NCBI GenBank assembly: GCA_017633675.1
Contig: JAGBOW010000009.1
Span: 1 to 36,196, forward strand
Reading direction: 5' to 3'
From: a bacterium
GTDB lineage: Bacteria; Cyanobacteriota; Vampirovibrionia; Gastranaerophilales; Gastranaerophilaceae
Length of the DNA stretch: 36,196 nucleotides
The notes beneath the pieces were generated by a model. That model did not search any database, had not been told where the DNA came from, and saw nothing but the letters and a program-made list of their open reading frames with translations. Below, piece by piece: positions 1-36,196 of this stretch (the stretch's first letter is position 1; every line of letters starts with the position of its first letter). Made by a program: the position numbers and the translations under genes.

Positions 1-277
1 AGTCTGCAATATTTGATGCGTCACAACGCTTTGCTACTTTTAAATACTTTTGAAGTTCATCTACAAATGCATCAGTTGATGCGTATTGAATGTTCAAAAG
101 TCCATGCGCTCTCATCTGTTCCATTGCTTGAGTAATTTTTTGCGCAATATTTGCCTGACGTTCCGAATTTACTCTTTCCGTAACATTTTCCATAATTGCA
201 GGTAAAGTAATCGCTGAGACAACACCAATAATACCTAGTGTTATTAAAACTTCTGCAAGTGTAAAACCTTTTTTCAT
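1..277 (-). CDS. Type IV prepilin-like / pseudopilin protein, truncated by window edge
   Basis: Reverse-strand translation from the ATG at 277 gives MKKGFTLAEVLITLGIIGVV, then about 70 further residues before the sequence runs off the left edge. This is a type III signal peptide: a short basic leader, cleavage after Gly4, N-methylated Phe1 and Glu5 of the mature protein, then the hydrophobic N-terminal helix. Such proteins are processed by a prepilin peptidase (PilD family) and built into type IV pili or type II-secretion-like pseudopili. An SD (AAAGGTG) precedes the ATG, and a TTGACA-N17-CATAAT promoter lies upstream. The sequence after residue 25 differs from the two prepilins at the other end of the window, so it is a different paralog. 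The C-terminal part cannot be seen. Confidence 0.85.
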   Translation of the reverse strand, partial: MKKGFTLAEVLITLGIIGVVSAITLPAIMENVTERVNSERQANIAQKITQAMEQMRAHGLLNIQYASTDAFVDELQKYLKVAKRCDASNIAD

Positions 278-315
278 AGCTCACCTTTCTATATGTATAT
301 GTATGTCATATCTTT

Positions 316-344
316 ATTATGACTCGCATATACATATTTGTCAA
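316..344 (-). promoter_or_regulatory. Sigma70-type promoter of the left-edge prepilin gene
   Basis: On the minus strand TTGACA (339-344) and CATAAT (316-321) are separated by exactly 17 bases, about 40 bases upstream of the prepilin start at 277. The -35 matches the consensus 6/6 and the -10 matches 5/6. Confidence 0.7.
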
Positions 345-391
345 GTATAAAGTGCATTGGTAATAACATAGGAATACACTCAATATAAGGA

Positions 392-397
392 TAGAAT
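392..397 (+). promoter_or_regulatory. -10-like box 6 nt before the XRE regulator start
   Basis: TAGAAT ends six bases before the ATG at 404. This geometry would put transcription start at the ATG (leaderless mRNA). No good -35 is visible. A competing AAGGA at 387-391 could be a distant SD (12-base spacing), so this is the weakest member of the leaderless set. Confidence 0.35.
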
Positions 398-403
398 TAC
401 ACT

Positions 404-709
404 ATGTTAGACATAAAACAAGTTGGAACGCATATTAAAGCAATACGTAAAAAATGTAACATTTCTCAGGAACAACTTGCTGAGATGACAAACCTTAACC
501 AAAGGACTATTTTACGTGTAGAAAACGGTCAAACCTTGCCTACACTTGATACGCTCAATAAAATTGCAGAAAAATTAGATTGCAATATTTTGGATTTTTT
601 AAGTATATCAAAGTCACGTGAAGAAATTCTGGAGTACATAAATAGAAAATTAAATACATTTACTGATGATGAATTAAAAAAATTTTATATAAGTTTTTAT
701 CAAATATAA
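404..709 (+). CDS. XRE/Cro-CI family transcriptional regulator
   Basis: A 101-residue protein with a canonical HTH_3 domain at residues 7-62: IKAIRKKCNISQEQLAEMTN, then the recognition-helix region NQRTILRVENG and the pattern PTLDTLNKIAEKLD. About 35 C-terminal residues (SREEILEYINRKL...DELKKF) look helical and may dimerise. It is probably a DNA-binding repressor or activator. Its targets are unknown; the divergent prepilin gene and the downstream GspF gene are the nearest candidates. It ends 35 bases before the next gene, and the -35 of that gene's promoter starts immediately after this stop codon. Confidence 0.85.
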   Translation: MLDIKQVGTHIKAIRKKCNISQEQLAEMTNLNQRTILRVENGQTLPTLDTLNKIAEKLDCNILDFLSISKSREEILEYINRKLNTFTDDELKKFYISFYQI

Positions 710-738
710 TTGTCAATTATATAAAAATATAGTATTAT
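710..738 (+). promoter_or_regulatory. Promoter of the GspF/PilC gene, predicting a leaderless mRNA
   Basis: TTGTCA (710-715), a 17-base spacer and TATTAT (733-738) lie directly before the ATG at 745. Only six bases separate the -10 from the start codon, so a start site 7 bases past the -10 would be the A of the ATG. There is no Shine-Dalgarno. Confidence 0.65.
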
Positions 739-744
739 ATATAT

Positions 745-1971
745 ATGCCAAAGTTTAAATACAAAGCACTGAAAGAAAATAAAATTCTTGTTGACGGTGA
801 AATTGATGCTGTTGATGTTCGAGAAGCCAGAGAGAAAATTCGATTACTCGGCTTTTTACCGACAAAAGTTTATTCGGAAACTGATATATTAACGGAAACA
901 ACTCCTCAGACAAATCTTCAGGAACGTAAATTATTTCTTAATCTTACTCAGAAAATATCGTTTACGCAAGAGCTTCAGACAATGCTTTCCGCAGGAATTC
1001 CTATATTAGACTGCCTGTCAAATATTGAAGAAAATTCCAATGATATTGAACTGAAAAAAATGTCAGCAAATCTCAGACAATCAATTGAAAGCGGTCATAC
1101 ATTTGCCGAAAGTTTAAGCGCAATATACGGAAAAACATTTGGAAATGTTTACACATCACTTGTAAAAACAGGTGAAGATTCCGGCGAATTAGATGTAACA
1201 CTTGACAGAATGTTAACTCTTTTAAGAAAGCAAGATGCTATTAAGAGTAAAATTATTACTGCCTCAATTTATCCTGCTGTTTTAATAACAATGATGTTTG
1301 GACTTATTGTCTTGTTTGCAAAATTTGTATTTCCGTCATTTGCCGGTGTACTGTTATCAAACGGAACAGACATTCCTCCAATGGCACAAGCACTTATGGG
1401 AGGAATGGATTTTGTAAATAAATTCTGGTGGTTAATAATCTTATCTACAGGTGCTGTCGGATATTTATTTATGGCATTTGGACAAAATTCAACATTTAAA
1501 AATTTTATAGATAAAATCCTTTTAAAAATACCCGTATTGGCAGAATTTGTAGAATATATAAATTTGTCAAATTTTATGACCGTACTTCAAATTTCTTATG
1601 ATGCAGGTGTTCCAATTTCTCCATGCCTGGAATTAGCCCAAAGAACCGTTGGCAATTCCGTAATAAAAAGCAGAATTCAAAATGTTATTAGCAGTCTTAA
1701 AAAAGGTAATTCATTAACGGATTCATTTGAACGCGCAAAAGCAATTCCGGATTCATTATTAAGCATGATATCAGCCGGCGAAAAATCAGGAACACTCGGA
1801 AAAATGTTTAAAGATGCATCAGCTGTAATTGATAAAAAAGTTGATATGGCACTTGAAGCTCTGACAAGATTATTTGAACCGACGGTTATGGTAATACTCG
1901 GCATTGCGGTACTACTGATAATAATAACGTTTATACAAATTTATTTAGGAATGCTCGGAACACTAATATAA
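745..1971 (+). CDS. Type II secretion / type IV pilus inner-membrane platform protein (GspF/PilC family)
   Basis: A 408-residue protein, the usual length for GspF/PilC. The N-terminus MPKFKYKALKENKILVDGEI is the typical small beta domain of this family. It is followed by two tandem T2SSF repeats of about 120 residues: the first includes TQELQTMLSAGIPILDCLS near residues 75-95, the second FMTVLQISYDAGVPISPCLE near 275-295. Three hydrophobic segments lie near residues 170-200, 225-250 and 380-405, the last at the C-terminus. The protein sits in the inner membrane, binds the assembly ATPase and helps extrude pilin or pseudopilin subunits. No ATPase or secretin gene is adjacent. Prepilin genes occur at both ends of the window. 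I cannot tell the pilus and secretion versions apart. Confidence 0.9.
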   Translation: MPKFKYKALKENKILVDGEIDAVDVREAREKIRLLGFLPTKVYSETDILTETTPQTNLQERKLFLNLTQKISFTQELQTMLSAGIPILDCLSNIEENSNDIELKKMSANLRQSIESGHTFAESLSAIYGKTFGNVYTSLVKTGEDSGELDVTLDRMLTLLRKQDAIKSKIITASIYPAVLITMMFGLIVLFAKFVFPSFAGVLLSNGTDIPPMAQALMGGMDFVNKFWWLIILSTGAVGYLFMAFGQNSTFKNFIDKILLKIPVLAEFVEYINLSNFMTVLQISYDAGVPISPCLELAQRTVGNSVIKSRIQNVISSLKKGNSLTDSFERAKAIPDSLLSMISAGEKSGTLGKMFKDASAVIDKKVDMALEALTRLFEPTVMVILGIAVLLIIITFIQIYLGMLGTLI

Positions 1972-1984
1972 AGAAAGGCGAACC

Positions 1985-2081
1985 GCGAAAAGTCCTTTAA
2001 GCTCGCTACACTGATGAAAAATTAATTTTTATTTGCATAGCAAACCGTAAAGAACTACTCACAACTCACTATTCACTACTC
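1985..2081. repeat. Heptad inverted-repeat element, copy R1 (left arm degenerate)
   Basis: The left arm is short and decayed: one GCGAAAA unit, then GTCCTTTA. After a core of about 47 bases the right arm reads GTAAAGAAC followed by four NNYTCAC heptads (2047-2081). It has the same layout as R2-R5 and lies just downstream of the GspF gene. Confidence 0.65.
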
Positions 2082-2132
2082 CCTTAAAATTGTTTTTTCT
2101 ACACTTAAAAATACGTAAACCTATCCGTTAAA

Positions 2133-2161
2133 GAGTTCGTTTTGCCAAAAAACGGGAACTC
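2133..2161 (-). terminator. Possible terminator of the 31-codon gene
   Basis: An imperfect hairpin (GAGTT...AACTC outer stem, CGTTTT...AAAACG inner stem, two-base bulge) lies about 30 bases past the stop codon at 2192. On the minus strand it is followed by only a short T-run (TTTAACGG), so it is weak. Confidence 0.35.
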
Positions 2162-2191
2162 ATTTCACCGAATTTCGTCTAAATTATTGTG

Positions 2192-2287
2192 TTAGCCTTC
2201 GGTTGTTAACTCTTCCCAAATACTTGGAACTACAATTAAAGCAGTATACACAATAAATCCGAAAAGAATTAAATTGATAGCTTCCAT
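2192..2287 (-). CDS. 31-residue single-span membrane peptide, unknown function
   Basis: An ATG at 2287 follows a good SD (AGGAG, five bases away) and opens a 31-codon frame ending in TAA. The product begins MEAINLILFGFIVYTALIVV and ends PSIWEELTTEG: one transmembrane helix (about residues 5-21) with a short acidic C-terminal tail. The same frame is open further upstream, but the SD and the promoter upstream support the internal ATG. A promoter with 6/6 matches at both boxes drives it. The size and layout resemble the one-helix subunits that accompany larger membrane complexes, including small photosystem subunits in cyanobacteria, but I see no sequence match that would name it. No partner is obvious from the context. 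Confidence 0.6.
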   Translation of the reverse strand: MEAINLILFGFIVYTALIVVPSIWEELTTEG

Positions 2288-2356
2288 AGTTGCTCCTATC
2301 TGCAGTGATATAAACACCAATACCACTACGCTTATATTATTCCCAAACGACACCGA

Positions 2357-2386
2357 ATTATAACATAATATTAAGAAATATGTCAA
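2357..2386 (-). promoter_or_regulatory. Full-consensus sigma70 promoter upstream of the 31-codon gene
   Basis: On the minus strand TTGACA (2381-2386) and TATAAT (2357-2362) are both perfect, with an 18-base spacer. The predicted start site is near 2350, giving a leader of about 63 bases that ends in the SD of the small gene at 2287. Confidence 0.75.
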
Positions 2387-2477
2387 CATGTATATGAAAA
2401 TAAAAAACAATCCGCTCACAAGAAAGGAAAGGATTGGTGTGAGGGGAAAATATTTATGATATAGTAGTGAGGAATTT

Positions 2478-2783
2478 ATGAAAAAGAAAATAGAAAAATT
2501 ATTTGAAAATCTTTGTTGTTCTCAGTGCCGAAACGGTTTTGACGAAGATTGCATTACAATAAAACGGCAAGAAGAAGGGTTATTTGTTGTAAATCTTGAA
2601 TGTAAACACTGCGGAAAGTCATTTGGTGTTGCTTTTTTAGGTTTATCCAATGTTGATGTTAAAGATTATGAACCGTTAGAAGTTGTTGAAGGGCCTGAAC
2701 CCATCACTTTTGATGATGTTATTGATGCTCACAGGTTTATTAAGGAGCTGAATGGGGATTGGAAGAAGTATCTTCCTAAGTGA
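2478..2783 (+). CDS. Small zinc-ribbon-like protein, unknown function
   Basis: A 101-residue soluble protein with two CxxC pairs, C14-x2-C17 (CCSQC) and C42-x2-C45 (CKHCG), spaced like a treble-clef or zinc-ribbon knuckle. The remaining 55 residues are acidic with no recognised motif (FDDVIDAHRFIKELNGDWKKYLPK at the end includes a helix). The SD GAGG lies six bases before the ATG. The stop codon TGA lies inside the first heptad of repeat R2, so the repeat forms the gene's 3' end. I do not recognise a family; binding of metal or nucleic acid is only suggested by the cysteines. Confidence 0.7.
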   Translation: MKKKIEKLFENLCCSQCRNGFDEDCITIKRQEEGLFVVNLECKHCGKSFGVAFLGLSNVDVKDYEPLEVVEGPEPITFDDVIDAHRFIKELNGDWKKYLPK

Positions 2784-2895
2784 AAAGTGAGTGGTGAGTT
2801 GTGAGTAGTTTTTTACAATAAGCTATTTTGGTAATATTTTACCAAAACTACTTTATGATAAAGACTTTTCACTACTCACCTTTCACTTTTCACTA
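2780..2895. repeat. Heptad inverted-repeat element, copy R2
   Basis: The left arm has four GTGARNN heptads (2780-2807) ending in GTTTTTTAC. The right arm runs GATAAAGAC plus four NNYTCAC heptads to 2893, then TA. The core holds a perfect hairpin, TTTTGGTAA-TATT-TTACCAAAA (2826-2847). Each arm overlaps the stop codon of a convergent neighbour: TGA of the zinc-ribbon gene on the left and TAG of the CNT transporter on the right. Confidence 0.85.
2826..2847. terminator. Possible bidirectional terminator hairpin in the core of R2
   Basis: A perfect 9-bp stem with a TATT loop sits between two convergent genes. The stem begins with A/T pairs, so each transcript carries U-rich sequence at the 3' side, but there is no long T-run. 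A role in termination is inferred from position. Confidence 0.4.
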
Positions 2896-4173
2896 TTTAA
2901 ACAATATTCCCGCAATTGATGCCGACATATAACAGGTTAAAGTTCCGCAAATTAATGCTCTTACACCCAGTCTTGCAAGATTTTTTCTCTGGTTTGGAGC
3001 AAGTTCTCCGATACCGCCAAGCTGAATTGCAATTGAACCGAAATTACCGAAACTGCAAAGCGCAAAACTTGCTATTAAAAAGCTTTTAGGTGAAAGTGTC
3101 TGCGTTAAATGTGTCATATCAAAATATGCAACCATTTCGTTCAAAACAAGTTTCGTTCCCATAAGACTTCCGACGGTTGTTGTTTCGGATATCGGAACTC
3201 CCATAAAGTATGCAAATACTGCAAATATTTTTCCCAAAATCATTTTCAGAGAAAGTTCGTTTAAATCAAATGATGCAAAATTAATGTGTAAAGTATTTGC
3301 CATAAACGAACCTATTCCGCCCAAAATCCAATCTATCATAGCAACTAAAGCAACAAGAGCCAATATCATTGCAACAACATTTATTGCAACCTTCATACCA
3401 TCAGATGCTCCTGCAGATATAGCATCAAAAAGATTTATATATGGGCGTCTGCGCCTGCTGTAATTTATTTTTATATCCTCAGAAGTTTCCGGAGTTCCTG
3501 TTTCAGGGTAAACTATCTTTGAAATAACCAAAGCACCCGGAGCAGCCATAAATGATGATGCCAAAAGGTATTGGGCAGGAATACCCATAGCAATATAAAT
3601 CGGCATTGTCGCCATTGAAATACAAGCCATACTACCGGTCATTGATGCAAGAAGTTCCGAACGGGTAAGTTTTTCCAAATACGGTTTTATCATAATCTGA
3701 GCCGAAATTTGTCCGACAAAAGAACTGGCAACGTTTGACAATGCTTCTGCACCGCTTACTGACATCAATTTATTCATAGCTTTACTTAAAATCGGTACAA
3801 TTCTTTGCATAATTCCGTAATAATAAAGGATATTAACCAAAATCATCATAAAAATAAGTGACGCAATCAATTGAAGGGCAAAAACCTGTGTACCTGCTCC
3901 AAAAACTGACATAAAATTTTCGTCATTCATTAACGGCCCAAAAACAAAAGCCCCGCCTTCTTTAGCAAAATCAAGAATTTTTTGGATAAATAATCCTAAA
4001 TTCATAAATATTGTTCGTCCGACAGGAACTTTAAAAATAAAAACCGCAATCAATATTTGCAGTAAAAAACCCGTTCCTACCGTTTTATAATTTATTCCTT
4101 TCCTGTTATTTGACATAGCAAAAGCTATCCCAAACACAAGCAAAATTCCCAAAATACCGAATAATCTGTCCAT
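2893..4173 (-). CDS. Concentrative nucleoside transporter (CNT/NupC family)
   Basis: A 426-residue polytopic membrane protein of usual CNT length. It has the CNT order: an N-terminal three-helix part, a gate-like central region with ALSNVASSFVGQISAQIM (about 144-161), and the C-terminal signatures TKLVLNEMVAYF and FGNFGSIAIQLGGIGELAP...R. By comparison with the Vibrio cholerae CNT structure, the ribose-side residues (E of NEMVAY; N and S of NFGS) are present. The GQ(T/S)E motif that contacts the nucleobase reads GQIS here (residues 154-157), so the acidic residue is missing. It imports nucleosides driven by Na+ or H+. The ATG at 4173 follows the SD GAGGAT. It stands alone, with its stop codon in repeat R2. 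Confidence 0.9.
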   Translation of the reverse strand: MDRLFGILGILLVFGIAFAMSNNRKGINYKTVGTGFLLQILIAVFIFKVPVGRTIFMNLGLFIQKILDFAKEGGAFVFGPLMNDENFMSVFGAGTQVFALQLIASLIFMMILVNILYYYGIMQRIVPILSKAMNKLMSVSGAEALSNVASSFVGQISAQIMIKPYLEKLTRSELLASMTGSMACISMATMPIYIAMGIPAQYLLASSFMAAPGALVISKIVYPETGTPETSEDIKINYSRRRRPYINLFDAISAGASDGMKVAINVVAMILALVALVAMIDWILGGIGSFMANTLHINFASFDLNELSLKMILGKIFAVFAYFMGVPISETTTVGSLMGTKLVLNEMVAYFDMTHLTQTLSPKSFLIASFALCSFGNFGSIAIQLGGIGELAPNQRKNLARLGVRALICGTLTCYMSASIAGILFK

Positions 4174-4299
4174 TTTATCCTCTTTTTAATCATCTTACTT
4201 TAAACCATAAAAAAAGTCTTAAAATATTGAAAAATTTTAACTTTATATTTCTTAATATTTCACCCAATTACTATTGAAAATATTTTTCAGGGTATTTAC

Positions 4300-4305
4300 T
4301 ATAAT
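4300..4305 (+). promoter_or_regulatory. Consensus -10 box upstream of the glycosyltransferase gene
   Basis: TATAAT (6/6) lies about 37 bases before the chosen ATG at 4343. The predicted start site is near 4312, inside the longer open frame that begins at 4274, which argues for the later start. The only TTGAAA upstream (4274-4279) gives an over-long 20-base spacer. Confidence 0.5.
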
Positions 4306-4342
4306 ATGTGGAGAAAAGTTTTCTGCACATAAAGGGGTAAAT

Positions 4343-7063
4343 ATGCGTATACAAACATCTATGCCTTTAATTTATGCACAAAAAGCAAATTTAAATCACA
4401 AACAGGTAGAAAAAACAGGCAAAATAAATTTCGAAACATTAAAGAACAATCCTATTACACTCATTGCGTTTACGGGTAGTGAGGAATACCATGACATTAA
4501 TCATGTGGTTTCAACGTCCGTTGAGGACGCAGGAATAGGACTTTCGATGTATAAAAGCGGCGGACAAGGAGTAGTCGCTTATCAATTACCTGAAGCATTA
4601 CAAAAAGCCGGTATGCGTGTCTTGCGTACTGTTCCGTATATCTCATATAATAATCCTAATGGCTGGATAAAAGTTCTTGTAATACCAAAAGAATATGATC
4701 TTAATAATTTACCGGACAAAATGCCTGAGAATCTCTTTGTAACTTATCCTATTGATAAACCGTTGGAAGAAATTGCAAAAAATTTAAATATGCCCGTTGA
4801 AAGAGTAAAGTTCGTAGTCCAAGATGCTCCCGAAACGGTGATTGATCCCGCTACGAAAAAAGCTAAACCTCTGAAAGCATCACCATACAGAATACTTATT
4901 CCTACAAAAGTAGCCGGAAGTATTCAAAGAATTGACGAAAATACTCTCGGCAACCTGTGCTCTATCCCTTATAAAGCATACAAAATGGTTATTCCGCACA
5001 AAGGTGCTGACGGAAAAACGATTTATTGTGATGATGAAGTTATATGCGTACACTCCGGAGAATACGCAAAATTTGAAAAAGTATACACATACAATCAAGG
5101 ATTAAAAGACCATCCTAATTTAAATTTATATTCAAGAGATTTTTGCGAAGCCTCTATGGATATGTTACCGCAATTAAATTCCGAAGAATTTAATTCTTTT
5201 AAACCTGCAAATGTAATAGGTCATTGCAGAACGGGATTTCCAATTACTGAAGCAATAATTAATCGTTCACAAGCACACGAATTTTTCCGCGGAATGAATA
5301 TTATTGATATTTTTCATAACTGCATGGAAAGATATCAGGGTATAACTTACAACCCTCTTGATTTTCTGAGATATAAGGCTACCGGTGATGATTGGCTAAA
5401 ATTAACACAACTCCCCGAATTTTCAAAACTTCTTGAAATAGATTCCCACAGATATAATCTATCTGAAGAAGAAACGAAAATTGTTGATGATATAATCAGA
5501 CCGTTTCTTCAATATTATGTAGATGATAACGGTAATTATAATCATTCGATTACTCCCTTAAGGGCACGTGAATTAAATCCTCAAAATGTTTTTCCGAATC
5601 ATGTATCACATACTTTTGCAAATGAAGTTATTATTTATGATGATATAGCCAGAGGTTTAACCGGATTTTTCCGTAAGGCATCAAACAGAGGAGATAAAAT
5701 TCCCGGACGTCCAAACGGATGTAATATTGACTTTATGAGGCTCAATGATTCAACGGCAAATATGGGAAATAACGGTCTTTCAAAAGACTTGAGTTGGTAT
5801 CATCCTTATGACCCGAAAACAGATTCTGCAGAAAAGATTGTTGAGGCCAAACGCGCAAACACCAAAGGCTTTTTAAATGCTATAGGAAAAGCCACCAAAA
5901 AAAGACTTGATAAACTTCAGAATTTTACAAACACAAGTGTTGATGATGCTTTGAACAGATTATTCTTCTCTACTGACCAGATTAAGAAGAATAAATATGT
6001 TTTGGGCGGATTATCGGCATTTAACCCCAAAGATATACTCTGGGGCAGTTGGGGACGTTCAGATGCGCAAAAAGGTTATCCTATATTATTGCGGGCATTT
6101 GAAAAATATCTTGGAGATGAAAGTGTTCCGCTTGATATAAGACTTCATTCAAAACTTATTATAGGAAGCGGGTCAGATCCGTGGCCAATTGACGATAAAG
6201 GAGCAGGAGATTTCCACGAAATCAAAGAAACAATGTACAGAATACAGACTATGAATGAAGGCAGGTTCGCTCAAAATGTCATGTATTCAAACGGCGGGAT
6301 TTCAAATCGTCTTGCCTCCTGTATGACATATACAATGTTTACATCAACCGGCGAACCGCAAGGTTTGACAGTTCCTGAAAGTCTGCAAACCGGTACACCT
6401 GCAGGTTCTGTAAATTCCGGCGGTGCGGGAGAAATGATTGTAACTGCAGAAGAAAATCCCGAAAAAGCTAACGGATTTAAAACCCAACATGCTTATATGC
6501 AAAATCTTAAAGACCTTGAAGAACAAAGAGGGGTAAAGATTAAAGGAGAAGAAATAGGCAAATATAGACTTGATGCGTCATCAGATGAGATTGCCCAACT
6601 TTTCAAAGATATGGCTTTAACTTACCATAACGAACCTGAAACATATAAGCATCTTGTTCATAATGCTTCCCGCTCAGAATTTGATTGGCACAATAACCAA
6701 GCCATAAATAGCGGTCGCTCAACACTTCAGCTTTATATGGAGGACGGTTTCAAAGTTCAGGAAGGACTTGAAGGCAGAAATTCCAACCCGTTAAGACGAC
6801 TTGTCGGTATATTTGGAGGAAAAATTGAAGAAATCGTTATTCCCGTCGAAAAACCAACAGTAAAAAATACTGACGAAACAGTGTCTAAAGTAGTACAAGA
6901 AACTAAACAATCTGCACAAAAAATCGGTAATTCGAATAAATGGATAAAAATTATTATTGGTGCAAGTATCGGAATTGTAACTATAGGCAGTGCAGCTTAT
7001 CTGTATCTGAAAAACAAAAATAATAAAACAGCAAACCAAACCCAATTTAATAAGGTTGCTTAG
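4343..7063 (+). CDS. Starch/glycogen-synthase-like GT-B glycosyltransferase with C-terminal membrane anchor
   Basis: 906 residues from the ATG at 4343 (SD AAGGGG); the frame is open 23 codons further upstream. The N-terminal half resembles GT5 synthases: KSGGQGVVAYQLPEALQ (about 71-87) corresponds to the KTGGL substrate loop, IIDIFHN...YQG to the HN..yqG motif and PGRPNGCNIDFM to the lNGID region. The second Rossmann domain has WGRSDAQKGYPILLRAF and GEPQGLTVPESLQTG with an E-x7-E pair (E671, E679), then SGGAGEMI. A single hydrophobic helix (about 868-888) near the C-terminus, followed by a Lys/Asn tail, suggests a membrane anchor, which is unusual for a glycogen synthase. It is about 400 residues longer than standard GlgA. 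A nucleotide-sugar glucosyltransferase is likely; the acceptor is unknown. It overlaps the convergent next gene by 17 bases. Confidence 0.75.
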   Translation: MRIQTSMPLIYAQKANLNHKQVEKTGKINFETLKNNPITLIAFTGSEEYHDINHVVSTSVEDAGIGLSMYKSGGQGVVAYQLPEALQKAGMRVLRTVPYISYNNPNGWIKVLVIPKEYDLNNLPDKMPENLFVTYPIDKPLEEIAKNLNMPVERVKFVVQDAPETVIDPATKKAKPLKASPYRILIPTKVAGSIQRIDENTLGNLCSIPYKAYKMVIPHKGADGKTIYCDDEVICVHSGEYAKFEKVYTYNQGLKDHPNLNLYSRDFCEASMDMLPQLNSEEFNSFKPANVIGHCRTGFPITEAIINRSQAHEFFRGMNIIDIFHNCMERYQGITYNPLDFLRYKATGDDWLKLTQLPEFSKLLEIDSHRYNLSEEETKIVDDIIRPFLQYYVDDNGNYNHSITPLRARELNPQNVFPNHVSHTFANEVIIYDDIARGLTGFFRKASNRGDKIPGRPNGCNIDFMRLNDSTANMGNNGLSKDLSWYHPYDPKTDSAEKIVEAKRANTKGFLNAIGKATKKRLDKLQNFTNTSVDDALNRLFFSTDQIKKNKYVLGGLSAFNPKDILWGSWGRSDAQKGYPILLRAFEKYLGDESVPLDIRLHSKLIIGSGSDPWPIDDKGAGDFHEIKETMYRIQTMNEGRFAQNVMYSNGGISNRLASCMTYTMFTSTGEPQGLTVPESLQTGTPAGSVNSGGAGEMIVTAEENPEKANGFKTQHAYMQNLKDLEEQRGVKIKGEEIGKYRLDASSDEIAQLFKDMALTYHNEPETYKHLVHNASRSEFDWHNNQAINSGRSTLQLYMEDGFKVQEGLEGRNSNPLRRLVGIFGGKIEEIVIPVEKPTVKNTDETVSKVVQETKQSAQKIGNSNKWIKIIIGASIGIVTIGSAAYLYLKNKNNKTANQTQFNKVA

Positions 7064-7943
7064 TTAATAAATCAACCAAATCAAAAATTACGGTGAATCT
7101 TTCTATAAGGTCGTCGTAATTTTTTGCCTTTAACAAGGACTTAAAAATAAACCCAAACTGCCACGGAAATTTCTGTCGCATAGCAATAATAAATATATTA
7201 TTTTTATACGAAATTGAAAGCCCTTTTGCCGTATATAAATATCCGAAACGTTCAATTATCTTCCAAAAATCTTCGTTTATAAAATCAATATTATTTTGAT
7301 TTTTGGCAAAAACATACAAATATTTGTTAAGTTCTTCAATATGCGGGTTATACTGCCTGTAACGGTTATGTTTTCGCTCATTTTTTGATATTAAGACGAC
7401 ATGATTTTCAATAGATTCCGTAAGTTCCAATTGTATGACAGTACCTTTAAATACCGTTCTGTTTACGGGTATTGTAAGCGAAGTATTTGAAACAATAATA
7501 TTTGTATTGTTATAAACACCAAAAATACATTCAACATCTTCCTGAGCATCAAAATTCCCAAAGATACCGGCATCTAAAAGAGATTTTATATCATTATTCT
7601 TAAACCAGTGCTTAAAATTTGCCACAGGTTCAAAAAAATACGGCAAAACCTTTTCTGTCAGCCATTTTTGATATTGCCTGCCTGTCCACATAACATTTAT
7701 TATACTTTTTATAAAAAAGAAATACATTAAAAATAAAAAAACAGGCAATAAAAGTAATGTTGAAGTGTTTTTTAAACAAAAATGAATAAACAAAAATGCA
7801 GATAAAATTCCTGCCAAAAACATTAAAACTGATGAAATAATAAGTTTTTTAACAGTATTTAATCTGTATTCCTCTAAAGGATACATAAAAGGCAAAAGTT
7901 TCTCTTCAAAATATTTATAATAAATTTCTTTTTTATTGTTCAT
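7047..7943 (-). CDS. DUF3137-like membrane protein
   Basis: A 298-residue protein. Residues 1-30 are cytosolic and amphipathic, two transmembrane segments follow (about 33-54 and 60-82), and then a soluble domain with FGVYNNTNIIVSNTSLTIP...TVFKGTVIQLELTESIENHVVLISKNE, the pattern I associate with DUF3137. The end region KFPWQFGFIFKSLLKAKNYDDLIERFTVIFDLVDLL is helical. Function is unknown. It has no SD: a TAAAAT box ends six bases before the ATG, predicting a leaderless mRNA. Its 3' end overlaps the convergent glycosyltransferase by 17 bases. The family assignment is from memory of the pattern, not from a search. Confidence 0.65.
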   Translation of the reverse strand: MNNKKEIYYKYFEEKLLPFMYPLEEYRLNTVKKLIISSVLMFLAGILSAFLFIHFCLKNTSTLLLLPVFLFLMYFFFIKSIINVMWTGRQYQKWLTEKVLPYFFEPVANFKHWFKNNDIKSLLDAGIFGNFDAQEDVECIFGVYNNTNIIVSNTSLTIPVNRTVFKGTVIQLELTESIENHVVLISKNERKHNRYRQYNPHIEELNKYLYVFAKNQNNIDFINEDFWKIIERFGYLYTAKGLSISYKNNIFIIAMRQKFPWQFGFIFKSLLKAKNYDDLIERFTVIFDLVDLLTKQPY

Positions 7944-7949
7944 AAAAAG

Positions 7950-7955
7950 ATTTTA
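7950..7955 (-). promoter_or_regulatory. -10 box 6 nt before the DUF3137-like gene
   Basis: TAAAAT on the minus strand, then CTTTTT, then ATG. No SD and no strong -35 (TTGCTG at a 19-base spacing). Part of the leaderless set. Confidence 0.45.
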
Positions 7956-7975
7956 TCATAAATAATTAAATTCTC

Positions 7976-8006
7976 AGCAAAATAAAAGAGGACAAAATAT
8001 CCTCTT
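7976..8006 (-). terminator. Intrinsic terminator of tRNA-Lys
   Basis: A 7-bp perfect stem, AAGAGGA-TATTTTG-TCCTCTT on the minus strand, is followed by a T-rich tail (TTTATTTT). It begins seven bases after the 3' end of the tRNA. Confidence 0.8.
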
Positions 8007-8012
8007 CTATTT

Positions 8013-8085
8013 TGCGCTTGGCGCGATTCGAACGCGCGACCTATCCCTTAAAAGGGGAGTGCTCTACCTGCTGAGCTACAAGCGC
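8013..8085 (-). tRNA. tRNA-Lys (UUU)
   Basis: The minus strand folds into a complete 73-base cloverleaf: acceptor GCGCTTG/CAAGCGC, D-arm GCTC...GAGC, anticodon loop CTTTTAA with anticodon UUU, T-arm GCGCG-TTCGAAT-CGCGC and discriminator A. The 27-43 pair is a C-U mismatch. CCA is not encoded (AAA follows). It is a monocistronic unit with its own promoter and terminator. Confidence 0.95.
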
Positions 8086-8114
8086 AAATTGCTATTATTT
8101 CAGCCAGCCAGAAT

Positions 8115-8143
8115 ATACTAACAAGAACAAAATTTGTTGTCAA
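8115..8143 (-). promoter_or_regulatory. Promoter of tRNA-Lys
   Basis: TTGACA (8138-8143), a 17-base spacer and TAGTAT (8115-8120) on the minus strand lie about 30 bases before the tRNA 5' end. No other gene lies between. Confidence 0.65.
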
Positions 8144-8151
8144 GGGTTAAT

Positions 8152-8257
8152 GTGAAATGTGAAAAGTGAGCAGTGAAAAGTCCTTTACAAAAACTATTAT
8201 GTTAAATCATTAACAACTTTGATTTGAACTATTCACTACTCACCACTCACAATTCAC
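8152..8257. repeat. Heptad inverted-repeat element, copy R3
   Basis: The left arm has four heptads (8152-8179) ending in GTCCTTTAC. The core is about 37 bases and contains GTTAA-ATCA-TTAAC. The right arm (8226-8257) is GAAC plus four NNYTCAC heptads. The final heptad provides part of the TAG stop codon of the double-XRE gene. It lies between the tRNA promoter and that gene's 3' end. Confidence 0.8.
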
Positions 8258-8814
8258 TAATCAATAAACTTTTTTGCGCAATCAAGCATGCTTTTAACAA
8301 GTGCACTGTTTGAGTAAATATTCATACCATTAGTTTCAAGAACCTGTTTCATGCGCTTTTCCCAAATTGTATAAATATCTTCCCTGTCAAGCTCCAAAAC
8401 TTTTCCTATCATTTCCAATTCTTTAAAATCAATGGGAATAGGTAATGCACCTCTTAGCATGTCAACAATATCCAAACGCTTTTTTCTCGGAAATGATTTT
8501 AGAAAATTTACCGTTGACATTCCTCTTTTTTTTATAATATTTTTGAAAAATTCTATGGAATCGTCAATTAATAACGGTTCTTGCGGAATTTTATATTCCT
8601 CAAATTCTTCCGGTTCAATCTCCATGACCGTTGCAATACGTTCTAAAGTCGTACTGCGTGTAGAAAACGGGATTGCCTCATCAATCAAATTATAAACATA
8701 AGAAAGAGTTACCCCAATCATTTCGGCAAAATCTTTTTTGTGCAAAGAATTCTTCTCCAAAAATAGTGCAACTTTTTCAGAACTTTTTTGCTGTATTATA
8801 GGTTTGTTTTTCAT
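8257..8814 (-). CDS. Regulator with two tandem XRE-like helix-turn-helix domains
   Basis: A 185-residue protein. Residues 12-70 form an XRE domain: KVALFLEKNSLHKKDFAEMI, then GVTLSYVYNLI, then TTLERIATVMEIEPEEF. Residues 87-145 repeat the same layout (EFFKNIIKKRGMSTVNFLKS, then RKKRLDIVDMLRG, then FKELEMIGKVLELDREDI), so the protein looks like an internal duplication. The second copy lacks the typical recognition helix and may have become a dimerisation or sensing domain. The SD GAGGAT lies seven bases before the ATG. It is monocistronic with unknown targets. It is divergent from pth, but 103 bases apart. Confidence is high that it binds DNA. Confidence 0.8.
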   Translation of the reverse strand: MKNKPIIQQKSSEKVALFLEKNSLHKKDFAEMIGVTLSYVYNLIDEAIPFSTRSTTLERIATVMEIEPEEFEEYKIPQEPLLIDDSIEFFKNIIKKRGMSTVNFLKSFPRKKRLDIVDMLRGALPIPIDFKELEMIGKVLELDREDIYTIWEKRMKQVLETNGMNIYSNSALVKSMLDCAKKFID

Positions 8815-8904
8815 AATTTTATCCTCACATACACAAAATAAAAAGTTTTTATCTTTTTGTTAAGCGAAAACATGGCAACACAGGACGGTAATATTTATTT
8901 GGAG

Positions 8905-8910
8905 TAAAAT
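8905..8910 (+). promoter_or_regulatory. -10 box 7 nt before pth
   Basis: TAAAAT ends seven bases before the ATG at 8918. The nearest SD-like GGAG is 13 bases from the ATG, too far to be typical. A member of the leaderless set, with one extra base. Confidence 0.35.
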
Positions 8911-8917
8911 AATAAGT

Positions 8918-9463
8918 ATGAAACTGATTGCAGGACTCGGAAATATCGGCGAAAAATATTGTTTTACAAGGCACAATGCAGGATTTATGGTGCTTGATAA
9001 ATGGGCAATTGATGATGGATTTTCTTTTCGTGAAGAAAAAAAACTAAAATGTTTTTTATCTAAGAAAGATGATTTGATTTTCATTAAACCGACAACATTT
9101 ATGAATTTGTCCGGCGAAGCGGTGAGGGCGGTTATGGATTATTACAAAATTTCTGCCGATGATATTTTAATAATTTATGACGATATCGCTTTAGATTTAG
9201 GAAAAATAAGATTTAGAGCAAACGGTTCTGATGGCGGGCATAACGGTATAAAATCGATTATTCAGCATGTCGGAACACAAAAATTTGACCGATTAAAAAT
9301 CGGAATAGGACCTCAGCCGAATATTCCTTCAGAAAATTATGTTTTGCAGAACTTTTCAAAAAATGATTTGGACGAATTGAAAGAAATTTTGAAAAAATCT
9401 GTTGATGCGTTAAAATTCTATCTTGATAACGGTATTGAAAAAACGCAGAATAAATTTAATTAA
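8918..9463 (+). CDS. pth: Peptidyl-tRNA hydrolase
   Basis: A 181-residue cytosolic enzyme that hydrolyses the ester bond of peptidyl-tRNA dropped from stalled ribosomes and recycles tRNA. The full Pth signature set is present: GLGN (N9), RHNAGF (catalytic H19), PTTFMNLSG (N63), YDDIALDLG (D88 in the position of E. coli D93) and GSDGGHNGIKSI (N109). The length is slightly short of the usual 185-195. The gene is single. Repeat R4 begins about 40 bases past its stop. Confidence 0.95.
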   Translation: MKLIAGLGNIGEKYCFTRHNAGFMVLDKWAIDDGFSFREEKKLKCFLSKKDDLIFIKPTTFMNLSGEAVRAVMDYYKISADDILIIYDDIALDLGKIRFRANGSDGGHNGIKSIIQHVGTQKFDRLKIGIGPQPNIPSENYVLQNFSKNDLDELKEILKKSVDALKFYLDNGIEKTQNKFN

Positions 9464-9501
9464 TTTAAGGGCATTGTATTTAATGGCGACAAATTTATAA
9501 C

Positions 9502-9600
9502 GTGAGTAGTGAGTGGTTCTTATCGGCACTTTGTGCAAAAAATATTTTGTGCGTTAGCACCGTAAAGAACTATTCACAACTCACTACTCACCATTCACTA
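9502..9600. repeat. Heptad inverted-repeat element, copy R4
   Basis: The left arm has two heptads plus GTTCTTAT (9502-9523). The core contains GCAC-TTT-GTGC and GTGC-GTTA-GCAC mini-hairpins. The right arm is GTAAAGAAC plus four NNYTCAC heptads to 9598, then TA. It lies between pth and the TPR gene. Its last heptad overlaps a possible -35 of the TPR gene. Confidence 0.8.
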
Positions 9601-9622
9601 TTTTATTTTTTTACGCTATAAT
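9594..9622 (+). promoter_or_regulatory. Probable promoter of the TPR gene, -35 inside repeat R4
   Basis: TATAAT (9617-9622, 6/6) is 17 bases downstream of TTCACT (9594-9599, 4/6). TTCACT is the last heptad of R4 plus one base, so the repeat appears to supply the -35 element. Confidence 0.5.
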
Positions 9623-9642
9623 CATCTCAAAAGGAGTATACA

Positions 9643-11046
9643 ATGAGTTTACAGACAGCGGAACAATTTGAAGAAAACGAACAATATACACAGGCTTTTG
9701 AAGAATATAAAAAATTAAACGAAAAAAATCCTAATGATTTAAGTATTCTTGAGAGATTGGGACATTTATCGATTCTTTTGGACAACAAAGAAGAAGCATC
9801 TCAATATTATTCCAAAATTCTGGAATTTGATGCGACAAACCAGCTTGCTTATGAGCAGTTGATGGATATTTATGCAGAAATTGACCGCTACAAATATTAT
9901 ATTTACAGAGGTAATCTGCACATAGTTGACCACAAAACAGAACACGCAATAAACGACTACAAAAAAGCTATAAATTCCGCTCAGACTGATGCGGATATGC
10001 TAAACGCAAGATTTGTTCTCGGAACTCTTTTAGAGCAAAACAACGATAACTTAAAGGCAATTGATGAGTATTTAAAAGTTATTGAATATGATGAAGCGCC
10101 CGAAGAAGCATACGTTCGCCTATCAAACCTTTATATAAAAGAAAATGCATTGGGAAGTGCGATAGAGGTACTTGAAAGAGCTGTTACAAACGGGTTTAAT
10201 ACAACAAATATAAAAGAAAAGTTATCCGATTTGTATTTGCAAAACGGAAATGCCGAAAAAGCAATTGAAACTTCTAATGACGAACTTACAAAAGTCAGAT
10301 GTCTTTTGGATATGGATAAAAAAGACGAAGCATTTGAAAAATTGCAAAAACTTGAAATTCAATACAATCATATCGGTGAATACCACTCCTTAAAGGCACA
10401 GTATTACTACATGACAGGCGATTTTGACAAAGCTTTTGATGAGGTTGAAGAATTCAGCAAAGCAGAACCGAATTCCCCCTTGATTTATCAGATGAGAGCG
10501 TTGATTTATGAAGAAAGAAAAGATGATTTTAATGCGCATTTGAACTGGGGCAAATATAATTTAGTCAGAAACAACAAGGATATTGCGATTAACGAATATC
10601 TAAACGCATATCAATATAAAAATGACGATTTGGATTTGCTGAACACACTCGGAGTTTTGCTTGAAGAATCGGGCGACAAAAATCACGCTATGGAAATGTA
10701 TGAAAAAATTTCTCAGCTTGATGAAACCGACAAAAAAGCACTCTCAAAGCTTGCTGATTTCAGAGAAAGCATTGGAGATTACAGAATGCAGGCAGAATAT
10801 CTTTTGAAATTGTATAAATTGGACAAAAGAAATTCTGATGTCGTAAGACAATTAGGCGAAGCATACGAAAAAATTCACAACAAACCAAATGCTATTGAAT
10901 GTTATGAAAAATACCTTGAAATAGGCAAAGGCAACCCCGATTACGAAAAAATCCAAAAGAAATTGGAAAAATTAAACAATGCCCCGTCCTCAGATGACGA
11001 GGGGCTTTTGGATAAAATCATCGGGTGGTTTATGAAGGATAAATAA
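9643..11046 (+). CDS. Tetratricopeptide repeat protein
   Basis: A 467-residue protein composed almost entirely of TPR-type helix pairs. Examples are AFEEYKKLNEKNPNDLSILERLGHL near residue 19, HAINDYKKAI, KAIDEYLKVIEYDEAPEEAYVRLS, AIEVLERAV, AIECYEKYLEIGKGNPDY and others spaced by about 34 residues. There is no signal peptide or transmembrane segment, so it is probably a cytosolic scaffold. The last 18 residues (DEGLLDKIIGWFMKDK) are an amphipathic tail outside the repeats. The SD AAGGAG lies well before the ATG. It is monocistronic. Partners are unknown. Confidence 0.85.
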   Translation: MSLQTAEQFEENEQYTQAFEEYKKLNEKNPNDLSILERLGHLSILLDNKEEASQYYSKILEFDATNQLAYEQLMDIYAEIDRYKYYIYRGNLHIVDHKTEHAINDYKKAINSAQTDADMLNARFVLGTLLEQNNDNLKAIDEYLKVIEYDEAPEEAYVRLSNLYIKENALGSAIEVLERAVTNGFNTTNIKEKLSDLYLQNGNAEKAIETSNDELTKVRCLLDMDKKDEAFEKLQKLEIQYNHIGEYHSLKAQYYYMTGDFDKAFDEVEEFSKAEPNSPLIYQMRALIYEERKDDFNAHLNWGKYNLVRNNKDIAINEYLNAYQYKNDDLDLLNTLGVLLEESGDKNHAMEMYEKISQLDETDKKALSKLADFRESIGDYRMQAEYLLKLYKLDKRNSDVVRQLGEAYEKIHNKPNAIECYEKYLEIGKGNPDYEKIQKKLEKLNNAPSSDDEGLLDKIIGWFMKDK

Positions 11047-11056
11047 AAATAATTGC

Positions 11057-11076
11057 AGGTCGGATTAATCCGACCT
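11057..11076 (-). terminator. Palindromic terminator between convergent genes
   Basis: A perfect 20-base palindrome, AGGTCGGATTAATCCGACCT, is followed on the minus strand by a T-rich stretch (ATTATTTTTATTT). It can end the Ser-rich gene at 11085. It may also serve the TPR gene on the plus strand, although no T-run follows there. Confidence 0.7.
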
Positions 11077-11084
11077 ATAAAACC

Positions 11085-11360
11085 TTATCTTCTATGCTTA
11101 ATTGTCTTTTTTACTTCAGTTGCAATTTGTTTTGATGCATTATCTAAAGAATTAACAAATTGTTCATACTGTACAGGATGGCGGGTTGCTAAATTTCTTA
11201 TAGCTCTGTTTGAAATAGTTTCACTTGGTGCACCGCCTTTGTAGCTGTATGAATTACTGCCATTTTTAGATACATTAGAACCTTCTGAAGATGATGAGCT
11301 ATAATCGCTTCTGCTTCCCGGTCCGCAAAAACTTACAGGACTAACTGAATAAACTTGCAT
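11085..11360 (-). CDS. Small Ser/Gly-rich protein, unknown function
   Basis: A 91-residue protein with a strong SD (AAAGGGA) before the ATG and a terminator right after it, so it is very likely expressed. It starts MQVYSVSPVSFCGPGSRSDY, followed by a low-complexity Ser/Asn/Gly/Tyr stretch (residues 18-43) and then a basic, helical C-terminal half (ISNRAIRNLATRHPVQYEQF...KKTIKHRR). There is no classical signal peptide and no transmembrane helix. I do not recognise a family. The opposite strand holds a 63-codon frame, but it has no SD and contains the terminator. Confidence 0.65.
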   Translation of the reverse strand: MQVYSVSPVSFCGPGSRSDYSSSSSEGSNVSKNGSNSYSYKGGAPSETISNRAIRNLATRHPVQYEQFVNSLDNASKQIATEVKKTIKHRR

Positions 11361-11487
11361 AAAAATTCCCTTTCTCTTTTGTACGTTATATTAAAATCTC
11401 AAAAAATATTTTTTGTTATTTGTGCATAAATATATTTACATATCTTTACAAAGCATCCTGCAATTAAAAAATTTTTAATAAATACAC

Positions 11488-11523
11488 TTGAAATCCATAA
11501 CAAAATATGTTATTATAATAACA
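11488..11523 (+). promoter_or_regulatory. parDE promoter with palindromic operator
   Basis: TTGAAA (11488-11493), a 17-base spacer and TATTAT (11511-11516) form a promoter about 30 bases before parD. A perfect 16-base palindrome, TGTTATTATAATAACA (11508-11523), covers the -10. This fits autorepression by the RHH antitoxin or the toxin-antitoxin complex. Confidence 0.65.
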
Positions 11524-11548
11524 AAGTTTGATATTATTGAGGTATATT

Positions 11549-11785
11549 ATGAACATATCTTTAACACCGACATTGGAAAAATTCGTGCAAGATAAAGTCG
11601 CATCAGGACTTTATAATTCCGTGAGTGAAGTAATAAGAGAAGCTTTGAGATTGCTTGCCTCGAAGGATGCAATTTCGCAAGAAAGAATTACACAACTTAA
11701 TAAGGATATTACGGAAGGTTGGAATGACACAAATATTTTGGAAGGTCATTCTGCTATGCAAAAATTGATAGATAAGTATGAGTAA
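11549..11785 (+). CDS. parD: ParD-family antitoxin (ribbon-helix-helix)
   Basis: 78 residues from the ATG at 11549, which follows TGAGGT. The frame is open seven codons further upstream, but that start would fall too close to the promoter. MNISLTPTLEKFVQDKVASG, then LYNSVSEVIREALRLL, is the classic ParD/RHH N-terminus: an N-terminal DNA-contacting strand followed by the paired helices. The C-terminal half, ending LEGHSAMQKLIDKYE, is the usual disordered toxin-neutralising segment. The last eight bases overlap parE, so the two are translationally coupled. It binds and neutralises the next gene product and probably represses the operon through the palindrome at the -10. Confidence 0.88.
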   Translation: MNISLTPTLEKFVQDKVASGLYNSVSEVIREALRLLASKDAISQERITQLNKDITEGWNDTNILEGHSAMQKLIDKYE

Positions 11786-12080
11786 ATTAGAACTTGAAAT
11801 TACCTGCAAAGCATACAACGATATGGAAACAATAGCAAACTTTATTGCTAAAGATAATAAATCTGCAGCTAATAAGATGCTAAAATTGTTCTACAAAACT
11901 TTTGACACATTTACAAATCATCCCAATATTGGCAAAATCAGAAAAGATTTTACATATTTAGATGTGCGGTTTTATGTAATAAAAAAGAATTATTTGATTG
12001 TATACAGAATTATTGACAACACAAAACTGCGAATTTTGAGAGTTTTAACCGCATATCAAGATATTTGCAAAGAATTATAG
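11778..12080 (+). CDS. parE: ParE/RelE-superfamily toxin
   Basis: A 100-residue protein with the ParE layout: ITCKAYNDMETIANFIAKDN (two N-terminal helices), SAANKMLKLFYKTFDTFTNHPNIGKIRKDF, then the C-terminal strands VRFYVIKKNYLIVYRIIDNTKLRILRVLTAYQDI. The pattern y.i.Y.i.....i.il.i is typical. ParE members poison DNA gyrase and RelE members cleave mRNA; the sequence places it nearer ParE, especially with a ParD partner. It starts inside the end of parD. Its stop lies six bases into the convergent bioA 3' end, so the two coding regions overlap tail to tail. Confidence 0.87.
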   Translation: MSKLELEITCKAYNDMETIANFIAKDNKSAANKMLKLFYKTFDTFTNHPNIGKIRKDFTYLDVRFYVIKKNYLIVYRIIDNTKLRILRVLTAYQDICKEL

Positions 12081-13418
12081 TAACACTTCCCTCATGCATT
12101 CAAGCGCAACATCCGTTACGTAGTCCATGTCTTTGCGTTCGATTATCAATGGCGGGTTGAAATAGATTACGTCCCCCAAAGGACGCAGGATTACCCCTTT
12201 TTGCAGTGCTTTTTTATAAATTTGGTATCCTAAGCGTAGTTTACTGTCAAACGGTTCTTTTGTTTCCTTGTTTTTTACAAGTTCTATTGCGTTTATCAAA
12301 CCGATATGTCTAATTTCACCGACATTTTTGTGAGATGCAAATTTTTCGTTAATAATTTTATTAAAATAAACGGCATTTTCCTGTGCGGTTTTCAAAATTT
12401 CGCCATCTTCCATTAAATCCAAAACGGCATTTGCGCAAGCGCATGCAAGCGGATTTCCGCTGTATGTATGGCTGTGCATAAAAGCTTTACCCGTATTATA
12501 GTCGTCATAAAATGCATCATAAATCTTTTGAGTTGTTATAAATACCGCCATCGGCATATAACCACCCGTCAAACCTTTGGAAAGGCACATTATATCAGGT
12601 GAAACACCTGAATGTTCAAACGCAAACATCTTTCCTGTTCTGCCATAACCCGTTGCAATCTCATCTGCAATCAAATGAACATTGTATTTATCGCAAAGTT
12701 CCCTCAATTTTCTTAAATAAAGAGAAGGATAAATCTTCATACCCGCAGAGCCCTGCAACAATGGTTCTACAAGAAGTGCCGCCGTTTCATCTCCGTACTT
12801 TTCAAAAGTTTTTTCGGCTTTTTCAGCACATTCGCAATTACAATTATCCCTGCATTTGCCGTACGGACATCTGAAACAGTCTGGGCCTTCTATCCTTACA
12901 ATATCCATCAAAATCGGTTTGTATAATTTTGTATACAAATCGCAGTCACCAACCGATAATGCTCCTATAGTTTCACCGTGGTAAGCCTCAGAAAGCGCCA
13001 TAAATTTTGTTTTCTGCGGATTTCCTGTCTGTTCGTGGTACTGAAAACTCACTTTCATAGCAGCTTCTATTGCTGATGAGCCGTTATCGGTAAAATTGAA
13101 TTTACACAAACCTTTCGGCAAAATTTTAGAAAGTCTTTCACACAACTTAATCGCCTGCTTGTGGGTAAAATTTGCGAAAATAACATGCTCTAATTTATCT
13201 GCCTGCTTTTTGAGTTTTTGCGTAATATACGGATTACAATGCCCCAAAAGGTTGCACCACCATGAACTTATCACATCTACATATTTTTTGCCCTTTGTGT
13301 CGTAAAGATAAATCCCCTCACCTTTTTCTATAACAATCGGCTTTAGTGTTTCGTAATCCTTCATCTGCGAACACGGGTGCCAAATATATTCCAAATCCTT
13401 TTCAGCCCAGTTTTCCAT
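12075..13418 (-). CDS. bioA: Adenosylmethionine-8-amino-7-oxononanoate aminotransferase
   Basis: 447 residues from the ATG at 13418, which has a strong SD (AAGGAG) seven bases away; the frame stays open 25 codons further upstream only through a dispersed repeat. It is a PLP fold-type I class III aminotransferase. It starts MENWAEKDLEYIWHPCSQMK, the WHP-C/S-Q motif typical of BioA. GSSAIEAAMK, ALSEAYHGETIGALSVG, LIADEIATGYGRTGKMFA and LSKGLTGGYMPMAV (PLP lysine) follow in order. A Cys-rich insertion (PDCFRCPYGKCRDNCNCEC) occupies the place where related BioA proteins carry a shorter CxRCPxG segment. It converts KAPA to DAPA with SAM as amino donor. The ATG overlaps the bioD stop (TAATG), so translation is coupled. 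Confidence 0.95.
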   Translation of the reverse strand: MENWAEKDLEYIWHPCSQMKDYETLKPIVIEKGEGIYLYDTKGKKYVDVISSWWCNLLGHCNPYITQKLKKQADKLEHVIFANFTHKQAIKLCERLSKILPKGLCKFNFTDNGSSAIEAAMKVSFQYHEQTGNPQKTKFMALSEAYHGETIGALSVGDCDLYTKLYKPILMDIVRIEGPDCFRCPYGKCRDNCNCECAEKAEKTFEKYGDETAALLVEPLLQGSAGMKIYPSLYLRKLRELCDKYNVHLIADEIATGYGRTGKMFAFEHSGVSPDIMCLSKGLTGGYMPMAVFITTQKIYDAFYDDYNTGKAFMHSHTYSGNPLACACANAVLDLMEDGEILKTAQENAVYFNKIINEKFASHKNVGEIRHIGLINAIELVKNKETKEPFDSKLRLGYQIYKKALQKGVILRPLGDVIYFNPPLIIERKDMDYVTDVALECMREVLL

Positions 13419-14128
13419 TATATCTCCTTGAAAATGTTTATTAAAAATCCCTCCACCGCTTTGCGGTTCCCCTCCTTTTGACAAGGAAGGCATTTTATCT
13501 CTTTATCATTTTTTCTTACGGTGGTAATAATTTTTATCCCCGTCAGTTTTTCGATTTTTTCTTTGTTATCAACCTGCATAAAATCATTTTCATCATAATT
13601 ATTCAAAATTATACCTGAAATATTTATATTATGTTGCTTTGCATATTCTACAGTCAAAACGGTTGAATTTATTGTACCCAGTTTGGCGTCTGCAACTATT
13701 ATTATATCAAGCCCAAGCACTTTTATAACATCAGGGAGTAAAAGTTCCTGACCTTTTCGCATGTTAAACGGACAAATAATTCCGCCGGCACCCTCAACCA
13801 ATACATAATCATATTTTTCACAAACTTTTTGGAAATCAGATTTAATTTTGTCAATTTTGATTTCGATATTGGCTCTTTCAGATGCAAGATGAGGGGACAG
13901 AGCCTCTGTAAACGGATAAGATACAAAATCCATCGGATTTCCGTCTAATCCCGCAACTTTAAAAACATATTCAACATCAGAAAGTTTTCCTTCCTCAATT
14001 CCGCTCATTGCAGGTTTATAATATCCACAATTCAAACCTGATTTTTTCAAATTTTTCAATATAAGTGCCGAAACGTATGTTTTTCCGACATCTGTACCAG
14101 TTGCTGTTATAAATATCCCTTTTGTCAT
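13418..14128 (-). CDS. bioD: Dethiobiotin synthetase
   Basis: A 236-residue ATP-dependent carboxylase that closes the ureido ring of DAPA to give dethiobiotin. GIFITATGTDVGKTYVSALI carries the P-loop (GTDVGKT) at residues 10-16. KPAMSGI, SPHLASE and LVEGAGGIICPF (residues about 110-122) are family motifs, as is IIIVADAKLGTINST. The last 25 residues or so (CLPCQKEGNRKAVEGFLIN) are encoded by a dispersed repeat (13443-13491) and do not look like a normal BioD C-terminus. The SD GAGGAT precedes the ATG. A strong hairpin lies in the leader. First gene of the bioDA pair; other bio genes are not in the window. Confidence 0.95.
   Translation of the reverse strand: MTKGIFITATGTDVGKTYVSALILKNLKKSGLNCGYYKPAMSGIEEGKLSDVEYVFKVAGLDGNPMDFVSYPFTEALSPHLASERANIEIKIDKIKSDFQKVCEKYDYVLVEGAGGIICPFNMRKGQELLLPDVIKVLGLDIIIVADAKLGTINSTVLTVEYAKQHNINISGIILNNYDENDFMQVDNKEKIEKLTGIKIITTVRKNDKEIKCLPCQKEGNRKAVEGFLINIFKEI
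13443..13491. repeat. Dispersed palindromic repeat within the bioD 3' end
   Basis: The segment carries ACCGC-TTT-GCGGT, the complementary flanks CCCTCC...GGAGGG on the minus strand and CCTT-GTCA-AAAGG. It looks like a mobile repeat with little resemblance to BioD coding sequence. It is read through in two frames, giving the bioD C-terminus and an upstream extension of bioA. Confidence 0.55.
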
Positions 14129-14146
14129 TTATCCTCTCAATAGTCA

Positions 14147-14173
14147 AATGGTTGAACAAACCGTTCAACCATT
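14147..14173 (-). promoter_or_regulatory. Strong inverted repeat in the bioD leader
   Basis: AATGGTTGAAC-N5-GTTCAACCATT forms an 11-bp perfect stem 18 bases before the bioD ATG and 21 bases after the upstream stop codon. No T-run follows, so it is not a clear terminator. It could be an operator or an RNA structure next to the SD. It does not match the BirA operator pattern (TTGTAAACC type). Confidence 0.55.
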
Positions 14174-14194
14174 CAACATTACAACTTTTAAACT

Positions 14195-16138
14195 CTACAA
14201 TGATCCTCCGCCACCGTCACGGAAGTAGTCATAGTGTCTTATATCATCATAGTTATTTACATATTCGGCTTCAACATGCTTTTGGAATGTTGTCTGAGGC
14301 GGAGCCACCGGTTCAGCCTTTGTCGCTCTTGAAGCTAACAATGCATCAATATTCGGTGACATTGAAAGTTCAAAGTGGAAACGTCCCATTTTGCTGTATG
14401 GCTCATGATAATTTCTGATTAACGGGAAGCCCCAATATAATCTTGCTGTCAAATCAAGAGGCAGCTGAACTCTTAAGCCCATACCAAGTGATGCTGCAAA
14501 GTAACTTCCGTCCATATAATCTTCGCTTGCTGTCGGGAAAATACCTGCTGTATCTGCAAACACTGCACCTTTAACATATCTGCCAAGAAACGGAATTTTT
14601 TCACCTGTTCTGGGACTTGTAATCGTTCTGGGTAATATCGGGAACATCAATTCACCACTGATAAAGTAACCGTTTTTACCAATCATTAAACCTTCAGAAT
14701 AACCTCTTACGGTAACCAAACCACCGGTTTGCATCTGATCCAAATACGGAATTTGTTTATCACCGGGAACTATCTGATAATTACTTCTCAATTGTCCGAT
14801 AATACCATGAGAAAAATCATGCAATCTTACGACACTACCGCTGTATTTAAAATAATTATTATCCCTGTCGCTGTTAAATATAGGGAATGAATAATATGCA
14901 CTCTGATTTAAGTACCAAATACCGTATCTGGTATCTTTTCTTGCCTGTAACGCTACCTCTGCCGAAGTAATGTTATCAATTGTATCTACAAGATTATAAT
15001 CAAATCCTTTTAAATCCATCATTGTATGAGCACGTTTATAATTTAAAGCCGCATACGATTTCAATTCAAAGGTCGGTTTTCTGATTAAAGGCTGAGAATA
15101 GTACAATGAATACTGATATCCGTTACTTCTGATATCAAACAAATCAACCAGCGGACCATATTTTACATTTGAAAATGTTGACGAGAACGTAAAACCTACA
15201 CGTCCGTCTTTTTTGTTAACAGGGAAATTATAATCCGCAAACGGGCTTTGAGCACCTTTTGAGAAATATGAACCGATTGACAGCTTATCTCTGTGTCCGA
15301 ATAAACTGTCAGCATAAATCATTGCCCCGCCTCTAAGACTTCCTGTATTATAACGGCCGGCATTATCCATAATACCTACAACATGGAACGGGAAGTTTTC
15401 ATCAGCAACCAATTCAATATCGGTAGTTCCCGGTTTTGTACCGGCTCTTAAATTTGCTGTCAAATCAATACCGTCATTGTATCTGTTGAAATCAAGAATA
15501 TCTTTTTCCAATTCAACGATATCAAACAATTCTCCCTCTTTTTGAGGCATTCTGCTTGTAATATATCCGTCTTTAGTCCATTTATTTTTTTCAACGGTAA
15601 TTGAGCCTATCTTACTTTCTGTTAATGAAATATAAATATTACCGTTTGTAACGGTTTGTTCGGGTAAGAATGCCCTTGCAGTTACAAAACCTTTAGAGGC
15701 ATACATATTATTAATTCTGTCAACTACTGCCTGAATTTCATCAATTGTAACATTTCTTCCTATAATTGGCTGAATTGCACTGTTAATTTCTTCTTTTGTA
15801 AGAATTTCGGAAGGCGCTACCTCTACCGAATTGACGAACACGGCATTCTGAGCTGAATTTTCGACATTACCGCGTTGGAAATAATTTTCAGTTTTGTAGT
15901 TATCAATTACATTATTTGTGTAATTCGGATCTTTATTTCTTTCGTATTTATTGTAGTCAACTTCCCTGCGGCTGTCATCATATTTGTCTTTTATAAAATC
16001 CATATCATGAACCTGATTTCCGTATACAGTGTTTGTATAATCACTGTATAAATCAGCTTTTGCAGGAGTAACTGATGCAGCAAGCGCCAAAAGTAATACT
16101 GCGCTCAAAACATTTGTTTTCAAATTAATCTTTTTCAT
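14195..16138 (-). CDS. TpsB/ShlB-FhaC family outer-membrane pore (two-partner secretion type), orphan
   Basis: A 647-residue outer-membrane protein. Residues 1-28 are a Sec signal peptide ending TPAKA. Residues 29-95 are an Asp/Asn/Tyr-rich linker with no recognised fold. Two POTRA domains follow: FVNSVEVAPSEILTKEEINS...ITVE (about 100-175) and one from about 176 to 250. After that come the beta-barrel strands, including the family tetrad VRGY in GLVTVRGYSEGL near residue 480. The last clear strand is MGRFHFELSMSP near 593, and a tail of about 50 residues follows (AEYVNNYDDIRHYDYFRDGGGGSL), which is unusual because outer-membrane barrels normally end at an aromatic residue. TpsB pores export a large TpsA adhesin; none lies nearby. 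SD AAAGGGTG. Promoter at 16162-16190. Confidence 0.85.
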   Translation of the reverse strand: MKKINLKTNVLSAVLLLALAASVTPAKADLYSDYTNTVYGNQVHDMDFIKDKYDDSRREVDYNKYERNKDPNYTNNVIDNYKTENYFQRGNVENSAQNAVFVNSVEVAPSEILTKEEINSAIQPIIGRNVTIDEIQAVVDRINNMYASKGFVTARAFLPEQTVTNGNIYISLTESKIGSITVEKNKWTKDGYITSRMPQKEGELFDIVELEKDILDFNRYNDGIDLTANLRAGTKPGTTDIELVADENFPFHVVGIMDNAGRYNTGSLRGGAMIYADSLFGHRDKLSIGSYFSKGAQSPFADYNFPVNKKDGRVGFTFSSTFSNVKYGPLVDLFDIRSNGYQYSLYYSQPLIRKPTFELKSYAALNYKRAHTMMDLKGFDYNLVDTIDNITSAEVALQARKDTRYGIWYLNQSAYYSFPIFNSDRDNNYFKYSGSVVRLHDFSHGIIGQLRSNYQIVPGDKQIPYLDQMQTGGLVTVRGYSEGLMIGKNGYFISGELMFPILPRTITSPRTGEKIPFLGRYVKGAVFADTAGIFPTASEDYMDGSYFAASLGMGLRVQLPLDLTARLYWGFPLIRNYHEPYSKMGRFHFELSMSPNIDALLASRATKAEPVAPPQTTFQKHVEAEYVNNYDDIRHYDYFRDGGGGSL

Positions 16139-16161
16139 TTATATTCACCCTTTGTATATCT

Positions 16162-16190
16162 ATTTTAATATTTTATTTAAGTCCGGTCAA
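16162..16190 (-). promoter_or_regulatory. Promoter of the TpsB-like gene
   Basis: TTGACC (16185-16190), a 17-base spacer and TAAAAT (16162-16167) on the minus strand, 24 bases before the start codon at 16138. Confidence 0.65.
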
Positions 16191-16369
16191 GATTATTTTT
16201 GCGCACTTGGACAAAAATATAAACAATATTTTAACTTTTATTACAATATGGTAACAAAAGTTAATTTTTTAGCAAAAATTTACTTTGACCTGATATTATT
16301 ATATGTGTTATTTTATTTAATGTAAAGTAAATTTTAAAAAAATCGGTTTTTTATATGAGAGGAGAAATT

Positions 16370-16828
16370 ATGAAAAAATCAAAATTATCATTAGTAGTAT
16401 TAGCAGCATTCGTTATAGGTTTTGCATCTAACAACTTTGCTTTTTCTGACGGAGCAAATAAAATTGCCGTAGTTGATGTTCAGCAGGTTGTTTCATCATC
16501 TGCTCAGGTAAAAGCCCTGAAAAAAGAGCAGGAAACAAAAGCAAAAGAACTTCAGACATTTATAGAAAAAGCAAGAAAAGATGTAGCTTCAACAACAGAC
16601 GTTAAGAAAAAACAATCTTTGGAAGAAAAATACAACAAAGAACTTAAAACAAAACAAGAAGCCATCGGCAAAAATTATACAGAAAAATTATCGGCCATAG
16701 ACAAATCTATTTCCGGTCAAATTACAAATTATGCTAAATTACAGGGATACGATATTGTTCTTGCAAAGGGTGTAGTTTTATACGGCGGCACAGATATTAC
16801 CGAAGCAATTTCAAAAGTCGTAAAATAG
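16370..16828 (+). CDS. Skp/OmpH-family periplasmic chaperone
   Basis: 152 residues from the ATG at 16370, preceded by GAGAGGAG; the frame also opens five codons earlier. A signal peptide (about residues 1-27, ending FAFS) precedes KIAVVDVQQVVSSSAQVKALKKEQETKAKELQ, the diagnostic Skp/OmpH start. A long coiled-coil hairpin (about 45-120) and a short closing strand (YDIVLAKGVVLYGGTDITEAISKVV) follow. Skp-type trimers hold unfolded outer-membrane proteins in the periplasm. It is divergent from the TpsB pore gene, one of its plausible clients. A strong terminator follows. The name skp fits, but I leave the symbol empty because paralogs are common. Confidence 0.9.
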   Translation: MKKSKLSLVVLAAFVIGFASNNFAFSDGANKIAVVDVQQVVSSSAQVKALKKEQETKAKELQTFIEKARKDVASTTDVKKKQSLEEKYNKELKTKQEAIGKNYTEKLSAIDKSISGQITNYAKLQGYDIVLAKGVVLYGGTDITEAISKVVK

Positions 16829-16848
16829 TAATAATACTTAACAATCAG

Positions 16849-16894
16849 AATAATACGAACCTTGCAAACTATAGGGTTCGTATTATTTTTTTTC
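16849..16894 (+). terminator. Intrinsic terminator of the Skp/OmpH gene
   Basis: A 13-bp perfect stem AATAATACGAACC...GGTTCGTATTATT with a 13-base loop is followed by a T-run of nine or more. It may also end the convergent permease gene, since A-rich sequence lies on its other side. Confidence 0.92.
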
Positions 16895-16909
16895 GGATTT
16901 TAATAAAGA

Positions 16910-17935
16910 TTATTCCAAACTCTTCATATAAACTTCTTCAATCAATACAACAACTGTTGCAGCCATAGCAGGAGCAAATATTACACCGACTATTCCCATA
17001 TATTTTGCGGCAACCAAAATAAATAAAAATATCAGTATAGGATGCAAATCCAAAAATTTACCAAAAACATACGGTCTTACAAAATTATTTTCAGTTAATT
17101 GTGCAATTGCAAAAACCAATGTTATAAGTGCCAACATTCCGAATCCTGATTTGTAGCAAACAACAAGACATATAACCAGTGCAATTGCAGGACCTATAAC
17201 CGGTATAATATCAAGTATTGCCGTTATTAAGCCTAATATTAAAGCATAATCAATCCTTAATATAAATAAACCTATTGTCATTATTACCCCGACACTGGCT
17301 ATTGTTATTAATTGCGCTATTACATATCCTCCGATTTTTTCGGCAATACTGTCCATGATTTCATCAGCACGTTTTCTCATTGGTTTTGGAAACATTTTGA
17401 TTACAGCTGATCTTACAGCATCTCTGTCAACAATAAAGTAGTAAATCAATAAAATTGAAACCAATAAATATACAAAACCCGAACCTAAATTTTTACCGAT
17501 ATTGATTGATTCCTGTATTATTTTAGTCGTAACACTTGATGCGGAACTCAGCATGCCTCCGACATCAAGCTGTTCAAAAGCAAACCCTGACACAAACGGT
17601 AATCCTACAATATATTCTTTTACAGTATCCGCATATTGCGGAAATGATATTGCCAATTCCCTTATTTCATAACCTCCGATGATAATTATAGGAACAAAAA
17701 ATATACAAACAATTAATATAGAACCTATAAGAGTAATTGCTCCCGCAGTACTTCTTTTAAACTTTGTTGACAATTTTTGAACAACAGGCTCCATAGAACA
17801 TGCAATTACATATGATGCGAAAAACATAATAGCAATATCTTTAATTCTTGATACAAATATTATGAACAACACTAAAATAACAAAAAATATTATGTTTTTA
17901 GAGGTTAAATATTTACTAAAATTACTTTCAAACAT
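16910..17935 (-). CDS. AI-2E transporter family permease (PerM/UPF0118)
   Basis: A 341-residue polytopic membrane protein with about seven or eight hydrophobic segments. It has the family order: an N-terminal pair of helices with SYVIACSMEPVVQKL, a soluble central loop (RELAISFPQYADTVKEYI), a YYFIVDRDAVR segment near residue 165, GLITAILDIIPVIGPAIA (about 225-242) and the C-terminal LDLHPILIFLFILVAAKYMGIVGVIFAPAMAA. The family includes the autoinducer-2 exporter TqsA and Na+/H+-type permeases, so the substrate cannot be assigned. The SD AAAGGAG lies before the ATG. It is read as its own unit after the hydrogenase terminator. Confidence 0.85.
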   Translation of the reverse strand: MFESNFSKYLTSKNIIFFVILVLFIIFVSRIKDIAIMFFASYVIACSMEPVVQKLSTKFKRSTAGAITLIGSILIVCIFFVPIIIIGGYEIRELAISFPQYADTVKEYIVGLPFVSGFAFEQLDVGGMLSSASSVTTKIIQESINIGKNLGSGFVYLLVSILLIYYFIVDRDAVRSAVIKMFPKPMRKRADEIMDSIAEKIGGYVIAQLITIASVGVIMTIGLFILRIDYALILGLITAILDIIPVIGPAIALVICLVVCYKSGFGMLALITLVFAIAQLTENNFVRPYVFGKFLDLHPILIFLFILVAAKYMGIVGVIFAPAMAATVVVLIEEVYMKSLE

Positions 17936-17990
17936 ATTAACTCCTTTTTTGTAATTATAATAAAAAAACAGAAATTAATATATACCAAAC

Positions 17991-18009
17991 AGGCGGTTTT
18001 AAACCGCCT
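17991..18009 (-). terminator. Terminator of the hydrogenase operon
   Basis: A perfect 9-bp stem AGGCGGTTT-(T/A)-AAACCGCCT lies eight bases past the hydA stop codon and is followed on the minus strand by GTTTGGT. The stem is GC-rich but the T-run is modest, so a bidirectional or stabilising role is possible. Confidence 0.65.
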
Positions 18010-18017
18010 TTTACTTG

Positions 18018-19784
18018 TTATTTGATATCTCTGTAAGAACCTGCTAATTTATCTTTGTATACTGTGTGCAGAATTTCATGAGCCTTATGGGAATTAGGAT
18101 GTTCCAAATAATCCTGATAAAGCTTTTGAATTGAAGGATTCATATGAGATTTTCTTTGCGGAAGTTCTCTGTCCTCTTTGTATAATCCTTCTGCACGTAT
18201 TGCTTTAATTTTTGAATTATCGCAACTTCTTGGTTGTCCTCCCCCGTTGATACAGCCTCCGGGACATGCCATAACTTCAAGCATATGGAATTTCGCTGTT
18301 CCGTTTTTAATTTCTTGGAGGGATTTTTCAGCTTCTTTCAAAGTAGAAACAACTCTTACAACAACTTTCGTTCCCTTAATATCAAGTTCAACGTCTTTGC
18401 ATCTGTTTGATGTACCTCTCATTTGTTTAATATCAACATCTTGAAGAACTTCACCCGTCGCAAATTCATACGCAGTTCTGACAGCAGCCTCTGCGACACC
18501 GCCTGATGCTCCGAAGATTGTTCCTGCACCTGAGTATTCACCAAACGGATTGTCATATTCTTCAGGTTCAATATTTTTGAAATCAACACCTGCTTCTTTA
18601 ATCATTCTGCCGAGTTCCTGAGTTGTAAGCACGTAATCCGTATCAGGTTTGCCGTTTCTGGCCAAATCATCACGTTTACATTCATATTTCTTAGCCGTAC
18701 AAGGCATGATTGCAACTACTACCAAATTTTCTCTTTCGATTTCGAGTTTTTTCGGCAATAAATCAACCAAAACAGGTGATAACATACTCATCGGAGATTT
18801 ACAGCTTGATAAATGTTTAAGCATTTCAGGATGAGATGTTTCGATATATTTAATCCAAGCAGGACAACAAGAAGTAAATAACGGAAGATTTTCGCCGCTC
18901 TTTAGTCTGCCCAAAAATTCGGTTGCTTCTTCCATAATTGTTAAGTCTGCCGAGAAGTTTGTATCAAATATTAAATCAAATCCGATTTTTCTTAATGCCG
19001 CATACATCTTGTGAATAGAGTTTTCACCCGGCTCTAAACCGAACATTTCACCGATTGCAACACGTGTTGCGGGAGCCATTTGAACTACAACTTTCTTATT
19101 CGGATTATTAATTTCCTTCCATACGTTTTCAATATCAGATTTGATAGTCAAAGCACCTGTCGGACAAACTGCCGCACATTGACCGCAATTTACACAGTCA
19201 ACCTGACCGAGAGGTCTGCCGTTCATAGGTTGGACAACGGTTTTTGAACCTCTGTTTGCAAATCCTAATACGGAATGTCCCTGAAATTCGGTACAAGCTC
19301 TGACACAAGCTCCGCACAGAATACATTTATTAGGATCTCTGACTAATGACGGGCTTGAGTTATCAACAGGGAGAAATTCTTTTTCATCTTTGTCTGCGTA
19401 TCTGATTTCTCTTATACCGTATTCTTCGGAATATTTTTGTAATTCACAGTTGCCTGATCTTTCACAAGTTAAGCATTTTCTGTCGTGGTTTGCAAGAAGA
19501 AGTTCCAGAACCGTTTTTCTTATTCTTCTAACTCTTGCAGTATTTAAAGATACTTTAATACCTGCTTCGGGAGGCATTGTACAAGATGAGTTAATCATAG
19601 TTCTGCCATTTGGGTATTGAACTTCGACAACACACATTCTGCAAGCTCCGAATGAAGTCAAATCAGGTCGGTAACAGAATGTCGGAACATTCATACCTGC
19701 TTTTCTGATTACTTCAAGAAGGTTTGCCTCATCAGTAAATTCTACTTCTTTACCTTCTATAAATAGTGTTTTCTTATCTGTCAT
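18018..19784 (-). CDS. hydA: [FeFe]-hydrogenase catalytic subunit
   Basis: 588 residues, a modular M3-type enzyme. An N-terminal [2Fe-2S] domain has C37, C48, C51 and C68. It is followed by a His-Cys [4Fe-4S] site (H100, C104, C107, C113) and two ferredoxin clusters (C154/C157/C160/C164 and C197/C200/C203/C207). The H-cluster domain has all three signatures: TSCCPAW (304-310), MPCTAKKYE (360-368) and EVMACPGGCINGGGQP (503-518). The C-terminal small-subunit-like domain ends ELPQRKSHMNPSIQKLYQDYL...HEILHTVYKDK. With the NuoE/NuoF-like partners upstream it forms a cytosolic NAD(H)-linked, probably electron-bifurcating HydABC complex making H2 from NADH and reduced ferredoxin. The SD AAGGA precedes the ATG. 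Repeat R5 separates it from the upstream operon genes. The maturases HydEFG are not here. Confidence 0.96.
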   Translation of the reverse strand: MTDKKTLFIEGKEVEFTDEANLLEVIRKAGMNVPTFCYRPDLTSFGACRMCVVEVQYPNGRTMINSSCTMPPEAGIKVSLNTARVRRIRKTVLELLLANHDRKCLTCERSGNCELQKYSEEYGIREIRYADKDEKEFLPVDNSSPSLVRDPNKCILCGACVRACTEFQGHSVLGFANRGSKTVVQPMNGRPLGQVDCVNCGQCAAVCPTGALTIKSDIENVWKEINNPNKKVVVQMAPATRVAIGEMFGLEPGENSIHKMYAALRKIGFDLIFDTNFSADLTIMEEATEFLGRLKSGENLPLFTSCCPAWIKYIETSHPEMLKHLSSCKSPMSMLSPVLVDLLPKKLEIERENLVVVAIMPCTAKKYECKRDDLARNGKPDTDYVLTTQELGRMIKEAGVDFKNIEPEEYDNPFGEYSGAGTIFGASGGVAEAAVRTAYEFATGEVLQDVDIKQMRGTSNRCKDVELDIKGTKVVVRVVSTLKEAEKSLQEIKNGTAKFHMLEVMACPGGCINGGGQPRSCDNSKIKAIRAEGLYKEDRELPQRKSHMNPSIQKLYQDYLEHPNSHKAHEILHTVYKDKLAGSYRDIK

Positions 19785-19811
19785 AATTTTTTCCTTTTTA
19801 ATTTATTACAT

Positions 19812-19922
19812 GTGAGTAGTGAGTTGTGAGTAGTGAAAAGTCCTTATCAAAAGCAGTCTTAGCAGTATTAGAACAAAAGCTTTTTGTAAAGAACCACTCA
19901 CCACTCACTGTTCACAACTCAC
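19812..19922. repeat. Heptad inverted-repeat element, copy R5, inside the hydrogenase operon
   Basis: The left arm has four heptads (19812-19839) ending in GTCCTTAT. The core is about 38 bases. The right arm is GTAAAGAAC plus four NNYTCAC heptads to 19922. The outermost heptad contains the TGA stop of the NuoF-like gene. It lies between that gene and hydA on the same strand, where the transcript would fold into a long imperfect hairpin. Confidence 0.85.
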
Positions 19923-21775
19923 TCTAGTACAATCGCCTTAAACGGACAGTTTTTCAAACAAGCTTCACACTTGATACATTTTGATTGATCAATCTTGTGA
20001 GGATTTTTAACTGTTCCTTCAATTGCGCCTACAGGACAAGTTCTTGCACATTTTGTACAACCCTTACACAGTTCAGGCTGAATAACAACCTTTTTCATTG
20101 CCGTACAAACACCTGCAGGGCATTTTTTGTCTACAATATGTGCAATATACTCATCTCTGAAATATTTCAAAGTTGAAAGTACAGGGTTTGGAGCAGTTTT
20201 TCCCAAACCGCACAAAGAACCGTCCTTAACAGTATTTGCAAGTTCTTCCAACAAATCCAAATCAGAAAGTTCACCTTTGCCTGCAACAATCTTTTCCAAG
20301 ATTTTCAGCATATTCTTAGTACCTTCACGGCAAGGAACACACTTTCCGCAAGATTCGTTTTTGGTGAAGTTCATGAAAAATCTGGCAACTTCAACCATAC
20401 ACGTATCTTCAGCCATTACAACAAGTCCGCCCGAGCCGACCATAGCACCGGCTTTAATCAAACTGTCATAATCCATTGAAATATCAAGATGTTCTTCGGT
20501 TAAACAACCGCCTGAAGGACCTCCGATTTGTACGGCTTTGAATTTTTTACCGTTTCTGATACCTCCGCCGATATCAAAAATGATTTGTCTTAAAGTCGTT
20601 CCCATAGGAACTTCGATTAAGCCCGTATTATTAACTTCACCTGTTAAAGCGAATGTTTTTGTACCTTTAGAAGTTTCGCAACCCATCGATGCAAACCATT
20701 CAGCGCCGTTCAAGATAATCAACGGAACATTTGCTAAAGTTTCAACATTATTAATTAATGTCGGTCTGCCAAACAAACCTTTGTTTGCAGGAAATGGCGG
20801 TTTCGGACGAGGCATACCTCTTTCACCTTCGATTGATGCTATTAATGCTGTTTCTTCACCGCAAACAAATGCTCCTGCACCTTCTTTAATATGAATAGTG
20901 AATGAAAAATCACTTCCCATAATATTTTTGCCTAATAAATTCTTTTCTTCGGCATCTTTAATAGCTTTTCTCAAACGTTTGATAGCAAGCGGATATTCCG
21001 CACGAACATAAATATATGCTTCATCTGCACCGATTGCAAAACCCGCAATTGCCATACCCTCTAACAGTTTATGCGGATCGCCTTCCATTACGGATCTGTC
21101 CATAAATGCACCCGGATCGCCTTCATCACCGTTACAAACAACGTAAGATTTTCCGCCTTTGTTTGCCGCTGTGAATTTCCATTTCATACCGGTCGGGAAG
21201 CCTCCGCCTCCTCTGCCTCTTAAACCTGATTTGATTATCGTATCAATAACTCCGTCAGGATTGTTTTCTGTTATAACTTTTGCTAATGCTTCATAACCCC
21301 TTACGGAAATAGCTTCTTCAACAGATTCTGCGTTAATTTTTCCGCAATTTTTTAATGCCGTACGTGTTTGTTTTGCATAAAAATTAATATCATCATTTTT
21401 ATGAACTTTTTCGCCTGTTTTCGGATCCGTATACAAAAGTCTTTCAACAGGTTTGTTATTTTTTACATGGCTTTCAAAGATTTCTTCAACATCTTCAACG
21501 TGAACCTTTACATATGTAACGTGTTTATCAGGAATAATAACCAAAACACCCTGCTCACAAAAACCGTGGCATCCTGTCGGAACAATTGTTACTTTATCAT
21601 AATCCGTCAGTGTTGAAACATTTGCGCCAAGTTCTCTGAATTTTTCAATAACTTTCAAAGAACCGTTTGCAACACAACCTGTTCCGGCACATACAAGAAC
21701 TCTCAGGCCCTGTTCTTTAATATGTTCCTGAGCTTTTTTCTGTTCATCAAGAATATTTATATTTAAGTTTGCCAT
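19919..21775 (-). CDS. hydB: NuoF-like subunit of NAD(H)-linked [FeFe]-hydrogenase (HydB)
   Basis: A 618-residue flavoprotein. Residues 25-105 form a thioredoxin-like [2Fe-2S] domain with C29, C34, C69 and C73. The NuoF core follows: SGLRGRGGGGFPTGMKW (183-199, NADH/FMN binding), GDEGDPGAFMDR, GAGAYVCGEETALI-like text with phenylalanine (GAGAFVCGEETALI), QIGGPSGG and the ESCGKCVPCREGT cluster motif. A C-terminal bis-[4Fe-4S] ferredoxin (CKGCTKCARTCP, CIKCEACLKNCP) follows. It oxidises NADH at FMN and passes electrons to the hydrogenase; bifurcation with ferredoxin is inferred from the family. The ATG overlaps the stop of the upstream gene (TAATG), a sign of coupling. Its own stop lies inside the R5 heptads. 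Confidence 0.95.
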   Translation of the reverse strand: MANLNINILDEQKKAQEHIKEQGLRVLVCAGTGCVANGSLKVIEKFRELGANVSTLTDYDKVTIVPTGCHGFCEQGVLVIIPDKHVTYVKVHVEDVEEIFESHVKNNKPVERLLYTDPKTGEKVHKNDDINFYAKQTRTALKNCGKINAESVEEAISVRGYEALAKVITENNPDGVIDTIIKSGLRGRGGGGFPTGMKWKFTAANKGGKSYVVCNGDEGDPGAFMDRSVMEGDPHKLLEGMAIAGFAIGADEAYIYVRAEYPLAIKRLRKAIKDAEEKNLLGKNIMGSDFSFTIHIKEGAGAFVCGEETALIASIEGERGMPRPKPPFPANKGLFGRPTLINNVETLANVPLIILNGAEWFASMGCETSKGTKTFALTGEVNNTGLIEVPMGTTLRQIIFDIGGGIRNGKKFKAVQIGGPSGGCLTEEHLDISMDYDSLIKAGAMVGSGGLVVMAEDTCMVEVARFFMNFTKNESCGKCVPCREGTKNMLKILEKIVAGKGELSDLDLLEELANTVKDGSLCGLGKTAPNPVLSTLKYFRDEYIAHIVDKKCPAGVCTAMKKVVIQPELCKGCTKCARTCPVGAIEGTVKNPHKIDQSKCIKCEACLKNCPFKAIVLE

Positions 21776-22275
21776 TAGTTCAGTCCCTCCTCTTTCATAA
21801 GCGTATCAATTATTATACTTACCGCATCAGAGGTCATTTGAGGATAAACTTTTTCATTTACCATCATAACAGGTGCCAAACCGCATGCTCCCAAACAACT
21901 GACAGTTTCTAAAGAAAACAAACCATTATCACTTGTCATTTGTCCGTCTTGCAGTTTTAATTTGTTTCTTATTGCATTAAGTACCGGCATTGAACCTCTG
22001 ACATGGCAAGCCGTACCGTCACAACATTTGATTTCGTATTTGCCTTTGGCTTCTAATGAAAACTGTGCATAAAAAGTTGCCACCCCGAATACTGTTGCAG
22101 GTGACAAACCTTCAATTTTTGTTCCGATATAAATCATTGCATCTTCAGGCAGGTATCGGTAAACTTCCTGAACTTTTTGTAAAATCGCAATCAAATTAGA
22201 TTTTTTGTAATCGAAAGATTTTAAAATTTCATCTAACTTAGATGTGTCAATTTTATGAGGGTTTTCTACACTCAT
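21775..22275 (-). CDS. hydC: NuoE-like [2Fe-2S] subunit of NAD(H)-linked [FeFe]-hydrogenase (HydC)
   Basis: 166 residues in the NuoE thioredoxin-like fold. The N-terminal helical bundle carries SNLIAILQKVQEVYRYLPEDAM. The cluster ligands are C85-x4-C90 (CDGTACHVRG) and C127-x3-C131 (CLGACGLAPVMMVN). It is the first gene of the operon and shares a one-base stop/start overlap with the NuoF-like gene. SD AGGAG. A promoter is seen at 22330-22358. It transfers electrons between HydB and HydA in the complex. Confidence 0.95.
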   Translation of the reverse strand: MSVENPHKIDTSKLDEILKSFDYKKSNLIAILQKVQEVYRYLPEDAMIYIGTKIEGLSPATVFGVATFYAQFSLEAKGKYEIKCCDGTACHVRGSMPVLNAIRNKLKLQDGQMTSDNGLFSLETVSCLGACGLAPVMMVNEKVYPQMTSDAVSIIIDTLMKEEGLN

Positions 22276-22329
22276 CTCGAACTCCTATTTTACCTTCTTA
22301 ATCCTCGATTGGTAAACAATCACGACAAC

Positions 22330-22358
22330 ATTATTACATGGGCATAATGCAAAATCAA
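22330..22358 (-). promoter_or_regulatory. Promoter of the hydrogenase operon
   Basis: TTGATT (22353-22358), a 17-base spacer and AATAAT (22330-22335) on the minus strand, about 55 bases before the hydC ATG. Both boxes are off consensus by one or two positions. No Rex-type operator is recognisable between box and gene. Confidence 0.5.
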
Positions 22359-22394
22359 GAGTAAAAGAAGAATTAATTCAAAACCTGAAACTTC

Positions 22395-23951
22395 CTAAAC
22401 TGACTTAGTTTCCTGATATTCCGAATCCGTATTTACATCCCACAATAAATTCTTATCCAGATTTTGAAGAATTACTCTTGATGCTATAATTCCGCTTAAA
22501 ACAGAATGATCCATATTGTTATATTTATGCTGACCGTTTCTGCCAATACAATATAAATTATCCAATTTGTTAATATATTCTTTAATTTCGCTAAACTTTT
22601 CATAACTTCCGAAATATGAAGGGTATGCTTTTTTAATCCTTATAACCTTTGAAGTTTTTATGTCACTGCAATCTGTCACATTCAAATTTTTCAGCTCCCG
22701 CAGCCCGAATTCCGTAATATCCTTATCGGACATATTCCAGAAATCATCATTTTCATTACAGAAATATTCAAGATTTATAACAACGTCATTTTTCCAATTT
22801 TTAATAATGTATGGAGAAAAATTATTCATAATATCCAAACGGCCTGCCTTTACACCGTCGTCCTGCAGATAAATCCAGCTGTCGGGAGCTATATTATTTA
22901 CTGTCGGACAATCCGTATTATTTTTTAAATTTATTTTATTAACCAGATAATTTACCAAAATATAATCTCTGTATGAAAGATTTTTTGCAATTTCATAAAT
23001 ATCGTCGGGCACATCATTCATGCCTGTTATAAGGTCTTTTACCGGCATTGATGAAACAAAAATATCACCGAAAATTTCTCTTGTTTCACCTGTTTTTGTA
23101 TTTTTAACTTTTATGGAGGTAATTTTATCATCGGTTTTAACTATATTTACAACTTCCGAATTTAAAATTATTTCACAACCTTTTCTTGTAATTTCATCAG
23201 CCATAGTTTCCCATAACTGCTGACTTCCGAATTTAGGATAATGATATTCGTCAATCAAAGAAATTTCCTTCTTACGCATAAGATTAAGAGGAGTTAAAAC
23301 TGCATTCACAAGAACTTTTACCAAAGAAATTCCTTTTATTCTTTGAGCACCCCAATCTTTTGAAATTTTTGAAGGATGCAATCCCCAGACTTTTTGCGTA
23401 TAACCTTCAAAAAATAACTGATACAAAACACGCCCGAATCTGTTTATCATAAATGTTTCCAAATTTGTTTCCGGAAGCTTACGCAAACAGGATTTTAAAT
23501 AGCTAAAGCCTGCAACAATTGTTGTAGGAATACCCATTGCAAAAACAGTTGCCGCTTTTAACTTTATCGGATAATCCAAAAAATGTTTTTTATAATATAT
23601 CCTTGAAAATCTTTTTCTTTTTAAGAAAACTTTATCTGATTTTTCGGGGTCGGCATCTGTTTGGTCAAAATCAATTTTTCTGCTTAATAAAATATCATCT
23701 TTTGCCGGTTTTCCCTGAAACGGAAGAATTTCATTCCATTGTTCCATTACTTCATTATTTTTTGAATGAAATCTGTGCGGACCTATATCGGTTCCGTTAC
23801 CTTCCTCATCAAAAACAGTCTTGGCAAGTCCGCCGACACAATCTTCCATTTCAACAATAACGGGTTCTATATTACAATCTGCTTTTAAAAGTTCATAAGC
23901 CGTACTCAAACCTGCCGGTCCGCCGCCAATTATAACAATTCTCTTCTTCAT
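22395..23951 (-). CDS. FAD-dependent oxidoreductase (UDP-galactopyranose mutase / HemY-like, COG1232 type)
   Basis: 518 residues from the ATG at 23951. It begins MKKRIVIIGGGPAGLSTAYEL, a Rossmann FAD-binding motif, followed by VIVEMEDCVGGLAKT (ribose-binding acidic residue and GG motif) and GTDIGPHRFHSK. The middle contains RFSRIYYKKHFLDYPIKL, which resembles the UGM/protoporphyrinogen-oxidase substrate region. The C-terminus YCIGRNGQHKYNNMDHSVLSGIIAS is the FAD-closing motif. Family members rearrange sugar rings or oxidise cyclic substrates. Here it neighbours a GT2 and GT39-type enzymes, so an envelope sugar role is more likely than heme synthesis, but the substrate is unknown. It has no SD; TATCAT ends six bases before the ATG. 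A TTG at 23969 would add six residues. Confidence 0.75.
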   Translation of the reverse strand: MKKRIVIIGGGPAGLSTAYELLKADCNIEPVIVEMEDCVGGLAKTVFDEEGNGTDIGPHRFHSKNNEVMEQWNEILPFQGKPAKDDILLSRKIDFDQTDADPEKSDKVFLKRKRFSRIYYKKHFLDYPIKLKAATVFAMGIPTTIVAGFSYLKSCLRKLPETNLETFMINRFGRVLYQLFFEGYTQKVWGLHPSKISKDWGAQRIKGISLVKVLVNAVLTPLNLMRKKEISLIDEYHYPKFGSQQLWETMADEITRKGCEIILNSEVVNIVKTDDKITSIKVKNTKTGETREIFGDIFVSSMPVKDLITGMNDVPDDIYEIAKNLSYRDYILVNYLVNKINLKNNTDCPTVNNIAPDSWIYLQDDGVKAGRLDIMNNFSPYIIKNWKNDVVINLEYFCNENDDFWNMSDKDITEFGLRELKNLNVTDCSDIKTSKVIRIKKAYPSYFGSYEKFSEIKEYINKLDNLYCIGRNGQHKYNNMDHSVLSGIIASRVILQNLDKNLLWDVNTDSEYQETKSV

Positions 23952-23957
23952 AAATGT

Positions 23958-23963
23958 ATGATA
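23958..23963 (-). promoter_or_regulatory. -10 box 6 nt before the flavoprotein gene
   Basis: TATCAT on the minus strand, then ACATTT, then ATG. A weak -35 (TTAATA, 4/6) is 17 bases further upstream. No SD. Part of the leaderless set. Confidence 0.5.
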
Positions 23964-24005
23964 ACACAAAACAGTTATTTTATTAATGTTTATATTATAA
24001 AATTA

Positions 24006-24033
24006 TTGACTAAATACATTTTATCCTGATAAT
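24006..24033 (+). promoter_or_regulatory. Promoter of the GT2 gene
   Basis: TTGACT (24006-24011), a 16-base spacer and GATAAT (24028-24033), 21 bases before the GT2 ATG. It lies back to back with the flavoprotein gene's -10. Confidence 0.6.
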
Positions 24034-24054
24034 ATATTACTGAGGAGAATAGCA

Positions 24055-24846
24055 ATGCTGAGAGGGAAACGGATAGTTGTTGTAATGCCTGCTTATAATG
24101 CGGAAAAAACATTAGAACAGACATTTAATGAAATTCCTAAGGACATAATTGATGAAATCATTTTAATTGATGACAAATCAAATGATAAAACTCCGGAATT
24201 AGCAAAAGAGCTTAATATTACTACAATAGTCCACGACAAAAATCTGGGCTACGGAGGAAATCAGAAATCATGTTACAAGGCAGCATTAAAGGCGGGAGCC
24301 GATATTATAATCATGCTTCACCCCGATTATCAATATACTCCGTCATTAATTCCCGCAATCGCCTCTATGCTCGCATTTAGCCAATATGATATCGTAATTG
24401 CTTCAAGAATGCTTTCAAATGCCTTAGAAGGCGGTATGCCTCTATACAAATACATTTCAAACAAATTTCTTACAAGTTTCGAAAATTTGTTTTTAAATCA
24501 GCATTTATCCGAATACCATACGGGTTACAGAGGATTCACCAAAGAAGTATTGGGAAACTTGCCTTTGGAAGATTGCAGTAATGATTTTATTTTTGATAAT
24601 GAAGTTTTAGCTTTAGCAAAATATAAAGGATATCAGGTTGGAGAAATAAGTTGTCCGACAAAATATTTTCCGGAAGCATCATCAATAAATTTTGCAAGTT
24701 CTTGCAGATACGGTTTTGGAGTTTTAGGAATTTCAATTCTTTATTTGTTGGCACGTTTGGGAATTTATAAATCAAAAATTTTTAAAAGAGATGCCAAAAA
24801 ACTTAATTTGGATTCGGAACTTGTATATTTCCACAAGCATTTATAA
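24055..24846 (+). CDS. Family 2 glycosyltransferase (DPM1/DpgS-like)
   Basis: 263 residues with the GT-A fold of dolichyl/polyprenyl-phosphate sugar transferases. VVVMPAYNAEKTLEQTFNEIP is the N-terminal strand and helix. DEIILIDDKSNDKT gives the nucleotide-binding DD-S motif. NLGYGGNQKSCYKAAL and MLHPDYQYTPSLIPAIAS include the DxD-like metal site. EYHTGYRGFTKEVL is a mid-domain motif. A hydrophobic stretch near the C-terminus (GVLGISILYLLARLGIY) may associate with the membrane. It probably makes a polyprenyl-phosphate sugar donor for the GT39 enzyme that follows 30 bases later. SD GAGGAG. Confidence 0.85.
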   Translation: MLRGKRIVVVMPAYNAEKTLEQTFNEIPKDIIDEIILIDDKSNDKTPELAKELNITTIVHDKNLGYGGNQKSCYKAALKAGADIIIMLHPDYQYTPSLIPAIASMLAFSQYDIVIASRMLSNALEGGMPLYKYISNKFLTSFENLFLNQHLSEYHTGYRGFTKEVLGNLPLEDCSNDFIFDNEVLALAKYKGYQVGEISCPTKYFPEASSINFASSCRYGFGVLGISILYLLARLGIYKSKIFKRDAKKLNLDSELVYFHKHL

Positions 24847-24864
24847 CAAAAGATAAACAATACT

Positions 24865-24870
24865 GATAAT
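24865..24870 (+). promoter_or_regulatory. -10 box 6 nt before the first GT39 gene
   Basis: GATAAT, then ATAAAC, then the ATG at 24877, in the 30-base gap after the GT2 gene. No SD and no good -35. It supports the 24877 start over the ATG at 24901. Confidence 0.4.
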
Positions 24871-24876
24871 ATAAAC

Positions 24877-26382
24877 ATGGGAAATGCCGAAAAAATTATT
24901 ATGAATTTAAAATTATTAAAAAATATAAGCGAAGAAAAGAAATTGTTTTACCGATTTTTGTGCATACACTTTTTAGTATGGACATGTATCGGATTAATCA
25001 GGGCAGTCCTGCCGGCAGATTCACTGGAAGGTATCTACTGGGGTTCTTTGCTGGACTTCGGTTCTCCAAAACATCCTCCGCTTGCGGCATGGATTACTTA
25101 TTTTTCATATCTGCCCTTTAAATGTGATTTTTCAATATATTTTATAAGCCAGTTATTTATTGTAACCGGATTTATTTATACTTACAGGCTTGCAAAATTT
25201 TTTCTTGATGAAAACAAAGCAATGTTATCCATCATAATACTTGAAGGTTGTTGGATTTACACATATATAACAGGATATTACGGATTTAATCCTGATGTGG
25301 TTTTATTATGTTTGCTTCCTGTTATAACTTTTTATTTTTATAAATGCATGAAATATAACAACCCGCCTGATTGGATAAAACTCGGCATAATAGTCGGTTT
25401 AAGCCTTTTAAATAAATATCAAACGATTCTACTTATTATCGGCATGGCTGTTTGGGCTGGTGTTTTTAATCCGAAAACATATAAAAATAAATATTTTTAT
25501 ATTGCAGTTATTATAGCCTTTTTCATATTCTTACCGCATATTTTATGGTTAATAAAATATGATTTTTTCCCGATTTTATATTATGATGAGGAATTAAACA
25601 AAATTAACGGATACAATCATCTGACAGCTCCGTTAATGTTTTTGGGAATGCAGTTTGTTTGTATAATCGGAACTTTGGCTGTATATTGTCTTTTCAGATT
25701 TGTAAAAGCCCGCACAATTGAATTTATAAAAGATTATGACAGAAAACAATTTTGGTTTTTACTTATATTGACTTTTCTTCCGTGCCTTATACATACAATT
25801 ATAGGAATTATTTACGGAAGCGATATTCGTCCGAGATGGGGCTATGTATTTTGGTACATGCTTGGAATTATGCTTTTCTACTTTTTTCCTTGCAAAATTG
25901 ATAACAAAGATTTTAAATTTATCTTGAAATCCGCTTATATTGTAATGCTTATAACTTTTTTAATACTGGGAACACTGTTTACGGTTGAAAAAAATTACCG
26001 AAGCAGATATCCGGTTGCCGAAGTTTTTGAAGATATACAAACGGTCTGGGCCGAAAATTATAATACACCCGTAAAATATATCGGCGGAGATTCCGAATGG
26101 AGCTTTCCGATAACAATTTACGGAGAAGGGCACCCTATAAACATTATGGATACATTCGGATACAAAAATCCTTGGATTGATGAAGAAGATTTAAAAAAAT
26201 CAGGAGCCGTATTTATTGACAGAAACCCTTACAGACTAATCAAATCCGTAAAAAAAGCATGCGGTTATTTGAATGAAGATTTTATAATTTCACCCGTTAA
26301 ATATAATTTTAAAATTTTTAATGCTTTAAATTTATCAAGAGATTATTACACATATTATTTTATTGTTCCGCCAATAAAATAA
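24877..26382 (+). CDS. GT39-type membrane glycosyltransferase (PMT_2/ArnT-like), paralog A
   Basis: 501 residues with about ten hydrophobic segments in the first 380. LPADSLEGIYWGSLLDFGSPKHPPLAAWITY (residues about 46-76) is the ArnT/PMT_2 signature: an acidic pair in the first periplasmic loop and KHPPL. A C-terminal soluble domain follows (EVFEDIQTVWAENYNTPVKYIGGDSEW). Such enzymes move a sugar from a polyprenyl-phosphate carrier to an outer-leaflet acceptor (lipid A, glycan or protein). It shares its layout and local motifs (DTFGYKNPW) with the gene at 26738-28216, so the two are paralogs. It has no SD; -10 box at 24865-24870. Confidence 0.8.
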   Translation: MGNAEKIIMNLKLLKNISEEKKLFYRFLCIHFLVWTCIGLIRAVLPADSLEGIYWGSLLDFGSPKHPPLAAWITYFSYLPFKCDFSIYFISQLFIVTGFIYTYRLAKFFLDENKAMLSIIILEGCWIYTYITGYYGFNPDVVLLCLLPVITFYFYKCMKYNNPPDWIKLGIIVGLSLLNKYQTILLIIGMAVWAGVFNPKTYKNKYFYIAVIIAFFIFLPHILWLIKYDFFPILYYDEELNKINGYNHLTAPLMFLGMQFVCIIGTLAVYCLFRFVKARTIEFIKDYDRKQFWFLLILTFLPCLIHTIIGIIYGSDIRPRWGYVFWYMLGIMLFYFFPCKIDNKDFKFILKSAYIVMLITFLILGTLFTVEKNYRSRYPVAEVFEDIQTVWAENYNTPVKYIGGDSEWSFPITIYGEGHPINIMDTFGYKNPWIDEEDLKKSGAVFIDRNPYRLIKSVKKACGYLNEDFIISPVKYNFKIFNALNLSRDYYTYYFIVPPIK

Positions 26383-26416
26383 TTTTTATGTTAGAATATT
26401 TGCAAAGGAGGGTTTT

Positions 26417-26701
26417 ATGAAAAAATTTATTACTTTATCAGCTTTATTGGCAATTTTGGCACTAAACACACCTGCTTATGCGGGAACTCACGGAAAAAAC
26501 GGTAAGGTTTCGGCAAGATCAATCGGGGCAGGAGCTTTGTCATTATTGATTTGGCCGGGAATAGGTCAGGCTGTTAACGATCAGGGCTATGAAAAAAATG
26601 TTACTCACGCAGTTTTAGGTTTAACAGGAATTTTCAGAATCTGGTCATGTTATGATGCAGTTGTCGACAGGCAAGGCGGAGTTTGGCACAACAGGATATA
26701 G
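26417..26701 (+). CDS. Small exported protein, unknown function
   Basis: 94 residues with a textbook Sec signal peptide (MKKFITLSALLAILALNTPAYA, cleavage after residue 22). The mature 72 residues carry SIGAGALSLLIWPGIGQAVNDQG (a hydrophobic helix) and LTGIFRIWSCYDAVVDRQGGVW, with a single cysteine. The strong SD AAAGGAGGG lies eight bases before the ATG. It sits between two convergent GT39-type paralogs, with a stem-loop after the stop. I recognise no named family; mature protein probably periplasmic or membrane-associated. Confidence 0.7.
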   Translation: MKKFITLSALLAILALNTPAYAGTHGKNGKVSARSIGAGALSLLIWPGIGQAVNDQGYEKNVTHAVLGLTGIFRIWSCYDAVVDRQGGVWHNRI

Positions 26702-26718
26702 AGAAATAAGTTATTAAG

Positions 26719-26752
26719 TTATCAAGGCAATAAGTTTTTATTGCCTTGATAA
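26719..26752. terminator. Stem-loop between convergent genes
   Basis: A 14-bp perfect stem TTATCAAGGCAATA...TATTGCCTTGATAA lies just after the small exported gene and includes the last codons and stop of the convergent GT39 paralog B. Neither side has a clear T-run, so termination is inferred from position and stem strength. Confidence 0.5.
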
Positions 26753-28216
26753 TTTAGTGCCTTCAATCACAACAAACACAAACTCTGACTTCTCACATCT
26801 TCCTAATTTATTGCAAACATTCATTGAGTAAGTTTCAATATTATCAGGTGCAAATCCTAAAATGTTTTTTACTCTTGATTTGAGCATTTCTTTATTTTTA
26901 TCAAAAGCTATCATACCTGATTTTAAGATTTCATCATTATCTGTCCAGGGGTTTTCATGCCCGAATGTATCTAAGACAATTTTCGGACGTTTCGGATTAT
27001 AAAATCCAAACTGGAAAACGTATTCCATATTGCCGGTTATGTATTTCAATTCCGCATTATTTGTTTTTTCTTCCCAAATCGCATTTATTTCGTCAACTGT
27101 TTTGAGAGGAAACGCAATAAAATGCTGAGTTTGTAAAATTCCAAATACCCCGACTGCCGTCAAAGAAACCAATAAACCCAAACAAGCTAATTTAAAAAAG
27201 AATTTATAAGTATTTTCTTTAAATTCAACGGGAAACAAACTAAAAAGAACTATACCGATTGAACTTACCATAATTGTTCCCCACATACCTGGAATTCTGC
27301 TTCCCGTAAAAGTTCCCATAAGACCATGTATAATAATCGGAATTACACCTATACTTAAAACATATACAAAATCTTTTTTATCCAAATTACTGAATTTTAT
27401 ATTTTTTGCCTGATAAGCAATTATCAGATAAACTACAACACAAGGTAAAACCGCCAAAATCTGATCCCCGATAAATTTTATCGGATAAATTATACGATTT
27501 AATATAATTGATAATGCTGAAGATGTTTCACCGGCAATTTCTGCCCTCTCAAACATATAAGCAAATGAGAAAAAATCGTTTTTAAAAAGCCATATAACGT
27601 GCGGTAAAATAACTAAAGCACCAACAAATACCGATAAATATAACCCTTTTTTCTTAAACTGTTCTCTGTCAGTGATTATCAAATATAAAAACAATCCCAA
27701 AAATAAAAATACTATTTGATATTTATCTAAAAATGCCAACCCCGACGTTATACCGAATAAAATCCAATCTTTTAAACGGTTATGCCTGACGGATTTGTAA
27801 AAATAATATGAAACAACAGGCCACAACCCCATCATTACAATATTACAATTAAAACTGTTTACATAAATGTAATAAGAATAATAAAAGCAGAATTCCAAAA
27901 TCATAGAGGCACAAAAAGCTTTTTCTTCCGTCATAAATTGTTTTGCAAGTTTATAAACATAAATAAATCCTATCAAAAGACAAATTTGTCCCGTCATATA
28001 AACAAGAAAATCAAACTGCCCGAAAAAATCATAAACACCCGCCATAAGCCACCCGGAAAACGGAGGATGTTTATTTGTTCCGAAATCAAACAGCTCACCC
28101 CAAGTAATTGCTTCCATTGAATCTACGGAAATTATATTTCTGGTAAGCTGAATTATTGACCATAAAAAAGCCTGAACCGTCAAAAATATATAAAATAATT
28201 TTTTCTTTAAATCCAT
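26738..28216 (-). CDS. GT39-type membrane glycosyltransferase (PMT_2/ArnT-like), paralog B
   Basis: 492 residues with about ten hydrophobic segments. SVDSMEAITWGELFDFGTNKHPPFSGWLMAG (residues about 30-60) matches the catalytic-loop region of paralog A at 24877-26382 (D-S-hydrophobic-E, W-G, D-F-G, KHPP). The C-terminal domain also matches (LDTFGHENPWTDNDEILKSG). It should use a polyprenyl-phosphate sugar; the different loops may mean a different acceptor. The ATG at 28216 has no SD. A perfect TATAAT ends six bases before it. It faces the small exported gene, and its last codons form a stem-loop. Confidence 0.8.
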   Translation of the reverse strand: MDLKKKLFYIFLTVQAFLWSIIQLTRNIISVDSMEAITWGELFDFGTNKHPPFSGWLMAGVYDFFGQFDFLVYMTGQICLLIGFIYVYKLAKQFMTEEKAFCASMILEFCFYYSYYIYVNSFNCNIVMMGLWPVVSYYFYKSVRHNRLKDWILFGITSGLAFLDKYQIVFLFLGLFLYLIITDREQFKKKGLYLSVFVGALVILPHVIWLFKNDFFSFAYMFERAEIAGETSSALSIILNRIIYPIKFIGDQILAVLPCVVVYLIIAYQAKNIKFSNLDKKDFVYVLSIGVIPIIIHGLMGTFTGSRIPGMWGTIMVSSIGIVLFSLFPVEFKENTYKFFFKLACLGLLVSLTAVGVFGILQTQHFIAFPLKTVDEINAIWEEKTNNAELKYITGNMEYVFQFGFYNPKRPKIVLDTFGHENPWTDNDEILKSGMIAFDKNKEMLKSRVKNILGFAPDNIETYSMNVCNKLGRCEKSEFVFVVIEGTKLSRQ

Positions 28217-28222
28217 AGGTAA

Positions 28223-28228
28223 ATTATA
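28223..28228 (-). promoter_or_regulatory. -10 box 6 nt before GT39 paralog B
   Basis: TATAAT (6/6) on the minus strand, then TTACCT, then ATG. No SD and a weak -35. The clearest -10 in the leaderless set. Confidence 0.55.
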
Positions 28229-28266
28229 CTTAAAAATATATTGAAATTACACTATTTGCATAATTT

Positions 28267-28926
28267 TCAATATTCCAAATGTTTAAACACTTTCATTCTT
28301 GTAAACGGCCAAAACAGGAATACTGCCCTGCCGACAAACCTGTCCTCAGAAAGCAACCCCCACCATCTTCCGTCCCAGGAATTTCCCCTGTTATCACCCA
28401 TCATCATGTATTTTCCGTCAGGAATAACCATAGGCCCGCAAAGCATTTCCTCAGTGCAGGGTTTGTCATAATATTCACTAACAATATAAGGTTCGTTTAA
28501 GGGTTCGTCATTTATAAGAACGGTACTTTTTCCCGCATCATCAGTTTTTATTTCAAACTTATCACCGGGAATTGCAATTACACGTTTTATAAATGCGGTA
28601 TCCTTGCAGAAAAATCCTGTCAATCTTGAAAAAACTCTCCACGGAGTATTGGGAAGTTTTTCAGAAGGCGGATAAAATACCATTATATCGCCACGTTTCG
28701 GAGTTGTATAAAATCTTGAAAATCTTTCAACAACAATTCTGTCGTGTTTGATTAATGTCGGATTCATGGAAGGTGACGGTATCCAGCGAATTTCAAACAC
28801 AAAAAATCTTATAATAATGACCATTACAATAACAAAAATTACCGTTTCAATAATCTCTCTTGTTGTCGGGTCAATACTCATATATTTTTCTTTAATTTTA
28901 TTTATAAGTTCCTTTACATCACTCAT
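28267..28926 (-). CDS. lepB: Signal peptidase I
   Basis: 219 residues. One N-terminal transmembrane helix (about 26-43) is followed by the periplasmic catalytic domain. PSPSMNPTL holds the catalytic serine (S53), DRIVVERFS follows, and AFIKRVIAIPGDKFEI holds the general-base lysine (K114). GKYMMMGDNRGNSWDGRWWG is box E. It cleaves Sec and Tat signal peptides at the outer face of the inner membrane. The gene overlaps the polyprenyl synthase 3' end by eight bases (SD GAAGGGAT inside that gene), so the two are co-transcribed. Confidence 0.96.
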   Translation of the reverse strand: MSDVKELINKIKEKYMSIDPTTREIIETVIFVIVMVIIIRFFVFEIRWIPSPSMNPTLIKHDRIVVERFSRFYTTPKRGDIMVFYPPSEKLPNTPWRVFSRLTGFFCKDTAFIKRVIAIPGDKFEIKTDDAGKSTVLINDEPLNEPYIVSEYYDKPCTEEMLCGPMVIPDGKYMMMGDNRGNSWDGRWWGLLSEDRFVGRAVFLFWPFTRMKVFKHLEY

Positions 28927-29749
28927 CTTTTAATCCCTTCACCAAATCCGACAAAGCCTCTTTATATATGCTTTCATGCAAAATATCCATTGATTTTAAA
29001 GCTTTATCTATATAATTATTCAATAAACTTCTTGTTTTTTCAAGTCCGATATCAGTTACCTCCAAGCTGTTTGAAAATATCACGGGTGCCGTATAAATAC
29101 CTTCTTTCACATCAGTTTTTGAAGTGTTGTAATTATTTAAATCATCTTTGATTTGAAAAGCCATACCAAAAAATTTTGCAAAATCGTAATCATTATTTAT
29201 ACCGGCAAGTTTCAAACTGCCTTTTAAAGACAAATCAAATAAATCAGCAGTTTTTTGTTCGGTTTTGGTTAAATAATTTTTTAACTCGGGAATTTCAAAA
29301 ATCATTTTATATTGAGAAATTTCACCTTTTGTCATGTTTTTCAGGGTTTTGCAAAACATTTCAACAAGTTCCAAAGAGCCTAATGATAAAACTTTTTCCA
29401 TAGCAACCGATAATATATAGTCACCTGAAATTACGGCAATTTTATTCCCTAAATCTTCGTTGAGTGAATTTTTACCCCGTCTTATTGTACTTTCATCAAT
29501 AACATCATCATGGATTAATGATGCATTGTGAACAAGTTCAATTGCAGATTGATATTTAATTTGCGTTTCATCAATATTCTTCCCTGATGCTTTCAGATAC
29601 AAAAAAGACAAAAGCGGTCTTATGTGTTTTGAAGGTGAATTTAAAAACTCCAAAACTTTATCATCAATACTAATATCGGAGATTAATTCTTTTTTCAGAA
29701 GATTAATTTCAACCTGCATTATATTCAGGATTTCAGAATATCCTTGCAT
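28919..29749 (-). CDS. Polyprenyl diphosphate synthase (trans-isoprenyl)
   Basis: 276 residues, shorter than the usual 320. The first Asp-rich motif is intact: LVHNASLIHDDVIDESTIRRG (DDxxD). KTADLFDLSLKG and GEISQYK also fit the family. The second Asp-rich motif reads FQIKDDLNNY, so the last Asp of DDxxD is Asn, and the following GK.TLP loop reads EGIYTAPVIF. It should make a C30-C50 prenyl diphosphate, for quinone or a carrier lipid. Product length is not predictable here. The ATG at 29749 has TATTAT six bases upstream and no SD. The next Met (residue 11) is possible. It forms an operon with lepB. Confidence 0.85.
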   Translation of the reverse strand: MQGYSEILNIMQVEINLLKKELISDISIDDKVLEFLNSPSKHIRPLLSFLYLKASGKNIDETQIKYQSAIELVHNASLIHDDVIDESTIRRGKNSLNEDLGNKIAVISGDYILSVAMEKVLSLGSLELVEMFCKTLKNMTKGEISQYKMIFEIPELKNYLTKTEQKTADLFDLSLKGSLKLAGINNDYDFAKFFGMAFQIKDDLNNYNTSKTDVKEGIYTAPVIFSNSLEVTDIGLEKTRSLLNNYIDKALKSMDILHESIYKEALSDLVKGLKDE

Positions 29750-29755
29750 AACAAT

Positions 29756-29761
29756 ATAATA
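29756..29761 (-). promoter_or_regulatory. -10 box 6 nt before the polyprenyl synthase gene
   Basis: TATTAT on the minus strand, then ATTGTT, then ATG. No SD. It is divergent from the yidD promoter, 33 bases away. Confidence 0.5.
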
Positions 29762-29770
29762 TCATAAAAG

Positions 29771-29799
29771 TTGTAACAAAAATCTGCTTATGGTATAGA
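29771..29799 (+). promoter_or_regulatory. Promoter of yidD, predicting a leaderless mRNA
   Basis: TTGTAA (29771-29776), a 17-base spacer and TATAGA (29794-29799), then seven bases to the ATG at 29807. Both boxes match 4/6. No SD is present. Confidence 0.45.
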
Positions 29800-29806
29800 A
29801 AATTAG

Positions 29807-30013
29807 ATGAAAAAAATAATTTTATTTTTAATCACAATTTATCAGAAAATATCAAAATATACCCCTGCCGTATGCAGATTTTATCCGACCTGTTCGCAAT
29901 ACACAAAGGAAGCCGTTGAAAAATACGGAGTTTTAAAGGGAATTTGGCTTGGTATAAAACGGATTTTAAGATGCCACCCCAAAAACCCGGGCGGATACGA
30001 TCCCGTACCGTAA
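29807..30013 (+). CDS. yidD: Membrane protein insertion efficiency factor
   Basis: A 68-residue protein with the strict YidD signature: [27 protein letters not shown], then [25 protein letters not shown]. It includes the three conserved cysteines and the C-terminal R-C-H-P-x-x-x-G-G-x-D-P-V-P motif. It is peripheral at the inner membrane, where it assists YidC/Sec membrane insertion. Elsewhere it usually sits near rnpA, yidC or rpmH; here it stands alone and ends three bases before a convergent gene. No SD; TATAGA box seven bases before the ATG. Confidence 0.95.
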
Positions 30014-30016
30014 TCT

Positions 30017-33000
30017 CTATTTCACCCATCTGAAACTTTTCACATAACCCGTTCCGTTGATATCACCGTTAATTTCCGCCTCAAAGATTCTGTAGATATC
30101 GGTTGCATTATTTATGTTCGGAATTTTGGAGATATTTTCTTCCAGCAAAAGTTTTTCATTTGAATCATTTACACCGGGAATAGTATTAAACAGGGTATTC
30201 AGAGATGCATTTTTTATTTTTCCGAATACTGATGTTATATTCTTTGAAAGACTTCCTAACACTTTCATATCGGCAACAGAAGATGATATGTTATAACTTC
30301 CCGTCATATACATATTCAAATCATGCCCTTTTGAATAAACATTAATTTTATCCGCTACACCCTGTGAAATATGTATATCACCCGATATGCTTTCAAATTC
30401 ACCCGTTTTAAGAGGTGTAACCAAATCAACCAAACCGTTTATGGAAAGTCCCGTTATTCCGCTTCTCAATAAATTTCCTGCTTTCAAAAGATATTCCAAA
30501 GAGCCGAGTTTTGGCATTTTACCATCTGCGACATTAAATTTTCCTTCTCCCGACAATGTTTTAAAGCACTTATCATCTGCAAAGCCATCACATGACAGGT
30601 CAAAATTACCGCTGACAGAGCCGTAAACCTGACCTTTCAAATCAAACAAAGCCTCAGACATTATTAATGCATTGGCATCTTTAAGGTTTATGGAAAGTTT
30701 TAAATCATTTTTCAATATATTACTTTTAACAGAACCCCAGACAAGTCCTTCTGCAATATTGAACTTAAATTCTTCAATATTGGCAATGGCTTTTTCGGAT
30801 AATTTTAATTTCGCAAAGAAATTTGTCGCATCAATATTTCTTACCTGAATTTTATCTGCCTGAACCTGAGCATTTTTTATTATTAATTGAGAAATATCAA
30901 ACGGAACACTCGGCTCATCTGTTTTTACATTCAGAACCCTTGCCGCTTCAGCCTCAATATCCCTGATTGTATCATCTATTTTATTAATATTTAAATCTGC
31001 CATTTTTATTTGAATATTTTCAATAACATAAGGCGGAACAAACTTATTCTTTACAACGGCATTAATATCAACATCATTATCGGCAACCTTTCCCCTGCTT
31101 GATACAAAAACCTTATCAGGCTTAAAATCTAAATTTATATCTTTGATTGTTGAATCAAAAAACGGGATATCAATACTTGTAATATCAAGTTTTCCGATAA
31201 TTTTAGGATTTATGGAAGTTCCGTTCATTATTAAGTCCGAATTAAACACTCCCTGCTTCATAAACGGCTTTCTGAATATTATGTTAAAAATCTTCGCATC
31301 AGTGGGGTTTTTTGTTTTAATTTTAAAATTATTAAACCCGACATTTCCGTCAGGCAGCAATGTCAACATGCCCGAAGCATTGAGTTGGGTATTTGCAAAC
31401 GGTTTGTTATTCTGGGACATAATAATTTTATCGTACTGCAAGTCATGGAGCATTATTTTATTTCGGGAATATGTTTCGTCAATGGTTATTTTTACGGGGT
31501 TTTGAATATCACCGATAATTGCTCCCATATAATATAAACTGGAATCTTCTTTTACATCTAACGTAGATTTTGCATTAATATTGTTCAAACCTCCAGTAAT
31601 TTTAGAAGAAACAATAACATCTCCTTTAACTTTTATCGGATAAATTGATTTTTGATTAAAAAATTGATCAAAAAAATCTTGTGCCAATTTTAAATTTAAA
31701 TACATATTTAAATTCGGATTTTTATATATGTTATGAATTTTTCCGTTTGCAAATACGGGCATTTGCCCGATTTGAGCGGTAATTTTATTTAAATTCAAAG
31801 TAGAATTTTGCAGTAAAACATTTCCGTTTTTCAGGATAATTTTTGTATCTGTCGGTTTATATAAAACGACTATATTATCAAGAACGGTATATACATTGTA
31901 ATTTGAATTTTTTGCCCGCAAACTTATATCGGTTGTTCCGTTTATTATTTCAAAATCTTTAAGTTGCTCTAACAAATCATTTGGTAGCAATTTCTGAATA
32001 TTTGGATTATTAATAACACTTAAATCAAAATCATTAAATTTACCATAACCGTCAATTAACGGAAATTTTCCGAATATATCAGAGGCATTTATGCTTAAAT
32101 TGTACGGTTTTCCGTTAAAAGTTCCTCTTAAAGGAGAAAGTCTGAAATTCGAATTTTCAAGCAAAAAATCACTGCCATTCACAATAACGGCACTTTTTGC
32201 ACCTTTATTCGGATATATTTTCCCTTTTGTATAAATTTTGTTATACTCTATATCATCAATTTTTCCGATATATTTTAAGAAAAACGAAGTATTAATTGTA
32301 CTCAAATCCTTTTCATACGGAAGTTTCAGAGATAGCATTTTCAAACCGTCACCGATATTAAACTTGTTTGAAACAACTTTCAGATTACAAACATTATTTT
32401 TTATTTTTCCGTTTATACTTACGATTGAATTATAAATATTTGATTTTAATGCTAAATCGGCATCAGCATTGTTAAATCCGATAAGCCCTTTTATGTTTGC
32501 AATTTTCATGCCGTTAATTTTTATTTCATTTGACAATAATTCAAGCGAACCTTTTGCAAAAAAATTTTTGTTGAATACGATATCGTTCGGATCCTGAACC
32601 TGACCATGCAGATTTATTTTAACGTTTGCCAAGCCTGACACAGCCTCAATCGGTTTAATCAGCTCACGAATATCTTTAAGCATCGGAGAAGTCTGAACGG
32701 CATTGAAAAGCTTTCCCAAATCCTGATATGACGAAATAACATCAAAGTTTAAAACTCCGTACAAATTGCAGGAACCTTTAATAGAAACAGGTTTTCCGTT
32801 CAAAGTTGCTGTTTTACTTTCAAACCAAGTATTTTGATTATTGAATTTCAAAACACCCGAGCCGTTATGAATTTCCATATTATGAATATCCAAAAATGAT
32901 ACAACGGCATCATTAAACCAAAATTCACCCCACGCATGCGGGTTTTGTTGTGTCCCCGTAACTCTTAAGTTTATTCCTCCCTGTCCCCTGATATCCATAA

Positions 33001-34459
33001 TAGGAACCGGTCCTAATTCAAAATGTAAAATTTTATGCAAAGGATTCAGGACAATTTGCGCTGTTTTTAAATCAACATTTTCCGTACTTGTAATATGTAA
33101 ATCCGCCGGATGGTCTTTTTGTATAATATCAATAGGCCCTTTCACCCATACGGTTTGTGTCGGACTTGTCGGAACGGTAACATCAAGGTTAAACTTATCT
33201 CCGACAAAGTCTAAAAGAATATTCGCTTTTTTTGCGTTTGGAATTTCTCTTACCATATAAGCATTTTTTATAAAAACTTTTCCGAACACCTTAGGGAAAT
33301 CCGCTTTCCCCTTAACTTCCAAATTAGCCCACACATCACCCCAGAAACCTGCTTTTTTAATTAAATAAAAATCCATATCCGGTGATAAATCATGTACGGG
33401 CGGGAGTAAACAGACAAATTTTTCTGCTTTGGAATTATTTATACCGATTTTCAAATCAAGATTTGGTAATCTGGAAGATAAATTCGTTATTTTTCCGTGT
33501 GAAAAAGCATTTATACCGTTTCCTTTTATTCTTAAATCATTAATTTTTACACCGTTTTTTACGGTCAATAATTCGGAGGTTAAAGTCAGTTCATCTTTAA
33601 AATAAATTGATTCGGAAAGCTGCTCTTTGTATATTCCCAAGTTTTTGACATTTGAATTTATTTTAATTATTTTCTGTTTATCCGAAGATTTTACCGTAAT
33701 TGCATCTGCATTTATAATTCCCGACAAATACTTAATTTCATTCTTTGATATTGATTTAACCAAAGATGAAAAATCTCCCAAATCAAGATTATTTATATTG
33801 CCTGACAATTCAAAATTTCCTTTTGAAATTTTATCAAAAGGCAAAGCCGAATTTAAATTTAATTCAAATTTCGAATTTTTATTATCGGACGAAATGCCTG
33901 CAGTTGTTGCAAGTGCAATATGTTTATTATTTTTGAATTCCGAAATTGTTAATTGACCGCCGTCAAACACTGTTTTTTTATTTTGAGTTTTATCATCAAA
34001 GTATATGTTATAATCATCAACCTGCAAATTTATTTTATTCAGCTTAAAGTCGGATTGCGGAGCATTTTCAAGACTGTATTGCCCTAATTTCAATTCTTTA
34101 TCATATACAAGATTGACATCAATTTTACCTGCATAAAAATCTTTTATTTCAATATTTTTGAATATCAATGGAAAAAGTTTTATCTTAAATTTTATATTAT
34201 CAGCATTTAATGCTTCAGTATTATCATCATTTAAAATTTTAAAATTGTCGGTTGATAATATAACCGAAGGCACAATTCCCATATTAAGATTAGGGTTTTT
34301 GAGAGATATTTTATAGCCGGTTTCTTTTAATACGGTTTGTTCAATTAAAGAGGTTTTTTCCGTCAAATTAACAATAGCAGGAACATTCAGATAAACACCG
34401 TACAAAAGTGTAAATACCAAAATAAATCCTAATATAAATATTTTTAAATTCCTGCCCAC
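30017..34459 (-). CDS. AsmA/TamB-like giant envelope protein (bridge-type lipid transport family)
   Basis: 1480 residues from a GTG at 34459, reading MGRNLKIFILGFILVFTLLYG. A single N-terminal membrane anchor is followed by an AsmA-like start (EQTVLKETGYKISLKNPNLN...VILSTDNFKI). A very long run of beta-strand repeats follows, with recurrent motifs such as VSFLDIHNMEIHNGSG, LNGKPVSIKG and GNVLLQNSTLNLNKI. The C-terminal AsmA_2/DUF3971-like segment SGEGKFNVADGKMPKLGSLEYL...KTGEFESISGDIHISQG ends it. Such proteins form grooved beta-taco rods that carry phospholipids across the periplasm. Proteins annotated AsmA, TamB or YhdP share this layout, and I cannot separate them. A TTG 18 bases earlier opens the same frame. 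TATAAT sits six bases before the GTG. Confidence 0.8.
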   Translation of the reverse strand: MGRNLKIFILGFILVFTLLYGVYLNVPAIVNLTEKTSLIEQTVLKETGYKISLKNPNLNMGIVPSVILSTDNFKILNDDNTEALNADNIKFKIKLFPLIFKNIEIKDFYAGKIDVNLVYDKELKLGQYSLENAPQSDFKLNKINLQVDDYNIYFDDKTQNKKTVFDGGQLTISEFKNNKHIALATTAGISSDNKNSKFELNLNSALPFDKISKGNFELSGNINNLDLGDFSSLVKSISKNEIKYLSGIINADAITVKSSDKQKIIKINSNVKNLGIYKEQLSESIYFKDELTLTSELLTVKNGVKINDLRIKGNGINAFSHGKITNLSSRLPNLDLKIGINNSKAEKFVCLLPPVHDLSPDMDFYLIKKAGFWGDVWANLEVKGKADFPKVFGKVFIKNAYMVREIPNAKKANILLDFVGDKFNLDVTVPTSPTQTVWVKGPIDIIQKDHPADLHITSTENVDLKTAQIVLNPLHKILHFELGPVPIMDIRGQGGINLRVTGTQQNPHAWGEFWFNDAVVSFLDIHNMEIHNGSGVLKFNNQNTWFESKTATLNGKPVSIKGSCNLYGVLNFDVISSYQDLGKLFNAVQTSPMLKDIRELIKPIEAVSGLANVKINLHGQVQDPNDIVFNKNFFAKGSLELLSNEIKINGMKIANIKGLIGFNNADADLALKSNIYNSIVSINGKIKNNVCNLKVVSNKFNIGDGLKMLSLKLPYEKDLSTINTSFFLKYIGKIDDIEYNKIYTKGKIYPNKGAKSAVIVNGSDFLLENSNFRLSPLRGTFNGKPYNLSINASDIFGKFPLIDGYGKFNDFDLSVINNPNIQKLLPNDLLEQLKDFEIINGTTDISLRAKNSNYNVYTVLDNIVVLYKPTDTKIILKNGNVLLQNSTLNLNKITAQIGQMPVFANGKIHNIYKNPNLNMYLNLKLAQDFFDQFFNQKSIYPIKVKGDVIVSSKITGGLNNINAKSTLDVKEDSSLYYMGAIIGDIQNPVKITIDETYSRNKIMLHDLQYDKIIMSQNNKPFANTQLNASGMLTLLPDGNVGFNNFKIKTKNPTDAKIFNIIFRKPFMKQGVFNSDLIMNGTSINPKIIGKLDITSIDIPFFDSTIKDINLDFKPDKVFVSSRGKVADNDVDINAVVKNKFVPPYVIENIQIKMADLNINKIDDTIRDIEAEAARVLNVKTDEPSVPFDISQLIIKNAQVQADKIQVRNIDATNFFAKLKLSEKAIANIEEFKFNIAEGLVWGSVKSNILKNDLKLSINLKDANALIMSEALFDLKGQVYGSVSGNFDLSCDGFADDKCFKTLSGEGKFNVADGKMPKLGSLEYLLKAGNLLRSGITGLSINGLVDLVTPLKTGEFESISGDIHISQGVADKINVYSKGHDLNMYMTGSYNISSSVADMKVLGSLSKNITSVFGKIKNASLNTLFNTIPGVNDSNEKLLLEENISKIPNINNATDIYRIFEAEINGDINGTGYVKSFRWVK

Positions 34460-34465
34460 AAAAGT

Positions 34466-34496
34466 ATTATACAACAAAAATCATGACACCTGACAA
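34466..34496 (-). promoter_or_regulatory. Promoter of the AsmA/TamB-like gene, predicting a leaderless mRNA
   Basis: TTGTCA (34491-34496) and TATAAT (34466-34471) on the minus strand, 19-base spacer (long), then ACTTTT and the GTG at 34459. No SD. The gap between -10 and start is again six bases. Confidence 0.55.
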
Positions 34497-34552
34497 AATA
34501 TGAAAAATGCTTATCGATGAATAAGAGAATAAGTCGTTATCGTTAAAACTTA

Positions 34553-34584
34553 AACACAAAAGACGAGCCATTTTATGGCTCGTC
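34553..34584 (-). terminator. Intrinsic terminator of prepilin gene 1
   Basis: A 9-bp perfect stem GACGAGCCA-TAAAA-TGGCTCGTC on the minus strand is followed by TTTTGTGTTT. It is 25 bases past the prepilin stop at 34609. Confidence 0.9.
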
Positions 34585-34608
34585 CTTAATTTGCTATGAA
34601 TTTTCTGA

Positions 34609-35166
34609 TTATTTGTTATACAGTACTTGTTTTGCAATCTCAGTTGCAGGAAGTATTGTTTGATCATAGTATACTACAGGATATACGTCTGTCGGGTTAC
34701 TTGCATTAGTAGTAACTTTGTTAGGTCCTTTTTGACCGTTTACGTCAATAATACCTTTACATTGATCACTAAGTTTACATTCATCATCACCTGCCGGGAA
34801 TTCAAACATTGAACCGTCATTAAAGAACAAAGAAACATTCTCAGAAGCAGTATTACTTAAGTTACTAGAACCATTTATAGCAAGTATTTCATAGCCTCTG
34901 GTAGCTGAAGTATCTACCTTATTAACAACATTCATACGACCGGGCAAAATGTTTTCTGCAGAATTATCTGCAAAACTCTGGTCATCTAATGCAACATTCA
35001 ATGTTACACCTTGTGAAATTGCTGATAAAGCTTTCTTGTAAGCTGCTTTGTACTGTGCACCGTTTGTTTGGTTAATCAATGTCGGCATGGTCATTGCTGC
35101 TACAACACCGATAATACCTAAAGTGATTAACACTTCTGCCAAAGTAAAACCTGTTTTTTTCATCAT
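34609..35166 (-). CDS. Type IV prepilin-like protein, tandem copy 1
   Basis: 185 residues from MMKKTGFTLAEVLITLGIIG: class III signal peptide, Phe and Glu in the mature positions 1 and 5, then the hydrophobic helix. The first 62 residues are nearly identical to copy 2, the central part differs (SATRGYEILAINGSSNLSNT) and the end PTDVYPVVYYDQTILP...QVLYNK is shared. A Cys pair (ECKLSDQC) precedes IDVNGQKGPN, the conserved loop. It is probably a minor pilin or pseudopilin. SD AAAGGTG. Promoter 35277-35305, leader about 100 bases. Confidence 0.9.
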   Translation of the reverse strand: MMKKTGFTLAEVLITLGIIGVVAAMTMPTLINQTNGAQYKAAYKKALSAISQGVTLNVALDDQSFADNSAENILPGRMNVVNKVDTSATRGYEILAINGSSNLSNTASENVSLFFNDGSMFEFPAGDDECKLSDQCKGIIDVNGQKGPNKVTTNASNPTDVYPVVYYDQTILPATEIAKQVLYNK

Positions 35167-35276
35167 AATCTTTTCACCTTTCTTTTTATTCTATACTCTT
35201 GATTTTTCAAAAGCATTTGTACCTAAATATATAAACTGCATAAACGTTTTTAAAAAATCATCCTCTATATAATTCA

Positions 35277-35305
35277 ATTCTAAAAGATTATTTAAATTTT
35301 GTCAA
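35277..35305 (-). promoter_or_regulatory. Promoter of prepilin gene 1
   Basis: TTGACA (35300-35305), 17 bases, TAGAAT (35277-35282). The same boxes and spacing recur for copy 2. The predicted mRNA leader is about 100 bases. Confidence 0.8.
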
Positions 35306-35334
35306 GTATTTTAAGAAAAATATTAATTATTATT

Positions 35335-35356
35335 AACTAATTCTTAAGGATTAGTT
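35335..35356. repeat. 22-bp palindrome upstream of the prepilin 1 promoter
   Basis: AACTAAT...CTTAAG...ATTAGTT; 10 of 11 base pairs match. It sits 29 bases upstream of the -35 box, between it and the upstream gene's terminator. The same sequence recurs at 36140-36161. Confidence 0.75.
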
Positions 35357-35367
35357 TTGTAAAATAT

Positions 35368-35399
35368 AAAGAATGAGCCCGTTTTCGGACCCATTCTTT
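35368..35399 (-). terminator. Intrinsic terminator of prepilin gene 2
   Basis: Stem AAAGAATG...CATTCTTT extended on the minus-strand RNA by GGGUCCG/CGGGCUC with two G-U pairs, AAAA loop, then TATATTTT. The G-U pairs form only in the minus-strand transcript, which fits the gene direction. Confidence 0.8.
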
Positions 35400-35428
35400 A
35401 TTAATATTAAATAATCTTTGCCAATAAA

Positions 35429-35971
35429 TTATTTGTTATACAATACTTGTCTTGCTGTTTCTGAGTGCGGTAAAATTGTTTGATCATAGTATACTACAGG
35501 ATATACGTCTGTCGGGTTGTCTGCACTTTCTACCATTTTATTTGGTCCTTTAGAACCGTTTACGTCAATAAAACCATAACAAGGACTTTCTAATTTACAC
35601 TCCACATCACCAGTTACGAATTCAAACATAGAACTGTCATTAAAAAATAATGATGTATTACCAGAAGTTCCATTTCCGGATGGAGCATTAGTACCTGTAA
35701 TAGGATAATTTCTAGTTGTAGTGTTATTAACAACATTCATACGGCCAGGCAAAATATTTGCAGCTCCGTTATCAGCAAAACTGATATCATCTAATGCAAC
35801 ATTCAATGTTACACCCTGTGAAATTGCTGACAAAGCTTTCTTGTAAGCTGCTTTGTACTGTGCACCGTTTGTTTGGTTAATCAATGTCGGCATGGTCATT
35901 GCTGCTACAACACCGATAATACCTAAAGTGATTAACACTTCTGCGAGAGTAAAGCCTGTTTTTTTCATCAT
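35429..35971 (-). CDS. Type IV prepilin-like protein, tandem copy 2
   Basis: 180 residues from the first of two ATGs after the SD AAAGGTG. The frame stays open 25 codons upstream to an ATG at 36046, but that lies in the leader and lacks an SD. MMKKTGFTLAEVLITLGIIG and the next 40 residues match copy 1; the middle differs (TTTRNYPITGTNAPSGNGTS), and a Cys pair (ECKLESPC), IDVNGSKGPN and the C-terminal PTDVYPVVYYDQTILP...QVLYNK follow. Same likely role as copy 1, and probably an exchangeable variant. Confidence 0.9.
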   Translation of the reverse strand: MMKKTGFTLAEVLITLGIIGVVAAMTMPTLINQTNGAQYKAAYKKALSAISQGVTLNVALDDISFADNGAANILPGRMNVVNNTTTRNYPITGTNAPSGNGTSGNTSLFFNDSSMFEFVTGDVECKLESPCYGFIDVNGSKGPNKMVESADNPTDVYPVVYYDQTILPHSETARQVLYNK

Positions 35972-36081
35972 AATCTTTTCACCTTTCTTTTTATTTTGTA
36001 CTCTTGATTTTTCAAAAGCATTTGTACCTAAATATATAAACTGCATAAACGTTTCAAAAAATCATCCTCTATTTAATTTAC

Positions 36082-36110
36082 ATTCTAAAAGATTTTTGAA
36101 ATTATGTCAA
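36082..36110 (-). promoter_or_regulatory. Promoter of prepilin gene 2
   Basis: TTGACA (36105-36110), 17 bases, TAGAAT (36082-36087), identical in boxes and spacing to copy 1. Confidence 0.8.
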
Positions 36111-36139
36111 GTATTTTAAGAAAAATATTAATTATTATT

Positions 36140-36161
36140 AACTAATTCTTAAGGATTAGTT
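36140..36161. repeat. 22-bp palindrome upstream of the prepilin 2 promoter
   Basis: The same palindrome as at 35335-35356 (805 bases apart), again 29 bases upstream of the -35. It may be a regulator binding site or a recombination junction of the duplication. Confidence 0.75.
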
Positions 36162-36196
36162 TCCTCTATAAACCTGTTATAAAAGAATTACAAGGC

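Follow-up and report, generated by a model that had tools for sequence, protein, structure and literature searches.

The two tandem prepilin genes at the high end of the window (the whole of contig C95, 36,196 bases) are probably type IV pilin paralogues with their own promoters, in which recombination made the 5' parts nearly identical after the middles had drifted apart. The source genome comprises 1.91 Mb in 147 contigs and is 89% complete; the relatives that bear a name are Candidatus Gastranaerophilales and Melainabacteria assembled from metagenomes. The exchange between tandem pilins of this little-studied gut lineage is seen at silent sites, beyond the conservation of the protein. This allows structural constraint and conversion, which are usually lumped together under "constant ends, variable middle", to be separated as two causes.

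Layout and silent-site divergence of the tandem pair

The coordinates and gene calls of the earlier note were correct. Both genes are located on the minus strand, and encode proteins of 180 and 185 aa that score above the curated cut-offs (21.2 bits for PF07963 and 16.3 bits for TIGR02532) for the N-terminal prepilin peptidase/methylation motif. PF07963 was matched by 38/40 members of the tandem-pilin family; two of the 40 members are cut at contig starts. The ORF finder also returned a longer start for the upstream copy (205 aa); this was rejected because that frame is interrupted by a stop in the downstream copy, and because the RBS precedes the shorter start. A predicted promoter, RBS, and downstream hairpin are present for each copy. 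The near-palindrome located 5' of each promoter occurs at two places only in the window (4 matches when both strands are counted, against 0.09 expected). The features are summarized in Table 1.

Table 1. Features of the tandem pilin pair in the window, and the poly-G prepilin genes of the source genome and other loci
Feature	Position	Strand	Basis or remark
Upstream prepilin copy (W95_1), 180 aa	35429..35971	-	ORF list; PF07963 26.0 bits, TIGR02532 23.5 bits
Downstream prepilin copy (W95_2), 185 aa	34609..35166	-	ORF list; PF07963 26.1 bits, TIGR02532 23.5 bits
Near-palindrome CTAATCCTTAAGAATTAG, 5' of the upstream copy's promoter	36142..36159	-	sequence match
Near-palindrome CTAATCCTTAAGAATTAG, 5' of the downstream copy's promoter; start of the shared leader	35337..35354	-	sequence match
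Sigma-70-like promoter TTGACA-17-TAGAAT, upstream copy	36082..36110	-	11/12 consensus bases; 139 nt before ATG
Sigma-70-like promoter TTGACA-17-TAGAAT, downstream copy	35277..35305	-	11/12 consensus bases; 139 nt before ATG
Homogenised N-terminal block, upstream copy, codons 1-62	35786..35971	-	62/62 residues and 180/186 nt equal to the other copy
Homogenised N-terminal block, downstream copy, codons 1-62	34981..35166	-	aligned to the upstream copy
Diverged middle, upstream copy, codons 63-150	35522..35785	-	56/88 aligned residues identical, 89/264 nt differ
Diverged middle, downstream copy, codons 63-155	34702..34980	-	aligned to the upstream copy
C-terminal 30 codons, upstream copy	35432..35521	-	25/30 residues equal to the other copy
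C-terminal 30 codons, downstream copy	34612..34701	-	aligned to the upstream copy
Strong intergenic hairpin, likely terminator of the upstream copy	35366..35401	-	-22.1 kcal/mol, z -7.4 vs 200 shuffles
Terminator-like hairpin 3' of the downstream copy	34559..34587	-	sequence
Poly-G prepilin genes	own-genome C5, C24, C53, C61, C73, C89, C106, C114, C116, C128, C130, C143; loci L129-L170

The leaders, taken from the near-palindrome to the ATG, differ at 8/187 nt, and the first 62 residues are the same in both proteins (6/186 nt differ), which bears out the near identity that the earlier note had described for this part. The note had also called the last 30 residues almost identical; however, only 25/30 are (17/90 nt differ), with 9/13 at the very end. 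The middles do diverge by substitution and by length change, as proposed (56/88 aligned residues identical, 5 gap columns), but they measure 88 and 93 residues instead of about 75, and the divergence within them is itself patchy.

Synonymous differences between the copies number 3.0/40.8 sites in the N-terminal block, compared to 28.2/46.4 in the middle (Fisher p = 1e-7). The C-terminal block has 7.5/21.9, and is thus partially homogenised. In a likelihood-ratio scan of codons for identical residues, a run of 35 codons contained no differences, against 26/101 elsewhere (p = 0.020, by a permutation test whose weakness is that it treats sites as exchangeable). Uniform divergence along the genes, which would have refuted the earlier note, was not seen.

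Purifying selection on the protein preserves residues but not silent sites, yet the N-terminal block is nearly identical at silent sites as well; recombination is therefore needed to account for it. Silent sites in this block are not constrained in general, since the proportion of silent differences there ranges from 0.10 to 0.65 in the other 19 tandem pairs that we compared. The silent distance in the block is 0.06 between the window copies, versus at least 0.32 from the window genes to any other genome. In tracts, the silent sites of the window paralogues are closer to each other than to those of their orthologues, as in concerted evolution. Silent and non-coding divergence are both strongly uneven, which supports the gene conversion suggested earlier, or another recombination between the copies. 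Judged from the nucleotide comparison, gene conversion or unequal exchange homogenised the 5' part of the pair at a time when the middles were already diverged.

Tandem pairs in the genus and alternative explanations

The pilin had matches at E <= 1e-30 in 31/33 genus genomes searched. Readable tandem pairs numbered 20 and came from 19/33 genomes; two are in the source genome, and the rest are in 18 others. The second pair of the source genome belongs to the same pilin family (G000:C63:428-1943, minus strand, locus L003). Silent divergence was significantly uneven (p < 0.05) in 12/20 pairs, where about one was expected; the eight pairs without a significant breakpoint include the one on C63 (p = 0.24). 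The homogenised tract is N-terminal in the window pair and in genomes G003, G008, G012, and G013, and lies outside the N-terminus in G007, G020, G028, and G029. The most diverged silent stretch falls inside the N-terminal block in G011, G017, G028, and G029, being near the start in G011 and G017. The partner copy was the nearest sequence at silent sites in 7/20 pairs for the N-terminal block, in 5/20 for the middle, and in 3/20 and 4/20 for the two C-terminal parts.

The earlier note had spoken of conversion between constant ends; as a rule this found no support, because the position of the tract varies among genomes and 8/20 pairs have no significant breakpoint. Fixed crossover ends were likewise rejected as a design, since different genomes have their tracts in different places. 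As homogenised patches also occur away from the ends, the constant ends of the protein reflect mainly structural constraint, with conversion tracts at varying positions overlaid, and not a fixed design. Conversion would occur anywhere along such pairs; tracts replacing the pilin head would often be lost, while those in the N-terminal helix would be tolerated. Storage in the membrane, cleavage of the prepilin, and packing of the filament all depend on the helix, and purifying selection on it, together with weaker selection on the head, could produce constant ends and a variable middle.

We regard as unlikely, but best placed among the alternatives, a cassette replacement, in which leader and gene would have been duplicated recently and one of the copies would then have acquired a different middle from another pilin locus. 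In the relatives, the promoter is mostly 139-150 from the ATG in the first slot, and 167-185 in 17/18 listed second slots. Both window promoters are at the first-slot position (-139), as if this slot had been duplicated. The extended leader is common to the copies in the window pair only, among the pairs compared; in the 17 further pairs whose upstream sequence is long enough, little of the leader is common to the copies beyond the RBS-proximal part. However, a DNA search of the source genome returned no donor for either middle, only short or weak matches on C63. In addition, the alignment shows both window middles to be without the second cysteine loop found in most relatives, which suggests common descent. 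Because both window leaders are of the first-slot kind, it appears that the second slot either arose by duplication of the first or received the 5' part of the first.

A chimeric assembly, or the collapse of strains in a metagenome-assembled genome, appears improbable. The window contig does end just upstream of the upstream copy, and 18/104 prepilin matches in the source genome are no more than 400 bp away from a contig's low end, so that the assembly seems to break at prepilin repeats. Contig C52 has at its end a GH77 gene, a pilin leader, and 28 pilin codons, and is 97.7% identical to the window end across a 311-bp overlap. Before the ATG, 19/20 informative sites of this fragment agree with the upstream window copy and one matches neither, whereas in the coding part 3/3 agree with the downstream copy. 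By these sites the C52 end is a mosaic of the two window copies, with the switch placed between -25 and +17, which supports recombination between copies; the fragment could come from a variant strain or be a third copy. Tandem pairs of the same family in 18 other genus genomes speak against an artefact of assembly. Both window copies are intact, with distinct middles, and a GH77 gene, also present beside the C52 fragment, is the upstream neighbour in 12/20 pairs. Loci L059, L064, L067, and L077 from relatives have GH77, one pilin, and then a homologue of the large window protein at 30017-34477, which had no Pfam match. Given this gene order and the GH77 neighbours, the window pair most likely sits at a conserved GH77 pilin locus. 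A four-gene array joining C63 and C95 was also considered and rejected, as the low end of C63 holds unrelated sequence.

Recent duplication followed by fast diversifying selection on the pilin head, where length changes concentrate and which is expected from type IV pilus architecture to be surface exposed, is largely refuted and highly implausible, given a middle dS of about 1.07 next to a leader only 4% diverged, and a middle dN/dS of 0.33 in the window pair and of 0.13-0.50 in 8/8 comparisons with middle dS < 0.6. The earlier suggestion of diversifying selection thus found no support, and across all pairs below this dS limit the ratios speak against it as the main cause; these averages are compatible with single positively selected sites in the middle. 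Recombination between the paralogues is the explanation that we consider probable.

Pilus machine and prepilin repertoire

PilB/PilT-class ATPases (PF00437) were detected in 33/33 genus genomes searched, the source genome included, as was the secretin (PF00263), of which the source genome has one. A T2SSF platform protein is encoded in the window at 745-1971. For the pilin fold, in which a beta-sheet head comes after a long N-terminal helix, the predicted structure is a poor model (pLDDT 64.4). A Foldseek search with it gave no match at E <= 0.001, only chance matches; ranks 1-4 in VIA-align were all type IV pilins, with weak Z values of 3.2-3.8. Both window proteins probably serve the one secretin-based pilus machine of the genome as filament subunits, either interchangeably or by co-assembly, and may be major pilins. 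Type IV pilus genes have been described in a termite-gut melainabacterium (PMC5877343). The window also contains, at 14195-16138 on the minus strand, a gene for a two-partner secretion transporter of the ShlB/FhaC type with POTRA domains.

With its single secretin, the source genome (1.9 Mb) has 104 matches to the window pilin at E <= 0.01, mostly through the N-terminal part only. A first look with TIGR02532 returned 9-201 candidates in 22 genus genomes, versus at most 22 outside the family in the phylum sample; these counts are loose, 28 candidates per genome having been scored.

A 37-bp match located 5' of the window promoters pointed to prepilin genes that contain a poly-G tract (listed in Table 1). 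Their layout is an RBS, an ATG, about 10 codons, G7-G13, a linker of mostly 100 to 135 nt, and the prepilin motif. There are 19 tracts of G7 or longer in the source genome, 12 of them with the conserved start module. Downstream sequence is visible for eight of these, and in 8/8 a 3n+2 frame is needed to connect the RBS-proximal ATG to the prepilin domain, although two of them are cut off by the contig end at or within the prepilin motif, and the motif on C24 shows a slight change. The assembled tract has a 3n+2 length in 0/8 loci.

The pattern of G7, 105-135 bases, and a prepilin motif was present in 36/191 family genomes and in 34/291 phylum genomes, all 34 of which belong to the family; the reversed pattern, used as a control, was present in 0 genomes. 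Of 30 loci, each from a different genome, 28 have a linker that is stop-free in the prepilin frame, compared to 1306/6000 random windows, and 26 have one phase that brings an RBS-like sequence and its start codon into frame. The assembled length corresponds to the on phase in 4/26 loci, although poly-G lengths come from assembled metagenomes and are hence uncertain. From these patterns the tracts look like translational phase variation of prepilins. A promoter-like TTGNC..TATAAT is located in the linker between poly-G and motif in 5/15 plus-strand loci (L142, L147, L149, L159, and L166). The tract may act on translation, transcription, or both.

We looked for a poly-G tract in the window pair itself and found none. 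The near-palindrome and AT-rich tail 5' of both pilin promoters (37 bp, 97%) recur upstream of three poly-G leaders (L126-L128), and the near-palindrome may be a site for a shared regulator. At the other end of the contig, a prepilin gene (2-277, minus strand) is cut by the contig end; its N-terminal part is like that of the poly-G prepilins. A literature search on phase variation in Gastranaerophilales returned no paper, and the corresponding search on Melainabacteria returned one on flagellins.

The prepilins whose frame is set by poly-G are more surprising than the mosaic in the window. The context may matter more than the pair: about 100 prepilin-like genes are devoted to one secretin-based machine, and some of them, restricted to this lineage, look phase variable. 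We tentatively suggest, as a possibility about which we have more doubt than confidence, a surface-variation system of two layers in gut Gastranaerophilales. The tandem pilins would form a constantly expressed layer diversified by recombination, and the large prepilin repertoire, turned on and off in part by slippage at the poly-G tract of the short start module, would form the second; the two would share the palindrome and the one pilus machine.

Comparison with known systems

Legionella pilA1 and pilA2 are tandem paralogous type IV pilins (PMC13170364). As in Legionella, two related prepilin genes occur at one locus; the window pair differs in the silent-site evidence for exchange and in the genus-wide set of 20 pairs to which it belongs.

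Pilin antigenic variation has been described for pilE/pilS of Neisseria (PMC4023411). The window pair resembles this system in its constant N-terminal part, its variable head, and the recombination tracts between copies. In Neisseria a single gene is expressed, the silent copies are partial and have no promoter, and variants arise within a clone. In contrast, both window copies are full length, and each has a predicted promoter, RBS, and start codon. The DNA search of the source genome found no silent or partial copies of the middle; the C63 genes gave weak matches only. Because both copies are complete with predicted promoters and the search returned no silent copy of the middle, the pair, as far as its sequence indicates, is not a silent-copy system of the Neisseria type.

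Ectopic gene conversion is known from the concerted evolution of tandem bacterial genes. The patchy silent-site divergence between the tandem pilin paralogues is like that process; however, the tracts shift their place among genomes, and in the window pair the middle is left out. In its behaviour the window pair resembles tandem pilin paralogues that undergo ectopic gene conversion, a familiar behaviour of genes that is seen here in a group with little-studied pili.
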